Shown: positions 1 to 64,000 of the stretch, in pieces
How positions within the stretch are numbered: position 1 is the stretch's first letter
Layout of the letters: each line of letters starts with the position of its first letter
Assembly (NCBI GenBank): GCA_003168375.1
Contig: PMSI01000005.1
Location: forward strand, 1-64,000
Direction: 5' to 3'
From: Vulcanimicrobiota bacterium
Lineage (GTDB): Bacteria; Vulcanimicrobiota; Vulcanimicrobiia; Vulcanimicrobiales; Vulcanimicrobiaceae
Length of the DNA: 64,000 nt
Made by a program: the position numbers and the translations under genes
The notes under the pieces: model-generated
Database searches by the model: none
Told to the model about the DNA's origin: nothing
What the model saw: only the letters and a program-made list of their open reading frames with translations

Positions 1-3
1 GGC

Positions 4-24
4 ATGATAATTCTCAGTTATCAT
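4..24. promoter_or_regulatory. Perfect inverted repeat, Fur-box-like
   Basis: ATGATAA and TTATCAT are exact reverse complements separated by seven bases (TTCTCAG). The AT-rich sequence stands out from the very GC-rich surroundings and resembles the GATAAT hexamers bound by Fur-family regulators. It lies just beyond the 3' end of the recombinase gene, so any target gene would be to the left of the window. It could also be a weak terminator stem, but no T-run is visible. Confidence 0.35.
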
Positions 25-31
25 TTCGAGG

Positions 32-985
32 TCAAGCCTTTGCGGCCGCGAAGTTGCCGAGGACATTTGCGCGGGCGATGGCGGCTTGTAAGGCACGGTC
101 GCTCACGTGGGTATAGATCTGGGTGGTCAGGATACTTCTGTGGCCAAGCAGCCGCTGAACGAATCGGATATCCGTCCCGGACTCCAATAGCATGGTGGCC
201 GCCGTATGCCGCAGCATGTGGGGCGTAATGTGCCGTGCGAGACCGGCGGCGCGCCCCAAACCCGCTATCGCCTTCCGGATGCGCGCCGATGAGAGCGCAC
301 GCCCGGTGGAATCCATCAGCAGGGGGCGGTCCTCATCCAGAAGCTCCCTTTTGTGGCGGACGCTGATGTACGATCGCAGCTCTTCGCGGATTCGAATATC
401 CGTAACGAACACAGTTCGCTCGCGGCTTCCTTTTCCGAAAATTCGCAACCGGCCGGCAAGTGTGTCTACGTCGCCAACTCGTAGCGCGGCCAACTCGCCG
501 ACACGCATTCCAGTAGCGAGCAGCAGGGCAATCGCGAGGGCCGAATCCGAGCCATGAGCTGTTCGGTGTCGCATCAGCCTTCTCAAGTCACCGGCTTCGA
601 GGCACCGCGGCAGGCGTGCCGGCAGTCGGATGCGGAGTTCGATCCGCGCGAAAGGCGACACGTCGAGCACCTCGCGCCGGACGAGCCAAGCGAACATCGC
701 ACGCAAGCACGCGAGCCGGCGCTTCACCGTGGCAGCGGCGAGGCCGCGGAGCGATGACAGCGCGTTACGGTAGCCAAGAACCTCGGCGGGAGTGATTCGC
801 GCCAGGGCCCGCGTCCGGCCGATGTGGCTTTCGAACTCGGCTAAGTCCTGACGGTAGGCGTTGATCGTGTTCGGGGATAGGTTCTTCTCCTCGGCGCAAT
901 AGCGCAGAAAAGCAGCGGCGGCGACAGAAACGCGCACGGCGGCAAACCTCCGGTTGGGTTCGGCAAGCGAGCACCGGCGTAACAC
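32..985 (-). CDS. Tyrosine recombinase, XerC/XerD family
   Basis: A site-specific DNA recombinase of 317 residues, the usual Xer length. An N-terminal SAM-like core-binding domain (about residues 22-105) is followed by the catalytic domain. The full catalytic set is visible: R161 in GMRVGEL, K185 in GKGSRER, H256 and R259 in HMLRH, H282 in LLGHRS and the nucleophile Y291 in IYTHV. Family role: resolving chromosome dimers at dif, or integrating a mobile element. No attachment site or cargo is seen next to it, so a housekeeping Xer role is more likely. The longest start is GTG at 985; an internal GTG about 17 codons later would remove a non-conserved extension. It follows the acetyl-CoA synthetase gene on the same strand after about 60 bases. 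Confidence 0.9.
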   Translation of the reverse strand: MLRRCSLAEPNRRFAAVRVSVAAAAFLRYCAEEKNLSPNTINAYRQDLAEFESHIGRTRALARITPAEVLGYRNALSSLRGLAAATVKRRLACLRAMFAWLVRREVLDVSPFARIELRIRLPARLPRCLEAGDLRRLMRHRTAHGSDSALAIALLLATGMRVGELAALRVGDVDTLAGRLRIFGKGSRERTVFVTDIRIREELRSYISVRHKRELLDEDRPLLMDSTGRALSSARIRKAIAGLGRAAGLARHITPHMLRHTAATMLLESGTDIRFVQRLLGHRSILTTQIYTHVSDRALQAAIARANVLGNFAAAKA

Positions 986-1048
986 CCAACCGGTCCGGCC
1001 TTGTCTGACTCCGCCCCCGTCTCGTCCTGCGCCGCCGTCGGCCGAAGG

Positions 1049-2929
1049 CTACTCCTCGAGCGTCGTTACGTCGCCCAGGTCCTGGCCCGTCTCCTGAGCC
1101 TTCAAGAGCCGGCGCATGATCTTCCCCGAGCGTGTCTTAGGCAGCTTGGCGGTGAAGCGGATCGCTGACGGGGTTGCGATCGGGCCCAGTTCCTTGCGGA
1201 CGTGGTCGATCAGAGATCTCGCGAGCTCGTCGGACTGGGTGTGGCCCGCGCGAAGGACGACGTAGGCGACGATCGCCTCGCCCTTGATCTCGTCCGGGAC
1301 GCCGCACACGCCGGCTTCGCCGACCGATGGGTGCGAGACGAGCGCGCTCTCCACATCGGCGGTCGCGATGCGGTGGGCGGCGACGTTGAGCACGTCGTCG
1401 GCCCGGCCGCGCACCGTGATGTATCCTTCCTCGTCGATCGTCGCGACGTCGCCGGCGACGTAGGTGCCCCATTTGAAATACTGCGCGTGGCGCTCCGGAT
1501 CGTTCCACACCGTCGCGAACATGTACGGCAGCGGCGTCTCGACGACCAGCAGCCCGCCGGCGTTCGACGGTACCGGCGCCCCGCTGCCGTCGCGGATCGA
1601 ATAGGCGATCGGTCCGAGCGACTTGCCGCTGCGGTCCGGATGGATCGGCGAGGTCGGGAAGAAGCCGAGACAGGGCGCGGCGAGCTCCGTTTGCCACCAC
1701 TGGTTGCACACCGCGACCTTGCCGCCGCCGACGATCTCGTAGAGGAAGCGCCACGCCTCCGGGTTCAGCGGCTCGCCCGCGCAGAACATCGCTTTCAGCG
1801 AGCTGAGATCGTGCGTCGCGGCGAGTTCGGGGCCGAGGCGCAGCAGCATGCGCGCGAGCGTCGGCGCGGTATAGAACTGCGTCACCTTGAGACGCGCGAG
1901 CTCGGCGTACACCACGTCCGGTCCCGGGTAGTCGGCCGAGCCTTCACGTAGCACGCAGTGATAGCGGTTGGCCAGCGCGCCGTAGACCATGATGCTGTGG
2001 CCGACGATCCAGCCGATGTCGCTGGTGCACCAGTAGACATCGTCGGGCGTGATCCCGGTCGTGAGCGCGAGCATCGACGAGGCACCCACCATATAGCCAC
2101 CGTGCGTCATCACGACACCCTTCGGCTTGCCGGTCGTGCCGCTGGTGTAGAGGATGAACAGCGGATGTTCCGAGTTGACGATCTCCGGTTCGCACGCCGT
2201 GCCCTGCTGGTCGCAGTACGCCTCGAAGTTGACCTCGCGCGGGTCGGCGGGCTCGGCGCTCGCCTCGCGGCGGTGGACGATGATCCGGCGCACCAGCTCG
2301 ACGCCGCGGACCGCGTCGTCGACGATCGGCTTCAGCGCGACCGCCTTGCCCCGGCGGTACGTCACGTCGCCGACGATCACGACCGTCGCGCCGGCATCGA
2401 CGATGCGATCGCGCAGTGAGGTCGCGCCGAGGCCGGCGTAGACCACCGAGTGGATCGCACCGATCCGGGCACAGGCCAGCATCGCGACGATCCCCTCGAT
2501 CGTCAGCGGCATGTAGATGATCACCCGGTCGCCGACGGCGACCCCGTCGAACCGCAGCGCGTTGGCGAGCTGGTTCACGCGCGCCAGCAGCTGCGCGTAG
2601 GTGAACGTGCGGTCGTCGCCGTTCTCGCAGACGTAGCGGTACGCGACCGCGTCCGGATGGTGCGCCGCGTGACGGTCGAGGCACGAGACGGTCGCGTTGA
2701 GCTGGCCGTCGGGGAACCAGTGCTGATCGTCGATCGTGCCGGTGAAGACGGTCTGCGGCTCGGTCTCCCACACGATGTTCCGGGCGTGGTCGCGCCAAAA
2801 CGCGATCGGGTCGCGTAGCGCGCCGGCGACGAACGCGTCCTGATCGGCGATCGGGAACCACGACGCCACGCCGGCCGGCGGCACGATCACCTCGCCCGTA
2901 GAGAGCAGTCCTTCGATGTGCGGCGTCAT
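1049..2929 (-). CDS. acs: Acetyl-CoA synthetase (AMP-forming)
   Basis: Activates acetate (or propionate) to acyl-CoA through an acyl-adenylate, in the cytoplasm. At 626 residues it is close to the 650 typical of Acs. Seen: an N-terminal Acs-type segment with FWRDHARNIVW, the adenylation P-loop YTSGTTGKPKG, the W-W-Q-T-E aromatic/acidic motif, and the C-terminal KTRSGKIMRR segment whose lysine is the reversible acetylation site in the family. The ATG at 2929 overlaps the TGA of the upstream Thr/Pro-rich membrane protein (ATGA), so the two are likely translated together. A long in-frame extension upstream is only the antisense or other-frame reading of that neighbour and is not coding. Propionyl-CoA synthetase cannot be excluded. 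Confidence 0.93.
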   Translation of the reverse strand: MTPHIEGLLSTGEVIVPPAGVASWFPIADQDAFVAGALRDPIAFWRDHARNIVWETEPQTVFTGTIDDQHWFPDGQLNATVSCLDRHAAHHPDAVAYRYVCENGDDRTFTYAQLLARVNQLANALRFDGVAVGDRVIIYMPLTIEGIVAMLACARIGAIHSVVYAGLGATSLRDRIVDAGATVVIVGDVTYRRGKAVALKPIVDDAVRGVELVRRIIVHRREASAEPADPREVNFEAYCDQQGTACEPEIVNSEHPLFILYTSGTTGKPKGVVMTHGGYMVGASSMLALTTGITPDDVYWCTSDIGWIVGHSIMVYGALANRYHCVLREGSADYPGPDVVYAELARLKVTQFYTAPTLARMLLRLGPELAATHDLSSLKAMFCAGEPLNPEAWRFLYEIVGGGKVAVCNQWWQTELAAPCLGFFPTSPIHPDRSGKSLGPIAYSIRDGSGAPVPSNAGGLLVVETPLPYMFATVWNDPERHAQYFKWGTYVAGDVATIDEEGYITVRGRADDVLNVAAHRIATADVESALVSHPSVGEAGVCGVPDEIKGEAIVAYVVLRAGHTQSDELARSLIDHVRKELGPIATPSAIRFTAKLPKTRSGKIMRRLLKAQETGQDLGDVTTLEE

Positions 2930-3783
2930 ACCTTGATGTAGTCGTGCTGGTCGATCACCGGCCCGTTGGGACCGTTCGTCACGTGATAGGTCGCGAAGTA
3001 CGAGCCGCGTCCGGACATGAGCTCGACCTCGACGACGGCACTGTTGGCATCGCCGGAGGTCGTGCGGATCGACGTGATGCGCGTGCCGCGGTCGATGAAC
3101 GCTTCCTCCGTGAGCCCGCCTTCGCCCGGGGTCTTGCCGAGATCCGCAAGCGCGGCGTTCTCGTTGCCGGCGATCAAGTTGGCGAGATACCGGCGTACCG
3201 TGTTCTGCGCGATCGACCCGAACGAGCTCGCGGGCGTCAGCGGCGTCGCGCGCGCAACCGCCGTCGCCGCGGGTGAAACGGTCGGACGCGGCGTGGCGGG
3301 ACGCGGCGTTGCGGGACGTGGCGACGCGGCGCGCGGCGCGGCCGTGCGAGGCGTCCCGCTCGGCTCCGCCGTCGCGCGCGGCGTCTCGGACGGACGCGGG
3401 GTCGCCGCGGGCGTCGCGCTTGCGTGCGGCGTCGCGGTCGCATGCGGCGTCGCGGTCGCGTGCGGCGTCGCGGTCGCCGCGGGCGTTGCGGTCCGCCGCG
3501 GCGTGGGCGACGCTGTCGGGTGCGCGACCAGCGTCGCGACGGCCACCGGACCGCGCGTCGGCTGCGCGACCGGCGTCACGACCGGAACCCCGTGCGGCGC
3601 GACCGTCGTCGACGTCTTGCTCGCGTTGTCCTTGTGCTGCACCGCCGAAAGAAACGCGCCGATCCCGAGCCCCGCGACGACGACGCCGATGCCGAGCGCG
3701 ATCGTCGGAAGCACGCTCGAGGACGGCGGCGGGCGCCGCGACGGCGGCTGCGTCGAACGGCGACGGCGGGGCGGTTCGGACAT
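2926..3783 (-). CDS. Single-pass membrane protein with Thr/Pro-rich linker
   Basis: Function not recognised. Of 285 residues, the first 25 are basic and proline-rich. One hydrophobic segment follows (about residues 26-48), then roughly 130 residues rich in Ala, Thr and Pro with repeats such as ATPHAT and ATPRP. A compact C-terminal domain (about residues 185-285) begins SSFGSIAQNTVRRYLANLIAG and ends at DYIKV. The layout suggests a cytoplasmic anchor, a stiff extracytoplasmic stalk and a small external domain that could resemble NTF2-like or DUF4878-type folds. Its stop codon overlaps the acs start, an odd partner for a stalked surface protein. Start ATG at 3783. Confidence 0.75.
   Translation of the reverse strand: MSEPPRRRRSTQPPSRRPPPSSSVLPTIALGIGVVVAGLGIGAFLSAVQHKDNASKTSTTVAPHGVPVVTPVAQPTRGPVAVATLVAHPTASPTPRRTATPAATATPHATATPHATATPHASATPAATPRPSETPRATAEPSGTPRTAAPRAASPRPATPRPATPRPTVSPAATAVARATPLTPASSFGSIAQNTVRRYLANLIAGNENAALADLGKTPGEGGLTEEAFIDRGTRITSIRTTSGDANSAVVEVELMSGRGSYFATYHVTNGPNGPVIDQHDYIKV
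3415..3480. repeat. Tandem 18-bp repeat in linker coding sequence
   Basis: The unit GCGTGCGGCGTCGCGGTC and close variants occur about three times in a row, encoding ATPHAT on the minus strand within the membrane protein linker. It is likely a slippage-prone coding repeat rather than a regulatory element. Confidence 0.7.
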
Positions 3784-3845
3784 TACGGCGTTGTTCAGTA
3801 GTCAGTGGGAGGCTCCCCGCCGGTCGGGGAAAGAGCCTCGTCGGT

Positions 3846-4151
3846 ATGCTCCGGGTCGCCGTCCCGATCGACGTCTCCGCGGTCGCTCGCACCGCATCCA
3901 CCGCGTTCGCGCTGGCTACGCCATTGCGCGTCGGTGACCTCGTGACTGCCGCGGTGATCGAAGCGCTCGGTCCGCGCGCGCCACAGGACAAGCGCGAGCG
4001 CGTCGTGCGCTCGACGCTCTCCGGACTGCGCTCCGGCACCTACGTCGTCGAGGTCGACGGCCGAGCCTACACCGATCCTGACGATGTCGCCGTGTGCTCG
4101 GGCACCGCGACGCTGCGCTTCTTCCTCCGCCGCGCACTGCGCGTGGCGTGA
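3846..4151 (+). CDS. Small hypothetical protein
   Basis: A 101-residue protein beginning MLRVAVPIDVSAVARTAS. It has no membrane segment or signal peptide and no motif I recognise. The middle reads like a short alpha/beta unit (TLSGLRSGTYVVEVDGRAY), followed by a hydrophobic/basic end. The ATG at 3846 lies 62 bases from the divergent membrane-protein gene. The TGA overlaps the GTG of the next gene (GTGA), the coupling pattern used throughout this window, which is the main reason to accept it as real. Confidence 0.6.
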   Translation: MLRVAVPIDVSAVARTASTAFALATPLRVGDLVTAAVIEALGPRAPQDKRERVVRSTLSGLRSGTYVVEVDGRAYTDPDDVAVCSGTATLRFFLRRALRVA

Positions 4152-4927
4152 ACGAGGAACCCGAGGGCGAGCGCCTGCCGCCGTCGATCGGCGGCTTGGT
4201 GGATTTCGCGTTCACGTCGTACGCCGGACGCGCGCCGCTCTATCTCGGCCTGGTGCTCTTCGTCTTTCTGGTCGAAAGTGCGGTCGAGTTCGCGCTGCCG
4301 GCCGCGCAGGTCGGCACGCCGCGCGGCGACGTGAAGGCGGCCGTGCTCGAGTACGCAGCGCTGTTCGCCGACTCGTACGTCATCGCGGCCGTCGCGCTCG
4401 GCGTCGGAGCGCGCCTCGCCGGCGAGCAGCGTTCGTCCCGCCACATTGCGGCCGCCGCACTCGGGCGCTGGCTGCCGGTCCTCGCGACCGCCGTGATCGT
4501 GCAAACCATCATCGATCTCACCGTGCCGCTGAGCGGGCTCGGGCCGGTGCCGGACCCGCCCGCGCTGCTGATCCTCACCGCCCCGGTCCTGTGGCTGCTC
4601 TGGGGGATGCTCTCGCTCGCGCTGCCGATCACGGCGCTGGCCGACGAACGCCCTGTGTTCGCCGTGTTCGCCGGCTTAACGCGCGCGATCTCGTTCTCGC
4701 TGCGCCCGGCCAACCTCCCGCGGCTCGTCGTCGTCGCGTTCATCTCGATCATCCCGAACCTGCTGCTGGTGATCGTTCGCGACGCGATGCTGCAGCATCA
4801 TCTCGACCGTCCGATCTACTTGTCGATCGCCGTGATCGACGCGTTGACGGTAGGCCTCATCGCCGCGCTGCAGACCGTCTTCGCGATCGACTTCGCGCGC
4901 CGCGCCGCCGATCAGCGTTCGGCGTAA
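4148..4927 (+). CDS. Polytopic membrane protein
   Basis: A 259-residue integral membrane protein of unknown function. Hydrophobic segments lie at about residues 30-50, 75-100, 118-135, 145-170, 198-215 and 225-245, giving roughly six spans. Its general character is like the glycerophosphoryl-diester or DUF-type membrane proteins that sit beside cell-envelope genes, but no specific motif supports a name. I chose the GTG at 4148 because it overlaps the stop of the small upstream gene. A longer reading from 4094 would overlap that gene by 58 bases. The 3' end runs 16 bases into the convergent GH125 gene. Confidence 0.75.
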   Translation: MNEEPEGERLPPSIGGLVDFAFTSYAGRAPLYLGLVLFVFLVESAVEFALPAAQVGTPRGDVKAAVLEYAALFADSYVIAAVALGVGARLAGEQRSSRHIAAAALGRWLPVLATAVIVQTIIDLTVPLSGLGPVPDPPALLILTAPVLWLLWGMLSLALPITALADERPVFAVFAGLTRAISFSLRPANLPRLVVVAFISIIPNLLLVIVRDAMLQHHLDRPIYLSIAVIDALTVGLIAALQTVFAIDFARRAADQRSA

Positions 4928-6216
4928 GTCTGGCCGCGCCGGGTCAGAACGAGCTCTGCGTAGAGCGCGTTCGGCCAGGCGAAGTCGTCGCGCGTGAACG
5001 ACTCGGGCCACTCGGAGTTGAACGACTCGTGCAAGCGGTGGTCGCCGACGTCGGAAACGGCGATCCAGCCGAAGACCTGGTCGACCTCGCTCTCATCGGT
5101 CGCCGTCAACGCTTGCACGCAGAGCGCGAGCGGCCAGACGTATCCGTGCGGCGTGTGCGGGCTGCCGATCCCCTGCGCGTACTTCCCCTTGAAGAAGTAC
5201 GGGTTCCGCTCGGAGAGCGAGAAGCGCCGCGTCGCGAGGTAGAGCGAGTTCGTCTTCGGGAGATAGCCGAAGTACGGGATCGAGAGCAGCGAGGGGATGT
5301 TGGCGTCGTCCATGACGTTCGCGTGCCCGCGGCCGTCGACTTCGTACGCGTAGATCCGGCCGAACGGCTGCAGCGTCAGGGTCCCGTACTGCTCGATACC
5401 TCGCTGGATCTCGACCGAGAGCCCCCACGCGTTGCGCGCCATCGCCCGGTCGTGCCACACGTCGCGGGCGAGCGAGGTCAGGTCCTTCATCACGACCGAG
5501 GCGAACATGTTGACCGGGATGTTGTAGTGGTAGCGCGCCGGGTCGTCCGAGGGCCGGAAACCGGTCCAGACCATCCCTGTGTACTTCACCGCACTGCCGC
5601 GACCGTTGTTGGCGAGCTGCGGGTGCGTGTAGTGCGAGCGCTGGTTGTGGTGCTGCTCGTTGCGCATCGTCGCCAGCACCTTGCGGAACGCCCGCCGGAC
5701 CTCGGGCGTGAGGATGCTGCGGTCGCCGGTCTGCTTGTAGTAGTCGTAGGCGAACCAGACCGGGTAGAGCAGCGAGTCGACCTCGAACTTCCGCTCGACG
5801 ACGCGGTAGTGCGAGGAGAACGCATTCGCGTAGGGGTCGAGCAGGATGTACTTCGCCTGGCGCGCCACCACGCCGCGCAGGGTCCGCCGGACGTCGTGGT
5901 CGACCCGCGAGAGCCCGATGTAGGGACGCACGGTCGCGCTTGCATCGCGTAGCCACTCGGCCTCGATGTCGCCGGTCGAGACGTAGGTCGTTCCGTCACG
6001 CTGGGCGAGCGCGTGCCGCTGAATGGTCTTGTCGTACGCGCTCCGATAGAGCACGTCGAGCTTCGCGTTCAGCGTCGGACTGAGCGTGAGGCCGTCTCCG
6101 GCGCGCACGGGAACGCCGGTACCGATGACGGACAATGCGACGACCACGGCGAGAAAACGGCCGAGGATGCGATTCAGCAACTCATCATCGGTATCGGCAC
6201 GTTTCCGTAGTACCAT
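4912..6216 (-). CDS. GH125 family glycosidase (exo-alpha-1,6-mannosidase-like)
   Basis: A 434-residue secreted protein matching glycoside hydrolase family 125 (formerly DUF1237), metal-independent inverting exo-alpha-1,6-mannosidases. Diagnostic stretches are GDIEAEWLRDASATVRPYI, YHYNIPVNMFASVVM, GRGHANVMDDANIPSLLSIP and HESFNSEWPESFTRDDFAWP. These carry the conserved acidic residues of the (alpha/alpha)6 barrel, though I did not map the catalytic pair. An N-terminal hydrophobic segment (about residues 17-38, ending at PVRAGDG) looks like a signal peptide or anchor. ATG 6216 is chosen over the longer ORF because the extra residues precede a normal signal sequence. It is a lone gene, convergent with the membrane protein on its left, and probably degrades exogenous or envelope alpha-mannosides. 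Confidence 0.85.
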   Translation of the reverse strand: MVLRKRADTDDELLNRILGRFLAVVVALSVIGTGVPVRAGDGLTLSPTLNAKLDVLYRSAYDKTIQRHALAQRDGTTYVSTGDIEAEWLRDASATVRPYIGLSRVDHDVRRTLRGVVARQAKYILLDPYANAFSSHYRVVERKFEVDSLLYPVWFAYDYYKQTGDRSILTPEVRRAFRKVLATMRNEQHHNQRSHYTHPQLANNGRGSAVKYTGMVWTGFRPSDDPARYHYNIPVNMFASVVMKDLTSLARDVWHDRAMARNAWGLSVEIQRGIEQYGTLTLQPFGRIYAYEVDGRGHANVMDDANIPSLLSIPYFGYLPKTNSLYLATRRFSLSERNPYFFKGKYAQGIGSPHTPHGYVWPLALCVQALTATDESEVDQVFGWIAVSDVGDHRLHESFNSEWPESFTRDDFAWPNALYAELVLTRRGQTYAER

Positions 6217-6265
6217 AATCCGGGAACGAAAAACAAACCCAATCGTCCGCCCCTCGAGGCCCCTG

Positions 6266-7036
6266 ATGACCTTCCGCCGCGCCGTCGTCGCCGGCATGTT
6301 CGCGCTCCTGGCCGCCGTCGCGTCCGCCGCGGCCGCCCGCGCGGACCAGGCCTACGCGGTGGAAGGGCACGACGTCTTCCTCGACGGGAACCGCGACGTT
6401 CGCAGCGAGACCGTCTATCGCGGAATGCAGCGGCTGACGATCACCCGCAGCGGACGCGCGACGATCTATAGCGCGCTCGTCGAGTACGACCGGGCGGGTG
6501 AGGGCGGGAGGCAACATCAGCGCGCTTCGTTCAGCTCGACGCTGCTCCCCTCGGGCGAGCAACGGGACGGTCCGGGAAACGATCCCGACTATCTGACCGT
6601 GCTGAACCAGCCGTTCGCGGTGCAGCTCGACGCGCCGACCATGCGTGACCTCGCGCACGTTCGCAGGGCCGTTCCGTTCGACTTTCCCTCGCCGATGACC
6701 GGCGCCACGCTGCACGGCACCCTGCGTCGCCTCCCCGACGCGATGGTCGGCGCCACGCGCTCGATGGGGATCGCGTTCGAAGCGAAAGGGCCGCTGCACG
6801 GAGCGCTCCCCGACCGACCGGCTATGCAGCTCGCCGGAACGATCACGATGACGGGGACCGCGTATTACGCCTACGGGAGCGCGCTGCTGCTCGCGCTCGA
6901 CGCGACGCTCGCGATCGAAGGCGCCCTGGACGACACCGAGCACCGCTCGCCGGTCTCGATCGTCTATACGCGCTCGATCCATTCGGCCGAGGGCAGGGAG
7001 GCAGCCCGGATCGTCCCGGTACCTCGCCGGACATAA
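6266..7036 (+). CDS. Secreted hypothetical protein
   Basis: 256 residues with a clear Sec signal peptide: MTFRRAVVAG, a hydrophobic Ala-rich core, and a probable cleavage after AAARA near residue 25. The mature part is predicted mostly beta and has no motif I recognise. It repeatedly mentions dibasic and Gly/Asp turns, as in periplasmic lipid- or polysaccharide-binding proteins. It starts 49 bases from the divergent GH125 gene, so the two secreted proteins could share a control region. Confidence 0.75.
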   Translation: MTFRRAVVAGMFALLAAVASAAAARADQAYAVEGHDVFLDGNRDVRSETVYRGMQRLTITRSGRATIYSALVEYDRAGEGGRQHQRASFSSTLLPSGEQRDGPGNDPDYLTVLNQPFAVQLDAPTMRDLAHVRRAVPFDFPSPMTGATLHGTLRRLPDAMVGATRSMGIAFEAKGPLHGALPDRPAMQLAGTITMTGTAYYAYGSALLLALDATLAIEGALDDTEHRSPVSIVYTRSIHSAEGREAARIVPVPRRT

Positions 7037-7070
7037 CCGGCGGTCGCCCGCGTCGCTGAGCTCCGCCTGT

Positions 7071-7088
7071 CCTGAGCTCGTCGAGGGG
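7071..7088 (-). repeat. Dispersed repeat copy (CTTCGACAAGCTCAGG family)
   Basis: Reads CCTCGACGAGCTCAGG on the minus strand. At least five other copies or degenerate copies are in this window. This copy is non-coding, between the secreted protein and the sigma factor. Confidence 0.6.
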
Positions 7089-7158
7089 TGCGAGGGAACA
7101 CCCAAGCTATACGGAAACCGCGCAACCGGCGCTCGGATAGGTCCGGTTGAGGACCCTG

Positions 7159-7815
7159 ATGAGTGCGCTCGCAGCACCGTTCATCGGAGACCACTACCGC
7201 GTGACCGCACCGGCGACGGTGTCGCACCCTGTTCCGGGGCCCGAGACCTTCGAATCGATCGTCGACGACTACCAGCGCCGGCTCTACGGCTTCGCGCTCC
7301 GCATGACGGGCAACCGGGAAGATGCCGAAGAGATCGTCCAAGACGCCTTCGTTCGGGCCTATCGGGCGCTGGCGAAGATGGACCCGCAGCAGCGGGCCGA
7401 GCTGCGGCTCCAGCCGTGGCTTTACACGATCACCCTGAACGTCACGCGCAACCGCCTGCGCTCGAAGCGGCCGACCAACGTCGCGCTCGATGCGCTCGCC
7501 GATCCCGACGCACTCCTCAACGAGACCCAAGAGGGTCCCGACCAGCCGCAGCACATCGTCGATCGGGCCGCCGACATGGTCCTAGTCGAGCAAGCGCTGC
7601 TCCAGCTGCCGATGCACCTGCGCGCCGCCGCGACGCTACGGTTCATCGAGGGCCGCAGCCACCCTGAGATTGCCGAGATCCTGAACCAGCCGATCGGCAC
7701 GGTGAAATCGCACGTCCACCGAGCGGTGCGCATCCTTCGCCGTATCCTCGGGCCCCAAGTCGGACGGATCGTCCCGAGCGATCGCCCGTCCGCCGCCACC
7801 GAGGAAGAGGAGTGA
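7159..7815 (+). CDS. RNA polymerase sigma factor, ECF type
   Basis: A 218-residue group IV sigma factor. Region 2 spans about residues 31-102: FESIVDDYQRRLYGFALRMT, then the DAEEIVQDAFVRAYRAL core-binding helix and WLYTITLNVTRNRLR for -10 recognition. Region 4 spans about 143-195: LPMHLRAAATLRFIEGRSHPEIAEIL, then the helix-turn-helix QPIGTVKSHVHRAVRILRR for the -35 box. An acidic tail (EEEE) ends the protein. ATG 7159 has GAGG seven bases upstream; a TTG at 7147 is possible. The TGA overlaps the GTG of the next gene, a zinc-finger/methyltransferase fusion that is the likely cognate anti-sigma factor. A GGAAC box at 7095-7099 might be an autoregulatory ECF -35 element, but I cannot show a matching -10. 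Confidence 0.95.
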   Translation: MSALAAPFIGDHYRVTAPATVSHPVPGPETFESIVDDYQRRLYGFALRMTGNREDAEEIVQDAFVRAYRALAKMDPQQRAELRLQPWLYTITLNVTRNRLRSKRPTNVALDALADPDALLNETQEGPDQPQHIVDRAADMVLVEQALLQLPMHLRAAATLRFIEGRSHPEIAEILNQPIGTVKSHVHRAVRILRRILGPQVGRIVPSDRPSAATEEEE

Positions 7816-8555
7816 CCCCATTGCGCTGCTGCGACGTCGAACGTCTTTGGGACGAAATGCGCGAGGGCGTCCAACCGCGCCGCGAGCACGTCCTCGCCCA
7901 CCTGCGGGCGTGTCCGGAATGCCAGGAGATCTACCGGGAGAACGAAGGGATCGCATACTGCCTGACCTGCCTTCCGCTCGTCGATCCGCCGCAGAGCCTC
8001 GTTCCGAAAATCCTCGACCACATCAAAGCGACCGTAAAGATCGCCGCCCCGGACTCGATCGCGAACGTCGAGTCGCCGATCGGCCGGCTCTACGTCGCCT
8101 TCCGCCACACCGGGATCACCGCCGTCGCCCTCGACCGGGGTGAAGGGGACGAACCCGTCCTGGCCAGGCTCCAGCGCCGCCTCGGCCGCGGGCTGATCCC
8201 GTCACAGGCGCCCCAGTGGGTCACCGAGACCGTCGCCGCGTTTTTCCGCACGCATCGTCCCGACCTCGAAAAGGTCGACATCAGCGAGCTCACCCCGTTC
8301 GAGCAGTCGGCGCTCCGGGCCGCGGCGACGATCCCGCCCGGCGAGGTGCGCTCTTACGGCTGGATCGCCGAGAAGCTCGGCCAGCCGACGGCAGCCCGCG
8401 CGGTCGGGCGTGCGATGGCGCGCAATCCTGTTCCATTGCTCTACCCGTGCCATCGCGTCGTCGACGCGACCGGCGCCCTGCACCAGTACGCCTACGGTGT
8501 CGAAGTCAAAGCGCGAATCCTCGCCCTGGAGGGGTATCACCCGGTTCGCCGCTGA
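7812..8555 (+). CDS. Anti-sigma-type zinc finger fused to O6-alkylguanine-DNA methyltransferase
   Basis: A 247-residue two-domain protein. Residues 1-60 match the zinc-binding anti-sigma (ZAS) pattern: C6/C7, then H30-x3-C34-x2-C37 (HLRACPEC), with C50 and C53 just after. The C-terminal half is a 6-O-methylguanine methyltransferase. Residues 85-150 form the N-terminal ribonuclease-H-like part (VESPIGRLYVAF). Residues 161-240 form the active domain with PPGEVRSYGWIA, RAVGRAMARNPVPLLYPCHRVV and ALEG. The acceptor cysteine is present (C213 in PCHR), so it is not an alkyltransferase-like protein with Trp at that place. Known: MGMT/Ogt transfers the alkyl group irreversibly to this Cys; ZAS domains hold ECF sigma factors. 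Inferred: alkylation of C213 could release the overlapping sigma factor. The GTG start overlaps its stop. Confidence 0.85.
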   Translation: MTPLRCCDVERLWDEMREGVQPRREHVLAHLRACPECQEIYRENEGIAYCLTCLPLVDPPQSLVPKILDHIKATVKIAAPDSIANVESPIGRLYVAFRHTGITAVALDRGEGDEPVLARLQRRLGRGLIPSQAPQWVTETVAAFFRTHRPDLEKVDISELTPFEQSALRAAATIPPGEVRSYGWIAEKLGQPTAARAVGRAMARNPVPLLYPCHRVVDATGALHQYAYGVEVKARILALEGYHPVRR

Positions 8556-8666
8556 GCGGACAATCGGTTCGCGAGTTCCGGAAGGAGAACGCGCGAAGCG
8601 CTCGCGAAAGCGGGGCTCACGATACGTCCGCGGACCCTTCAGACGAGAGATCAGCGAAGGCTAACA
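8556..8666 (+). ncRNA. Upstream structured segment of candidate RNA
   Basis: This segment has strong local complementarity: TTCGCGAG (8567-8574) with CTCGCGAA (8601-8608), a GTTC/GAAC hairpin capped by CCGGAAGG, a GCGC-GAA-GCGC hairpin, a GTCCGCGGAC palindrome and CCTTC (8636-8640) with GAAGG (8656-8660). The first eight bases, GCGGACAA, can also pair with TTGTCCGC at 8775-8782. No convincing reading frame covers it. It is either the 5' part of one longer RNA or a separate leader. Confidence 0.5.
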
Positions 8667-8783
8667 GGCGGACAAGAGGAGGTGGTCATCGTTACTAGCG
8701 ACAGTCCCAATCAATGTCTCACGATGATCGGAGGGCTCCGGACGTAAGTCCGGTCTCCGCAAACCGAAGAACCTTTGTCCGCC
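8667..8783 (+). ncRNA. Candidate structured RNA, three-way junction, unknown family
   Basis: Three helices fit one fold. P1 pairs GGCGGACAA (8667-8675) with TTGTCCGCC (8775-8783). P2 pairs GGTCATCGT (8682-8690 area) with ACGATGATC, enclosing an inner GACA/TGTC helix. P3 pairs CGGAG and CTCCGGAC with GTCCGG and CTCCG around a GTAA tetraloop. The junction strands are purine-rich. It ends directly in a rho-independent terminator and lies between the methyltransferase fusion and pcp. It lacks the T-arm of a tRNA, the SRP symmetric loop, and RNase P or tmRNA signatures. It could be a stand-alone small RNA, a 3'-UTR-derived RNA of the sigma operon, or a leader element controlling pcp. Confidence 0.6.
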
Positions 8784-8808
8784 GCCCCGTTCGGGGGCGG
8801 CTTTTTTT
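8781..8808 (+). terminator. Rho-independent terminator
   Basis: GCCGCCCC (8781-8788) pairs with GGGGCGGC (8794-8801) around a GTTCG loop, followed by seven Ts. Its first three bases are also the last three of helix P1 of the candidate RNA, so the two helices compete at that point. It ends transcription of the sigma operon or of the RNA. The 54 bases after it, up to pcp, show no further structure. Confidence 0.9.
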
Positions 8809-8862
8809 GTCCGGAGATTCTCTCAGAGGTCCCTTGCCTCAGCCGCAGAAAACCTGCGGTTC

Positions 8863-9561
8863 GTGTCCCGGAAGGTTCTGCTGACCGGTTTCGAGCCGTT
8901 CGGACCCCACCTCGTGAACCCCAGCGAACTGCTCGCGCGCAGTCTCGAAGGCCGGATCGTCGGCGGATGCGTGGTCGGCGTGCGCGTGTTTCCGGTCGAG
9001 ACGCGGACGCTGCAAGACCGCATCGAGGCGGCGCTCCGCGAGGAGCAGCCCGCGTTCGTCATCGGCGTCGGCCTCGCGGCCGGCCGCGCGGCGCTCGGTC
9101 TCGAGCGGGTTGCGGTGAACGTGCTCGACTTTGACATTCCGGACGCAGTCGGGACGATGCGCAAGAACGACCCCGTGCAGCGCGGCGGACCGGACGGACG
9201 GCTTGCGACGTTACCGCTGAACGAGATCGTCGCCGCCTGGGGTGAGGCCGGCGTCCCCGGCTATGTCTCGGACAGTGCCGGCACGTATCTCTGCAATCAG
9301 TGGCTGTATGAAGCTCTGGCGCTCACCGCGAACGCCGCGCCGCCGATCCCCACCGGATTCGTCCACGTCCCGGTGCTGCCGGCGCAGGCAGTGCAGCTCG
9401 GCGCCGACCGGACGCCATCGATGACCCTCGATCTCATGCGGCGCGGCCTCGAGACGGCGATCGAAACGATCGCGCTGCTGCTCGACACCAAGCCGACGCC
9501 ATCGCAGCGGGCGGGCGACAAGCTTTGGTTCCCCCGCGGACTACGAGAAGTTGAACGATAA
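8863..9561 (+). CDS. pcp: Pyrrolidone-carboxylate peptidase
   Basis: A cysteine peptidase (family C15) that removes N-terminal pyroglutamate from peptides, in the cytoplasm. At 232 residues it is slightly longer than the usual 215. It starts with the family signature VLLTGFEPFG. The catalytic triad is visible: E81 in GLERVAVNVLDF, C144 in SAGTYLCNQ and H168 in GFVHVPVLP. The start is GTG. Its last 11 bases overlap the TTG of the PHP gene, so the two may be co-translated. It lies directly behind the structured RNA and terminator, so leader control is possible. Confidence 0.93.
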   Translation: MSRKVLLTGFEPFGPHLVNPSELLARSLEGRIVGGCVVGVRVFPVETRTLQDRIEAALREEQPAFVIGVGLAAGRAALGLERVAVNVLDFDIPDAVGTMRKNDPVQRGGPDGRLATLPLNEIVAAWGEAGVPGYVSDSAGTYLCNQWLYEALALTANAAPPIPTGFVHVPVLPAQAVQLGADRTPSMTLDLMRRGLETAIETIALLLDTKPTPSQRAGDKLWFPRGLREVER

Positions 9562-11458
9562 CAACGAGCGCGACCCGCGCCTCTACGCAATCCCCGACAC
9601 GCACGGTCACGCCAAAGGCGAGCACAAGCCCTACCTCGAGGAGCGTCCGCTTCCGCTGACCGCACGGATGCTGTTCCTGTGGTTCTACCATGCTTGCCGG
9701 CGTGGTTTTCCGCGCTTCCTGATGGTCGCGGATCATATGAACTACCTGACCTTCGAAGACCCGGCCGCGGTGAACCTCGTGCGCCGCGCACTCAAGCTCG
9801 CGCAGGCCGGCGATCTGTACGGGGCCGCCGAGACCGCGAACGTCGACGTGGGGCACGCGGCGGTCGTGAGCGAGGGGCTGCGCCGCGGCATGCGCTATTC
9901 GATCGGCGCCGAGGTCGACAACGACCCGCGTTCGCGTCCTGACGCGCAGAACATCGTCGACGCGATGCGGCCCGACGGCATCGTGCGCTCGGTGCACTTC
10001 ATCCCGATCACGCATCCGGTTCACGGCGAGAACTGGCCGTGGCCGTTCGACAATCCCGAGTTCAGCGATCTCTTCGACGTGGTCGGAACCGAGCAGACGT
10101 GGGAGCTGTACGTCACCGTGCTCGTCGATGCGATCGAACGGCTCCCCGGCCACATCATCGGCCACTTCTTCGTCCCGGCCGTGTTCGGCCACTGGCCCGA
10201 CGACGCCAAACTCAGCGAGTACGAGGACCGCGTCCTCGCCGCCGCCGCCGCGCGCGGCATGGCGGTCGAGTTCAACTCGCGCTTCTTTTACCGCGACCAC
10301 GACGTCGAGGAGAAAGACCGCTACCTCGACGCCAACAAGCGGTTCTTGCGCAAGGCGAAGGAACGCGGCGTCGCGATTGCGATCGGTTCCGACGCGCACT
10401 CGCCGAAGGATCAGGGCGGCGCGTTCGACGTCGTGCTGCACGTGCTGGACGAGCTCGACATCAACGAGATCGTCTTCCCGATGGGCGGCGTCCTGCGCCG
10501 CGTCGCGCTCCGCGTGGTGCGAGAGCCCGAACCCGAGCCCGTCCCCGAACCCGCTCCGCCCGAGCCGCAGAAGACCGACGAGGTCGCGCCGGAACCGGCG
10601 AAGCAAGTTCGCAAGGCCCGCGCAACCGCGAAGGCGGCCCGGCCCCCGCAGACCTCTCCGGAGCGCCCGCCGGAACGTCCCCAGACCTCGAGCCCTCCTC
10701 CGGCCCCGGCACAGCAGGCCGAGGCGCAGCAGCCCGCATCCGAGCCGGCGAGCCTCGACCCGGCTCCCGAGCCGCCCAAGAAACCGGCCCCCAAGAAAAA
10801 GCCGGCGCCTCCGAGCACCGCCGAGGCGCCTGTACCCGAACCGGTCGCGGTAAAGCCCCCGGCTCCCGCAAAGCCTCCGGCTCCCGCAAAGCCCCCGGCT
10901 CCCGTAAAAGCCGCGGCGCCCGCGAAAGCCAAAGCCGCCGCACCCATCGCGAAGCCCGTCGCGAAGCCCGTCGCGAAGCCCGTCGCGAAGCCCGTCGCGA
11001 AGCCGGTCGCGAAGCCGGTCACAAAGCCCGTCGCGAAACCGGTCGCGAAGCCCGCCGCCAAGGCTGCTCCCGCGAAGGCGGCTGCTGCCAAACCGGTGGC
11101 AAAAGCCGCTGCGAAGACCCCGCCCAAGGCGGCGAGCGCACGGCATTCGCCGGCGAAGCCGGCTCACGCCAAGAAAGCCACGCCGGCCAAGGCCGGCTCC
11201 AAAAAGGCCATGCCGGCGAAGGCGGCCGCCCAAAAGGCGAGTCCGGCCCGTCCGGCGTCGAAGAAGTCCGCACCGGCCAGGAAGGCCGCAGCGGCGAAAA
11301 AGCCGATGCCGAAGAAGTCGGCGCCGGCGCGCGCGGTCGGCAAGAAGGCCGCGCCGAAGAAGGTCGCCACGAAAAAAGCTCCGGCGCGCGGTGCGCCGGC
11401 CCGCAAAGCGGCCACAAAGAAAACGACGGCGAAAAAGACGGCGGCCAAGCGCCGCTAG
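9551..11458 (+). CDS. PHP-domain protein with histone-H1-like basic tail
   Basis: A 635-residue fusion. Residues 1-320 are a PHP-type metal-dependent phosphoesterase: DTHGHAKGEH near the start, FLMVADHMNYL, GHFFVPAVFGHWP and IAIGSDAHSPKDQ supply the expected His/Asp metal ligands. Residues about 323-430 are Pro/Glu-rich. From about 434 to the end the protein is almost only Lys, Ala and Pro, with KPPAPA and KPVA repeats and an end rich in KKAP and KKTA, like bacterial histone-H1-like proteins and AlgP. A tail of this kind usually binds DNA or RNA. Inference: the phosphoesterase is tethered to nucleic acid. The TTG start is the only one before the first metal-binding motif. Confidence 0.8.
   Translation: MNDNNERDPRLYAIPDTHGHAKGEHKPYLEERPLPLTARMLFLWFYHACRRGFPRFLMVADHMNYLTFEDPAAVNLVRRALKLAQAGDLYGAAETANVDVGHAAVVSEGLRRGMRYSIGAEVDNDPRSRPDAQNIVDAMRPDGIVRSVHFIPITHPVHGENWPWPFDNPEFSDLFDVVGTEQTWELYVTVLVDAIERLPGHIIGHFFVPAVFGHWPDDAKLSEYEDRVLAAAAARGMAVEFNSRFFYRDHDVEEKDRYLDANKRFLRKAKERGVAIAIGSDAHSPKDQGGAFDVVLHVLDELDINEIVFPMGGVLRRVALRVVREPEPEPVPEPAPPEPQKTDEVAPEPAKQVRKARATAKAARPPQTSPERPPERPQTSSPPPAPAQQAEAQQPASEPASLDPAPEPPKKPAPKKKPAPPSTAEAPVPEPVAVKPPAPAKPPAPAKPPAPVKAAAPAKAKAAAPIAKPVAKPVAKPVAKPVAKPVAKPVTKPVAKPVAKPAAKAAPAKAAAAKPVAKAAAKTPPKAASARHSPAKPAHAKKATPAKAGSKKAMPAKAAAQKASPARPASKKSAPARKAAAAKKPMPKKSAPARAVGKKAAPKKVATKKAPARGAPARKAATKKTTAKKTAAKRR
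10852..11055 (+). repeat. Tandem coding repeats (KPPAPA and KPVA units)
   Basis: Three 18-bp units encoding KPPAPA begin near 10852. About nine 12-bp units of the form GCGAAGCCCGTC, encoding KPVA, lie at about 10948-11055. The units are nearly identical at DNA level, so copy number probably varies between strains. They have no spacers and are not CRISPR. Confidence 0.85.
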
Positions 11459-11472
11459 GAGGAGACCCGGTT

Positions 11473-13137
11473 TTGCGTAGACTCGTGATCGGCGCGCTCG
11501 CGTGCGCGCTGTCCGTCAGCGCGTGCACGAAGGTAGGAGACCAGAGTGCCACCGCACTGAGCGTCAGCACGGGAGGCGGCGCAGGCACCATCCCGGGGGA
11601 GCTTCGCGTCGCGATCCAGCGGGCGCCGAACACGCTCAACCCGATCCTCGCGGCGAACACGACGGAGGGTTTCCTCAACCGTCTCTCGTTCGACACGCTC
11701 CTCAGCGTCGACGGCCGCACGAAAAAGACCATCCCCATCCTGGCGACCGAGGTCCCGAGCGTGACGAACGGCGGGATCAGTCAAGACGGTCTCACGATCA
11801 CGTACCACCTCCACGACGGCGTGAAGTGGCACGACGGTGTGCCGTTCTCGAGCAAGGACGTCAAGTTCACTTGGCAAGCGATGATGAACAGTGCGAACAA
11901 CGTGAACGCGCGGGTCGGCTACGAGGACGTGCAGTCGGTCGACACGCCGAACGACACGACGGTCGTCTTCCACCTCAAGCACAAGTTCGCGCCGTTCGTG
12001 AACACCGTGTTCGCCGAGAGCGACGATCCGGTCTGCATCATTCCGGAGCACCTGCTCGCGAAGTACCCGAACCTCAACAAGATCCCGTTCAACCAGCAGC
12101 CGATCGGGACCGGTGCGTTCAAGGTCGCCTCGTGGGTGCGCGGCGACCACATCGAGCTCGTCGCGAACGACGACTATTTCCGCGGGAAGCCGAAGCTGCG
12201 CCGCATCTTCGTCCGCGAGATCCCCGACGAGAACACGTCGTTGAACGCGCTGCGCACGCACGACGTCGACTGGATCTTCGAAGCCTCACCGCAGCTATAC
12301 AAGCAGCTCAAGACGCTGCCGGGGATCACGACGATCCTCAACGACCAGCCGCAGACACTGGGAATGCAGATGAACACCTCGCGCGCGCCGCTGAACGACG
12401 TGCGGGTGCGGCGCGCGATCGCGTATGCGGTCGACAAGCAGTCGCTGGTCGACAAGAACACCGCCGGCAGCGCGGTCGTCGCCTGGGCCGACCAGCCGCC
12501 GTTCTCGTGGTCGTACGAGCCGGACGTGACCAAGTATCCGCACGACGTCGCAAAGGCGAAGCAGCTGCTCGCCGAAGCGGGCTGGAACCCTGGACCCGAC
12601 GGGATGATGCGCAAGAACGGCCAGCCGCTCTCGCTGCAGCTCTCGTTCAACGTCGAGAACGCCACGCGCAAGCTCGTCACCGTGCAGATTCAGTCGATGC
12701 TGAAAGAGGCCGGGATCGACACGCCGATCAAGGCGTATCCGGCCAACCTCTTCTTCGCCACCTACGGCCAAGGCGGTATCTTGACCACCGGCAAGTACGA
12801 TCTCGCCGTCTCCGGCTGGATCGCCGGATTCGATCCCGACGACCATTCGCTCTTCCAATGCGACCAAATCCCGCGACCTGGCCATCCCGACGGCGTGAAC
12901 TACACGCGCTACTGCAACAAGAGCGAGATGGACGCCGCGCAGGCGGCGGCGCTGGCGTCATACGACGAGCCCGACCGCAAGAAGGCCTACTCGACGATTC
13001 AGAAGCTGCTGGCACGCGACGTTCCTGAGGACTACCTCTGGTTCCCGCGGCAGGCGCAGCCGATCAACCCGGCGTTCAAAGGCTTCGCACCGAATCCGGT
13101 CAACGAAGCGTGGAACGCGTACGAGTGGGAGATCTAG
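11473..13137 (+). CDS. ABC transporter substrate-binding lipoprotein, family 5
   Basis: 554 residues. The N-terminus has a lipoprotein signal (RRLVIGALACALSVSAC), with the acylated Cys at about residue 20. The mature protein matches SBP_bac_5 oligopeptide/nickel-binding proteins: PNTLNPIL, YHLHDGVKWHDGVPFSSKDVKFTWQ, the GTGAFK motif, RRAIAYAVDK and AKQLLAEAGW. It captures peptides or similar solutes outside the membrane for an ABC importer. No permease or ATPase gene is adjacent, so it is an orphan here or pairs with a distant transporter. TTG 11473 is chosen because AGGAGG lies about 10 bases upstream. Proximity to pcp suggests peptide use. Confidence 0.9.
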   Translation: MRRLVIGALACALSVSACTKVGDQSATALSVSTGGGAGTIPGELRVAIQRAPNTLNPILAANTTEGFLNRLSFDTLLSVDGRTKKTIPILATEVPSVTNGGISQDGLTITYHLHDGVKWHDGVPFSSKDVKFTWQAMMNSANNVNARVGYEDVQSVDTPNDTTVVFHLKHKFAPFVNTVFAESDDPVCIIPEHLLAKYPNLNKIPFNQQPIGTGAFKVASWVRGDHIELVANDDYFRGKPKLRRIFVREIPDENTSLNALRTHDVDWIFEASPQLYKQLKTLPGITTILNDQPQTLGMQMNTSRAPLNDVRVRRAIAYAVDKQSLVDKNTAGSAVVAWADQPPFSWSYEPDVTKYPHDVAKAKQLLAEAGWNPGPDGMMRKNGQPLSLQLSFNVENATRKLVTVQIQSMLKEAGIDTPIKAYPANLFFATYGQGGILTTGKYDLAVSGWIAGFDPDDHSLFQCDQIPRPGHPDGVNYTRYCNKSEMDAAQAAALASYDEPDRKKAYSTIQKLLARDVPEDYLWFPRQAQPINPAFKGFAPNPVNEAWNAYEWEI

Positions 13138-13688
13138 TGTTCGACGAGCCGACGAGCCCGATCGCGCGGATCCCCGAGCTGCGCTGGCTGAGGAACATCA
13201 TCGTGGAGCGCGCGCTCACGCGCGGCGACTACCTGCTCTCGGGCGGCGCGCGCAGCGACTACTACATCGACAAGTTCAAACTGTTCGCCGACCCGCAGGT
13301 CCTGCGCCGGATCGCCCGCCTCTTCGTGCCGGTCATCTCCGAGCTCAACCCGAACGTGATCGGCGGAACCGAGCTCGGCGGCGTGATCATCGCCACCGCG
13401 GTCTCGCAGCTGACCGGCTTGCCGATGATCGTCGTGCGCAAGCAGCCCAAACAGTACGGGGCCTTTGCCGAAGAGTACGTCGAGGGTCCGATCCAGGGCG
13501 GACTGCACGTGCTGCTGCTCGAGGACGTCGTCACCAGCGGCCGCGAGCTGCTCGCTGCGAAGGCGCGGCTCGAAGAGCTGAACATGAAGGTCAGCCCCTA
13601 CGCCGTGATCTCTCGCGGCCTTGCGCCGGTCGGCTCGCTGATCCAGTTCTCCCTCCCCCGCGGCGAGGGCGGCCCAAGACAAAACTAG
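13137..13688 (+). CDS. pyrE: Orotate phosphoribosyltransferase-like protein
   Basis: A 183-residue type I phosphoribosyltransferase. LLLEDVVTSGRELLAA (about residues 126-141) is the PRPP-binding motif. RKQPKQYGAF around residue 101 provides the lysines typical of OPRT, and YYIDKFKLFADP corresponds to the OPRT segment before the core. It would convert orotate and PRPP to OMP in pyrimidine synthesis. No other pyr genes are nearby, and an OPRT-like salvage enzyme is possible. GTG 13137 overlaps the upstream stop by one base and has GGGAG before it. Its TAG and the TAG of the convergent hydrolase share the four bases CTAG. Confidence 0.8.
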   Translation: MFDEPTSPIARIPELRWLRNIIVERALTRGDYLLSGGARSDYYIDKFKLFADPQVLRRIARLFVPVISELNPNVIGGTELGGVIIATAVSQLTGLPMIVVRKQPKQYGAFAEEYVEGPIQGGLHVLLLEDVVTSGRELLAAKARLEELNMKVSPYAVISRGLAPVGSLIQFSLPRGEGGPRQN

Positions 13689-14446
13689 CGCGCGAGATCG
13701 AGCGTCGTGTGGTCGTCGGCCACGATGATCTCGCCGGCGAAGATCGCGCGCGCGGCTTGGTCGAGGTCGCGCGAGGTCGCTTCCTCGGGATAGTGCGTGA
13801 GGACGAGCCGGCGCACGCCGGCGTCGCGCGCCATCCCGGCGGCGTCGGCCGCCGACGAATGCCCGCGCAGGCCCTGCTCCACCTCACCGTGCCGCAGCGT
13901 CGCCTCGCAGAGGAAGACGTCGGTCTCGCGCGCGAGCGTCGTGACCCGCTCGTCGGGCGCGGTGTCGGCCGAGTAGGTCACGCTGATGCCGTCGCGCTCC
14001 CAGCGGACCGCGAACGCCGGGATGTAGTGCGCGGTGTGCGCGAAGCGCAGCGTGACGCCCTCGATCGCGAGCGGCCGCGACGGATCGTATTCGGAGAGCG
14101 CGAACACGTCGTCCAAGAAATCGCCGCCCTCGTGCGGGAACGCCGAAACCAGCGTGCGCAGCATCGCGAGTCCGCCCGGCGGCAGGTGGACCGGCAGCTT
14201 CTTCTCGCTCCGGTGCGCACCATAGCGCAGCGCGTAGCGGAGCGGGATCAGGTCGATGAAGTGGTCCGCGTGCATGTGGCTGATCACCACCGCACCGAGC
14301 CGGTCGTAGTCGGCGTGGCGGCGCAGGTTGGCGAATGCGCCCGTGCCCAGATCGAGCACGATCGGCGTCTCGCCGTCGTCGACCAGGTACGAGCTGCAGG
14401 CTCGGTCGGGGCGCGGAATCGACGAGCTCGATCCCGCGACCGTCAC
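13685..14446 (-). CDS. Metallo-beta-lactamase-fold hydrolase
   Basis: 253 residues. The zinc motif HMHADHFID is in the expected place, with further ligands in FAHTAHYIPAF, SADTAP and the terminal LTHYPEE. The N-terminus VTVAGSSSSIPRPDRACSSYLV resembles RNase Z/ElaC and phosphonate or cyclic-nucleotide phosphodiesterase relatives (DHxHxDH variants with GSSxxxP). The exact substrate cannot be read from sequence. The GTG at 14446 begins right at the first beta strand. The longer ORF would overlap bcp by 64 bases and is rejected. Confidence 0.85.
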   Translation of the reverse strand: MTVAGSSSSIPRPDRACSSYLVDDGETPIVLDLGTGAFANLRRHADYDRLGAVVISHMHADHFIDLIPLRYALRYGAHRSEKKLPVHLPPGGLAMLRTLVSAFPHEGGDFLDDVFALSEYDPSRPLAIEGVTLRFAHTAHYIPAFAVRWERDGISVTYSADTAPDERVTTLARETDVFLCEATLRHGEVEQGLRGHSSAADAAGMARDAGVRRLVLTHYPEEATSRDLDQAARAIFAGEIIVADDHTTLDLAR

Positions 14447-14460
14447 GCGCGCCGTCGCCG

Positions 14461-14922
14461 TCAGAGCGATCGGACTGCCTCGAGGACGGCCGCGGCGTGT
14501 CCCTCGACCGAGACGCGCGGCCACACCTTCTCGATCGTGCCGTCCGGACCGGCCAGAAACGTCGAGCGCTGGATGCCGATGCTCTTCTTTCCGTACATGT
14601 TCTTCTCGACGATCACGCCGAACGCGTCGCAGATCTGCGACGACGTGTCGGCCAGCAGCGGAAAGTTCAGTCCGTACTTCAGCGCGAACTTCTTCTGCGC
14701 CGCGACGTCGTCCCGGCTGACGCCGACGATCTCGGCACCGGCGGCGTTCAGCTCGGCTTTCTCGTCGCGAAACGCCTGCGACTCCGCCGTGCAGCCCGGC
14801 GTGTCGGCCTTCGGATAGAAATAGACGACCAGCTTGCGGCCGGCGAAGCCGCGCAGCCGCAAATCGTTCCCGTCCTGGTCGCTAGCGCCGAGATCCGGCA
14901 CCTTCGCACCCGCCTGGAGCAC
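14461..14922 (-). CDS. bcp: Peroxiredoxin, Bcp/PrxQ family
   Basis: A 153-residue thiol peroxidase that reduces hydrogen peroxide and organic peroxides. The peroxidatic cysteine is C44 in KADTPGCTAES. The usual atypical 2-Cys partner five residues later is missing (CTAESQ instead of CTxEAC). C98 in SSQIC could resolve instead, or the enzyme may work as 1-Cys. The rest, including RDDVAAQKKFALKYGLNFPLLAD, is typical. It sits between the hydrolase and the potassium channel, all leftward, with short spacers. Confidence 0.92.
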   Translation of the reverse strand: MLQAGAKVPDLGASDQDGNDLRLRGFAGRKLVVYFYPKADTPGCTAESQAFRDEKAELNAAGAEIVGVSRDDVAAQKKFALKYGLNFPLLADTSSQICDAFGVIVEKNMYGKKSIGIQRSTFLAGPDGTIEKVWPRVSVEGHAAAVLEAVRSL

Positions 14923-14940
14923 TGATCCTCCTCGTCGTCG

Positions 14941-16650
14941 TTACGTGGTCCGCGCCGCGACCGCATCCCGGCCTTGGTCGGGCGCCGGTTTGAACTGCGA
15001 GAGCGGTACGAGGAAGAGAAGCCGGTCGAACGGTTCCATCTCCTCGAAGGCGTCGATGTGCAGGAATGACCCCTTCCGGCAGACGCCCAGCGGGATGCAA
15101 TGCTCCGCCGGAGGAGGCTGCGGCACCTCTCCCTGAACCCGTTCGCCGACGTTGTAGCTGTCGTCTCCGAACGCGATCCGGCCGCGCGTCCCCGGGAAGC
15201 GCGAGAGCATCGCGAACGCGGGCGCCGCGAGCGTCGTCGTGGAGTACGTGCGGATCGCCTCGAACTGGCGCGCGATCGACCCGGCGAAGGCTTCGTCCTG
15301 CGCGCGCATCACGACCGGGACGTGCGGGTTTCGCGCGCGCACGCCGAGCGCGACCTCGAGGTTCGCCGTGTCGCTGTCGGTCAGCGCCACGACCGCGCGC
15401 GCGCTCTGGATGTTGCACAGGTCGAGCGTCGCGTCGCGCGTCGCATCCCCCGTCAGCAGCTCGATCTGCCGACGGCGCGACATTTCGACAAGCGCGGGGT
15501 CCGGATTAGGATCGACCACGACGACCTTCTGATGCAGCGCGCGCAGGTAGTCGATGACCCGCATGCCGACGTTCCCGGAGCCGCAGAGCAGGACGTGACC
15601 GCGCGTGCGGATCTGCCGCAAGCCCTGCATCGCGGTGAACTGCGCGCGGGTCAGCGCCGAGGTCACGAACGCGGTGAAGATCCCGATCGACGCGACGCCG
15701 ACCAGCATCACGAGGTTCGCGAGGATCATCGCCGGCGGGTGGCCGAGCGGGGTGATGTCGCCGTACCCGGTGCTGGTGAAGGTCGTCGCGACGAAGTAGA
15801 ACGCGGTCACGGGGTCGCGCTGCAGCACGACCGCGAAGTACACGACCGCGAAGGCGAAGATCGCCGTCGCCGCCCCGATCACGCGCGCCAGGATCGGGTC
15901 CATCGTCCGCAGCGCGCGCAGCCGCTTCTTCAACCCGACCCGCAGGCGCATCAGGTGCCGCTTGCGGCGCTCGACCCGGTACGTCGCCCAGCCCCCGCCG
16001 CCGGCGATCAGCACCTCGACGCGGCCGAAGACGATGACGTCGTCGTCGGACGCGAAGACGTGATCCGCCGGGATCACCGGAGAACCGTTGAGCGCGACGA
16101 TCCGGACGCGCAGCCGCTGCTGGGCGGCTCGGGGCGTCAACCCGGCGATCCCGAGACCGGCGGCGGCCCGTTCGGCGAAGCCCGTCTGCACGCCGTCGAC
16201 GTCGGGGAACTGCAGCGCATAGAAGCACGACGGGTCGAGCGCGTTGCCGACGAACGTCGCGGCGGAGTGGGAGGCCAGCGAGAGGACCGAGCAGTCGGGC
16301 AGGTTCTGCTCGAGCTTGCGCCCCAGGACCTGGTTGAACTGGCGGAGCACGACGCGGATGTCGGAGTTGACGTCGCGAGCCTTCAACGCGACCTGCAGGT
16401 TGAGCCGGTCGTCGTCGGCGAGCGCCATGATCGAGGCGGCATCCTCGACGCCGGCGAGCCGCAGCGCATCGTAGTCGTTCGGCGCGTGGGGATAGTACGT
16501 GCAGCCGAGCCGTTCGAGCTTCTCTTCGAGCCCGAGATCGTGCATCCACAGGAGCGCCACCCGGTGTCCCTGCGTAGCGAGCAACTCTTCGCACACGCGT
16601 ACCGCGAGCGCGTCGCCGCCTACGACCAGGATCAGAGGAACCGCACTCAT
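14941..16650 (-). CDS. Potassium channel with two RCK/TrkA-N domains
   Basis: 569 residues. A first Rossmann TrkA-N/RCK domain occupies about residues 1-210 (LILVVGGDALAVRVCEELL). Two membrane helices at about 255-275 and 305-330 flank the selectivity filter TSTGYGD (293-298). A second RCK domain follows from about 350 (HVLLCGSGNVGMRVIDYL, then a TrkA-C-like end). The order RCK-pore-RCK differs from MthK-type channels, where RCK is only after the pore. Its ATG shares two bases with the ATG of the divergent methyltransferase, so no leader of its own exists. The ORF extends further upstream, but only antisense to that gene. Confidence 0.9.
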   Translation of the reverse strand: MSAVPLILVVGGDALAVRVCEELLATQGHRVALLWMHDLGLEEKLERLGCTYYPHAPNDYDALRLAGVEDAASIMALADDDRLNLQVALKARDVNSDIRVVLRQFNQVLGRKLEQNLPDCSVLSLASHSAATFVGNALDPSCFYALQFPDVDGVQTGFAERAAAGLGIAGLTPRAAQQRLRVRIVALNGSPVIPADHVFASDDDVIVFGRVEVLIAGGGGWATYRVERRKRHLMRLRVGLKKRLRALRTMDPILARVIGAATAIFAFAVVYFAVVLQRDPVTAFYFVATTFTSTGYGDITPLGHPPAMILANLVMLVGVASIGIFTAFVTSALTRAQFTAMQGLRQIRTRGHVLLCGSGNVGMRVIDYLRALHQKVVVVDPNPDPALVEMSRRRQIELLTGDATRDATLDLCNIQSARAVVALTDSDTANLEVALGVRARNPHVPVVMRAQDEAFAGSIARQFEAIRTYSTTTLAAPAFAMLSRFPGTRGRIAFGDDSYNVGERVQGEVPQPPPAEHCIPLGVCRKGSFLHIDAFEEMEPFDRLLFLVPLSQFKPAPDQGRDAVAARTT

Positions 16651-17227
16651 GTCATCGTCATCGGCACAGACCGCGCACCCGCTCACCGAGCGTCTCATCC
16701 AGTCCACCCGCGAGCGGCCGCTCGACGGACCCGTCATCGAGGTAGGCACGGGTTCGGGGCGCAACACGCGGGCCCTGGTCGAGGCGGAGATCCCTACCGT
16801 CGGCGTGCCCGACAGCACACCGTACACGCAGCTCCCCGGCACCCGCGAGAACTACGGTGCCGCGCTCTCGACACACGCGTACCTGCACGGGGCGAGCCCC
16901 AAGCTGCGCGCCGGGATCGCCGAGCTCCGGCGGGTCCTGCGCCCGAACGCGCCGGCCTACATCACGCTCGGTTCGTTCAAGGATGCGCGCTACGGCCTCG
17001 GCGTCCCGCTCGACGAGCGGAGCTTCGCGCCGGGTGAAGGCGACGAGGCCGGGATCCCGCACGCCTACTTCGACCGGGACGGCGTGATCGAGCTGCTCTT
17101 CGGCTTCACGATCGACTCGATGGAGGAAGTCGAGGTCGACGAGATCGTCGGACGCTGGGCGCACGGTGACGACGATGCGGTCGCCGGCCGTGTCCACTGG
17201 TTCGTCGTCGCGCGCCGCGCTCAATAA
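16649..17227 (+). CDS. SAM-dependent methyltransferase (class I-like)
   Basis: 192 residues. Motif I is IEVGTGSGRNTRAL at about residues 29-42. After that come a short acidic strand, LRAGIAELRRVLRPNAPAYITLGS (the post-motif III strand common in methyltransferases) and a C-terminal beta pair ending WFVVARR. It probably methylates a small molecule or a protein; the target cannot be inferred. AGAGGA eight bases before the ATG at 16649 supports this start, although the start codon overlaps the one of the channel gene on the other strand. The end overlaps the convergent rhodanese gene by seven bases. Confidence 0.8.
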   Translation: MSSSSAQTAHPLTERLIQSTRERPLDGPVIEVGTGSGRNTRALVEAEIPTVGVPDSTPYTQLPGTRENYGAALSTHAYLHGASPKLRAGIAELRRVLRPNAPAYITLGSFKDARYGLGVPLDERSFAPGEGDEAGIPHAYFDRDGVIELLFGFTIDSMEEVEVDEIVGRWAHGDDDAVAGRVHWFVVARRAQ

Positions 17228-17541
17228 CGCGGAACGGTCGCGTCGACCGAGGTGGCCCAGGCGTCGATGCCGCCCTCCAGGTTGACCGCGTTGTCGTAGC
17301 CGTTTGCGGTGAGGAACCGCGTGACGCGCTCGCTGCGCCCGCCGTGGTGACACATCACGACGATCGGCTTGTGGTGCGGAAGCTCACCGATGCGAGCGGG
17401 GATCTCCATCATCGGGATCGTCGTCGCCCACGGAATCGAGGCGGTCGCGATCTCGTCCGGCTCGCGCACGTCGAGCAGCACGAAGTCTTCGCCGGCGTCA
17501 TGACGGAGCTTGAGGTCGTGGACGGAGATCTCGTCGCTCAC
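17221..17541 (-). CDS. Rhodanese-like sulfurtransferase
   Basis: A single rhodanese domain of 106 residues. The active-site cysteine is C64 in [13 protein letters not shown], and LLDVREPDE is the conserved start of the domain. It is the last gene of the long leftward operon, directly after thiG with a GTGA overlap. Placement suggests that it supplies or relays sulfur for ThiS thiocarboxylate formation, the part usually played by ThiI or a cysteine desulfurase with a rhodanese. Confidence 0.9.
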
Positions 17542-18347
17542 GCGCGCTCGCCGCGCTGGGCTGCGATCAAACCCTGCAGCGGACTCGACGCGTTTGCGTA
17601 CAGCCGCTTCTCCATCCGGCCGGCCAGGAACGCATCGCGACCCGCCTCCACCGCAAGCCCCATCGCACGCGCCATGCGGACCGGGTCGCGCGCGGCGGCG
17701 ATCCCGGTGTTCATCAGCAGCGCGTCGACGCCGAGCTCCATCGCGATCGCCGCGTCGGACGCCGTGCCGACGCCGGCGTCGACGATCACCGGCACGTTCG
17801 CGCGCTCCTTGATCAACCGGATCGAATACGGGTTGCAGACGCCCAGGCCGCTCCCGATCGGGGCGGCGAGCGGCATGACCGCGGCGCAGCCGACCGCTTC
17901 GAGCCGTTTGCACGCGATCGGATCGTCGACGACGTACGGCAGCACCGTGAAGCCTGCGCGCACGAGCTCTTCCGAAGCGGCGATCGTCTCGAGCGTGTCG
18001 GGATACAGCGTCTCCGGATCACCGATCACCTCGACCTTGATCAGATCGGTGCCCAGCGCTTCGCGCGCCAGCTTGGCGGTCAGCACCGCCTCCTTCGCCG
18101 TGTAGCAGCCGGCCGTGTTCGGCAGCAGCGTCATGTGCTTGCGGTCGATGTAGTCGACCAGCGTCTTCCCGCTCGCGTCGTCGAGGTGCATGCGGCGGAT
18201 CGCGACGGTGACGACCTCGGCGCCGCTGACCTCGTGCGCCGCCTGCATGATCTCCAGCGACGGGTACTTCCCGGTCCCGACGAACAGCCGCGACCGGAAC
18301 TCGTACTTTCCGATCTTCAGCGTGTCGGTACTCGTGTCGGTCTGCAT
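17538..18347 (-). CDS. thiG: Thiazole synthase
   Basis: Forms the thiazole ring of thiamine from 1-deoxy-xylulose 5-phosphate, dehydroglycine and ThiS-thiocarboxylate. At 269 residues it has the normal length. The Schiff-base lysine is K104 in [17 protein letters not shown]. Other signatures are [26 protein letters not shown] and [13 protein letters not shown], the phosphate-binding loop. It lies four bases downstream of thiS. Confidence 0.97.
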
Positions 18348-18351
18348 GCTT

Positions 18352-18552
18352 TCAGCCCCCCGCGACCGCGACGATGATCTCGAGCCGGTCGCCTTCGCTC
18401 AGCGCCGTCGAGCCGTGGTGCGCGCGCGGAACGACGTCGTCGTTCAGCGCGACGGCGGTTCCGTCGCGGCGCACGCCGAGGTTGTCGAGGAACGCATCGA
18501 GCGTCGCCCCGTCGGCGACCTGCTGCGCCTCACCGTTGACCGAGATCGTCAC
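18352..18552 (-). CDS. thiS: Sulfur carrier protein ThiS
   Basis: A 66-residue ubiquitin-fold protein with the C-terminal GG that is adenylated and then thiocarboxylated. The pattern [21 protein letters not shown] and the region [12 protein letters not shown] match ThiS. The ATG overlaps the TGA of thiO. No thiF adenylyltransferase is in the window. Confidence 0.96.
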
Positions 18553-19684
18553 GAGAGGCCGTTCGCGACGGTGGGTTCGGGCTCCGTCCCTCCGCGCGCG
18601 GGGGCGAAGGGAGCGAGCCGATCGGCCGGGCCTCCGGCGACGAGCTCAGCGATCGCGCGCGCGGTGGCCGGTGCGAGGAGAATCCCGTTGCGATAGTGCC
18701 CGCAGGCAACGAGGTATCCGTCCAGCGCCGTGGCGCCGAGGTACGGCCGTCCGTCGTGCGAACCGGGGCGCAGACCGGCCCACGTCTCGACCACCGCGAA
18801 CGTCGCGAGCGATGGCGCGACGGCGAGCGCCGCGTCGAGCAGATCGTGCATCCCGGCGGCGGTCACCCGCGCGTCGAAACCGTGCTCTTCGACCGTCGCG
18901 CCGACCAGCAGGCGGCCGTCGTCGCGCGGGACGAGATAGCGGTGGCCGAGCCAGACCAGCGCGCGCATCGCCGTGCGCGGGATCGCGATCGCGAGCATCT
19001 GCCCGGCGACCGGGCGCACCCGCACGCGCGCCGCGTCCGGAATGCCGGGCAACGAACCGGCCCAGGCACCCGCCGCGTTGACGACGACCGGCGCGCTCGC
19101 GAAACCGTACGCGGTGCGCAAGCCGCGCACGCGGCGGGAGTCGCATTCGACGGCGAGGCCGTCGACGCGTTCGATCCGCACGCCGAGCGATTCGCAGCCC
19201 GCCAGCAGCGCCCGGCCGAGGCGGCGGTTGTCGACCTGCGCTTCGTTCGCGACGAACAGCCCGCCGGCCAGATCCTTCGCGAGCATCGGCTCGCGCGCCA
19301 GCGCCTCGCCGCGGTCGAGCACGGCGACCTCGCCGCCGTTCGCCCGAAACGTCTCGGCGTGCGCCGCCAACTCGGCGAGGCGCGCACCGTCGAGCGCGAC
19401 GTGCAGCGTCCCGTCGCGCCGGAAGCGCGCATCGACGCCGGTCCGTTCGCGAAGCTCCGCGACGAATTCGGGATAGATCGCGAGCGACTCGCGGCACAGC
19501 GCGAGCATCGCGGCGTCCGGCATCTGCTCGCTGAACGGCGCGAGCATCCCGGCGCCCGCCCACGACGCTGCGCGCGCCGGCTCGGCCCGGTCGTACACGG
19601 TCACCGAGGCGCCGCCCTTGGCGAGTTCGTACGCGACGCCGAGCCCGATCAGCCCGGCGCCGACGACGAGAACGTCCGGCGTGG

Positions 19685-19688
<4 letters not shown>
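18549..19688 (-). CDS. thiO: Glycine oxidase ThiO
   Basis: An FAD-dependent amine oxidase that converts glycine to the imine used by ThiG. About 379 residues, the family size. The Rossmann FAD motif is VLVVGAGLIGLGVAYELAKGGASV. AGAGMLAPFSEQ and GLRPGSHDGRPYLG with GHYRNGILLAPATA at the end are typical of ThiO. The start is a puzzle. The codon at the expected place, overlapping the ETF-QO stop, is GTA (19686-19688). No ATG, GTG or TTG in this frame lies between there and the FAD motif; the nearest alternative upstream is CTG at 19733. The coordinates here assume initiation at or near the GTA. Confidence 0.88.
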
Positions 19689-21340
<1,652 letters not shown>

Positions 21341-21365
21341 GACCCGCCCGGTTTCGCGCCCCGGG

Positions 21366-22151
21366 TCAGGCGCTCCCGGCCAGAACCGTGGTGACCGCGA
21401 CGCGGTGCGCGGCGATACGCTCGTCCCACGGGCGCGGGCGCGGCGTCTCGAACGTCAGCGCCGAGGGTGTACCGCGGTACATCAGCGCGATCGAGCTCGG
21501 CAAGCCTGGGAAGACCCGCAGCTCGAGCTCGTAGTCGACCAGCACGCGGCCGCGCTCGAGCCGGTACATCTCGCGCACGTCGGCATCCGCCGGCGCGCCG
21601 AGGTCGAAATCGTCGCTCAGCGCTTGGACCGGCAGCCCGGCGCCGTCGAGCGCCGTGACGATCGCGTCCGAGAAGCGCGGCGCGAAGCCCCGCCTGAGCG
21701 GCTCGTACACGTAACATCCCGCCGCTTCGTAGTCTTCGTGCAGGTCGAGCGCGAGCGCGAAGCGCCGGTCGCGGTTGGCGGTCAGCACCGCGCGCGCCTC
21801 GGGCGTCGTTCCACCGCGCGAAAAACTGCGGTTGACGTCGAGACCCTCCGCATTCGTCCGCGTCCCCGCCGCGTAGCCGCTCGGATTCAGACACGGCCAG
21901 ATCCGGTACGCGAAGCGCGTGTCGAGCAGCCCGTCGCGGACGAGCGATTGGAGCGCCCACGGCGCGGCGGGCTCGTCGCCGTGTACTCCCGCGATGATCG
22001 AGACGGTCGGGGCGCTCGCATCGCCGAGCTCGGCCATCAGCAGCGTGCGCGGCGCACCGACGCAGGCGATCTCGCGCACGCGCACACCGCGCGCTCGCAG
22101 CGTGCGCCAGGCACCGGCCAGTTCGTCGTAGCTCGCCGCGCCGTCCGTCAG
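21366..22151 (-). CDS. M14/AspA-type zinc carboxypeptidase-like hydrolase
   Basis: About 261 residues. The zinc-binding HGDEP motif appears in IIAGVHGDEPAAPWAL. NPSGYAAGTRTNAEGLDVNRSF is the M14 substrate-binding block, and LHEDYEAAG carries the later metal/catalytic residues. Relatives are carboxypeptidases and succinylglutamate desuccinylases; the substrate here is unknown. The family domain (SYDELAGAWRTLRARG) begins right after a CTG that overlaps the glcF stop (CTGA), so CTG 22151 is assumed as start. The first ordinary in-frame start is a GTG at about 22085. Confidence 0.8.
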   Translation of the reverse strand: MTDGAASYDELAGAWRTLRARGVRVREIACVGAPRTLLMAELGDASAPTVSIIAGVHGDEPAAPWALQSLVRDGLLDTRFAYRIWPCLNPSGYAAGTRTNAEGLDVNRSFSRGGTTPEARAVLTANRDRRFALALDLHEDYEAAGCYVYEPLRRGFAPRFSDAIVTALDGAGLPVQALSDDFDLGAPADADVREMYRLERGRVLVDYELELRVFPGLPSSIALMYRGTPSALTFETPRPRPWDERIAAHRVAVTTVLAGSA

Positions 22152-23470
22152 CGGAGCGGCGTCCCGCAGATCGCGGCGTCGAGCAGCTCGATCGGGTGGG
22201 CAGCGCGCAGCGCGACGCCGCGCTCGCGGAAGATCGACTGCATCTGCAGCGTGCAGCCGGGATTCGCGCTGGCGACCAGATCCGGCGCGACGCTCTGCAC
22301 GTTGTCGACTTTGCGTACGCCGACCTCGTGGGCGGACTCGGGCTGGAACAGGTTGTACGTCCCAGCGCTTCCGCAGCACTGATCGCCATCGGGGATCTCG
22401 CACAGCTCCAGTCCTGGGATCGTACGCAGCAGCGCGCGCGGCTGAACGCGGACGCGCTGCGCGTGCGCCAGATGACACGCATCGTGATACGCGACGCGCA
22501 GCTTCAGCGCTTTGCGCGGCGCACGCGGCTCGAGCGTCGCGAGATACTCGTTGACGTCGCGCACTTTTTCGGCGAACGCTTGCGCGCGCTCGCTCCACGC
22601 CGGCTCGCTGACGAAGAGCTCGCCGTACTCCTTGAGCGTCGAGCCGCAGCCGGCGGCGTTGATGATGATGGCGTCGACCCGCAGCTTCTCGAACCGCTCG
22701 ATCAGCGCGCGCGCGAAGCGCTTCGCCTCGTCGGGACGCCCGCTGTGGAGGGAGAGCGCCCCGCAGCAGCCCTGGCCGCCGGGCACGATCACCTCGCAGC
22801 CTTCGGCGCTCAGCACGCGGATCGTCGCCGCGTTGACGTTGGGGAAGAACGCGCGCTGCACGCAGCCCGCGACGAGGGCCACGCGCGCGCGGCGCTCGCC
22901 CTTCGCCGGCGTCAGCACGGGAAGGCTCGTGAACGCATCGCGCAGGTCGATCGGCGGCGCCATGGCGGCAAGCTGCCGCAGCCGCGAGGGGAGCAGCTTG
23001 CCGAGCGGACCAGCAACAGCCCGGCTGAAACCGAGCTTCGTCCCCAGCCACAGCGCCGGGATCATTGCGCGCAGCCGGCGCGGATAGGGGAACACCGAGA
23101 ACACGAACTCGCGGAACGCGCGGTCCTCGGCCGGCCGCTGCACTGCGGCTTCGACCTTCGCGCGCGTCGCTTCGATCAGCAGATCGTAGCGAACGCCCGA
23201 CGGACAGGCCGTCACGCACGCCATGCAGCCCAGGCACTTGTCGATGTGGCCCGCGACGGCGTCGTCGAGCGGGATGACGCCGTCCTCGACGCCCTTCATC
23301 AAGTCGATCCGCCCGCGCGGCGAGTCCATCTCCTCGCCCCACGAGACATACGTCGGACACGCCGGCAAACAGAACCCGCAATGCACGCAATCCGACAGCA
23401 AAGAGTCAAAGGTACGCGGACCCGCGTGCTGCGGCGAGTCGGCCGGCCGCGCATCGGTGACGTCTGCCAC
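22148..23470 (-). CDS. glcF: Glycolate oxidase iron-sulfur subunit
   Basis: 440 residues. Two 4Fe-4S motifs lie near the N-terminus: CVHCGFCLPACP and CLGCMACVTACP. Two CCG-type motifs follow (GGQGCCGALSLHSG and GDQCCGSAGTYN), which identify the GlcF/heterodisulfide-reductase-D-like family. It relays electrons from the GlcD flavin towards quinone. GTG 23470 shares one base with the glcE stop (TAG), so this start is chosen over the longer reading. Confidence 0.95.
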   Translation of the reverse strand: MADVTDARPADSPQHAGPRTFDSLLSDCVHCGFCLPACPTYVSWGEEMDSPRGRIDLMKGVEDGVIPLDDAVAGHIDKCLGCMACVTACPSGVRYDLLIEATRAKVEAAVQRPAEDRAFREFVFSVFPYPRRLRAMIPALWLGTKLGFSRAVAGPLGKLLPSRLRQLAAMAPPIDLRDAFTSLPVLTPAKGERRARVALVAGCVQRAFFPNVNAATIRVLSAEGCEVIVPGGQGCCGALSLHSGRPDEAKRFARALIERFEKLRVDAIIINAAGCGSTLKEYGELFVSEPAWSERAQAFAEKVRDVNEYLATLEPRAPRKALKLRVAYHDACHLAHAQRVRVQPRALLRTIPGLELCEIPDGDQCCGSAGTYNLFQPESAHEVGVRKVDNVQSVAPDLVASANPGCTLQMQSIFRERGVALRAAHPIELLDAAICGTPLR

Positions 23471-24687
23471 TAGATCCCTCCGATGAAGCGGCCTGGGTTG
23501 CAAAGGCCGTGCGGGTCGAAGTTCGCCTTGATCGTGCGCATCAGCGCGAGCGAGGGCGGCGGTGGCCCCCAGGCGTCGACGAGAGCTCGCGCTGCGTCGG
23601 GGATCGCGTCGAAGACGACGTGGCCGCGGCCGCGCGTCGCGTTCGCGACGGCGTCGCGCAGATCGCGTACGTGCCAGTCCGGGCTTGCGTCGGGGCCGCC
23701 CGCGAACGTCGATTCACTGAACGCGTGGAACGCGACCCCGCTCAGCGGGTACGCGACGGGAACGGCGAGCGGTGACGCCGGCACGACACCGGCGAGCGTC
23801 GCGACGTGCTCCGACGGCGGCCCGACGACGTGCAGGCGCCACGGACCGTCACGGCGCACCGCGCGTTCGCGCTGCTCGTAGGCTTCGCGCTCGAGCTCGC
23901 TGAGCTCGGCCGTCTCGACCCTGCAGCGGTAGGCTACGCCGTCGCGCAGCGCACGCATCTGCGCGTCGACGCCTGCCCGCGTGCCGACGAACGTCACGAC
24001 GAGCGAACGATAGCCGTAGAGCGCAACCGATTCCGGCTCGAGCCGGTCGGCGATCAGCTCGCGCAGCACGTCGTCGACCGCGGCTTCCCGATCGAAGCGC
24101 ACCACCACTGCCCGCGTCGACTCCGGCACCGGATAGACCCGAAACGTCACGCTCGCGATTGCCGCCAGCGTGCCGAGCGAGCCAACCATCAGCTTCGGCA
24201 AATCGAATCCGGCGACGTTCTTCACCACCTTGCCGCCGCCGCGCGCGCGGACTCCGTCCGGCCGCACGATGCCGACGCCGACGATCAGGTCTTTGGTGGT
24301 GCCGTAGCGCAGCCGGCGCCGGCCGTACGCGTTCGAGGCGACCACGCCGCCGACGGTCGCGCACGCGCGGTCGGCGGTATCGAGCGGCAGCATCTGGCCG
24401 TTCCGCGCGAGCACGGTGTCGAGCTCCGCGAGCGTGATCCCCGCTTCGACGGTGATCGTCTGATCTTCGGGCGTGTAGTCGACGACCTCGTCGAGCGCGG
24501 TCGTGCGCACCACCGTGTCGAGCGCGCGCGGCGCGTTGCCGAGGTCGAGGTGCGTCGCGCCGCCGACGAACGCAAACGGTTTGCGCGCACCGTACAGCTC
24601 GCGCACGGTCTCGCTCAGCTCGTCGATGCTGCGCGGCATCACCACCTGGCGCGGCGTCACCCCCGCGATCGCGAGCGGGTGGGTCAT
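23470..24687 (-). CDS. glcE: Glycolate oxidase FAD-binding subunit
   Basis: 405 residues of the FAD_binding_4 family. FAFVGGATHLDLG, TVGGVVASNAYGRRRLRYGTTKDLIVG and GKVVKNVAGFDLPKLMVGSLGTL form the PCMH-type FAD pocket. The C-terminal FDPHGLCNPGRF is the family ending. ATG 24687 overlaps the glcD stop (ATGA). A long in-frame extension over glcD is not used. Confidence 0.94.
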   Translation of the reverse strand: MTHPLAIAGVTPRQVVMPRSIDELSETVRELYGARKPFAFVGGATHLDLGNAPRALDTVVRTTALDEVVDYTPEDQTITVEAGITLAELDTVLARNGQMLPLDTADRACATVGGVVASNAYGRRRLRYGTTKDLIVGVGIVRPDGVRARGGGKVVKNVAGFDLPKLMVGSLGTLAAIASVTFRVYPVPESTRAVVVRFDREAAVDDVLRELIADRLEPESVALYGYRSLVVTFVGTRAGVDAQMRALRDGVAYRCRVETAELSELEREAYEQRERAVRRDGPWRLHVVGPPSEHVATLAGVVPASPLAVPVAYPLSGVAFHAFSESTFAGGPDASPDWHVRDLRDAVANATRGRGHVVFDAIPDAARALVDAWGPPPPSLALMRTIKANFDPHGLCNPGRFIGGI

Positions 24688-26192
24688 CCCCGTCCGACCT
24701 CGCCGCTCGTCTCGGTCGCGTGCGCGACGTACGCGCCCGGCTTGTCGCCGCAGAGCCGCGGCGTCGGGAACATCTTGTCGGGATTGAAGCTCTGCTCGGG
24801 ATCGAATGCCGTGCGAACCGCCTGCATCGTTTCGAGATCGTCTTCGGTGAACTGCTCGCCGAGATAGCACGCCTTGTCGTGGCCGACGCCGTGTTCGCCG
24901 GTGACCGAACCGCCGTACCGCAGGCAGACGCGCAGGATCTCGCCGCCGACGTGCTCGGCAGCCTGCTCCTGGCCTGGGATGCGAGCGTCGTAGAGCACCA
25001 GCGGGTGCAGGTTGCCGTCGCCGGCATGAAAGACGTTCGCGATGCGCAGTCCGGCGCTTGCGCCGAGCGCCGCGATCTCGCGCAGCACCGGGGAAATGTC
25101 CTTGCGCGGGATGACGCCGTCCTGAACGAGGTAGTTCGGCGAGATGCGGCCCATCGCGGCGAACGCGGCCTTGCGCCCCTTCCAAGCCAGCTGCCGCTCC
25201 GCGTCGTCCTTCGGCGCGCGCACGTCGAGCGCGCCGGCCGCCTTCAAATGCTCGCGCGCGCGCGCCGCCGTGTCCTCGACCTCGGCGGTGACGCCGTCGA
25301 CGTCCATCAAGATCAGCGCGCCGACGTCGAGCGGCCAGTCGACGCCGGTCGCCGCCACGATCGCCTCGATCGCAAGCTGATCGCACATCTCGATCGCCGC
25401 CGGAATGATCCCGGAACCGATGATGCGCGACACGGCGTCGCCGGCTTCGTCGGTCGAGGGGAACGTCGCGAACAGCGTCTTCGTGTTCTCCGGCGTGCGC
25501 AGCACGCGAACCAGTACCTCGGTCACGATCCCGGTCATTCCCTCGCTACCGACGACGACACCGACCAGATCGTAACCGAGCGCTTCCGGTTCGCCGGCGG
25601 ACGAGCCGAGCTGCACGATCTCGCCGGCCGGGGTCACGAGCGTGAGCCCGATGACGTGGTTGACGGTGAAGCCGTACTTGAGGCAGTGGGCGCCGCCGGA
25701 GTTCTCGGCGACGTTCCCGCCGATCGTGCAGACGCTCTGCGAGCTCGGATCGGGCGCGTAGTAGTACCCGTCCGGCGCGAGCGCGCGGGTGATGTCGAGG
25801 TTGATGACGCCGGGCTGCACGCGCGCGACGCGATTGTCGAGGTCGACCTCGAGGATCTTCTTCATCCGCGAGAGCCCGATCACGATCGAGCCTTCACTCG
25901 GCAGCGACCCGCCCGAGAGTCCCGTCCCCGCGCCACGTGGGACGACCGGCATCTCGAGCTCGCGGGCCAGCTTCACGCACGCCGCGACCTCGTCGGTCGA
26001 GCCCGGCAGGACGACGATCTCCGGACGGCAGCGATAGCCGAGCAGACCATCGCACTCGTACGTCCGCAGGCCGGCTCCCGAAACGATCGCGTTCTTCGTA
26101 CCGACGATCGCGGCGAAGCGCAGCTGAAGCAGCCCGCTGCGCTGCGCTCGGATCATGTCATCCCGAGCTTGTCGAAGCGCGGTCGTCGTCAC
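24684..26192 (-). CDS. glcD: Glycolate oxidase subunit GlcD
   Basis: The catalytic flavoprotein that oxidises glycolate (possibly D-lactate) to glyoxylate. 502 residues. VVPRGAGTGLSGGSLPSEGSIVI and CTIGGNVAENSGGAHCLKYGFTVNHV form the FAD site. The C-terminal block includes NVFHAGDGNLHPLVLYD and GGSVTGEHGVGHDKACYL, with the conserved His residues of this oxidase group. The GTG overlaps the gntR stop. The first residues (TTTALRQARDDM) come from an in-frame copy of the dispersed CTTCGACAAGCTCAGG-type repeat, so ATG 26157 after it is a possible alternative start. Confidence 0.94.
   Translation of the reverse strand: MTTTALRQARDDMIRAQRSGLLQLRFAAIVGTKNAIVSGAGLRTYECDGLLGYRCRPEIVVLPGSTDEVAACVKLARELEMPVVPRGAGTGLSGGSLPSEGSIVIGLSRMKKILEVDLDNRVARVQPGVINLDITRALAPDGYYYAPDPSSQSVCTIGGNVAENSGGAHCLKYGFTVNHVIGLTLVTPAGEIVQLGSSAGEPEALGYDLVGVVVGSEGMTGIVTEVLVRVLRTPENTKTLFATFPSTDEAGDAVSRIIGSGIIPAAIEMCDQLAIEAIVAATGVDWPLDVGALILMDVDGVTAEVEDTAARAREHLKAAGALDVRAPKDDAERQLAWKGRKAAFAAMGRISPNYLVQDGVIPRKDISPVLREIAALGASAGLRIANVFHAGDGNLHPLVLYDARIPGQEQAAEHVGGEILRVCLRYGGSVTGEHGVGHDKACYLGEQFTEDDLETMQAVRTAFDPEQSFNPDKMFPTPRLCGDKPGAYVAHATETSGEVGRG
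26157..26178 (-). repeat. Dispersed repeat copy within glcD 5' end
   Basis: Reads GCTTCGACAAGCTCGGGAT on the minus strand. It is translated in frame as LRQARDD at the start of GlcD. Confidence 0.6.
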
Positions 26193-26878
26193 GAGGCGGA
26201 CGCCGGTACTGCTTCGGCAGCGGCCGCGAGCCGCAGCACTGCCGCGCGCGCGTTCGCGATGTGGGCGGCGGTGCGTGCCGCGGCCGCGTCCTCGTCGTGC
26301 CCTCGTAGCGCCTCGACGATCGCTTCGTACTCGCCGACGGTCGCACGGCGACGGTCGGGATCGGAGAGCGAGATGAAGCGGTAGGCGATCAGCTCCTCGC
26401 GCAGCTCGGTCAGCATCCGCTTCAGGCGCTCACCGCTGGCGCTCGCCAGGATCACGTCGTGGAAGCCGGTGTCGTGGCGCTCCATCTCGTTCGCGTCGTC
26501 GACCGACTCGCGCATCCGCTCGACGTAGTCCTGGAGCTTGCGCAGATCGGTCTCGCGCATCGTGCGCGCGGCTCGCCGCGCGGCGAGCGACTCCAGCGCC
26601 TCGCGAATCTCGAACACGCACTCGACCTCGTCGGCGCGCAGCTCGCGCACGACGCTTCCGCGCAGCCCGCGCGGCTCCAGCAAGCCCTCGGCCTCCAGCC
26701 GCCGCAGCGCCTCGCGCACGGGGGTCCGGCTGGCCCCCAGACGGGTCGCGAGCTCGGCCTCGATCACTGGGCTGCCCGGCGCCAGCTCGCCCGAGATGAT
26801 CGCGGCCCGCAGCCGGTCGTGGATGCGCTCGCGCAGCGAGAGCCCACGGCGCAACGGCTGGAGCGACTTGGGTTGCAT
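26189..26878 (-). CDS. GntR-family (FCD) transcription regulator
   Basis: 229 residues. An N-terminal winged helix (about residues 12-75) contains LRERIHDRLRAAIISGELAPGSPV and ELATRLGASRTPVREALRRLEAEGLL. The C-terminal all-helical FCD ligand domain includes FEIREALESLAARRAA and FHDVILASASGERL with the metal-binding D/H pattern. It heads the glycolate operon and faces gcl across a region with two identical palindromes. It therefore very probably controls both operons in response to glycolate, glyoxylate or a related acid, like GlcC or GlcR. ATG 26878 is preferred; the longer ORF would translate the operator. Confidence 0.92.
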   Translation of the reverse strand: MQPKSLQPLRRGLSLRERIHDRLRAAIISGELAPGSPVIEAELATRLGASRTPVREALRRLEAEGLLEPRGLRGSVVRELRADEVECVFEIREALESLAARRAARTMRETDLRKLQDYVERMRESVDDANEMERHDTGFHDVILASASGERLKRMLTELREELIAYRFISLSDPDRRRATVGEYEAIVEALRGHDEDAAAARTAAHIANARAAVLRLAAAAEAVPASAS

Positions 26879-26917
26879 GTCCCTCACGGTACCCCAGCGG
26901 ACGGGCTCCGTCAACTT

Positions 26918-26934
26918 TGGGATACCGTATCCCA
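26918..26934. promoter_or_regulatory. Operator 1, palindrome TGGGATACCGTATCCCA
   Basis: A perfect 17-bp palindrome with a single central base. It abuts the -35 box of the gcl promoter and lies 40 bp before the gntR start. It is the likely binding site of the GntR regulator. Confidence 0.85.
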
Positions 26935-26963
26935 TTGACAGCGAGGCCTTGGGCGGGTAAAGT
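26935..26963 (+). promoter_or_regulatory. Sigma-70-type promoter of gcl operon
   Basis: TTGACA (26935-26940) and TAAAGT (26958-26963) are separated by 17 bases. The -35 matches the consensus fully and the -10 matches four of six. It lies between the two palindromes, so repression by occlusion is expected. Confidence 0.75.
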
Positions 26964-26975
26964 CGTGCTTACCCT

Positions 26976-26992
26976 CGGGATACGGTATCCCA
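26976..26992. promoter_or_regulatory. Operator 2, palindrome CGGGATACGGTATCCCA
   Basis: Second copy of the palindrome, with one mismatch at the outer base. It lies just after the expected transcription start of gcl. Spacing between the two centres is 58 bp. Confidence 0.85.
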
Positions 26993-27015
26993 AAACTCCG
27001 CCCACGGGAGGCCCC

Positions 27016-28746
27016 ATGCTCGCCGTCAAGCCGCTCGCACCCCCCGCCACGATCACCGCCGCCGAAGCGGCCGTCCGCGTCATGGAGAGCGAGGGCGTCG
27101 ACCTCGCCTTCGGGATCCCGGGGGCATCGATTCTCCCGCTCTACAACGCGCTGCGCCGCTCGACGATCCGGCACATCGTCGTCCGTCACGAAGAGGGCGC
27201 GACGCATGCCGCCGACGGCTACGCGCGCGCCACCGGCAAGGTCGGGATCGCGATGGCGACCTCGGGCCCCGGCGGCACGAACTTCGTGACCGGGCTCTAC
27301 ACGGCGATGGCCGACTCGATCCCGATCATCACGATCACCGGCCAGGTCCCGGTCAGCCAGCTGCACCGCGAGGGCTTCCAGGCCGTCGACATCTGCGAGA
27401 TCGTCAAGCCGGTCGTCAAGAAGTCGTTCATCTGCAAAGAAGCGGCGCAGATCCCGTGGGTCTTCCGCGAAGCGTTCCGCATCGCGCGCGACGGCCGTCC
27501 CGGACCGGTTCACATCGACATGCCGCAGGACGTCGCGCAGCAGCTCGTCTCCTACGATCCGACCGTCGAAGAGCCGCTCCCGATCTTCAAGGTCGCCCCC
27601 TCGCAAGCGAAGATCCGGCGTGCCGTCGAGTGGCTCGCGCACGCCGAGCGGCCGGTGCTGATGCCGGGCGGCGGCGTGCTGACCGCCGAGGCGTGGGAGC
27701 CGCTGGTCGCGCTCGCCGAGCACCTGCAGCTCGCGGTCTCGCCGACGCTGATGGGCAAGGGCGCGATCGACGAAGACCATCCGCTCTTCATGGGGATCGT
27801 CGGGATCCAGACGAACCAGCGCTACGCCAACGCGCTGTTCCTCGAGAGCGACGTCGTGTGTGCGGTCGGCGCACGCTTCGCGAGCCGGCACACCGGCGAC
27901 CTCGAGACCTATCGCGGCAACCGCCGCTTCATCCACGCCGATGTCGAAGCGACGCAGATCGGACGGATCTTCGAGCCCGATCTCGGCATCGTCGGCGACG
28001 CCAAGCTGACGCTTGAGGCGATGCTCGCCGAAGCGAAGCGCGCGTACCCGCAGGGCCTCAAGCGGGACGCGTGGACCGCGCGCATCGCCGAGGCGAAGCG
28101 CACGCTGACGCGCCGCACCGACTTCGACGACGTGCCGGTCAAGGCGCCGCGCGTGTTCGGCGAGCTGAACCGCTACTTCGGCGAGGACACGACGTTCGTG
28201 ACCGCTATCGGCCTGTACCAGATCTTCTCGGGCCAGTTCCAGACCACGCACAAGCCGCGCCGCTACTTCGTCTGCGGTCAAGCCGGGCCGCTGGGCTGGG
28301 AGATCAGCGCCTGCACCGGGATCAAGCTCGCACAGCCGGAGCGCGAAGTCGTCGCGGTCGTCGGCGACTACTCGTTCGAGTTCCTGATCGAAGAGATCGC
28401 GACCGCGGTCCAGTACAAGGTCCCGTTCGTGATCGTCATGCTGAACAACGCGCACCTCGGCCTCATCCGGCAGGCCGAGCGCACCGGCTTCGGTTTCGAT
28501 GCGGACTTCGAGGTCTCGATCGGCTACGGCGAGGACGGCTACGGGATGGACCACGTCAAGGTGATGGAAGCGATGGGTGCCAAGGGCGTACGCGTGACCG
28601 ATCCCGGCAAGATCGCCGAGGCGCTGGCCTGGGCGACCAAGACCTCCAACGAGGCCGGGGTCCCCGTGCTGGTCGAGATCCTCACCGAGATGAAGGAAGA
28701 CGCCGCGATGGGAACGTCGATCGCGTCGATCAAAGAGGTCTACTGA
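27016..28746 (+). CDS. gcl: Glyoxylate carboligase (ThDP-dependent)
   Basis: Condenses two glyoxylate to tartronate semialdehyde and CO2. 576 residues with the three ThDP-enzyme domains. Seen: LAFGIPGASILPLYNAL, TSGPGGTNFVTGLYTA, CGQAGPLGWEISA, and the ThDP/Mg motif beginning VVGDYSFEF and ending NNAHLGLIRQ. Similarity along the length to E. coli Gcl (VDHVKV, PTLMGKGAI, RFASRHTGDL) and the hyi-glxR context support the name. Unlike E. coli Gcl, which has Val51, this protein has E59 at that place (RHEEGATH), the canonical glutamate of other ThDP enzymes. Start ATG 27016, with GGGAGG seven bases before. Confidence 0.92.
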   Translation: MLAVKPLAPPATITAAEAAVRVMESEGVDLAFGIPGASILPLYNALRRSTIRHIVVRHEEGATHAADGYARATGKVGIAMATSGPGGTNFVTGLYTAMADSIPIITITGQVPVSQLHREGFQAVDICEIVKPVVKKSFICKEAAQIPWVFREAFRIARDGRPGPVHIDMPQDVAQQLVSYDPTVEEPLPIFKVAPSQAKIRRAVEWLAHAERPVLMPGGGVLTAEAWEPLVALAEHLQLAVSPTLMGKGAIDEDHPLFMGIVGIQTNQRYANALFLESDVVCAVGARFASRHTGDLETYRGNRRFIHADVEATQIGRIFEPDLGIVGDAKLTLEAMLAEAKRAYPQGLKRDAWTARIAEAKRTLTRRTDFDDVPVKAPRVFGELNRYFGEDTTFVTAIGLYQIFSGQFQTTHKPRRYFVCGQAGPLGWEISACTGIKLAQPEREVVAVVGDYSFEFLIEEIATAVQYKVPFVIVMLNNAHLGLIRQAERTGFGFDADFEVSIGYGEDGYGMDHVKVMEAMGAKGVRVTDPGKIAEALAWATKTSNEAGVPVLVEILTEMKEDAAMGTSIASIKEVY

Positions 28747-29543
28747 TGCCGCGCTTCTCCGCCAACCTCTCCTTTCTGTTCCAAGAGCTGCCGTTCTACG
28801 ACCGCCTCGACGCGGCCGCGGCGAACGGCTTCCGGGGCGTCGAGTACATGTCCCCGTACGACTACGAGGTGGCGGAGATCAAGCGGCGCCTGCGCGCGAA
28901 CGGGCTGACCCAGGTCCTCTTCAACCTGCCCGTCGGCGACTTCGCGAAGGGTGAGCGCGGCTTCGCATCCGATCCCGAACGCGTGGACGAGTTTCGGGAA
29001 GGCGTCATCAATGCGGTCGAGATCGCGCGCGAGCTCGACTGCAAGCGCGTGAACATGCTGGTCGGCATCGCGATCCCGGGCCGGGACGGCGCGTACGCGC
29101 GGGCGACGATGGTCAAGAACGCGCGCTACGCGGCGCGCGCGCTGAGCGAGATCGGCGCCACGCTGGTCGTCGAGCCGCTCAACCGCATCGACACGCCGGG
29201 CTTTCTGATCGGCACGACGGCGGAAGGGCTCGCGCTGATCGCGGAGACCGGGGCGTCGAACTTCAAGCTGCAGTACGACATCTACCACGCACAGCGCGCC
29301 GAAGGGAACATCATCGCGACGATCCGCGCGCACGCCGCGCAGTTCGGCCACGTGCAGCTCGCCGACAGCCCCGGCCGTAACGAACCGGGGACGGGCGAGC
29401 TCGCCTTCGAACGGATCCTTCCCGCGCTCGACGCCACCGGGTACGACGGGTGGGTCGGCCTGGAATACAAGCCCTCGCGACCGGTCCCGGATACCTTCGC
29501 CTGGACCGACGCATTCCGCACCATCGAGGTCGCCGCATCATGA
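28746..29543 (+). CDS. hyi: Hydroxypyruvate isomerase
   Basis: Interconverts hydroxypyruvate and tartronate semialdehyde. A 265-residue xylose-isomerase-like TIM barrel. Recognisable parts are ANLSFLFQELPFYDRL at the N-terminus, NMLVGIAIPG, VVEPLNRIDTPGF (metal-binding Glu), LQYDIYHAQ and HVQLADSPGRNEPGTGE. The start is four bases after the gcl stop. Confidence 0.94.
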   Translation: MPRFSANLSFLFQELPFYDRLDAAAANGFRGVEYMSPYDYEVAEIKRRLRANGLTQVLFNLPVGDFAKGERGFASDPERVDEFREGVINAVEIARELDCKRVNMLVGIAIPGRDGAYARATMVKNARYAARALSEIGATLVVEPLNRIDTPGFLIGTTAEGLALIAETGASNFKLQYDIYHAQRAEGNIIATIRAHAAQFGHVQLADSPGRNEPGTGELAFERILPALDATGYDGWVGLEYKPSRPVPDTFAWTDAFRTIEVAAS

Positions 29544-30436
29544 CGCAGCAGAAACCGACGATCGGCTTCATCGGCCTCGGGATCATGGGCAAGCCCATGG
29601 CGCGCAACCTGATGAAGGCCGGCTACGCCCTGACCGTGCTGAACCGCTCGCGCGGTCCGGTCGACGAGCTGGCCGCGGAAGGCGCGAAAGCGGGGACGAC
29701 GCCGCGCGAGGTCGCCGCGGCGAGCGACGTCGTGATCACGATGCTCCCCGACTCGCCCGACGTCGAGCAGGTCGCGCTCGCCGAGGACGGGATCGCGGCG
29801 GGGATCAAGGACGGCGCGCTCTGGATCGACATGAGCACGATCGCGCCGGCGACGACGAAAAAGGTCGCGGACCAGCTTGCATCCCAAGGCGTCGTCTCGG
29901 TCGACGCGCCGGTCAGCGGCGGCGAGAAAGGTGCGATCGACGCCGCGCTCTCGATCATGGTCGGCGGCAGTGCCGAAGCGTTCGCGCGCGCAAAGCCGAT
30001 CTTCGAGGCGCTCGGGAAGAACATCGTGCACGTCGGTGAGCTCGGTGCCGGGCAGGTGACGAAGGCGTGCAATCAGATCGTCGTCGGGGTCACGATCGAA
30101 GCGGTCGCCGAAGCGCTCGCGCTCGCCGAAGCCTCGGGTGTCGATCCGGCAAAGGTTCGCGCCGCATTGCTCGGCGGGTTCGCGCAGAGCAAGATCCTCG
30201 AAGTCCACGGTCAGCGCATGATCGACCGCACGTTCAACCCCGGCTTCAAGGCGAAGCTCCACCGCAAGGACATGAACATCGCCTCGAACGCCGGAGACGA
30301 ACACGGCATGGATCTCGCCGCGGCCAAACTGGTCCGCGAAAAATTCGACGAGCTCATCGCGCGCGGCGACGGCGAAAAGGACCACAGTGCGCTCCGCACG
30401 CTCTACCCCTTGCGCGATACCGCCCCCGTGGGATAG
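29540..30436 (+). CDS. glxR: Tartronate semialdehyde reductase (2-hydroxy-3-oxopropionate reductase)
   Basis: Reduces tartronate semialdehyde to glycerate with NAD(P)H. 298 residues of the beta-hydroxyacid dehydrogenase family. Dinucleotide motif IGFIGLGIMGKPMARNLMKAGY, substrate motif VDAPVSGGEKGA, catalytic lysine in GAGQVTKACNQIVVG, and a late KDMN motif. The ATG overlaps the hyi stop. No glycerate kinase follows. Confidence 0.94.
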   Translation: MTQQKPTIGFIGLGIMGKPMARNLMKAGYALTVLNRSRGPVDELAAEGAKAGTTPREVAAASDVVITMLPDSPDVEQVALAEDGIAAGIKDGALWIDMSTIAPATTKKVADQLASQGVVSVDAPVSGGEKGAIDAALSIMVGGSAEAFARAKPIFEALGKNIVHVGELGAGQVTKACNQIVVGVTIEAVAEALALAEASGVDPAKVRAALLGGFAQSKILEVHGQRMIDRTFNPGFKAKLHRKDMNIASNAGDEHGMDLAAAKLVREKFDELIARGDGEKDHSALRTLYPLRDTAPVG

Positions 30437-30500
30437 GCTCCGGGGAATGATCGCCATCGAAACGCCGGTCGCCCCCAGCCTTCCGACGGGGACGATCCGC

Positions 30501-30800
30501 ATGTACGCCATCGCATTCGATCTGGACACTGAGACGCTGGAGCGCTCGTACGGCGCTGCTTCGTGGCGCCACGGCTACACGGAGATCCGCAGGATCCTCG
30601 ACGACGAAGGCTTCGCATGGCAGCAAGGCAGCGTGAACTTCGGCCGGCCCGACCGAGTCGACGCCGTCGCCTGCGTGCTGGCGATCCAGCGCCTTACGCG
30701 CGAACTGCCGTGGTTCGCGGCCTCCGCCCGCGACGTGCGCATGCTCCGGATCGAAGAGAACAACGACCTCCGCCCGGCGATCGAATCCGCTTCGCGTTGA
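30501..30800 (+). CDS. vapD: VapD-like protein (Cas2-fold ribonuclease)
   Basis: A 99-residue protein with the VapD signatures MYAIAFDLDTETLERSYG, GFAWQQGSVNFG, AVACVLAIQRLTRELPWF and RDVRMLRIEENNDLRP. VapD proteins are ferredoxin-fold endoribonucleases related to Cas2 and act as toxins in some pathogens. No antitoxin-like (VapX) ORF or CRISPR array adjoins. ATG 30501 has GGGGA eight bases upstream and matches family N-termini. An in-frame ATG at 30447 would add 18 residues. Confidence 0.88.
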   Translation: MYAIAFDLDTETLERSYGAASWRHGYTEIRRILDDEGFAWQQGSVNFGRPDRVDAVACVLAIQRLTRELPWFAASARDVRMLRIEENNDLRPAIESASR

Positions 30801-30816
30801 GACCGCGTAGACGGCG

Positions 30817-32061
30817 CTACTCGGCGGTCCAGGTCAGCAGGTCGCGGCGGGATTCCTTCGGGAAGCGGGCTTTGGTTTTGATCGCTTCGAGGTAGCGGCG
30901 TTTTCCGGCGCGGTTGCCTTTGCCGATGAAAACGGCGCCGACGAAGCGATCGTCGAGGAAGTAGAGCGCGCGGTACCAGCACTTGTCCTTGTCGACAGAG
31001 ATCTCGGTTTCGATATCGTCGCGGTATTCGGGCGAGAGGCCGAACTGGGTGATCGTCTGGCCGCTGAACACGAGCGACGAGTACTCCGGCACCGTGTCGA
31101 ACTGCTTCCGCTCGCCGTCCGTTCCGAACGCGGCCATGTTGTGCGCGGCGAGCTTACCGTGCGCGCCGGCGCTGTTCCAGGTCCCCATGCGGTAGTGCTG
31201 CTCGGCGATCGGATCGTAGAACTCGGCCGCATCGCCCGCAGCGAAGATACCGGGGACCGCGGTCTCCAGGTGCTCGTCGGTGACGATCCCAGTGCGCGTC
31301 TCGATGCCGGTGCCTTCGCAGAGCTCCATGTTGATCGTCAGGCCGAGGCCGATCCCGACCAGGTCGGCGTCGATCGTCTTGCCGCTCGTCGTGACGACCT
31401 TGCTCACGGCACCGTTCGAGCGGACCATCTCGCGCACTTCCTCGCCGAAGTGCAGGTGAACGCCGTCGGCGCGCGCGGCGTCGTGGAGCAGCTCACCGGC
31501 GGCCTCGTCGAGCATCCGGCGCAGGAACCGTGGTCCGCGAATGAGCCAGTGCGTCTCGATGCCGCGCGAGACGAATGCCTCGGCGAGCTCGTAGGCGATG
31601 AACGAGCCGCCGACCGCAACACCGACCTTCGCCGTCTCGAGCGCGTGCGAGATCGCAAGCGTCTCGCTCATGTACTGGAAGTTGTAGACGTTCTGCGCAC
31701 CCTCGACGCCCGGCGAGGTCGCGGGGTTGGGGCGGCCGCCGGTGGCGATCAGGAGCGCGTCCCACGGTTCCTCGCGCCCGTTGGCGACGACCGTCTTCGC
31801 TTGTACGTTGATCGCGTCGACGCGGGTCGAGAGCCGCAGATCGATCGCCAGCTTCTCATGCCAGGCGACGTCGCGCATGATCACCTTCTGCTCGGTGACT
31901 TGCTTGCGCAGCAACGGTGGGAGGGCGATCCGGTTGTAGAGACAGTACGGCTCGTCCGCGAAAAGGACGATGGAGCAGGCAGGGTCGGCCTTGCGCAACT
32001 GCTCCGCGCAGGTCGTTCCCGCGAACCCGTTCCCGATGATCACATATCGCCGATGACTCAC
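30817..32061 (-). CDS. NAD(P)/FAD-dependent oxidoreductase, NirB/rubredoxin-reductase-like
   Basis: 414 residues. The FAD motif is YVIIGNGFAGTTCAEQLRK. ALLIATGGRPNP is the ATG motif, VAVGGSFIAYELAEAF the NAD(P) Rossmann motif, and IFAAGDAAEFYD the second FAD motif. The C-terminal 110 residues correspond to the extra domain of this family. It would move electrons from NAD(P)H to a small acceptor such as rubredoxin, ferredoxin or a nitrite-reductase partner; none is adjacent. It starts only 11 bases from the divergent small gene on the right. Confidence 0.9.
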   Translation of the reverse strand: MSHRRYVIIGNGFAGTTCAEQLRKADPACSIVLFADEPYCLYNRIALPPLLRKQVTEQKVIMRDVAWHEKLAIDLRLSTRVDAINVQAKTVVANGREEPWDALLIATGGRPNPATSPGVEGAQNVYNFQYMSETLAISHALETAKVGVAVGGSFIAYELAEAFVSRGIETHWLIRGPRFLRRMLDEAAGELLHDAARADGVHLHFGEEVREMVRSNGAVSKVVTTSGKTIDADLVGIGLGLTINMELCEGTGIETRTGIVTDEHLETAVPGIFAAGDAAEFYDPIAEQHYRMGTWNSAGAHGKLAAHNMAAFGTDGERKQFDTVPEYSSLVFSGQTITQFGLSPEYRDDIETEISVDKDKCWYRALYFLDDRFVGAVFIGKGNRAGKRRYLEAIKTKARFPKESRRDLLTWTAE

Positions 32062-32072
32062 AGTTTGCTAGA

Positions 32073-32420
32073 ATGAATCCTCGCCTGGTGAACCTCCTTG
32101 CTAGCTTCATACGGGGCAGCAGCGATTACGCGCTGGCACGGCTGGAGTTCAGCATGCGGTTCGCCGGCGATCCGGCCCCGCCGCTCCTCGACCGCCTCCC
32201 GGACGCCTCCGAGGCGACGCTCCGGAGCCGTTGGGATGTGATCGAGCTCCAGCTTTCGGAGATTCTGGCCTACGTGAAACAGGTGGAATCGGCATCCGGT
32301 ACGGAGGAACGTAGCGATCCCGCGTTCCGCTGGCTGCGCCGGACGGTCCGCGAGCTCGACCAATACGCACGCGCGCTGCGCTGGGTCCTCACCGTCCACG
32401 GGGAGGATGCCGCGCCCTAG
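32073..32420 (+). CDS. Small hypothetical helical protein
   Basis: 115 residues with no signal or membrane segment. Mostly helical with regularly spaced Leu, Arg and Glu (LLASFIRGSSDYALARLEFSM; RWDVIELQLSEILAYVKQVES). I recognise no family. It precedes a coiled-coil protein by 15 bases, so the two are probably one transcript. Confidence 0.6.
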   Translation: MNPRLVNLLASFIRGSSDYALARLEFSMRFAGDPAPPLLDRLPDASEATLRSRWDVIELQLSEILAYVKQVESASGTEERSDPAFRWLRRTVRELDQYARALRWVLTVHGEDAAP

Positions 32421-32435
32421 GGAGTCACACCGTTC

Positions 32436-32834
32436 ATGGATTTCTTCAACAAGGCGATCGAGCAGGCGAAACAGCTCCAGCAGATCGCCCTCGAGGCGGC
32501 GCAGAAGGGCTACGATCAGGCCCAGCCCCTCGTCCGCGACGGCGTCGCGAAGGCCCAAGAGCTTCAGCGGACGCTCATCGAGCAGACCCCGAATCTCACC
32601 GCCGCCGCACAGGAGCAGGCGAACGCGGCGCTTGCGCACGCCAGCGCGTTCATCGCGACCGGCAAGACGGTGCTCGCAGCCGGCGCCCAGCAGGCGCAGG
32701 TGCACATGGCGACCCTCGCCGAGCAGGCCAAAAAGGCGGCCGATGCGACGGTCAGCGCCGTGCAGTCCGCGACGCAAAAACCGCCTGAACCGCCGTCCTC
32801 GACGGTTACCCCGCCGAACCCTCCGCAACCATAA
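32436..32834 (+). CDS. Phasin-/apolipoprotein-like amphipathic helical protein
   Basis: 132 residues. MDFFNKAIEQAKQLQQIALEAAQ starts a long Ala/Gln/Glu-rich amphipathic helix up to about residue 112, with a Pro-rich tail (KPPEPPSSTVTPPNPPQP). Such proteins coat storage granules or interact with membranes, but the family cannot be assigned. The last 29 bases overlap the convergent PrsW gene. Confidence 0.65.
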   Translation: MDFFNKAIEQAKQLQQIALEAAQKGYDQAQPLVRDGVAKAQELQRTLIEQTPNLTAAAQEQANAALAHASAFIATGKTVLAAGAQQAQVHMATLAEQAKKAADATVSAVQSATQKPPEPPSSTVTPPNPPQP

Positions 32835-33879
32835 CGCCCGCGGCGTCGTCGACCTCGAGCCCGAACCACCGCTCGAACTGCGCGGCGAACGCCGCGTAGA
32901 TCCCGAGCAGCACGATGCTCAGGCCGACGACGACGAGCGCGAGGATCGTCGAGCGGTCCACTAGCGCGTCGTAGAGCCCGTGGTACGTCGCAGGAATCAA
33001 AATCGCAAGCACGATCAGCCCGGCGCGCGCGGACGGGAGACGCGCCGCGAACCAGATCAGGTACGCGGCGATCCCCGTCCACACCGCGTGGAAGAACGGG
33101 AGCGACGTCAGGCGCAGCACGCTTTCGAGGTAGAACCCGGCGAACTGTCCTGTCTTCGCGGCCTCCGCGGCATACGGCCCGAGCTGGTAGCCGACACCCT
33201 CTTTGATGCCGAAGCCGAGCCCCGAGATCAAACCGTAGAACAAGAACGCGCGCAGCGTCGGCAGCGGCCCGGCGAAGCGCCAGATCGCGAACAGGACGAG
33301 CGTCTTGGTGAGCTCCTCGGGGAACCCGATGAACACGATCGCCGACGGGATCGCGATCCAGAGGCTCTTCGCGGCGACGAACGGGCCGCGCAGCAATTCG
33401 ACGTTGAGGATGAGCGAGATCATCAGCGCGGTCATTCCGACGAACACGGTTCCAAAATACGCCGCCACGCCAAGCCGCCAGCGAATCCCCGTCGCCCGGA
33501 ACGCGGATGCGAAGAACATCGCCCACATCGCCGAGAAGTAGAGTCCGAGTCCGCGGAACGCGAGCACCGGGTTGTTGAGGTGTTCGAATAGCGTGACCAG
33601 CGCGAGCGGAGCGATCCCCATCAGCGCGGTGAGCCCGACGTTGCGCCAGCGTCCCGGCTCGATCGCGTCCAAGTGCTTGAACGGCTCCAGCAGCACCGGC
33701 ATCACGGCGCGGATCTCGCGCGGAGCGCGGCGGTAGAGCGCCGCGTCGTGCGAGCCGAGATACACGCCTTCCTGCCACGAGCCCGCGGGGTGCGTCAGAT
33801 CGACGCCGCACGCGCTGCAGAAATGTCCGGCCGGCGTTGCGCCGCACGACCAGCAGGCGGTTACGGCTCCCGGTGTCAC
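32806..33879 (-). CDS. PrsW-like intramembrane protease with zinc ribbon
   Basis: 357 residues. An N-terminal zinc ribbon (CWSCGATPAGHFCSACG) precedes eight or so membrane helices. The PrsW/CPBP-type glutamic protease motifs are GFPEELTKTLVLF (EE-x-x-K), GFGIKEGVGY, FFHAVWTGIAAY and YHGLYDAL. The family cleaves membrane-bound anti-sigma factors or takes part in envelope stress, but the substrate here is unknown. The GTG at 33879 overlaps the stop of the next zinc-ribbon gene (GTGA), so both act together. Confidence 0.86.
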   Translation of the reverse strand: MTPGAVTACWSCGATPAGHFCSACGVDLTHPAGSWQEGVYLGSHDAALYRRAPREIRAVMPVLLEPFKHLDAIEPGRWRNVGLTALMGIAPLALVTLFEHLNNPVLAFRGLGLYFSAMWAMFFASAFRATGIRWRLGVAAYFGTVFVGMTALMISLILNVELLRGPFVAAKSLWIAIPSAIVFIGFPEELTKTLVLFAIWRFAGPLPTLRAFLFYGLISGLGFGIKEGVGYQLGPYAAEAAKTGQFAGFYLESVLRLTSLPFFHAVWTGIAAYLIWFAARLPSARAGLIVLAILIPATYHGLYDALVDRSTILALVVVGLSIVLLGIYAAFAAQFERWFGLEVDDAAGVMVAEGSAG

Positions 33880-34367
33880 TTGGCCGCGCCGGCCTTGATC
33901 AGCACGGACAGGATCAATCCGGCCCAGATCAGCGTCAGGACGAGCGTCGGGAGAAACAGAATCGCGCCCGCGACCGTCCAGGCCTGTTCGACGGTGTGGA
34001 ACTGCTGCGGATCGGCGTACCGCCGGCGCTGCAGCGCGACGCGGTTCCCGTTCAGGAACAGGTAGATCGCGATCCCGATCGAGACCGGCGGGAGCGGAAG
34101 CCAGAACAGCCAGTAGAGCACGCCGAGGACGGGCGCGCCGTGTGCGAACGTCCAGAAGCCGGGTGCAGCGCCCGCGCCGACGTTCACGCCACGCATCAGC
34201 GCGGCGGCGGCCGTCGACACGTGGACGAACGGGAGCTTCGCGCCGCCCGCGTCGGCGCCGCAGTTGGTGCAGAAGCGGGTGGTCACGGCAGCATGGCACA
34301 CGACGCAGGTGCGCGACGAGAACGACGAAGCGTGATCCGCGGCGGTCATGACCGGCGCATTGCGCAC
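33876..34367 (-). CDS. Zinc-ribbon membrane protein
   Basis: 163 residues. A zinc ribbon (CVVCHAAVTTRFCTNCG, about residues 21-37) is followed by two or three membrane segments (VLGVLYWLFWLPLPPVSIGIAIYLF; GAILFLPTLVLTLIWAGLILSVLI). Function unknown. It is likely a partner of the PrsW-like protease. Start ATG 34367, or 34349 if shorter. Confidence 0.7.
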   Translation of the reverse strand: MRNAPVMTAADHASSFSSRTCVVCHAAVTTRFCTNCGADAGGAKLPFVHVSTAAAALMRGVNVGAGAAPGFWTFAHGAPVLGVLYWLFWLPLPPVSIGIAIYLFLNGNRVALQRRRYADPQQFHTVEQAWTVAGAILFLPTLVLTLIWAGLILSVLIKAGAAK

Positions 34368-34385
34368 TGCTAGGTCGCTTGTCCT

Positions 34386-37300
34386 CTACGGTGAGACGAC
34401 GAGCACGGCGGGCAGCGCGACCGGGACGGCGAGGCGGACGAACGCGTCGAGCGCCGCCGGGCCGCCGTCGAGAGCCCGCCGCGCGCGCTGCGAGCCGGTC
34501 GCCGCGGCGTGCCGCACGAGCAGCGCCCGCAGGCGCTCGCGCGCGTCCGCGTCGAGATCGTGTGCGACCAGCGGCGTCGGCCCGAGCCGCGTCGCGTGCT
34601 CGCGCAGCACGAACAGCTCGCCGCCGGTCATCCCGCTCGCGAGGTTTCGGCCGGTCGCGCCGAGGATCGCCACGGTCCCCTTCGTCATGTACTCGCAGGC
34701 GTGGTCGCCGGCGCCTTCGACGACGATCGTCGCGCCGCTGTTGCGCACGGCGAGCCGTTCGCCGGCCGCGCCGCGCACGAACGCCTCGCCGCCGCGCGCG
34801 CCGTAGAAGCACGCGTTCCCGATCGCCGGCTCGCTGGGAAGCCCGGCGCCGCGAACGATCAGCCGGCCGCCGCTCATCCCTTTGCCGACGCCGTCGTTGG
34901 CTTCGCCGTCGAGCTCGAGGGCAAGCGGCGCTGCGAGAAACGCGCCGAAGCTCTGCCCGGCGCTCCCGGTGTACCGGTACGTCGCGGGCCCGACGTACTC
35001 ACCGCGGGCCTTGCGCACGACCACTTTGTAGGCGATCCGCGTCGCGACGGCGCGATCGGCCGGCGCGATCGGCTGCGTTCCGCCGGCGATCGCATGGTCG
35101 TCGAGGTGCGCGACGTCGATCGGCGCCGAGTCGTAGGGGGCGCGCGTCTCCGGCAACCGCAGCAGCTCGTCGAGGTCGACGCCCCGCGCGCGGTCATCGC
35201 GCGGGCGCACCAGATCGCTCCGCCCGCGAATCTCATCGAGCGAGCGCGCGCCGAGCGCGGCGAGACGGCGGCGCACGTCGCGCGCCACGTAGCGCAGGAA
35301 CGTCGCCGCATCGTCGGCCGTGCCGGGGAACTTGCCGCGCAGCACCGCGTCTTGCGTCGCAATCCCGACCGGACACGTGTTGAGATGGCATTGGTGCGCG
35401 TAGATGCAGCCCAGCGCGATCAAGAGCGCCGTGCCGAAGCCGAACATGTCGGCGCCGAGCATCGCGGCGACGATGACGTCGCGACCGGTCTTGAAACCGC
35501 CGTCGACGCGCAGCTTGACGCGCCCGCGCAGGCCGTTGGCGACCAGTGTGTGGTGTGTCTCGACCAGCCCGAGCTCCCACGGCAGCCCCGCGTGCTTGAT
35601 CGAACCGAGCGGCGACGCGCCGGTTCCGCCGTCGTGCCCCGCGATGTGAACGACGTCGGCGCGCGCTTTGGCGACGCCGCTCGCCACGTAGCCGATCCCG
35701 GACTGCGCGACCAGCTTGACCGCGATCGTCGCCTTCGCGTTCGCGCGACGCAGATCGTAGATCAGCTGGGCGAGGTCTTCGATCGAGTAGATGTCGTGGT
35801 GCGGCGGCGGCGAGACGAGCGATTGGCCCGTCACCGCGCCGCGCAGCGCGGCGATCTCCGCGGTCACCTTGAAGCCGGGGATCTGTCCGCCCTCGCCGGG
35901 CTTCGCGCCCTGCGCGATCTTGATCTCGAGCTCCTCGGCGGTCGCGAGGTACTCCGGCGCAACGCCGAAGCGTGCCGACGCGACTTGCTTGATCGCGTTG
36001 AGGGTGCGGGTCGGATCCTCGCCGCCCTCGCCGCCGTTGCTGCGCGCGCCGGCCAGCTTCGCGCCCAGCGCGACGGCCTCGTGCGCCTCGGGGCCGAGCG
36101 CGCCGAGCGACATCGCGGCGGTGACGAAGCGCGACACGATCGCGTCTTCCGGTTCGACCTCCTCGAGCGGGATCGGATCGCCGAGCGCGACCGGCTCGAT
36201 CAAATCGCGCAGGGCGATCGTCTCGCGCTCCTCGAGCTGATCGGAGAGCGCGAGGAACGCGGCGTCGTCGCGCGCGACGATCGTCTTGCGCAAATTCTTC
36301 AAGAGCGTGGGATCGTAGTGGTGCTTCACGCCGTCGCGACGATAGCGGAAGAGCCCGCGCTGCGGCGGCTCCGCGCCTTCGTTCGCGAGCGCCTCCCACG
36401 ACCGGAGATCCGCTTCGATCTCTTCGAAGCCGAGCGATGCGACGTGCGTCGTCATCCCCGGGAAGCAGATCCGGATGATCTCGTGGCTCAGTCCCAGCGC
36501 CTCGAAGGTCTGGGCGCCGACGTACGACCGCAGCGTGCAGATCCCCAGCTTCGCCAACACCTTGACCAGCGCGAAGCGCAGCGTCTCGAGCAGCGGCGTC
36601 GCCGAGCCGGTCTCGGCGGCTGCGGCACGCGCGGCCAGCCACGGCGTGACGACGTTCGCGCCGGCGGCGATCACGGCGGCGCAGCCGTGCGCGTCGCGCG
36701 CGAACCCGTCGCAGGCCGCGATCGAGGCTTGCAGGCGCAGCCCGGCTGCGGTGAGGCGCTGGTGCACGGCTCCGGCGGCGAGCACGGCGGGGACCGGGAG
36801 CACCGCGCTGCGATCGTCGAGGACGAGGTACGATGCACCGTCGTGCACGGCGCGCTCGGCATCGTCGCAGATCGCCGCGATGCGCGCGCTCAGCGTCGTA
36901 CCGGCGCAGTCGAGCGCGATGCGGTACGGGATCAGCCGTGCGTCGTAGGCCAGCGCGTCGAACGCACCCTCCTCGAGCACCGCCGTGTCGACCGCGACGA
37001 TGCTCCCAGGCGCCGGAACGTCACCGTTCGTGTCACCGCTGCCGACGAACGCGCGCATATCGAAGACGAAGCCCTCGCGCAACGCGTCGATCGGCGGGTT
37101 CGTCACTTGGGCGAATCGCTGGCGCAGATATTCGGTCACCGGCAGACGGCGCGAGAGGAACGCCGGCGCGGCGTCGTCGCCCATCGACCACATCGGTTCG
37201 GCACCGCCGGCGAGCGACGAGACGATCTGCTTCAGCTCGTCGGCCGTGTAGCCGAAGCGCACCAGATCGCGCTTCAGCGCGGCGGGCTCGACCTCGCGCG

Positions 37301-38543
37301 CGCTCTCCGCCGGCGGTTCGAAACGCCACGACGCAACGGTCGAGCGGAAGTCGGCGTTCTCACGGCGCAGCGCGCGGAACGCGTCCGGCCGAATCAGCTC
37401 GCCGGTCGCGAAGCGCACCAGGATCCGTTCGCCCGGTCCGAGGCGGCCGCGCTCGACGATCGGATCGTCGCCGAAGTCGATGACGCCGGCCTCGGAGGCC
37501 GCGAGCACTTTCCCCGACTCGGTGCGGCACCAGCGCAGCGGGCGGAAGCCGCTGCGGTCGAGCGCGGCACCGACGCGGTCGCCCTCGGCGAACACGATCG
37601 CGGCCGGGCCGTCCCACGGCTCGACGGTCGGGATGTGCGCGTCGTAGTAGGCGCGCAGCCGGTCGTCGTCGTCGATCACCGGCGCGAGCATCAGATCGAC
37701 CGCCTCGTCGACACGGTAGCCGGCGCCGACCATCGCGTCGAGCGCGACGTCGAACTCGAGCGAGTCGCTCGCGCCGCGCGGCGAGAGCACGCCGCGCGCA
37801 CGCATCCATGCGCGGTTGCCGGTGATCGTGTCGATCTCGCCGTTGTGCGCGATCGTCCCGAACGGCTGCACGAGCCGCCAGCTCGGCGAGGTGTTCGTGC
37901 TGAAGCGCTGATGGAACACCGCATAGCGCGAGACGCACGCCGGATCGCGCAGGTCGGCGAAGTACGCGCCGAGCTCCGTCGACGAGAGCAGTCCTTTGTA
38001 CACGACCTTCGTCGTCGACGCGCTCACCAGCGTGGCCAGGTCGCCCTCGTCGCGGAGCGTGCGGATGACCGCCCGGCGCACCGAGCGCATCCGCTCGCGC
38101 GCGTTCCCCGGCCCGACGTCGACCAGCAACTGTTCGTACGAGGGCGCACCTGACGCGGCTTGCTTTCCGAGCACGCTGCGATCGACCGGCGGCACGCGCC
38201 ACGCCATCGGCTTGACCGCTTCCGCCCGGATCGCGTGTTCGATCCGCGCGCGCATCGCCGCGGCGAGATCCTCGTCGATCGGGAGGAAGACGCACACCGC
38301 CGCCAGGTGCTGCTCGGGGACCCGGACGTGCTTCTCGGCCAGATATCGCAGGAACAGCGTCCGCGGCGTCTCGAGCAGGATCCCCGCGCCGTCACCCGTG
38401 CGGCCGTCGGCCGCCCGCGCGCCACGGTGCTCCATCGCGCCGACCGCGGTCAGGGCGAGGCGAACGACTTCGTGGGTGCCGCTGCGGTGCGAAAGGTCGG
38501 CCAGAAAGCCGACGCCGCACGCGTCATGCTCGTCGTGGCGCAT
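34386..38543 (-). CDS. gltB: Glutamate synthase large subunit
   Basis: Transfers the amide of glutamine to 2-oxoglutarate. 1385 residues, somewhat short of the usual 1480-1520. An N-terminal class II glutaminase domain has its nucleophile at C9 (HDACGVGFLAD). Then come the central domain, the FMN domain (AGARSNGGEGGEDPTR; GGTGASPLGSIKHAGLPWELG) and the 3Fe-4S motif CHLNTCPVGIATQ. The C-terminal GXGXG beta-helix closes the protein. No gltD is adjacent, so it may be ferredoxin-dependent or pair with a distant small subunit. Repeats before its start may be regulatory. Confidence 0.97.
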   Translation of the reverse strand: MRHDEHDACGVGFLADLSHRSGTHEVVRLALTAVGAMEHRGARAADGRTGDGAGILLETPRTLFLRYLAEKHVRVPEQHLAAVCVFLPIDEDLAAAMRARIEHAIRAEAVKPMAWRVPPVDRSVLGKQAASGAPSYEQLLVDVGPGNARERMRSVRRAVIRTLRDEGDLATLVSASTTKVVYKGLLSSTELGAYFADLRDPACVSRYAVFHQRFSTNTSPSWRLVQPFGTIAHNGEIDTITGNRAWMRARGVLSPRGASDSLEFDVALDAMVGAGYRVDEAVDLMLAPVIDDDDRLRAYYDAHIPTVEPWDGPAAIVFAEGDRVGAALDRSGFRPLRWCRTESGKVLAASEAGVIDFGDDPIVERGRLGPGERILVRFATGELIRPDAFRALRRENADFRSTVASWRFEPPAESAREVEPAALKRDLVRFGYTADELKQIVSSLAGGAEPMWSMGDDAAPAFLSRRLPVTEYLRQRFAQVTNPPIDALREGFVFDMRAFVGSGDTNGDVPAPGSIVAVDTAVLEEGAFDALAYDARLIPYRIALDCAGTTLSARIAAICDDAERAVHDGASYLVLDDRSAVLPVPAVLAAGAVHQRLTAAGLRLQASIAACDGFARDAHGCAAVIAAGANVVTPWLAARAAAAETGSATPLLETLRFALVKVLAKLGICTLRSYVGAQTFEALGLSHEIIRICFPGMTTHVASLGFEEIEADLRSWEALANEGAEPPQRGLFRYRRDGVKHHYDPTLLKNLRKTIVARDDAAFLALSDQLEERETIALRDLIEPVALGDPIPLEEVEPEDAIVSRFVTAAMSLGALGPEAHEAVALGAKLAGARSNGGEGGEDPTRTLNAIKQVASARFGVAPEYLATAEELEIKIAQGAKPGEGGQIPGFKVTAEIAALRGAVTGQSLVSPPPHHDIYSIEDLAQLIYDLRRANAKATIAVKLVAQSGIGYVASGVAKARADVVHIAGHDGGTGASPLGSIKHAGLPWELGLVETHHTLVANGLRGRVKLRVDGGFKTGRDVIVAAMLGADMFGFGTALLIALGCIYAHQCHLNTCPVGIATQDAVLRGKFPGTADDAATFLRYVARDVRRRLAALGARSLDEIRGRSDLVRPRDDRARGVDLDELLRLPETRAPYDSAPIDVAHLDDHAIAGGTQPIAPADRAVATRIAYKVVVRKARGEYVGPATYRYTGSAGQSFGAFLAAPLALELDGEANDGVGKGMSGGRLIVRGAGLPSEPAIGNACFYGARGGEAFVRGAAGERLAVRNSGATIVVEGAGDHACEYMTKGTVAILGATGRNLASGMTGGELFVLREHATRLGPTPLVAHDLDADARERLRALLVRHAAATGSQRARRALDGGPAALDAFVRLAVPVALPAVLVVSP

Positions 38544-38550
38544 CTGAGCT

Positions 38551-38615
38551 TCGACAATACGGCCAAAAGGGGTGCCCTGTCATTCGACAAACGGTGCACC
38601 ACTTTGGCCAAAAGG
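38551..38615. repeat. Paired direct and inverted repeats upstream of gltB
   Basis: GGCCAAAAGG occurs at 38561-38570 and 38606-38615. TCGACAA followed by ACGG occurs near 38551 and 38584. GGCCAAA (38561-38567) is also complementary to TTTGGCC (38603-38609), with GGTG/CACC inside. This could be an operator or leader hairpin for gltB. Confidence 0.5.
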
Positions 38616-38619
38616 CGAA

Positions 38620-38988
38620 TCAGCGGCGCTTGTGTCGTACGCTGTGCGCCAGGATCACCGTCCGGCGCGCGCCGGAACGAAGTTGCGCGTCGACGCCCGG
38701 CTGGCCGGAAAGATTCTTCTTCGCCACGCGCTTCCAGGCCAAGCTGCGCGCGTCGAGGCGAACGTCGCGCCCTTCGCGGCGCGCTCCGGCGACGACGCCG
38801 GCCAGCGCATCCATCTCTCCCTCGCCCAGCAGGTTCACGTCACGGACGTCGACGACGACCGTCGCGCCCACGGCACCGACCAGTCCGCGCTCCAGCGCGC
38901 CGAAAGCAGCGATCAAGTCGTCGTCGAGAACCCCGATCAAACGAACGACGACGGGCGCGGGAACGAGCTCGGTCTGCGGTGCGTACAC
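38620..38988 (-). CDS. STAS-domain protein (anti-anti-sigma-like)
   Basis: 122 residues with STAS-like order: VVVRLIGVLDDDLIAAFGALERGLVGA, then VVVDVRDVNLLGEGEMDALAGVV at the usual phospho-acceptor loop. The expected Ser/Thr of SpoIIAA (DSSGL) is replaced by NLLGEG, so it may not be phosphorylated. The C-terminal half is basic. The GTG at 38988 has GAGGAG six bases upstream. Confidence 0.7.
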   Translation of the reverse strand: MYAPQTELVPAPVVVRLIGVLDDDLIAAFGALERGLVGAVGATVVVDVRDVNLLGEGEMDALAGVVAGARREGRDVRLDARSLAWKRVAKKNLSGQPGVDAQLRSGARRTVILAHSVRHKRR

Positions 38989-39061
38989 GATTGCTCCTCG
39001 TTAGGTTATACCGACGGTACGCTCGCCGGCTGGGAAAGGTTCGAGGCCAGGATGGGAGCTT

Positions 39062-39079
39062 GCTGAGCCTGTCGAGGGT
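39062..39079 (-). repeat. Dispersed repeat copy
   Basis: Reads ACCCTCGACAGGCTCAGC on the minus strand, in the 113-base spacer between the STAS gene and the amidohydrolase. Nothing else is seen in that spacer. Confidence 0.5.
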
Positions 39080-39101
39080 CAGGTTGACAATTGAAGGATG
39101 G

Positions 39102-40256
39102 TCAGCCGACGAGGCCAAGCGCGGTCATCATCCGGTATCCGATGTCGAGCGCGCGCTCGTCGATGTCGAACCGCGCGTTGTGATGCGGGAACGAGGTCTC
39201 GAGGCCGCCGCGTGCGCCAACGATGAAGTACGCGCCCGGGCGCACTTCTTGCATGAACGACATGTCCTCCGCCCACATCACGATGTCGTGCTCGACGACG
39301 TTCTGCGCGCCGAGCTCGCGCCGGCCGACTTCGCGGACGACGTCGTTCATCTCGCGCGAGTTGACGGTCGGCGGATACGACCAGTGGTAGTCGAAATCAT
39401 AGTCGAAGCGCAGCGCCGTCGACAGACCTTCGAGGATGCGGCGCATCCGCTCCGGCATCGACTTGCGCACTTCGGCATCGAACGCGCGCACGGTTCCCTT
39501 CATCTTCGCTTCGTCGGGGATGACATTGAAGGTCGTGCCGCTCACGAATTGGCCGACCGTGACGACCGCCGGGTCTTTCGGCGCGATCTCGCGCGAGACG
39601 ATCGTCTGCAGCATGGTCACGACATAGGCGCCGGCCGCGACCGGATCGACCGCGAGCTGCGGCATCGCGCCGTGTCCACCCTTGCCGCGGATCGTCAGGT
39701 CGAACTCGTCTGCCGAGGCGAAGAACGCGCCGTCGCGCACGCCGATCTTTCCGACGTCGAGCCCGCTGAAGAGATGCAGCGCGAAGGTGCGGTCGACGTG
39801 CGGGTTCTCGAGCGCGCCGTCGTCCATCATCTTCTTCGCGCCGGCGTGCCCTTCTTCACCGGGCTGAAAACAGAAGACGAGCGTCCCCGGCACCTCGGCG
39901 CGGCGCGCGGCGAGCGTGCGCGCCGCCGCAAGGAGAATTGCGACGTGCCCGTCGTGTCCGCAGGCGTGCATCACCCCGGGCCGGGTCGACTTGTACGGGA
40001 CGTCGACGACCTCGGTGATCGGCAGCGCGTCCATGTCGGCACGCAGCAGCGTCACCGGACCCGGCTCGCCGCCTTTGAGCGTCCCCAGCACCCCGGTGAT
40101 CCCGATCCCTGTGCGCACCTCGTCGAGGGCAAGGCCGTGCAGCTGCTCCGCGACGTACGCGGCGGTCTCGTGCTCCACCATCGAGAGCTCGGGCTGCGCG
40201 TGCAGCCGCCGGCGGGTCGCGACCAAGTCATCGTGCAGGGCGGTGGTTGGGGTCAT
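39102..40256 (-). CDS. M20 family amidohydrolase
   Basis: 384 residues. A member of the M20D IAA-amino-acid hydrolase/hippuricase group. LLRADMDALPI, VMHACGHDGHVAILLAAARTL, FQPGEEGHAGAKKM, and ALHLFSGLDVG give the metal and catalytic residues; GKGGHGAMPQLAVDP is in the dimerisation lid. It removes an acyl group from an N-acyl amino acid. ATG 40256 is preferred; GTG/ATG further up to 40292 would nearly touch the divergent acyl-CoA synthetase. Confidence 0.93.
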   Translation of the reverse strand: MTPTTALHDDLVATRRRLHAQPELSMVEHETAAYVAEQLHGLALDEVRTGIGITGVLGTLKGGEPGPVTLLRADMDALPITEVVDVPYKSTRPGVMHACGHDGHVAILLAAARTLAARRAEVPGTLVFCFQPGEEGHAGAKKMMDDGALENPHVDRTFALHLFSGLDVGKIGVRDGAFFASADEFDLTIRGKGGHGAMPQLAVDPVAAGAYVVTMLQTIVSREIAPKDPAVVTVGQFVSGTTFNVIPDEAKMKGTVRAFDAEVRKSMPERMRRILEGLSTALRFDYDFDYHWSYPPTVNSREMNDVVREVGRRELGAQNVVEHDIVMWAEDMSFMQEVRPGAYFIVGARGGLETSFPHHNARFDIDERALDIGYRMMTALGLVG

Positions 40257-40298
40257 CGTCGGCAGGGGTTCGGCGTGCCCATGCCGTGACATTCATCG

Positions 40299-41960
40299 AT
40301 GGCGCTTCCGTCCTACGCTCACGGTGCCAGCCCCGTTCCGCTCCTCGGGGAGACGGTCGGCGACAACCTGGACCGCATCGCGCGACGCTTTCCGAACAGT
40401 GATGCGGTCGTCGCGGTCCACCAGAACCGCCGGCTGACCTACACGCAGTTCGCCGCCGAGACCGACCGGCTGGCGAAGGCGTTCCTCGCCGCCGGCGTCA
40501 AGCACGGCGAGCGGGTCGGGATCTGGTCGCCGAACTCGCTCGAGTGGGTACTCGTGCAGTACGCCACCGCGAAGATCGGCGCGGTCCTGGTGAACGTGAA
40601 CCCCGCCTACCGGCTCTCGGAACTCGAGTACGCGCTGCGCCAGAGCGGCGTCAGCACCCTCGTTTTGCTCGACCGCTACAAGACCAGCGAGTACCTCGTG
40701 ATGGTGCGCGAGGTGCGCGCCTCGCTGCCCACGCTTCGGGAAGTGGTGATCGTCGGCGCTACCGAGCCCGACGAAGGCGAGACCGGCTGGGACGACTACG
40801 TCGCCTGCGCGGGCGAGGTCGACGACGCGGCGCTCGCGGAGCGCAAGGCGCGCTGCCAGTTCGACGAGCCGATCAACATCCAGTACACGTCGGGGACTAC
40901 CGGCTTCCCGAAGGGCGCGACCCTCTCGCACCACAACATCCTCAACAACGGGTTCTTCATCGGCGAAGGTTGCCGCTACACCGAGGCCGATCGCGTCTGC
41001 ATCCCGGTGCCGTTCTACCACTGCTTCGGGATGGTGCTCGGGAACCTGGCGTGCACGACGCACGGCGCGGCGATCGTCATCCCGAATTGGACCTTCGATC
41101 CCGAACTCTCGCTGGCGGCCGTGGTCGCCGAGAAGTGTACGTCGTTCTACGGCGTACCGACGATGTTCATCGCGGCGCTCGCGCTGCCGAATTTCAAAAC
41201 GTACGACCTCTCGACGCTGCGCACCGGGATCATGGCCGGCTCGCCCTGTCCGGTCGAGGTGATGAAACGCGTGCAGAGCGAGATGCACATGCCGGAGGTC
41301 ACCATCTGCTACGGGATGACCGAGACCTCGCCGGTCTCGACGCAGACGATGACCGACGACCCGCTCGAGAAGCGCACCGCGACGGTCGGCCGCGTCCACC
41401 CGCACATCGAGGTGAAGATCGTCGACGGCGACGGCCGGATCGTCCCACGCGAAACGCCGGGCGAGCTGTGCACGCGCGGTTACAGCGTGATGCTCGGCTA
41501 CTGGGAGAACGCGGAGGCGACGGCGGGCGCGATCGACGCCGCGCGCTACATGCACACCGGCGACATCGCCTCGATGGACGGCGACGGCTACGTCAACATC
41601 AGCGGGCGCATCAAGGACATGGTGATCCGCGGCGGCGAGAACGTCTACCCCCGCGAAGTCGAGGAGTTCCTCTACACGCACCCGGCGATCAAGGACGTGC
41701 AGGTGGTCGGCGTCCCCGACGAGCGCTACGGTGAGGAGCTGTGCGCCTGGGTGATCGTGCACGACGGCGCGGCGCTCTCCGCCGAGGACGTGCGCGAGTA
41801 CTGCAAGGGCAAGATCGCGCACTACAAGATCCCGCGCTACGTGATGTTCGTCGAAGGCTGGCCGATGACGGTGAGCGGCAAGGTCCAGAAGTACAAGATG
41901 CGCGAGGAGTCGATCGCCACGCTCGGCCTGGAGAACGCCGCCAAGATCGTTACGGCCTAA
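40299..41960 (+). CDS. Acyl-CoA synthetase (AMP-binding)
   Basis: 553 residues. The P-loop is IQYTSGTTGFPKGATLSHHN (about residues 195-214). CYGMTETSPVS, the YMHTGDIASMDGDGYVNISGRIKD hinge and the C-terminal lysine in TVSGKVQKYKM complete the set. Resembles medium/long-chain fatty-acid CoA ligases of the FadD3/AcsF2 group. It precedes the SRPBCC gene by one base and diverges from the amidohydrolase, so a shared acyl substrate is possible. Confidence 0.93.
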   Translation: MALPSYAHGASPVPLLGETVGDNLDRIARRFPNSDAVVAVHQNRRLTYTQFAAETDRLAKAFLAAGVKHGERVGIWSPNSLEWVLVQYATAKIGAVLVNVNPAYRLSELEYALRQSGVSTLVLLDRYKTSEYLVMVREVRASLPTLREVVIVGATEPDEGETGWDDYVACAGEVDDAALAERKARCQFDEPINIQYTSGTTGFPKGATLSHHNILNNGFFIGEGCRYTEADRVCIPVPFYHCFGMVLGNLACTTHGAAIVIPNWTFDPELSLAAVVAEKCTSFYGVPTMFIAALALPNFKTYDLSTLRTGIMAGSPCPVEVMKRVQSEMHMPEVTICYGMTETSPVSTQTMTDDPLEKRTATVGRVHPHIEVKIVDGDGRIVPRETPGELCTRGYSVMLGYWENAEATAGAIDAARYMHTGDIASMDGDGYVNISGRIKDMVIRGGENVYPREVEEFLYTHPAIKDVQVVGVPDERYGEELCAWVIVHDGAALSAEDVREYCKGKIAHYKIPRYVMFVEGWPMTVSGKVQKYKMREESIATLGLENAAKIVTA

Positions 41961-41961
41961 C

Positions 41962-42408
41962 GTGCCGAAGATCGACGTCTCGGCGCGATCCTCCGCGCCG
42001 GTCGACCGCGTCTGGGGGCTGCTCGCCGACGCACGCGGCTGGCCGGAGTGGACGCCGTTCGCCTCGGCCGAACTCGAACGCGAGGGCTCGCCGCCACCCG
42101 ACGGCGTCGGTGCGATTCGCCGTTTCACGTACGGCAAGAATGTGACGCGCGAATGCGTGGTCGCATTCGAGCCGCCGCATTGGCTGGCATACCAGTTGCT
42201 CTCCGGGCTGCCCGTGCGCGACTACCGCGCCGATGTGACGCTCCAGTCGACACCGGACGGGGGAACGGCGATTCGGTGGCAAGCGCACTTCGAGCCGCTC
42301 GTCCCCGGGATGGGCTGGCTCGTGCGGCGACGTCTCGAGCCGTTCATCGCCGATATGGCGCAGCGGCTTGCGCTCCGCGCCGCGACGTCGCCGCCCGCGC
42401 CGGTTTAG
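41962..42408 (+). CDS. SRPBCC family protein
   Basis: 148 residues with the Bet v1-like pattern: IDVSARSSAPVDRVWGLLADARGWPEWTPF at the start and a long C-terminal helix (RRLEPFIADMAQRLALRA). Such proteins bind hydrophobic ligands or act as cyclases; the ligand is unknown. GTG start, directly coupled to the acyl-CoA synthetase. Confidence 0.82.
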   Translation: MPKIDVSARSSAPVDRVWGLLADARGWPEWTPFASAELEREGSPPPDGVGAIRRFTYGKNVTRECVVAFEPPHWLAYQLLSGLPVRDYRADVTLQSTPDGGTAIRWQAHFEPLVPGMGWLVRRRLEPFIADMAQRLALRAATSPPAPV

Positions 42409-42431
42409 CCACCACTCGTCACGGACAGACG

Positions 42432-42466
42432 AAGGCCCGTCGCGACCGGAGTCGCGACGGGCCTTT
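42432..42466. terminator. Bidirectional rho-independent terminator
   Basis: AAGGCCCGTCGCGAC pairs with GTCGCGACGGGCCTT around a CGGA loop, with T-rich flanks on both strands. It separates the rightward SRPBCC gene from the leftward lipoprotein gene. Confidence 0.92.
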
Positions 42467-42491
42467 CTCTGAGTGCGGGTGGATCAGCGCG

Positions 42492-43016
42492 TCAGTGCTG
42501 ACTGCGCCGAATGCCGCTGATCGTTCCGGTCGTCGTCGTGACCGAGACGTTCACCCCGACGGAGCCGCCGTGGTTGTCGGTGACGACGATCGTACACGTA
42601 CCGGCGGCTACCGCCGTGACGGTGAACGTCGCGCTGGGACCGGTCCCGGCGGCCGGAGAGAACGTCGCGATCCCCGCGCACGAGGGGCTGCCGTTGGCCG
42701 CGGTGAGCGGGCCTGAGTAGCTGTTCTCGGTGACGGTGAACTGCGCGCTCGTACCGGCTGCCGTGAGCGAGAGCGAGACTGCGCTCCCACCGATCGCGGC
42801 GGGGACGGGCGTCGGTGTGGGCGACGGTGTCGGCGTGGGCGTCGGCGTCGCGGTCGGCACCGGCGTCGGCGTCGGAGTCACGACCGGGGTCGGGGTCGGC
42901 GTGGGCGTCGCGATGCCCGTGGTGATCGTGGGCGCGCTCGTGCTGCCGCCGTTGCAGCCCGCGACCAAGACCGCCGCAGCGACCGTGAGCGCGGCGAATC
43001 CGCTGCGTACGCGCAT
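42492..43016 (-). CDS. Lipoprotein with Thr-Pro linker
   Basis: 174 residues. The signal FAALTVAAAVLVAGC is a lipobox (LVAGC, acylated Cys about residue 20). About 35 residues of TPTP/TPTPV repeats follow, then an Ig-like beta domain (AVSLSLTAAGTSAQFTVTE to the end) with a possible disulfide. Function unknown; it is likely a surface-exposed small domain on a stalk. ATG 43016 fits the signal; the ORF starts earlier at 43043 but is not needed. Confidence 0.75.
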   Translation of the reverse strand: MRVRSGFAALTVAAAVLVAGCNGGSTSAPTITTGIATPTPTPTPVVTPTPTPVPTATPTPTPTPSPTPTPVPAAIGGSAVSLSLTAAGTSAQFTVTENSYSGPLTAANGSPSCAGIATFSPAAGTGPSATFTVTAVAAGTCTIVVTDNHGGSVGVNVSVTTTTGTISGIRRSQH

Positions 43017-43042
43017 GGACACAACCTCTCTGTTCGTGCGCA

Positions 43043-44764
43043 TCAGTACACCAGCTTTCCGATGCGGCCCGGATTGAGGCCGGTGCCCGGTTCGGCGAAC
43101 CAGAGCGAGCCGTCAGGCGCGACCGCGATCCCCCGCAGGCCGAGTCCGCTAATCGGCGAGGTGTACTCGGTGACCGTGCCGCCGGTCGTTATCCGGCCGA
43201 TCTTATCGAGACCGGTCTCGGTGAACCACAGGGCCCCGTCTTGACCGACCGTGATGCCGGTCGGCCCTGAGTTCGGGGTGAGCGTCGGGAACTCGCCCGT
43301 CACCGAGAACGAGTTCGGCGAGAGCCGGCCGATCTTGTTGCTGCCGAACTCGGCGAACCAAAGGTTGCCGTCGGGGCCGCGGACGATCGATTCGGGGACC
43401 GTCCCGGCGGTCAGGCTGATCTCGGACTGCGCCGTGAACAGATCGGCGATCCGGCCGATCTTGTCGGTGGCGGATTCCGTGTAGTACAGGTTGTTGTCGG
43501 GCGCGGTCGCGATCCCGAACGGTCCAGAGTTTGCAGTCGGGATGCTCGTCTCGCCTGCGACCCCCGAGCTGATCCCCTGGAAGCCGACACGGCTGCTGCC
43601 GTTGGCGACGTACCAGATGTTGCCGTCGAGCCGGTCGACCAGCCCGAGCGGATTGTCGGGCGGCGGCGGCGCGAACAGTGTCGAGAACTCGGTAAACGTG
43701 CCCGTCGTCGTGACCTTCGCGATCTTGCTCGTGCCGGGCGGCGGCGTCGTCGAGAACTCGGTGAACCACAGGTTGCCGTCCGACGCACCGACGATCATCT
43801 GCGGCTGCGCGTTCGCGGTCGGCACGGTGAACTCGGTGACCACGCCCGCCGGCGTGATCCGCGCTACCTTGCCGCCCGGGTTCTCGGTAAACCACATGTT
43901 GCCGTCGCTGCCGGCCGCGATCCACTGCGGGCGGTTCGCAGCGACCGGAATCGAGAACTGGTAGAACGTCGGTGTCGGCGTAAAGGCCGTCGACACCGAG
44001 CTGATGCCGGTTCCGTTGGCGACGACCGTCGCGGTCGGACCGCCGGGCAGGCCGCTGTTCAGCGTCCCGCCGTTGTAGGTCAGCGTCGTCGTCGTGGACG
44101 AGTTCGGAATGGTCGTCGTCGAAAGCGAGAGCGTCCCGCTGTTCGTCGAATCGTTGACCGCCAGGTGGATCGGCACGCTGTAGTCGCCGGGGCCGACGAT
44201 CGTGTTACCGTCGGCGTCCCTGGCGGTGACGTTGACGTTGACCGTCGCGGGAACCCCTGCGTTGGGCGCGGGATTGCTGAGCGAGATCGTTACCGAGCTG
44301 ACCACGCCGTTCAGCACCGCCGCGACGGTGTTGGCGGCGCCGAGGACGATCGCTTTCGTCACCGAGGCGCGGCTCAGGACGTTGCCCTGACCGTTCTGAT
44401 CGTCGTACGTCTGGAAGACAAACGTGTCGGTGCCGACCGGCGCGTCGATCACGATCGTCGTGGCCGGCGCGTTCAGGTACTGCGGCGTCCCGCCGTTGAC
44501 CGTGACCGAAACGCTGCGCGCCGTCGCCGGGACGTAGCGCGGACTGCGGCGGACCGACTGTGTCGTGTCGTTCCACTTCATCGTGAACGTCACGCTCGCG
44601 GTGCCCTTGTTGGGCTGCTGCTGCGTTGTCGCCGGCGTCGCGGGGCTGCTGCCGCCGCCGCCCGAGCAGCCTGCGGCGAGAAGGGCGATCATCGCGCCGC
44701 CGGCGAGGCGCAGCACAAGGTGCGATGACCGATGACGGATGGCGGGCAAAATGCCCATTCGCAT
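43043..44764 (-). CDS. Secreted lipoprotein with Vgb/NHL-type beta-propeller
   Basis: 573 residues. Lipoprotein signal (AGGAMIALLAAGC). The N-terminal third holds two Ig-like beta domains. The C-terminal part has at least seven repeats of the kind GSDGNMWFTENPGGKVARIT, DGNLWFAEFGSNKIGRLS and DGALWFTETGLDKIGRIT, which form a virginiamycin-B-lyase-like propeller. Lyase activity is not implied; many such proteins bind ligands at the surface. ATG 44764 has GAGGAG a few bases upstream. Confidence 0.82.
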   Translation of the reverse strand: MRMGILPAIRHRSSHLVLRLAGGAMIALLAAGCSGGGGSSPATPATTQQQPNKGTASVTFTMKWNDTTQSVRRSPRYVPATARSVSVTVNGGTPQYLNAPATTIVIDAPVGTDTFVFQTYDDQNGQGNVLSRASVTKAIVLGAANTVAAVLNGVVSSVTISLSNPAPNAGVPATVNVNVTARDADGNTIVGPGDYSVPIHLAVNDSTNSGTLSLSTTTIPNSSTTTTLTYNGGTLNSGLPGGPTATVVANGTGISSVSTAFTPTPTFYQFSIPVAANRPQWIAAGSDGNMWFTENPGGKVARITPAGVVTEFTVPTANAQPQMIVGASDGNLWFTEFSTTPPPGTSKIAKVTTTGTFTEFSTLFAPPPPDNPLGLVDRLDGNIWYVANGSSRVGFQGISSGVAGETSIPTANSGPFGIATAPDNNLYYTESATDKIGRIADLFTAQSEISLTAGTVPESIVRGPDGNLWFAEFGSNKIGRLSPNSFSVTGEFPTLTPNSGPTGITVGQDGALWFTETGLDKIGRITTGGTVTEYTSPISGLGLRGIAVAPDGSLWFAEPGTGLNPGRIGKLVY

Positions 44765-45031
44765 AACTCCTCTACCTGAAGGACTGGAGGATGTGCGGAC
44801 CCGGTCGCACGGCGAGCGGCACAAGAGAGAAGCCGACCGCCCGGACGATGCACCTTGGAAACCCGTCCGCCGTTTCCTTGGTACGGTCGGTCCCGATTGT
44901 CCGAATGTGACCGCCTTGCCCGCGTCGCCGTCGGGCCGGAGCCCCTCCGCCGAGCACGTCGCAGGAGTCGCGGGCACCCGCGCGCGAGTAACCGCGGTTC
45001 TCACTTCTCAGAGGTCTAGGGGATCGACAGG
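44765..45031. other. Divergent intergenic region
   Basis: 267 bases between the propeller lipoprotein and the E1-alpha gene. It must hold promoters for both directions. I see no clear -35/-10 pair, no riboswitch signature and no repeat that I can name. Several short GC-rich complementary segments occur. Confidence 0.6.
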
Positions 45032-46072
45032 ATGCCGAAAACCACGGCCACCCGCGGGCGGGAGCTCGACCGGGCGGGGCTGAGCGACGAGCAACTCGTC
45101 GCGATGCTCCGGAACATGCTGCTGCAGCGCCAGCTCGACAACCGTGGTTTCCAGCTCAACCGCCAGGGAAAGATCCCGTTCGCACTCGGCTCTGAGGGGC
45201 ACGAAGCGGTCCAGGCCGGAGCCGCGATGGCGTTCAAGCGGGGCGCGGACGTCTTGGTTCCCTACTATCGCGATCTCGGACTCGCCCTCGGCGTCGGCAT
45301 GACGGCGTTCGAGATCCTCTCGTCGCTCTTCGCCCGGGTGACGGACCGCTCGATGGGGCGGCAGTTCCCGAACCACTATACGAACCACGACCTCGGCGTG
45401 CTCTCGATCTCCTCGATCATCGCCGGGCACTGCACGCACGCGGTCGGCGTCGCGGCCGCCTTCAAGTATCGCCGCGAAGCGGGCCGGGCCGTCCTCTGCG
45501 CGACCGGTGAAGGCGCAACCTCGCAAGGCGAGTGGCACGAATCGGTCAACTACGCCGCGGTCCACGCACTCCCGATCGTCTTCCTGGTCGAGAACAACGA
45601 GTGGGCGATCTCGACCCCCCAAGAGATGCAGATGAAGGTCGCCAACGTCGCCGACAAGGCGCCGGCCTACGGCCTGCCCGGAGCCGTTTGCGACGGCTTC
45701 AGCCCGATCGCCGCCTTCATCGCCGTGCACGAGGCGCTCGAGCGAGCGCGCGGCGGCGGCGGCCCGTCGATCGTCGAGGCAAAGTGCTACCGCTTCCTCT
45801 CGCACTCGACCGACGACGACGATCGGACCTACCGCTCGCGCGAGACGATCGAGGAACACCGCAAGCTCGACCCCGTCCCGCGCTTCGAGCAGGTCTTGAT
45901 CGAGGCCGGCGTCATCGACGAAGCACGCGCACGACAGCTCAAGCAGGATGTGCTCCGCGAAACCAACGACGCGACCGACGCCGCGGAAGCGCAACCTTAT
46001 CCGACCACCGAGAGCCTCTACACCAACGTCGTCGCGGGGGATTATCGCCCGTGGCAGGAGTTCGAGTCGTGA
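45032..46072 (+). CDS. 2-oxoacid dehydrogenase E1 component, alpha subunit
   Basis: 346 residues. The ThDP motif runs from GEGATSQGEWHESVN to VENNEWAIS. The PHYTNHD region (QFPNHYTNHDLG) replaces the phosphorylation loop of animal enzymes. Most like branched-chain 2-oxoacid dehydrogenase E1-alpha (AMLRNMLLQRQLDNRGFQLNRQGKIPF), but pyruvate or acetoin use is possible. First of an E1alpha-E1beta-E2 operon; no E3 dihydrolipoamide dehydrogenase is in the window. Confidence 0.93.
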   Translation: MPKTTATRGRELDRAGLSDEQLVAMLRNMLLQRQLDNRGFQLNRQGKIPFALGSEGHEAVQAGAAMAFKRGADVLVPYYRDLGLALGVGMTAFEILSSLFARVTDRSMGRQFPNHYTNHDLGVLSISSIIAGHCTHAVGVAAAFKYRREAGRAVLCATGEGATSQGEWHESVNYAAVHALPIVFLVENNEWAISTPQEMQMKVANVADKAPAYGLPGAVCDGFSPIAAFIAVHEALERARGGGGPSIVEAKCYRFLSHSTDDDDRTYRSRETIEEHRKLDPVPRFEQVLIEAGVIDEARARQLKQDVLRETNDATDAAEAQPYPTTESLYTNVVAGDYRPWQEFES

Positions 46073-47082
46073 CGGCAACCACGCAGCAGCAGACCGGGAC
46101 GACGGTGATGACCAACGTCGAAGCCGTGCGCACGACGCTGCACGACGCGCTGGTGCGCGACGACCGCGTCCTCATCATGGGCGAAGACGTCGGCGCCCGC
46201 GGCAACGTCTTCCTCATCACCAAGGGCTTTCTGGAAGAGTTTGGCCCGGAGCGCATCGTCGACACGCCGCTCGCCGAGGCGTCGATCGTCGGCGTCGCGA
46301 TCGGGATGGCGATGGAAGGGCTGCGGCCGATCGCCGAGATCCAGTTCGCCGACTTCATCTATCCCGCGTTCAACCAGATCGTCGGCGAAGCCGCGAAGAC
46401 GCGCTATCGCTCGAACGGCGACTACACCTGTCCGATGGTGATCCGCACGCCGTACGGCGGCGGCGTGCGCGGCGCCCTCTCGCACTCGGTCTCGATCGAA
46501 GCGCTGTTCTATCACGTCCCCGGATTGACGATTCTGGCGCCCTCGACGCCGGCCGACATCAAGGGACTGCTCAACGCCGCGATCGAGTGCCCGGATCCGG
46601 TGCTCTTCCTCGAGCACAAGAAGACGTACCGCAGCGTGAAGGGCGAGGTCCCGGGCGGCTACTACACGATCCCGATCGGCAAAGCGGACGTGAAGAAAGC
46701 CGGCACCGACGTGACCGTCGTGTCGTACGGATACAACGCGCACCAGGCGCTCGACGCGGCGAACCGCCTCGAAAGCGACGGCGTCTCGGTCGAGGTGATC
46801 GACTTGCGCTCGATCCGCCCGATGGACAAGACCACGATCCTCGATTCAGTGCGCAAGACGCGCAAGCTGCTCATCATCCACGAAGACAACAAGTTCGGCG
46901 GGATCGGCGCCGAGATCAGCGCGATGGTCGCCGAGGAGGCGCTCTTCGATCTCGACGCGCCGGTTCGCCGCCTCGCCGGCCCCGACGTACCGGCGATGGG
47001 CTACGCGCTCCCGCTCGAGGAAGAGTTTTTGATCTCGACCGACGAGATGGTCCAAGCGATGCGCGACATGGCGAAATTCTGA
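46069..47082 (+). CDS. 2-oxoacid dehydrogenase E1 component, beta subunit
   Basis: 337 residues of the transketolase-type pyrimidine-binding fold. GEDVGARGNVFLITKGFLEEFG, DTPLAEASIVGVAIGMAMEGLRPI, and the C-terminal domain from VTVVSYGYNAHQALDAANRL. GTG 46069 overlaps the E1-alpha stop (GTGA), and its own stop overlaps the E2 ATG. Confidence 0.94.
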   Translation: MTATTQQQTGTTVMTNVEAVRTTLHDALVRDDRVLIMGEDVGARGNVFLITKGFLEEFGPERIVDTPLAEASIVGVAIGMAMEGLRPIAEIQFADFIYPAFNQIVGEAAKTRYRSNGDYTCPMVIRTPYGGGVRGALSHSVSIEALFYHVPGLTILAPSTPADIKGLLNAAIECPDPVLFLEHKKTYRSVKGEVPGGYYTIPIGKADVKKAGTDVTVVSYGYNAHQALDAANRLESDGVSVEVIDLRSIRPMDKTTILDSVRKTRKLLIIHEDNKFGGIGAEISAMVAEEALFDLDAPVRRLAGPDVPAMGYALPLEEEFLISTDEMVQAMRDMAKF

Positions 47083-48389
47083 TGGCCACCACGATCACGA
47101 TGCCGCAGCTGGGCGAGACGGTTACCGAAGGGACCGTCGCGCAGTGGCTCAAGAAGCCCGGCGACAGCGTCGAGAAGTACGAAGCGTTCGTCGAGATATC
47201 GACCGACAAAGTCAACGCCGAGGTGCCTGCACCGGTCACCGGCGTGATCCGCGAGCTCATCGTCAAGGAAGGTGAGACCGTTCCGACCGGAACGCCGATC
47301 GCGATCATCGACGAGGTCGGGGCCGAGACGCCCGCGCCCGTCGGCAGCGGCTCGCCCTCCGAACAGGTCGCCGCCGCCGCGCCGATCATCGCACCGGCGG
47401 CCGCACCGGCGAACGGCGCGTCGGTTACTGGAGCGAACGGCACCTCGAATACCGGCGCGAACGGCGTGCGCGTCTCGCCGGCCGTTCGGCGCCTCGCGCG
47501 CGAGCACGGCATCGACCTGGCGCGCGTCGACGGTACGGGCGATCACGGCCGCATCACCGCGAACGACATTCTGTCGGCCGCAAAGGCCGCTCCGAGCGCG
47601 GGGGTCGCGGCTCCCGCCGTTGCAGGAGCCGTTGCGCCGCCGTCTACGGCGGCTGTCGCGACCCGCGCGAAGCCGTCGTATGCGGGTGCCCGCCCGGGCG
47701 AACTGATCCCGCTGACACAGGCGCGCCGGATCATCGCGCAGCGCATGGTCGACTCGAAACGCACCGCCCCGCACGCTTGGACGATGACCGAAGTCGACGT
47801 CAGCAACGTCTGGAAATGGCGCGCCCGTGAGAAGGACGCGTTCGAGAAGGCGTACGGCGTCAAACTGACGCTGCTGCCGTTCTTCATCCGGGCCGTCGTC
47901 GAGTCGCTCGTGACGTTTCCGCTGATGAACTCGTCGTTCACCGAGGAGGGGATCCGCGTCCACCCTGAGGTGAACGTCGGGATCGCGATCGCGGCCGACG
48001 GCAACCTGATCGTGCCGGTGATCCGCAACGCCGACAAGCTCTCGATCAAGGGGATCGCGCTCGCGGCCGGGGAGCTGATCGACAAAGCGCGCCGAGGGCG
48101 GCTCGGCGCCGACGATCTCGCCGCCGGGACGTTCACCGTGAACAACACCGGCGCCAACGGCTCGATCTTGAGCGCGCCGATTCTGGTCCCCGGCCAAGCG
48201 GGGATCGTCACGAGCGAAGCGGTCGTGAAGCGCCCGGTCGTACGCGACGACGACTCGATCGCGATTCGTTCGATGATGAACGTCTGCATGTCACTCGACC
48301 ACCGCGTCGTCGACGGAGCCGTCGCGAGCGGCTTCCTGAGCGATCTCAAGAAGCGGCTGGAAGCGATGGGACCGGTGGGATCGCTGTAG
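47082..48389 (+). CDS. 2-oxoacid dehydrogenase E2 (dihydrolipoyl acyltransferase)
   Basis: 435 residues. One lipoyl domain (about 1-78) with the lipoylated lysine in EISTDKVNAE, an Ala/Gly/Asn-rich linker with GANG repeats, a peripheral subunit-binding domain (VSPAVRRLAREHGIDLARV) and the catalytic core ending SLDHRVVDGAVAS with the active His. It transfers the acyl group from lipoamide to CoA. The stop overlaps the retropepsin gene by one base. Confidence 0.95.
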   Translation: MATTITMPQLGETVTEGTVAQWLKKPGDSVEKYEAFVEISTDKVNAEVPAPVTGVIRELIVKEGETVPTGTPIAIIDEVGAETPAPVGSGSPSEQVAAAAPIIAPAAAPANGASVTGANGTSNTGANGVRVSPAVRRLAREHGIDLARVDGTGDHGRITANDILSAAKAAPSAGVAAPAVAGAVAPPSTAAVATRAKPSYAGARPGELIPLTQARRIIAQRMVDSKRTAPHAWTMTEVDVSNVWKWRAREKDAFEKAYGVKLTLLPFFIRAVVESLVTFPLMNSSFTEEGIRVHPEVNVGIAIAADGNLIVPVIRNADKLSIKGIALAAGELIDKARRGRLGADDLAAGTFTVNNTGANGSILSAPILVPGQAGIVTSEAVVKRPVVRDDDSIAIRSMMNVCMSLDHRVVDGAVASGFLSDLKKRLEAMGPVGSL

Positions 48390-49951
48390 TGGGTTCGGCC
48401 TTTGGCCGAACCCGCCGGGCTTGGCACTCGGGTTTGCTGCTGACCGCTTTCGTGATTGCCGCCGCGCCCGCTGGGGCGGCGATCGACGACGAACCCGGAG
48501 GGCTCGTCGCGGCGAGCGCCCCGCTCGCGCGGGTCCGTACGCTGTACGAGCGCGCGCACGCCCGCGAGCACACGCGGGCGGTCACGGTGCTCGAGGACTG
48601 GCGGCTCTTTCAAGACGGCACGGTCGGTTCGTACCGCGTCAACCGGCTCGGCAAGGACGTCCGCGAGACGACGACGCTCGGACCGCTCTCGTACGAGCGC
48701 GGCGTACTGCACGGCGTCCGCTGGGAGCAAAACCGCAACGGGATCGTCTTCTCCTATCCAGGGATCCACGAACAGCGCGACGCGGTCAGCGAGCGCACGT
48801 TCCGCGAACCCGGCGACGAGCACTACGTGCACGTTATCGGCGATTCGCCGGCGCTGAGCGCGTACGTGGTCGAGGTGAACCCGCCGACCGGACGGCATGA
48901 GTGGCTGTTCGTCGACAAGCGCAGCGGCAATCTCGTCCGGCGCGAGTACGTCGAGCGGCGGCGGCGGTACAGCACGACCTACGACGACTATCGCAGCGTC
49001 GAGGGCGTCCCCGAACCGTCGCGCGTGCGCACCACCGACTCGCTGGGCAACGAGCGCGAGCAGATCCTGGTGAACCGTTCGCTCGACACGACGCCCGACG
49101 TGCGCGACGTCGATCAACCACCGACGCGCCGGCTGGTCGAGTTTCCGGAGCGGCAGACGACGGTCCGGCTTCCCGTGCGCTTCGTCAACGGGCTCGCCGT
49201 CGTGCGCGTCATCGTCGGTCGCGGGGCGTACGATTTCTTGCTCGACTCGGGCGCAGCCGGGATCGTCGTCGACCCCTCAGTCGTGCAGCAGCAGGGCCTG
49301 GACCACTACGGAGGGCGCGTCGGCTCGACGCTGGGAACGTTCCCCGAGAGCACGACGATCGCGCCGCAGATCACCCTCGGCGGCCTGCGAATGCGCAACG
49401 TCGTCTGCCGCGTAGTGACGATTCCGTTCCACGCCAACGCTCACACGCACATCGCCGGCCTGCTCGGGTTCGAGTTCTTCGCCGACACCGTCGTGCACTT
49501 CGATCTCGAGAAGAACCTCGCCGAGGCGATCGCGCCCGAACACTTCCGCGCGCCCACGGATACCGCTGCGGTCACCGTCGCGCTCGACGACAAGACGCCG
49601 GCGGTCCAGGCACGCGCCGGCAGCGCCAACGGGCGCGTCATCCTCGACACCGGCGCAAACCGCACCGTGTTCGAAATGGCGTTCGCCGAGCGCGGCGACT
49701 TCACGCCGGAACGCGTCGCCAGCACGATGCACGTGCGCGGAATCGGCGGCTACACGAACGCGGAACCGACCCGCCTCCCGACCTTCGAGTTCGGCGGAAT
49801 CTACACCCGCGGCGCGACCGCCGACGTCGCGAACGCCGACCTCGGCACCGAGGACGTCGACGGGATCATCGGGACCGACTTGCTGAAAACCTACGACCTC
49901 TGGTTCGACTACCGCGCGAACGCCGTGCACGTCCGCCGCGCGAAGCGCTGA
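48389..49951 (+). CDS. Secreted protein with two retropepsin-like domains
   Basis: 520 residues. An N-terminal signal (LLLTAFVIAAAPAGAA). Residues about 30-240 form a beta-rich segment that could resemble an outer-membrane lipoprotein-sorting-like domain. Two aspartic-protease motifs follow: DFLLDSGAAGIVV (about 288) and VILDTGANRTVFE (about 418). Each is followed by an Ile/Gly-rich flap (LLGFEFFADTVV; IIGTDLLKTYDL), so the protein may contain an internal pseudo-dimer. GTG start overlaps the E2 stop, an unexpected partner. Confidence 0.82.
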   Translation: MGSAFGRTRRAWHSGLLLTAFVIAAAPAGAAIDDEPGGLVAASAPLARVRTLYERAHAREHTRAVTVLEDWRLFQDGTVGSYRVNRLGKDVRETTTLGPLSYERGVLHGVRWEQNRNGIVFSYPGIHEQRDAVSERTFREPGDEHYVHVIGDSPALSAYVVEVNPPTGRHEWLFVDKRSGNLVRREYVERRRRYSTTYDDYRSVEGVPEPSRVRTTDSLGNEREQILVNRSLDTTPDVRDVDQPPTRRLVEFPERQTTVRLPVRFVNGLAVVRVIVGRGAYDFLLDSGAAGIVVDPSVVQQQGLDHYGGRVGSTLGTFPESTTIAPQITLGGLRMRNVVCRVVTIPFHANAHTHIAGLLGFEFFADTVVHFDLEKNLAEAIAPEHFRAPTDTAAVTVALDDKTPAVQARAGSANGRVILDTGANRTVFEMAFAERGDFTPERVASTMHVRGIGGYTNAEPTRLPTFEFGGIYTRGATADVANADLGTEDVDGIIGTDLLKTYDLWFDYRANAVHVRRAKR

Positions 49952-49961
49952 GGCCGCGAGA

Positions 49962-50426
49962 TCACGGCGTAGGCTTGATCCCGCTCGCGTACTTGCCCGG
50001 CCCGATCAGCGTCAGCCGCATCTTCCGCGGTGCGCCCGTGCCGCTGCCGGTCGGATCGCGCGAGATGTGCGTCCAGGTCCCTTCCTGAATCAGCTGGTCG
50101 AAGACGATCGTACCGGCGGTTCCGGCAGCGTCGAGCGCCCGGCACACGTCGAGCGGCGAGCCGGCGCTCGGGCACACGAAGTCGCACGCATATCCGAGGC
50201 GGTGCGCGCTGTTCTTCACCCCGCCGACGGAGTTGTTCACCGCTTCGCTGCGGAAGGCTGAATTGATCGTCATCGTGCGGTTACCCAAGACGGCGCGCAC
50301 CTTCTCCAAGAACGCCGCCAGCAAGCGCAGGCGCTCGATCTCATCGGCGTTCGGCGTGTTGTCGAGCCCGGTGTTGGTCGTCGTCAGCTCCGCCAGCGTG
50401 AAGTTGGGACTCAGTTGCTGCGCCAT
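49962..50426 (-). CDS. Peptidase M15A-like (phage-type D-Ala-D-Ala carboxypeptidase)
   Basis: 154 residues. FTLAELTTTNTGLDNTPN is the N-terminal segment typical of phage endolysin-like M15A peptidases. NSAFRSEAVNNSVGG, SAHRLGYACDFVCP and WTHISR provide the zinc and catalytic residues. No signal peptide. It cleaves peptide cross-links of peptidoglycan in its relatives. No other phage genes are around it, so it may be a domesticated or stray gene. ATG 50426. Confidence 0.85.
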   Translation of the reverse strand: MAQQLSPNFTLAELTTTNTGLDNTPNADEIERLRLLAAFLEKVRAVLGNRTMTINSAFRSEAVNNSVGGVKNSAHRLGYACDFVCPSAGSPLDVCRALDAAGTAGTIVFDQLIQEGTWTHISRDPTGSGTGAPRKMRLTLIGPGKYASGIKPTP

Positions 50427-50439
50427 GCGCGATCGCCTC

Positions 50440-51018
50440 CTACCCCTTGCGGCGCCGATGGGCTCGCTTGTCGCGGCCGTCGCGCTCGCGCAGTAAGACT
50501 GCGGTGATGAAGACGCTTTTCCCCTCCGTGTACGCGTCCCGGTCCTCGCGGTAGCGTTCCGCGAGTTCGCGCTTGAGGGCGCCATACTGCGCCGCCAGCG
50601 CCGGATCGCCCCGCAGCGCGTCGCGCAGGATCAGGTGCGCCTGCAGCGGCACCGCACCGGACGCGCAGACATAGAGATGGTGGCGCGGCATCTGCTTCGT
50701 GGCGCGGAACGCTTCCCGTCCGACGATCCCGAGATCTCCCAGGTGCGTATAGCCGAGCTGCCCGAGCCGTCGCATGACCTCGTCCAGATCGCCGGCGCGG
50801 CGGATCACGACGTCGACGTCGACGATCGGCTTCGCCTCGAGCCCGGGGACGGCGGTGCTGCCGATGTGCTCGATACCGACCGCCAAATCGCCGAGCGCCT
50901 CAGCAACGGGCGCGCGCACTCGCTCGAACGACGCCGGCCAGGCGGGATCGTACGGGACGACGACGACCGGTTCGGCGCGCTCTTCGGGCGAGATCGGATC
51001 GATTCGCGGGTCTTTCAC
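50440..51018 (-). CDS. GrpB family nucleotidyltransferase-like protein
   Basis: 192 residues. VVVVPYDPAWPASFERVRAPV, EHIGSTAVPGLEAKPIVDVDVVI (the nucleotidyltransferase GS...D-x-D pattern) and RHHLYVCASGAVPLQAHLILRDAL are the GrpB/DUF1069 signatures. The biochemical role is unproven. The two leftward genes here (with the M15 peptidase) are separated by 13 bases. Confidence 0.87.
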   Translation of the reverse strand: MKDPRIDPISPEERAEPVVVVPYDPAWPASFERVRAPVAEALGDLAVGIEHIGSTAVPGLEAKPIVDVDVVIRRAGDLDEVMRRLGQLGYTHLGDLGIVGREAFRATKQMPRHHLYVCASGAVPLQAHLILRDALRGDPALAAQYGALKRELAERYREDRDAYTEGKSVFITAVLLRERDGRDKRAHRRRKG

Positions 51019-51144
51019 GCTACCTCTCAGGGCGGCTCCGGGGCACGCTCGATTCTACCCGAGACGGCAAGGGAGCGTCCAACGCCGGGAGTCTCGGGCG
51101 GGCATTGGGAAGAGCGGCTACCTTGCCTTACTCTCGGGGGTGCT

Positions 51145-52239
51145 ATGGGAGACGACCCAAATTCGGACGATCGTGAGCGCACGGAGCTCGTCAATCCCTG
51201 GATGACGCTTTGGCTTCCGAAGCAGCTCCTCGCGCTTTGCGTGATCGCGCTGCTCTTGCTCATCGGATCCGCCGTCCTCGAGGACCGGGCGAAGCTCACC
51301 GCTTTCTGGGACGATCCGAAGTTCTGGTCCGAGATGTTACGGGACGTCGCGGTCACGTTGGGTATCGCGGTCGCCGTCATCATCAGCATCGAAAAGGCGG
51401 CCCGGCAACAGCTCGAGAGTCTTCTTCTGCGCGATCTGCACTCGTTTCGGGACGCGGCGAATGCAAAAATGACCGAAGCGATCGTAGAAATTACGGCAGT
51501 GCGCGATGTCGCCGTCAAAGAGCTCGAGCTCTTTCGCGAGATCGCGGAGAAGGCGCTCGCGAATGTTGCAGCCGACGTGTTCAACGAGGTCCTGTTTCGG
51601 CGCTTTCCCAAGAGCATCGGCGACGAGATCCACGAGCTCGTCCTTAAAGCCGACTTCTTCCGGCACGACTATCTCGTGACGTTCGAAATGAAAATGAAAC
51701 AGGCGACGCCGCGAGATCCAAAGGTTCCGCCGGTGAACGTCATGGAGATATCCACGACGATGCGCTATGAAATAGAAAACATCGCGCTGCAGCCCAAGGA
51801 CTACGAGATCGTCGTTCAGCTGGAGGACGCGCCGGTGTATCCGATCGTTGAGACGCCGATGCAGATCGAGCAGGTGACAGTGGACGGCGCATTGCTGTCG
51901 CTCGACGCCATCGACCTGGCGCAAGAGCGCCTCATTTTCAAACATCTCGTCAAAGACATTCAACCCGGTCAGCGGAAGAAGATCTCGACGAAGTTCAGGA
52001 TGATCAAATCGCTCGACGACTACGAGATCTGGACGAGCCTGACGCCGGGTGACGGCATGCGGATCATCGTCTACTTCCCGCCCAACCTGACGCACTGGGG
52101 AGCGTTCGAGATCCATCGCAAGAAGGTCACCATCGAAAGGGGAGGGCAATCCGCCGTCCTGCGGCTCGAGGGCCCGATTCTCCCGGAGCAAGGGCTGGTG
52201 TTGTGGTGGCGGTACTCGGAGGTATTGCCGAGCGCCTGA
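51145..52239 (+). CDS. Hypothetical membrane-anchored protein, atypical composition
   Basis: 364 residues. Two membrane segments (about residues 27-46 and 65-90) are followed by a long charged helical part (LLLRDLHSFRDAANAKMTEAI onward) and a C-terminal beta domain of about 200 residues (YEIENIALQPKDYEIVVQLED). No family recognised. It is visibly richer in A and T (for example GAATGCAAAAATGACC) than its neighbours, uses codons such as AAA, ATA and GAA more freely, and stands alone; horizontal acquisition is likely. ATG 51145. Confidence 0.75.
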   Translation: MGDDPNSDDRERTELVNPWMTLWLPKQLLALCVIALLLLIGSAVLEDRAKLTAFWDDPKFWSEMLRDVAVTLGIAVAVIISIEKAARQQLESLLLRDLHSFRDAANAKMTEAIVEITAVRDVAVKELELFREIAEKALANVAADVFNEVLFRRFPKSIGDEIHELVLKADFFRHDYLVTFEMKMKQATPRDPKVPPVNVMEISTTMRYEIENIALQPKDYEIVVQLEDAPVYPIVETPMQIEQVTVDGALLSLDAIDLAQERLIFKHLVKDIQPGQRKKISTKFRMIKSLDDYEIWTSLTPGDGMRIIVYFPPNLTHWGAFEIHRKKVTIERGGQSAVLRLEGPILPEQGLVLWWRYSEVLPSA

Positions 52240-52274
52240 GGCGATGCCGACAGCCGCGGCGAAACCCGTGGGCC

Positions 52275-52652
52275 GTGCAAATCCGCAAGTCCTTCACGTT
52301 CGAGGCCGCTCACGTGCTTCCGAACCATCCCGGCAAGTGCGCGCGCCTTCACGGGCACTCGTATCGGCTCGACGTCATGCTCGAGGGGCCCCTGCAGCAG
52401 GGCGGCCCGGCCGCGGGGATGGTCGAGGACTTCGAGGTCGTCTCGCGCATCGTCAAGGAAGCGGTCGTCAGCAAGCTGGACCATCGCTCGCTGAACGAGC
52501 TGATCGAAAATCCGACCGCGGAGAACATTGTGGTGTGGGTGTGGGAGCGTCTGTCGCAGCAGCTCCCTGGGCTTGCAGAGCTTACCTTGTGGGAGACTCG
52601 GAAGGCCTGCGTCGTTCTTCGGAAGGGCGATCCTCTGACTCAGACCGGGTAA
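52275..52652 (+). CDS. queD: 6-carboxy-tetrahydropterin synthase
   Basis: Makes 6-carboxy-5,6,7,8-tetrahydropterin in queuosine/7-deazaguanine synthesis. 125 residues. Zinc ligands H13 (EAAHVLP), H26 and H28 (LHGHSYRL), catalytic C22, and the D69-H70 pair in KLDHRSLN. GTG 52275. Related PTPS enzymes differ in this motif, and queE nearby supports QueD. Confidence 0.93.
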   Translation: MQIRKSFTFEAAHVLPNHPGKCARLHGHSYRLDVMLEGPLQQGGPAAGMVEDFEVVSRIVKEAVVSKLDHRSLNELIENPTAENIVVWVWERLSQQLPGLAELTLWETRKACVVLRKGDPLTQTG

Positions 52653-52695
52653 AGAGCCGGGAGGCCCACCGCAATCGATAGGAGCTAGCACTCGA

Positions 52696-53247
52696 ATGAT
52701 CCGCAGACTCTCAACCCTCGCAGCCGTCGCCGCGCTGGCGCTCGTCCCCCTGGTCGCCTCTGCCCAGGTGACCGCCGGGACCGAGCTGAGCGGTACGATC
52801 GACCAGCAACTCGACTCGAAGTCGGCCGTCGTCGGCCAGCGCTTCACGATGTCGAACGTCCACTCGCAGGACAACAACATCAACGGCGCCACGATCTACG
52901 GTCACGTCGACTCCGTCCAGCCCGCCGGCCAGGGCCGCGCCGGGAAGATCTCGCTCGCCTTCGACAAGCTGCACACGCGTTCGGGCGCTTCGTACGCGCT
53001 CGACGGCCGCGCGACCGGCGTTCAGGTGAACACGAAGAGCAACGTCGTGAACGAGGCCGGCGGCGCGGTCGCCGGCATGATCGTCGGCAACATCATCGGC
53101 AAGAAGGTCGGCACGAACATGGGCGGTCTGCTCGGTGCGGCCGGCGGCTACATCTATGCCAAGAACGCGAAGCAGAACGTCACCGTCCCGGCGAACTCCG
53201 TCGTCACCGTGCAGGTGATCCGCGCCCGCCGCCAGGCTACGCACTAA
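52696..53247 (+). CDS. Secreted protein with glycine-zipper
   Basis: 183 residues. Signal peptide (LAAVAALALVPLVASAQ). Then a beta domain (GTELSGTIDQQLDSKSAVVGQRF) and a glycine-zipper region (GGAVAGMIVGNIIGKKVGTNMGGLLGAAGG) that can insert in membranes. Function unknown. It lies between queD and queE, which is not an obvious functional link. AGGAGC precedes the ATG by about 11 bases. Confidence 0.75.
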   Translation: MIRRLSTLAAVAALALVPLVASAQVTAGTELSGTIDQQLDSKSAVVGQRFTMSNVHSQDNNINGATIYGHVDSVQPAGQGRAGKISLAFDKLHTRSGASYALDGRATGVQVNTKSNVVNEAGGAVAGMIVGNIIGKKVGTNMGGLLGAAGGYIYAKNAKQNVTVPANSVVTVQVIRARRQATH

Positions 53248-53257
53248 CAGGCACACG

Positions 53258-53833
53258 GTGCTGCAGCTGGCTGAGATCTTCTACAGCGTGCAAGGTGAGG
53301 GGACGTGGACCGGAACACCCGCCGTCTTCGTCCGCCTCGCCGGCTGTAACCTCAGCTGCTCGTTCTGCGACACCGACTACTCGCTGAAGTTCTTCGGGTC
53401 GGTCGCCGACGTCGTCACCCGGGTGCGCGACGCAGGCGGCTCGTGCCCGATGGTGATCCTCACCGGCGGCGAGCCGCTGGCGCAGCGCGAGACCGGAGCG
53501 CTGATCGACGCTTTGCGCGCCGACGGCCGCCGGGTCCACATCGAGTCGAACGGGACGTTGCCGGCCGAGCTCCCGGGCGACGTCTGGCTGACGGTCTCGC
53601 CCAAGGAGCGGCTCGCGCCGGAGATGGCGCGCCGAGCCGACGAGGCGAAGCTGATCGTCGACGGCCGCGTGCCGGAGGAATGGATCGGCTCGTTCCCGGA
53701 GAGCACGCCGCTGTTCTTGCAGCCGGAGGGCAACAAGCCGTCGAACGTCGCGCTTGCGATCGATGCGGCGAAGCGCGATCCGGGCCGCCTGCGGCTCTCG
53801 CTGCAGACGCACAAGTTCATCGGCGTAAGGTGA
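53258..53833 (+). CDS. queE: 7-carboxy-7-deazaguanine synthase
   Basis: A radical-SAM enzyme of the deazaguanine pathway, acting after QueD. 191 residues. The cluster motif is C30-x3-C34-x2-C37 (CNLSCSFCDTDYS). EIFYSVQGEGTWTGTPAVFVRL and LTGGEPLAQ are family signatures. GTG start, 10 bases after the previous stop. Confidence 0.95.
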   Translation: MLQLAEIFYSVQGEGTWTGTPAVFVRLAGCNLSCSFCDTDYSLKFFGSVADVVTRVRDAGGSCPMVILTGGEPLAQRETGALIDALRADGRRVHIESNGTLPAELPGDVWLTVSPKERLAPEMARRADEAKLIVDGRVPEEWIGSFPESTPLFLQPEGNKPSNVALAIDAAKRDPGRLRLSLQTHKFIGVR

Positions 53834-53838
53834 TCGGG

Positions 53839-54306
53839 ATGCAGACGGGACGGCAGCTGTTCGACGACTACGGAGCGTATCACCGCGACCGGCGCAACCT
53901 CGTGTGCCACGAGATCGGGATCCCGCTGATCGTGCTCGGCATCATCGCGCTGCTGCGGCTGGTCACGCTGCCGGTCGTCTGGAGCCAGCCACACGACCTC
54001 GCTGCCGTCGCCGTCCTCGCCATCGCGATCTATTATCTGTTCCTGGGCAGCGCCGGTCGCGCCGTCATCTTCGCCGCGCTCGTCGCGATCATTGCGCTGT
54101 TCGTGCTCTACGCGCTCGCCGCGTACGTGACGTGGCCGTTCGCGATCGGCGCCTTCGTGGTCGGCTGGATCTTCCAGTTCGTCGGAAACGCCTACGAAGG
54201 GAAGTCGCCCGCGTTCCTCACGAACCTGCTGCACCTGCTCGTCGGGCCGCTCTGGGTAGCGAGCCATCTGGTTCCGAAATCAGCATCCTCGTCGTCTGCG
54301 CGGTAG
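53839..54306 (+). CDS. Mpo1-like (DUF962) membrane protein
   Basis: 155 residues with about four membrane segments. FDDYGAYHRDRRNLVCHEIGIP at the N-terminus and FQFVGNAYEGKSPAFLTNLLHLL in the second half are the Mpo1/YGL010w signatures with the conserved histidines. Yeast Mpo1 is an iron-dependent dioxygenase for 2-hydroxy fatty acids; the bacterial role is unproven. ATG 53839; its last 50 or so bases overlap the presumed mqnB start. Confidence 0.85.
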   Translation: MQTGRQLFDDYGAYHRDRRNLVCHEIGIPLIVLGIIALLRLVTLPVVWSQPHDLAAVAVLAIAIYYLFLGSAGRAVIFAALVAIIALFVLYALAAYVTWPFAIGAFVVGWIFQFVGNAYEGKSPAFLTNLLHLLVGPLWVASHLVPKSASSSSAR

Positions 54307-54896
54307 CGCAGGAGCTGGCGGCGCTGCCGCCGCGTGAAGGGGTCGAGGTGATCGCCGCCGGCGTCGGCCCGGTCGAGGCCGCGCTCGGCACGATGCGCGC
54401 GCTCGCGGCGCGCCGCTACGACGCGGTGATCAATGCCGGGATCGCCGGCGGTTTTCGCGATCGCTGCACGGTCGGCGACGCGGTCGTCTGCTCGCGCGAA
54501 GACTATGCCGAGCTAGGACTCGAGGACGGAACGGCGTTCCCGCTCCCTGGCGGGCTCGAGCTGGTCCGCCACGTCGAGGCCGATCCGGCGCTGCTGCGCC
54601 CGTTCCTGTCCGGTGTCGTGCCGGTGATCGTCGGCCGCGGCGTGACCTCGGCGATCGTCACCACCACGACCGCGCGAGCGCTCGTGCTGGCGCACCGCTT
54701 CCGGCCCGACGTCGAGTCGATGGAGGGTTACTCGGTGCTGCGCGCGGCACAACTGGCGGAGGTGCCGGCGATCGAGATTCGCGGCGTGTCGAACCTGGTC
54801 GGCGAGCGCGCCTCGAACGAGTGGAATTTTCGCGCAGGCGCCGCGGCGGCGGTTGCAACGACCGACGCGTTGCTCGACGTTCTGCTCTCCGTATGA
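54252..54896 (+). CDS. mqnB: Futalosine hydrolase
   Basis: Cleaves futalosine to dehypoxanthine futalosine in menaquinone synthesis. About 205-214 residues of the MTA/SAH nucleosidase fold: ILVVCAVAQELAAL, VINAGIAGGFRDR, DVESMEGYSVLRAA (active-site Glu) and IRGVSNLVGER. The beginning is unclear. ISILVVCAV is the first beta strand, and no ATG, GTG or TTG precedes it in frame within the non-overlapping DNA. Candidates are CTG 54252 or ATC 54279. The stop overlaps mqnD. Confidence 0.88.
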   Translation: MGSEPSGSEISILVVCAVAQELAALPPREGVEVIAAGVGPVEAALGTMRALAARRYDAVINAGIAGGFRDRCTVGDAVVCSREDYAELGLEDGTAFPLPGGLELVRHVEADPALLRPFLSGVVPVIVGRGVTSAIVTTTTARALVLAHRFRPDVESMEGYSVLRAAQLAEVPAIEIRGVSNLVGERASNEWNFRAGAAAAVATTDALLDVLLSV

Positions 54897-55756
54897 CGCT
54901 TCGACACGCTCAGGAGAGGATCTACTCGCTCGCGTACTCGCCGTGCCCGAACGACACGTACATCTTCGCCGCGCTGACCAACGGCTTGCTCGACGATGCG
55001 CCCTCGGTGCAGGTCGTGCTCGACGACGTCGAGGCGTTGAACCGCGCTGCGCGTGAAGGCCGCTTCGAGCTGACGAAAGTGAGCTACGGAGCGATCCCGT
55101 ATCTCGGGCACTATCGCATCCTGCGCGCCGGCGGTGCGCTGGGGCGCGGCTGCGGGCCGCTGGTCGTCGCCCGGCCCGGCGTCGACGCCAAGGCGCCGTT
55201 GCTGACCGATTTCGCCGAGGACGCCACGTTTGCGATCCCGGGCCGCTTCACGACGGCGTATGCGCTGCTCCGCCTCGCGCTCGGCCGCGAACCGAAAACG
55301 GTCGAGATGCGCTTCGACCGCATCGTCGACGCGGTCGCGAACGAGGAGGTCGCCGCCGGGCTGATCATCCACGAGTCGCGCTTCACCTACCAGAAGGCGG
55401 GGCTCGAAGACGTGATCGACCTCGGCGTCTGGTGGGAGCACGAGACCGGGCACCCGATCCCGCTCGGCGCGATCCTCGTGCGGCGCGACGTTCCCGACGA
55501 AGACGCGCGCGCGATCGACGAAGCGATCCGCCGCAGCCTGCGCTTCGCGCGCGAGCGCGAGAGCGAGATCATCGACTACGTCCGCGCCCACGCGTTCGAG
55601 ATGGACGACGCCGTCATGCGCGCGCACATCGAGCTGTACGTCAACCAGTACAGCGACGACATCGGCGACGACGGGATCGCGGCCGTCGAGGATCTCTTCG
55701 CCCGCGCGGCGGCTGCAGACCTGATCCCGGCCGACATCCACCCGGAGTTCATCTAG
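54893..55756 (+). CDS. mqnD: 1,4-dihydroxy-6-naphthoate synthase
   Basis: Converts cyclic dehypoxanthine futalosine to dihydroxynaphthoate. 287 residues of the MqnA/MqnD periplasmic-binding-like fold. YSPCPNDTYIFAALTNGLL is the MqnD signature; ELTKVSYGAIPYLG and GLIIHESRFTYQKAGL follow. ATG overlaps the mqnB stop. The first residues (MTLRHAQER) derive from a copy of the dispersed repeat. Confidence 0.95.
   Translation: MTLRHAQERIYSLAYSPCPNDTYIFAALTNGLLDDAPSVQVVLDDVEALNRAAREGRFELTKVSYGAIPYLGHYRILRAGGALGRGCGPLVVARPGVDAKAPLLTDFAEDATFAIPGRFTTAYALLRLALGREPKTVEMRFDRIVDAVANEEVAAGLIIHESRFTYQKAGLEDVIDLGVWWEHETGHPIPLGAILVRRDVPDEDARAIDEAIRRSLRFARERESEIIDYVRAHAFEMDDAVMRAHIELYVNQYSDDIGDDGIAAVEDLFARAAAADLIPADIHPEFI
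54897..54914 (+). repeat. Dispersed repeat copy at mqnD start
   Basis: CGCTTCGACACGCTCAGG, translated as the start of MqnD. Confidence 0.55.
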
Positions 55757-55759
55757 CCC

Positions 55760-56968
55760 GTGAAGCGCGCAACGTTCGTCGCCGCGGCCGCGGCCTCACT
55801 CGCGCTGCCGAGCGCCGCGCGCGCGACGCAGCTCGTGCTCGGCGACGACGCGTTCGTGCGCGACGCGTGGCGGGAGCTGCGCGGGCGCACCGTCGGGATC
55901 GTCACGAATCCCAGCGGCGTGCTCTCCACCGGCGAGCCGCTGGCCGACGCGGTGCACCGCAACGGTCAGATCGCCGTCAAGGCGCTGTTCGGTCCGGAGC
56001 ACGGGATCCGGGGCGCCGCGGGCGCCGGCGAGACCGTCGGCTCGTCGATCGACGAAAAAACGGGGCTCCCCGTCCACAGCCTGTACGGCCCGACGCGTCA
56101 CCCGACAGCCGCGATGCTCGACGGGATCGATGTGCTGCTGTTCGACATCCAGGACGTCGGCGCGCGTCCGTACACGTACGTCTCGACGATGGCATACGTC
56201 ATGGAGTCGGCGGCGCAGTACGGCAAAGAAGTGTGGGTGCTCGATCGTCCGAACCCGATCGGTGGCGTGCAGCTCGACGGGCCGGTGCTCGATCCCAAGT
56301 TCAAGTCGTTCATCGGGCTCTATCCGATCCCCGAACGCCACGGAATGACGGTCGGCGAGCTTGCGCGGCTGTTCAACGAGCAGTTCGGGATCGGCTGCAA
56401 GCTGCGCGTGATCCCGATGCAAGGCTGGAAGCGCGAGATGCTGTGGGCCGATACGGGGCTTCGGTGGGTACCGACCTCGCCGAACATTCCGTACGCGCGC
56501 ACGACGCTGGTCTACCTCGCCACCGGCCTCGTCGACGAAGGCGGCGTGAACAACGGCGTCGGCACCGACCGGCCATTCGAGTACGCGGGCGGCTACGGCG
56601 TCGACCCCGCCGCGTTCCGCGACGTGCTCGCCGCGCGCCGCATCCCGGGCGTCGAGTTCGAAGCCGCCGACTGGGTTCCGACCAAAGGGTTTTGGTCGGG
56701 CAAGACGCTGCACGGCGTCGCGATCAACGTGACCGACCCGCACGTGTTTCCCAGCGTGCGGACGGCGATCGAGCTGCTCGCCGCGGCACGCGCGCAAGGC
56801 AAGTACCACGTCCCCGCCAGCCACGAACAGATCATGGACCGCGACTGGGGCACCGACGCCGTCCGCCTCGCGCTGAACGCCGGCGCCTCCGCCGACGCGA
56901 TCGTGGCGTCATGGCAGCCAGGCTTAGCCGCATTCAAATCGCTGCGGTCGAAGTACTTGCTGTACTAA
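55760..56968 (+). CDS. namZ: Exo-beta-N-acetylmuramidase, NamZ/DUF1343 family
   Basis: 402 residues with a signal peptide (AAAAASLALPSAARA). GRTVGIVTNPSGV, LFGPEHGIRGAAGAGE, FDIQDVGARPYTYVSTM and LDRPNPIGG are the DUF1343 signatures, with the conserved E and H of the NamZ active site. It releases terminal MurNAc from peptidoglycan fragments. GTG start three bases after mqnD. Confidence 0.92.
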   Translation: MKRATFVAAAAASLALPSAARATQLVLGDDAFVRDAWRELRGRTVGIVTNPSGVLSTGEPLADAVHRNGQIAVKALFGPEHGIRGAAGAGETVGSSIDEKTGLPVHSLYGPTRHPTAAMLDGIDVLLFDIQDVGARPYTYVSTMAYVMESAAQYGKEVWVLDRPNPIGGVQLDGPVLDPKFKSFIGLYPIPERHGMTVGELARLFNEQFGIGCKLRVIPMQGWKREMLWADTGLRWVPTSPNIPYARTTLVYLATGLVDEGGVNNGVGTDRPFEYAGGYGVDPAAFRDVLAARRIPGVEFEAADWVPTKGFWSGKTLHGVAINVTDPHVFPSVRTAIELLAAARAQGKYHVPASHEQIMDRDWGTDAVRLALNAGASADAIVASWQPGLAAFKSLRSKYLLY

Positions 56969-56972
56969 GCTC

Positions 56973-57019
56973 ACCCTTCGACAAGCTCAGGGTGACATCG
57001 GGCTCAGGGTGACATCGGG
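56973..57019 (+). repeat. Dispersed repeat copy with partial duplication
   Basis: CCCTTCGACAAGCTCAGG followed by GTGACATCGGG, then GCTCAGGGTGACATCGGG again. This is the most complete copy in the window and may act as a weak hairpin after namZ. Confidence 0.7.
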
Positions 57020-57052
57020 TTTGTTCGCGGCATAGGCGGGCGCGACGTGCCG

Positions 57053-57580
57053 CTATTCGCCGCGCATGTGGGCGCGTTCGCGGATTAGGCGCAGTTGCCA
57101 GACGTGGATGAAACGCTGGATCTCTTCCTGCGTGCGCTCGGCGAGGTCGACGAAGACGACCCCGTGCGCGAACTTTCGCCGCCGCAGGTTGAAGTAGTAG
57201 ATGACGACCTTCGCGCGCACCGTCATCTCGGCGAACGGCTCGGGAGGCACCATGATCTTCTTCGTGGTCCGCCCGCGCCCGCCGGCCACCGAGACTTCCT
57301 TTTCGACGTGAACGCTGTGGATGAGCTCGTTCGGCAGCGTGAAGCGCAGCTCGATCGGTGTCTCCTCCATGAAGTCCTCGTCGCCGATGAGCCGCAGACC
57401 GCCGGAGGAGAGATCGCTCGCGACCGCGCCGCGGGCCCCGTCGCGGCCCTCGACGGTGTAGACGACCGGGAACTCGACCGAGGCGCGATAGGTTTGGCGC
57501 TGGGTCTCCGTGATCGTCGCCCGCACGAGGGGTCTCCGGGCGGCCGGCTTGCGCCTCGTCCACTTCTTCCAGAAGAACAC
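57053..57580 (-). CDS. PilZ-domain protein
   Basis: 175 residues. The c-di-GMP-binding motifs are present: RxxxR as R28QTYR32 and D56LSSGG. A long basic N-terminus precedes the domain. The C-terminal segment (RRRKFAHGVVFVDLAERTQEEI) completes the PilZ barrel. It senses c-di-GMP and would act on motility, exopolysaccharide or similar. Alone and leftward. Confidence 0.88.
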   Translation of the reverse strand: MFFWKKWTRRKPAARRPLVRATITETQRQTYRASVEFPVVYTVEGRDGARGAVASDLSSGGLRLIGDEDFMEETPIELRFTLPNELIHSVHVEKEVSVAGGRGRTTKKIMVPPEPFAEMTVRAKVVIYYFNLRRRKFAHGVVFVDLAERTQEEIQRFIHVWQLRLIRERAHMRGE

Positions 57581-57634
57581 CGAGCAAGCGGATTCCAGGA
57601 ACTGTTCCGCCGCCCTTCGTACGGCAGTCCATCT

Positions 57635-59068
57635 ATGGCCCTCTCCGCCTTCGCGTCGCGGCTCCGGGACGCGCTCGGGCCCGAGGTCGTCCGAAGCGAG
57701 CCCGAAGATCTTGCCGTGTACGCCTTCGACGCGTACTCGGAGGACCGGCTTCCGTCGGCCGCGATCGTCCCGCGCGATGCGCGTGAGGTGGCAATTGCCG
57801 TCCGCATCGCGCGCGACTGCGAGGAGCCGGTGGTGCCGCGCGGCGCGGGGACCGGGCTGTGCGGCGGGGCGGTTCCCTCACGCGGCGGGCTCGTCGTCTC
57901 GTTCGCGCGGATGAACCGGCTGGTCGAGCTCGACGTCCGGAACCGGCGCGCGCGCGTTCAGCCGGGGCTCATCAACCTCGACCTCTCGACCGCGATCGCC
58001 GGTCACGGGATCTTCTACGCGCCCGATCCCTCGAGCCAGAAGATCTCGACGATCGGCGGCAACGTCGGTACGAATGCGGGCGGACCGCACTGCCTAAGCT
58101 ACGGCACGACGACGAACCACGTGCTCGGGATCGAGTACGTCGATGCGGCGGGCGACCTCCACCGCACCTCGATCGACGATCCGGGCTACGATCTCACCGG
58201 CGTCCTGGTCGGCTCGGAGGGAACGCTGGGGATCATCACCGAGGTCGACGTGCGCCTGATGAAGCTGCCGGAGGCGGTGCGCGTCTGCGTCGCGGCGTTC
58301 GCCGACGTGGAGTCGGCCTCCGAGGCGGTCTCGGCGATCATCGCCGGCGGGATCGTGCCGACCGCACTCGAGATCATGGACGCGTTGATCACGCGCGCGG
58401 TCGAGGCGCACTATCATGCGGGCTATCCGGAGAACGCCGGTGCCGTGCTGCTGGTCGAGCTCGCCGGCCCGCAGGACGACGTCGCCGCCGGCGAAGCGGT
58501 CTTGGCGAAGATCGCGCGCGAACACGGCGCGCTCTCATGGCGGGCGGCACGCAACCAGGCCGAGCGCGATCTGCTGTGGGCCGCGCGCAAGGGCGCCGCC
58601 GGCGCGATCGGGCGCATCGCGCCGAATTACTATATCCAGGACGCGTGCGTCCCGCGCACGCGCCTGCCGCAGGTGATGCACCGCATCGACGCGATCGCCC
58701 GCGATCACGCGCTGCCGGTCGGCAACGTCTTTCATGCCGGCGACGGCAACTTGCACCCGCTGCTGATCTTCGACCGCCGCGATAAGCGCCAGGTGCAGGC
58801 CGTCGTCGACGCCGGAACGGAGATCCTGCGCACCTGCATCGAGATGGGCGGCACGATCAGCGGCGAGCACGGGATCGGCTACGAAAAGAAAGAGACGCTC
58901 TCGCTGGTGTTCTCCACCGACGATCTCGCCGCGATGGGGAAGGTGCGCGACGTGTTCGATCCGCTGCGCGGGTTGAACCCCGACAAGATCTTCCCGTCCG
59001 GCGCGATCTGCGGCGAGGTTCGCTCGCCGAGCGCGGCCGTGCCCGTGGCGGCGGGAACGCCGGCGTGA
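57635..59068 (+). CDS. GlcD-like FAD oxidase, second copy
   Basis: 477 residues. VVPRGAGTGLCGGAVPSRGGLVVSF and ISTIGGNVGTNAGGPHCLSYGTTTNHV form the FAD pocket. NVFHAGDGNLHPLLIFDRRD and GGTISGEHGIGYEKKETL are the metal/substrate motifs. It parallels GlcD at 24684-26192 with clear divergence. It could oxidise glycolate, D-lactate or another 2-hydroxy acid. No glcF homologue follows. Confidence 0.9.
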   Translation: MALSAFASRLRDALGPEVVRSEPEDLAVYAFDAYSEDRLPSAAIVPRDAREVAIAVRIARDCEEPVVPRGAGTGLCGGAVPSRGGLVVSFARMNRLVELDVRNRRARVQPGLINLDLSTAIAGHGIFYAPDPSSQKISTIGGNVGTNAGGPHCLSYGTTTNHVLGIEYVDAAGDLHRTSIDDPGYDLTGVLVGSEGTLGIITEVDVRLMKLPEAVRVCVAAFADVESASEAVSAIIAGGIVPTALEIMDALITRAVEAHYHAGYPENAGAVLLVELAGPQDDVAAGEAVLAKIAREHGALSWRAARNQAERDLLWAARKGAAGAIGRIAPNYYIQDACVPRTRLPQVMHRIDAIARDHALPVGNVFHAGDGNLHPLLIFDRRDKRQVQAVVDAGTEILRTCIEMGGTISGEHGIGYEKKETLSLVFSTDDLAAMGKVRDVFDPLRGLNPDKIFPSGAICGEVRSPSAAVPVAAGTPA

Positions 59069-60297
59069 TCGCGAAGCGACCGCGCGCGAAGCGCACGAAG
59101 GCTCAGGATACCGGCGCGTTCGCGCTCGGCGCGCTGCGGCCGGCACGCGCCGTCGAACCGGCCGACGCGCGCGAGCTCGCGGCGACGCTGCGCGCGGCGA
59201 GCGACGCCGCCGAAGCCGTCGTGCTCCACGGCGGCGGGACGCTGCAGGGTGCCGCCAACCCGCCCTCGCGCTACGACGTCGCGATCTCGACGCTACGGCT
59301 CGACGCGCTGTACGACTACGATCCGCGCGATCTCACCGCCGGCCTGGGCGCGGGGACGACCGTTGCGCAGTTGCAGCGCACGCTCGCCGAGCACGGTCAG
59401 TTCCTCCCGCTCGATGCCCCGCTCGCGTCGCAGGCGACGATCGGCGGAACCCTCGCGGCGGGCTGGGCCGGGCCGCGCCGCGCAGCGTACGGGCGCCCGC
59501 GCGACCTGCTGATCGGGGTCACGGTCGCGCTGGCGGACGGGACGCTTGCGACCAGCGGCGGGATGGTGGTGAAGAACGTGACGGGCTACGACATGGGCAA
59601 GCTCTACGTCGGCTCGCACGGCACGCTCGCCGCGATCGTGCGCGCAAACTTCAAGGTGCTGCCGGCACCGGCGACGCGCCGGCTCGCGATCGCACCATTG
59701 GACGACGACGTCCGCGATCGGGCGGTCGCGCATGCCGCGGCGCTCGAGCTCGAACCGGCCGCGTTGCTGCTGGTCGACGGATTCCGCGAAGCGCCGCCGC
59801 CGGTGCAACCTCGCATGATCGTGCTGCTCGAAGGGTCGGAACACGTCGTCGAGCGGTCGACTCGTGAGCTGCGCTCGGCGCTCGGTGCCGCCGGCGTCGC
59901 CGAGACGCGACTGCTCGACCGTGACGACGCCGCGCGCGCGTTTCAAAACCTGCTCGACGCATACCTCGCGCGCGCCGGCGATGCGTCGGTGACGCTCCTC
60001 GCGCGCGGGCTCCCCTCGGAAGCCGCGCTACGCGCCCAGCGCGTGCGCGAGGCGATCCCACGGGCCGAGACGATCGCCGACCTGCGCACCGGCGACGTCG
60101 TGGTCCGCGTCGACGAGGGCCGCGCGCAGCGCGCGCGCGAGTTGCTCGGCCGCGCGACCGTGCTCAGCGCCGGGCCGGCGACGCACATCGACGCGTGGGG
60201 AGCGCCGCCGTCGACGCTCGCGACGATGCGCGCCCTCAAAGAAGGATTCGACCCGCACGGCACGCTCGCGCCCGGCCGATTCGCCGGTGGGCTCTAA
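59065..60297 (+). CDS. GlcE-like FAD-binding subunit, second copy
   Basis: 410 residues. AVVLHGGGTLQG, QATIGGTLAAGWAGPRRAAYGRPRDLLIG and KNVTGYDMGKLYVGSHGTL form the FAD pocket, and FDPHGTLAPGRFAGG the ending. The N-terminus is basic (AKRPRAKRTKAQ). GTG 59065 overlaps the upstream stop. Confidence 0.88.
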   Translation: MIAKRPRAKRTKAQDTGAFALGALRPARAVEPADARELAATLRAASDAAEAVVLHGGGTLQGAANPPSRYDVAISTLRLDALYDYDPRDLTAGLGAGTTVAQLQRTLAEHGQFLPLDAPLASQATIGGTLAAGWAGPRRAAYGRPRDLLIGVTVALADGTLATSGGMVVKNVTGYDMGKLYVGSHGTLAAIVRANFKVLPAPATRRLAIAPLDDDVRDRAVAHAAALELEPAALLLVDGFREAPPPVQPRMIVLLEGSEHVVERSTRELRSALGAAGVAETRLLDRDDAARAFQNLLDAYLARAGDASVTLLARGLPSEAALRAQRVREAIPRAETIADLRTGDVVVRVDEGRAQRARELLGRATVLSAGPATHIDAWGAPPSTLATMRALKEGFDPHGTLAPGRFAGGL

Positions 60298-60298
60298 C

Positions 60299-61399
60299 GT
60301 GCGGCGCCGACTCGCGGTGCCGGACGCGCTGCGGCGCGACCTGCGGCGCACGCTGCGCGTCGTGTTCAGCCGCCCCAGCCGGCTGCGGCGGCTGATCGCG
60401 CTCGGACCGCGCGGCTGGACCGCGACGGCGCGATATCTCGGCGCGGTGGTTCCGCGCGCGGGACGCGAGCTGGCGCTGATCCGCGAGCGCGCGGCGCGCA
60501 TACCCGATCCGCTGCTGCGCGAACAAGCGCTGGCGTCGATCGACGGCAAAGCGTACCACGTGCAGGGCGGCTGCATCCTTGCGACGTTCATGCGCGGCGA
60601 GGCCGCGCGGCGCTACATCGCGATCGTCGCGGCGATCGAGACGATCTACGACTACCTCGACAACCTCTGCGACCGCCTGCCGGGCGTCACGCAACAGGCG
60701 TTCGCGACGCTGCACGCTGCGCTGATCGACGCGCTCGACGACCGCCGCGTCCCGATCGACTACTATCGCGACGGTCCGTCCGGCGACGACGGCGGCTACT
60801 TGCGCTCGCTGGTCGAGGCGGCTCGCGACGGGTTGCGCGTGCTCCCGAACTACCACGCCGTGCGCGACAACCTGGTCGAGGTGGCGCGCTTCTACGCCGA
60901 TCTGCAGGTGCTCAAGCACGGCCCGGCCGGCGTTCGCGAACGCGCATGCGACGCGTGGTATGCGCGCAACCGCGAGCGCTTCCCCGGGCTCGCGTGGTGG
61001 GAGTTCGCCGCGGCGTGCGGTTCGTCGCTGCCGGTCTTCGCGCTGATCGAGCTCGCCTCGCGCGACCGGCTCGATCCGGCCGAGATCGACGCCACGCTGA
61101 CGGCATACTTCCCCGGCGTCTCCGCGGTGCACATCCTGCTCGACTACTTCATCGATCAAGCCGAAGACCGCGAGCACGGCGAGCTGAACTTCGTCGCCTG
61201 CTACGCGTCAAGCGCGGAAGCGGTGACGGGACTGCGGCGGCTCGTCACCGCGACGCTGGCTCGCGTGCGCCTGCTCGCCGGTGCGGCGCGGCACCGCTTC
61301 CTGGTCGAAGCGATGTGCGTCTTCTACCTGACGCACCCCAAGGTGTTCGAGCAGCAGCTCGACCGCGAGAGCGCCGCGCTGCTCAGCGCCCTTCGATAA
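60299..61399 (+). CDS. DUF2600 protein (tetraprenyl-beta-curcumene-synthase-like)
   Basis: 366 residues. AYHVQGGCILATFMRGEAARRYI, IYDYLDNLCDRLPG and HILLDYFIDQAEDREHGELNFV match the DUF2600/YtpB family, in which DYxxD/ DYFIDxxED motifs bind metal and prenyl diphosphate. In Bacillus this enzyme makes tetraprenyl-beta-curcumene; the product here is unknown. GTG 60299 has GGTGGG nine bases before it; GTG 60287 would overlap the upstream stop. The final codons (SALR) come from a repeat copy. Confidence 0.9.
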   Translation: MRRRLAVPDALRRDLRRTLRVVFSRPSRLRRLIALGPRGWTATARYLGAVVPRAGRELALIRERAARIPDPLLREQALASIDGKAYHVQGGCILATFMRGEAARRYIAIVAAIETIYDYLDNLCDRLPGVTQQAFATLHAALIDALDDRRVPIDYYRDGPSGDDGGYLRSLVEAARDGLRVLPNYHAVRDNLVEVARFYADLQVLKHGPAGVRERACDAWYARNRERFPGLAWWEFAAACGSSLPVFALIELASRDRLDPAEIDATLTAYFPGVSAVHILLDYFIDQAEDREHGELNFVACYASSAEAVTGLRRLVTATLARVRLLAGAARHRFLVEAMCVFYLTHPKVFEQQLDRESAALLSALR

Positions 61400-61405
61400 A
61401 CTCCA
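61388..61405 (+). repeat. Degenerate dispersed repeat copy
   Basis: CCCTTCGATAAACTCCAAGG, overlapping the last codons and stop of the DUF2600 gene. Confidence 0.4.
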
Positions 61406-61421
61406 AGGACAGGCTGGTGGG

Positions 61422-61691
61422 CTAGCCCCGCTCTTCGAGGCGCTTCTTCTGCCAGCCGTGGAAATCGATCGCGGCGAACGCGATGAACAGCAGGTTCGCG
61501 ACCAGCGTCGCGACGCCCAGATAGCCCCGGTACCAAGCGCCTTCCGACGCCGCATAGCCGAGGGCGAGGCCGAGCAGCACGGCGAGGAGCACGCGGGTCG
61601 AAAGGGTCAGCATCGGCCGCTTCTGCGCCAGCAAGAACGCCGCGGCAAACGCGAAGAGGAACACGCACATATCGATCGCGCTGATGGTCAT
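61422..61691 (-). CDS. Small membrane protein
   Basis: 89 residues with about three membrane segments (IDMCVFLFAFAAAFLLA; VLLAVLLGLALGYA; VATLVANLLFIAFAAIDF) and a basic end. Function unknown. ATG 61691 is preferred to the longer ORF. Confidence 0.6.
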   Translation of the reverse strand: MTISAIDMCVFLFAFAAAFLLAQKRPMLTLSTRVLLAVLLGLALGYAASEGAWYRGYLGVATLVANLLFIAFAAIDFHGWQKKRLEERG

Positions 61692-61775
61692 GCTGATCGG
61701 TGATTCGGCGCACACACCGGCAAACCTTAGCCGCCGCCAGGACGTAGGCGCCCCGGCGTTCAACGGCGCGAGCCC

Positions 61776-62483
61776 GTGCAACCCATCCCGCCGCCGCCTC
61801 CTCCGATCGCCAGCCCCGCACCGTCACCCGTGCCGGCGGGCGGACCGTGGATAGCAGCGCAGCGGCCTTGGTCGAGAGAGGCTTGGCTGGCGAAGCACGA
61901 CGCGTTCGTCGCGCGCGCGCGGCAGGGCGACGTCGACGTGCTGTTTCTCGGCGACTCGATCACCGCGTTCTTCGCGACGCGCGGCTCGGCCGTGTGGGAC
62001 CGCGAGATCGCGCCGCTCGGCAGCGTCGTCGACTTCGGGATCGAGGGCGACCGGACGCAGTTCGTGCTGTGGCGCGCGCGCAACGGCGAGCTCGACGGCT
62101 CGAGCACGCGCGTCGTCGTGCTGATGGTCGGCACCAACAACCTCGCCAGCGCGACGCCGGAGAACGTGGCGCGCGGCGTCGCGGCGATCGTCGACACCGT
62201 TCGCGAGAAACTGCCGAACGCGGTCATCGTGCTCAACGCGATCCTGCCGCGCGGCGGGCCGGACGATCCGGTCCGCGTGAAGATCGCGGATGTCAACGCA
62301 CGGATCGCGGTGCTTGCCGACGGGAAGCGCGTGCGCTGGCTCGATGCCGGCCGCGGCTTCGTCGATGCGGGCGGCGCGATCGACCCCGCACTGATGCCCG
62401 ACCGGCTGCACCCCTCGACGGCGGGCTACGGGGTCTGGGCGGCGGCCTTGCGTCCGGTCTTGCTCGAATCGCTCTCGAAATAG
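61776..62483 (+). CDS. GDSL/SGNH-family esterase
   Basis: 235 residues. A proline-rich N-terminus (QPIPPPPPPIASP) precedes the catalytic domain. Block I is VLFLGDSITAFF with Ser61, block III has VGTNN, and block V DRLHPSTAGY gives the Asp/His. Relatives include platelet-activating-factor acetylhydrolase-like esterases. ATG start, divergent from the small membrane protein. The 3' end overlaps the acyltransferase gene by 58 bases. Confidence 0.88.
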   Translation: MQPIPPPPPPIASPAPSPVPAGGPWIAAQRPWSREAWLAKHDAFVARARQGDVDVLFLGDSITAFFATRGSAVWDREIAPLGSVVDFGIEGDRTQFVLWRARNGELDGSSTRVVVLMVGTNNLASATPENVARGVAAIVDTVREKLPNAVIVLNAILPRGGPDDPVRVKIADVNARIAVLADGKRVRWLDAGRGFVDAGGAIDPALMPDRLHPSTAGYGVWAAALRPVLLESLSK

Positions 62484-63550
62484 CGCCGCGCGAGCCGCAG
62501 CAGCGGCCGCTCGATCCAGCGGTACGCGAGGAACGAGAACGCGATCGCCAGCGCGTATCCGCCGAACACGATCGCGATGCGCGCCGGCACACCGTGCAGG
62601 TGGATGCGGTTGAGCGCGAGCCCGATCGCGCCGATGACCGGCACGTGCCACAGGTAGAGTGCGTAGCTCGCATCGCCTTGCGCGCGCAGCCAGCGCGGTG
62701 CGAGCAGCCCGAGGCGCTCCAACCCGAGCGCCGCGTAGACGAGCAGCGCCATCGGCAGGCCGACGGCCCACGGCCGCCACCATGCGACCTCGAGGAACTC
62801 GCGTCCGGAGTACGCCGTCGCGATGCACACCGCGACGACCAGTGCCGCCGCAAGCACGAGGAGCGCGCGCGGGGCCGCGAGCGCGCCGCGCAGCACGAGC
62901 GCCCCGATCGCCATCCCGAACACGAACTCCAGGTTGAACCAGCTGCCGAGGACGCGAACCCAGGGGTTCGCGTGCGGCCCGAACGCCCCGATCAGCACGA
63001 CCGCCAGCAGCCAAATCGCCGTCACGGCGGGAAGGTAGTGGCGTTGGAACCGCAGCGCCGCCGCGAACACCGCGTAGAACACCAGCTCGTAGGTCAGCGT
63101 CCAGCCGACGACCAGCAGCGGCTCGCCGCGCTGCGGCAGCGCGAGGAACGAGGCCAGGATATCGGGCGGCGCGCTGCGATGCTCACCGGTCGCGCTGGGG
63201 ACCAGCAGGTACGCGCCGAGGACCAGCGCGGTGACGATCACGTACGGTGGGTAGATGCGTGTCGCGCGCCGCGCAAGGAACCGGCGCGGCGCGGATCCCT
63301 CGCCGAACCAAGTCGCGGTCGAGACCAGCATCACCAGGCCGCTGATCACGAAGAACAAGTCGACGCCGTAGGTCCCCAGAACGTGGAACGGAGTGGTCCA
63401 CGGCCGGCCCGGAAGGTAGGTCGACTCGACCGAATACGCGTGAACGACGACCACCATCAGAGCGGCGATCGCGCGCAGCGCCTGGACGTTCCCGAGCACC
63501 TCCGGAGGTTCTGAGATGCGAGTGACGATCCTCGGCGCGACCGGCTTCAT
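62426..63550 (-). CDS. Acyltransferase 3 family membrane protein
   Basis: 374 residues with about ten membrane segments. NVQALRAIAALMVVVVHAYS carries the conserved His (H37). FGTYGVDLFFVISGLVMLV, RRATRIYPPY and ALYLWHVPVIGAI complete the OafA-type signature. It O-acylates a sugar or envelope glycan. ATG 63550 has GAGGTGA upstream; a GTG at 63499 is an alternative and would avoid a 35-base overlap with the divergent epimerase. Confidence 0.92.
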   Translation of the reverse strand: MKPVAPRIVTRISEPPEVLGNVQALRAIAALMVVVVHAYSVESTYLPGRPWTTPFHVLGTYGVDLFFVISGLVMLVSTATWFGEGSAPRRFLARRATRIYPPYVIVTALVLGAYLLVPSATGEHRSAPPDILASFLALPQRGEPLLVVGWTLTYELVFYAVFAAALRFQRHYLPAVTAIWLLAVVLIGAFGPHANPWVRVLGSWFNLEFVFGMAIGALVLRGALAAPRALLVLAAALVVAVCIATAYSGREFLEVAWWRPWAVGLPMALLVYAALGLERLGLLAPRWLRAQGDASYALYLWHVPVIGAIGLALNRIHLHGVPARIAIVFGGYALAIAFSFLAYRWIERPLLRLARRYFESDSSKTGRKAAAQTP

Positions 63551-64000
63551 CGGCCGTCACCTCGGCGCGGCACTGCGTGCGCGAGGAGACGAGGTCGTGG
63601 AATCGAGCCTGCGCGACCCGGCCAAGGCCGCCGAGGCCAGCGCGGGCAGCGCGGTCGTCGTGAACCTGGCCGGGGCCCCCGTCGCCGTGCGCTGGACCGA
63701 GGCCGCGAAGCGCGCGATGACGACCTCGCGGGTTGACCTTTCGCGCGCCTACATCGACGCTCTGGCACGAATCGAGAACCGTCCGAGCGCCTACGTCGGC
63801 GGCTCCGCGATCGGATACTACGGATACCGCCGGACCGACGTGCCGTTCGACGAGTCGAGCCCGCCCGGCGACGACTTCCTGGCGCGCCTGTGCGTGGCGT
63901 GGGAGGCCGAGGCCGACCGGGCCGGCACGCTGGGGATGCGGGTGGCGAAGATTCGGACCGGGCTCGTCCTAGGCCGCGACGGCGGCGTCCTGGGCAAACT
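63516..64000 (+). CDS. NAD-dependent epimerase/SDR (TIGR01777 family), truncated by window
   Basis: The first 161 residues are visible. VTILGATGFIGRHLGAAL is the nucleotide-binding motif, VVVNLAGAPVAVRWTEAAKRAM is typical of the TIGR01777/YfcH family, and VGGSAIGYYG the active-site region. GGAGG seven bases before the ATG supports the start. The gene runs off the right edge. Confidence 0.9.
   Translation, partial: MRVTILGATGFIGRHLGAALRARGDEVVESSLRDPAKAAEASAGSAVVVNLAGAPVAVRWTEAAKRAMTTSRVDLSRAYIDALARIENRPSAYVGGSAIGYYGYRRTDVPFDESSPPGDDFLARLCVAWEAEADRAGTLGMRVAKIRTGLVLGRDGGVLGK

Follow-up and report, generated by a model that had tools for sequence, protein, structure and literature searches.

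We find that an ECF sigma factor gene is followed by a gene that fuses a zinc anti-sigma (ZAS) domain to an O6-methylguanine-DNA methyltransferase (MGMT). The two lie at 7159-8555 of the window, which is the whole 64,000-nucleotide stretch of contig PMSI01000005.1 that was analysed, and strong sequence evidence supports them as a cognate sigma/anti-sigma pair in one operon. The explanation that we favour, with real but limited confidence, is that the N-terminal domain works as a zinc anti-sigma factor of the CHCC type in a soluble protein, that the suicide repair enzyme behind it acts as the sensor, and that the sigma factor would be released upon alkylation of the acceptor cysteine, C213. We infer alkylation as the release signal from the company that this sigma lineage keeps, as set out below.

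The ECF sigma factor gene (7159-7815, + strand, 218 aa) showed Pfam matches to sigma-70 region 2 (Sigma70_r2, E 3.7e-17) and region 4 (Sigma70_r4_2, E 6.2e-14), and its TIGR02937 match lies above the cut-off of that model. Since sigma2 and sigma4 are present without sigma3, the product is an ECF factor. SigW, chain A of the SigW/RsiW complex 5wuq, is its nearest solved chain (E 3.7e-24). The fusion gene (7812-8555, + strand) reads from a GTG at 7812 and encodes 247 aa; residues are numbered from this GTG throughout. Pfam, for the sigma and MGMT domains, and 93 full-length relatives in one order confirm the sigma gene and the zinc anti-sigma/MGMT fusion that the preliminary description had placed at 7159-8555. 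Codon 4 of the window fusion (TTG, 7821) is aligned to the start methionine of 91 of the 93 relatives, and GAGGAG lies 8 nt upstream of it, so the true start is probably TTG 7821, not GTG 7812. In that case the window genes may not overlap, the fusion gene beginning 5 nt past the stop codon of the sigma gene. Thus, the GTGA overlap described earlier perhaps fails in the window itself, but an overlap does hold in most relatives, where it is commonly 14 nt.

Performing a genome-wide search in 149 genomes of the phylum Eremiobacterota (WPS-2), we recovered full-length fusions from all over a single order of soil bacteria (families f1 and f2); beyond that order, these genomes yielded plain MGMTs only and no fusion. 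We collected 99 loci, 93 of them with at least 100 bp of upstream sequence, and in each of these 93 the fusion is immediately preceded by the cognate sigma gene, whose products are 72-98% identical. A sigma gene is absent from five loci, all of which stop at a contig edge. The 93 full-length fusions are 48-97% identical. A pattern scan of 84,980 species, whose reach is close relatives only, returned 55 loci, all assignable to this Eremiobacterota/WPS-2 order and each with a sigma gene; the MGMT was complete in 54, which are largely the same contigs as the 93, and cut by a contig end in one. Outside the order, 32 genomes contained no close homologue of the sigma factor, the best match reaching 37%. 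The order members that lack the fusion, all incomplete genomes (G064, G069, G115, G049 and G124), lack the sigma factor too (best 40%). A cognate pair had been called likely beforehand. That expectation is strengthened by the finding that ZAS-MGMT fusions always stand beside an ECF sigma gene where upstream sequence is available (93/93 loci, and 54/54 full-length loci of the scan), and by the separate matches of the sigma factor and the ZAS domain to chains A and C of one complex, 5wuq.

A putative autoregulatory ECF promoter (7121-7158, + strand) precedes the sigma gene, with GCGCAACCGG as the -35-like element and CCGGTT (7143-7148) as the -10-like element, the ATG following 10 nt on. The promoter-like sequence takes the form TGAAACC-N16/17-GGTC and then ATG, and we take its -35 TGAAAC to resemble that of SigW. 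Across the loci, [CT]G[AC]AAC[CT]-N-GGT with ECF-like spacing occurred directly upstream of the sigma gene in 75 of 89, compared with 0.44 in shuffles, and usually 9-14 nt ahead of the sigma ATG. A genus-specific form was found once per genome, always at this locus, in 9/11 genomes. When 99 family genomes were searched with two strict forms extended to the start codon, 37 matches appeared, 25 of them at the sigma gene, against 3 in total for the controls; the other 12 matches in these 99 genomes marked no recurrent recognisable gene set. A looser motif without the start codon gave many scattered matches, near chance. Among its recurrent matches, one resembles a CIRCE-type repeat before groES, and a pirin-like and a thioredoxin-like gene appeared once each. 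The motif searches found no regulon of other alkylation-repair genes, and no other repair genes were seen in the operon, whose conserved neighbours are a PHP-domain gene and a pyroglutamyl peptidase gene. The footprint is strong, and as we saw it recur at no gene other than the sigma gene, it suggests that the sigma operon is autoregulated, the promoter activity being presumed from that footprint. Besides, only some 10 nt separate the -10-like element from the sigma ATG in nearly all loci (the stretch 7144-7161 in the window), so that the sigma mRNA probably has no leader or almost none.

Downstream of the fusion we noticed a conserved element (8626-8747, + strand) with a nested hairpin (8626-8631/8668-8673 and 8636-8640/8656-8660), an extended Shine-Dalgarno sequence (8677-8688, + strand) and a small ORF of 21 codons (8682-8747, + strand). 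The element is present in 43 loci, 60-330 bp past the fusion gene, and a terminator-like stem follows it; in the window, an intrinsic-terminator-like stem-loop with a T-run was read directly at 8782-8809 (+ strand). Its helix shows compensatory changes among loci. The ORF has 18-26 codons, follows V[VI]IV[ST]SDS...TMIGGAxT and changes length by whole codons. Searching Rfam, we found no family that matches the element. The pyroglutamyl peptidase gene (8863-9561) lies directly downstream and is a neighbour in 44 loci. The PHP-domain protein (9551-11458), kept downstream in most loci, has a long Ala/Lys/Pro-rich, histone-H1-like C-terminal tail with PVAKPVAKPVAK repeats.

The ZAS domain (7821-8051, + strand) covers residues about 4-80 and is supported by its invariant ligands and its RsiW profile match. 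The preliminary description had proposed a zinc site of C6/C7, H30, C34 and C37. C6 (7827-7829), H30 (7899-7901), C34 (7911-7913) and C37 (7920-7922; all + strand) are conserved in 93/93, but C7 is not, being replaced by Arg in 67/93 relatives; C6 is therefore the ligand. W13, D14 and H70 are likewise invariant in the 93 full-length fusions, and the four ligands all fall within the 12 invariant columns of an alignment of 49 ZAS domains. A ZAS domain is defined by HxxxCxxC and a Cys or His 23-26 residues upstream (PMC4960319), and the fusion has this arrangement with a C6-to-H30 spacing of 24. In RsiW, the zinc ligands are C3, H30, C34 and C37 (PMC5358783).

Pfam called no domain in the N-terminal region of the window protein itself. 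The zf-HC2 model matched 6/11 family members, and the NCBIfam anti-sigma and RsrA models matched 11/11 with scores below their curated cut-offs, the window protein weakly. A family profile of the N-terminal domain matched RsiW (5wuq chain C) with E 4.7e-5, which together with the NCBIfam matches gives sequence kinship to a known ZAS protein. The AF2 model, of moderate confidence here, predicts four helices in the expected order (residues 6-17, 24-33, 35-52 and 63-74/78), with pLDDT 43-68 in the full model and 73 for the domain alone. Its top fold match is RsiW, but weak (E 1.1; Z 5.0).

The zinc site could itself be the sensor, responding to thiol/oxidative or electrophile stress like RsrA, or becoming methylated like the zinc-thiolate of N-Ada, while the MGMT would be expressed along with it as cargo and repair DNA during that stress. 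The CHCC-type ZAS is indeed shared with RsrA, and most relatives have an additional CxxC (C50 in 77/93 and C53 in 74/93). However, RsiW is the closest relative and its CHCC motif does not respond to redox; of the four flanking residues that are linked to redox sensitivity in RsrA (PMC5358783), three are absent from the fusion in our own alignment. The C50/C53 pair is also missing from 20 loci. As the RsiW motif does not respond to redox and the CxxC is not universal, we lowered this explanation, which moreover leaves the MGMT and Ada_Zn domains on a related sigma lineage unexplained, and we consider it unlikely.

The MGMT domain (8052-8552, + strand; residues about 81-247) is supported by conserved residues and PDB fold matches. 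It is complete and keeps C213 in PCHR as the acceptor cysteine (codon 8448-8450, + strand; invariant in 93/93), just as had been read at first sight. The PF01035 MGMT DNA-binding domain spans residues 162-241 (E 2.5e-29); Y182, N205, P212, H214, R215 and E240 are invariant along with C213 in the 93 fusions, and R196 is also conserved. The AF2 model gives 10-residue block means of pLDDT 80-98 from residue 81 onward, and the fold matches Ogt, Ada-C and human MGMT, with Foldseek E down to 7.8e-13. The domain thus has the PCHR acceptor, the catalytic residues and the fold of an O6-alkylguanine-DNA alkyltransferase, and its invariant catalytic residues indicate that it is probably catalytically competent. 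In the near-complete genomes G102 (98%) and G090 (99%), the fusion is the sole detectable MGMT and no Ada_Zn was found, which also makes it probable that the domain works as an enzyme. Many fusion-bearing genomes have an ordinary Ogt or Ada as well. We considered the fusion as a replacement of Ada and rejected this, because Ada_Zn coexists with it in some genomes.

Two pocket positions are also conserved, H224 in 92/93 and Y228 in 91/93. We take them, as a lead only, to be the positions of Gly156 and Gly160 of human MGMT, where E. coli Ada has bulkier residues too. This suggests, again as a lead, a methyl-restricted pocket, and the substrate range may be narrow.

The MGMT domain might also report damage without any transfer, by binding damaged DNA and so pulling the fusion off the sigma factor or blocking it sterically. 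MGMT binds DNA directly, and the DNA-binding and base-flipping residues are all conserved. Yet binding alone does not require C213, which is invariant in 93/93; ATL proteins are without the acceptor Cys. We hold release by binding alone to be improbable, and keep to alkylation of C213 as the favoured trigger.

The same genomes often have a second operon with a different ECF sigma factor, 38-48% identical, whose partner protein consists of a short N-terminal helix, an MGMT domain and a C-terminal Ada_Zn domain. We found this sister operon in Eremiobacterota (L135-L146 and L148), Streptomyces (L155) and Nonomuraea (L156). The short helix of these proteins resembles anti-sigma helix 4. In Streptomyces (L155, 2504-3346), the C-terminal motif of MGMT survives as PCHR only and a separate MGMT gene follows; this protein is possibly a sensor without repair. 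In the MGMT tree, the fusion, the MGMT-Ada_Zn proteins and an orphan MGMT (L234) group together versus Ogt and Ada (branch support 95/80), and in the sigma tree both MGMT-linked groups fall on one side versus other ECF factors (96/99), both trees having long branches, limited sampling and an assumed root. The orphan (L234, 1936-2574; class f3) has neither a sigma gene nor Ada_Zn adjoining.

Ada_Zn is a sensor of methyl phosphotriesters, so two alkylation-reactive domains are tied to one sigma lineage. The presence of Ada's alkyl-phosphotriester sensor in the sister system points to alkylation as the signal. The MGMT-Ada_Zn systems have no ZAS bundle, so a sigma factor and an MGMT can be associated without a ZAS domain. 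Of group ECF122, the entry in PMC8999054 (citing Casas-Pastor 2021) gives a neighbouring 6-O-methylguanine DNA methyltransferase and no anti-sigma factor, and lists the mechanism as unknown. The sister sigma-MGMT-Ada_Zn operons are probably this group. As far as that entry describes it, ECF122 resembles the window pair in having an ECF sigma factor with a conserved MGMT neighbour, which we find encoded beside the sigma factor in 93/93 loci. The trait of having no cognate anti-sigma factor is not shared, since the window MGMT has a fused ZAS; the probable ECF122 members carry MGMT-Ada_Zn with a short helix, whereas in the window protein the ZAS domain is complete and Ada_Zn is lacking. If the sister operons are indeed ECF122, the window system would represent one branch of an older link between ECF sigma factors and MGMT.

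The anti-sigma domain might instead answer to another signal, such as proteolysis or another partner, and the MGMT might be a housekeeping enzyme that merely travels with it. Proteolysis can control ChrR- and RsiW-type anti-sigma factors, but the fusion is fixed across the order, and in the sister sigma lineage MGMT is fused to another alkylation sensor domain, which makes a constitutive tether of this kind very improbable. There is next to no chance that we are dealing with a fortuitous fusion in which the zinc finger is dead and the adjacent sigma gene unrelated, an alternative that the preliminary description had raised and that the failure of Pfam to recognise the window's N-terminal domain might seem to favour, as the ligands (93/93), the sigma linkage (93/93), the RsiW profile match and the conserved promoter rule it out and, on these comparisons, confirm the fusion as real.

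In the favoured explanation, the ZAS domain would keep the ECF sigma factor inactive in an undamaged cell, like RsiW with SigW. Repair of O6-alkylguanine, a mutagenic lesion, by the MGMT domain would alkylate C213 irreversibly. AGTs become unstable upon alkylation and are degraded (PMC4605297), and the simplest model is that the intact fusion holds the sigma factor and the alkylated fusion drops it; a loss of stability once C213 is alkylated, or else engagement of the fusion on damaged DNA, would free the sigma factor. The free sigma factor would transcribe its own operon, giving more sigma factor and fresh fusion protein. The latter would repair DNA and, once the damage is gone, re-capture the sigma factor and reset the switch.

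If this is true, the act of repair itself reports damage and turns on more repair enzyme. The logic would be stoichiometric, with the unreacted enzyme as the repressor, so that the switch would directly gauge and refill the pool of unreacted repair enzyme, and a mechanism would be supplied for ECF122. We see an even chance for the wider claim that one soluble protein is repair enzyme, irreversible sensor and anti-sigma factor with its own operon as the main or only target, the sigma-MGMT-Ada_Zn systems of Actinobacteria being a sister branch of an old, overlooked alternative to Ada.

To our knowledge, the known bacterial alkylation responses operate via Ada-type activators. Ada resembles the fusion in uniting a repair enzyme and a damage sensor in one protein, with the MGMT C-terminal, but it turns into an activator upon methylation of N-Ada, whereas the fusion would act by sigma release. 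We found no match to Ada_Zn (PF02805) or to an AraC-type HTH within the 247-aa fusion. Thus, the suggestion that the logic differs from Ada stands as far as the architecture goes, but the system is not an isolated one, given the sigma-MGMT-Ada_Zn operons and the MGMT neighbour noted in the ECF122 entry (PMC8999054). Among anti-sigma factors, SigW/RsiW of Bacillus subtilis (5wuq; PMC5358783) gives the best solved sequence matches for both partners, and RsiW shares the CHCC ligands at near-identical positions and has the four-helix anti-sigma domain that the model predicts for the fusion. RsiW is membrane-bound and subject to intramembrane proteolysis, whereas the fusion is predicted to be soluble with MGMT as its second domain. 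RsrA is likewise a soluble ZAS anti-sigma factor, but it is single-domain and senses disulfide stress. ChrR (ZAS plus cupin; partner of RpoE in Rhodobacter; ECF11) is a soluble ZAS protein with a C-terminal sensor domain, but its ligands are HHCC, the sensor is a cupin and the signal is singlet oxygen. We found no description of a ZAS-MGMT fusion in the papers that we searched, and when the alkyltransferase family was reviewed in 2023, several fusions were named but never sigma factors (PMC10779285). A soluble ZAS with a sensor domain (ChrR) and ECF factors with an MGMT neighbour (ECF122) are already known; a repair enzyme that serves as an anti-sigma factor would be new.
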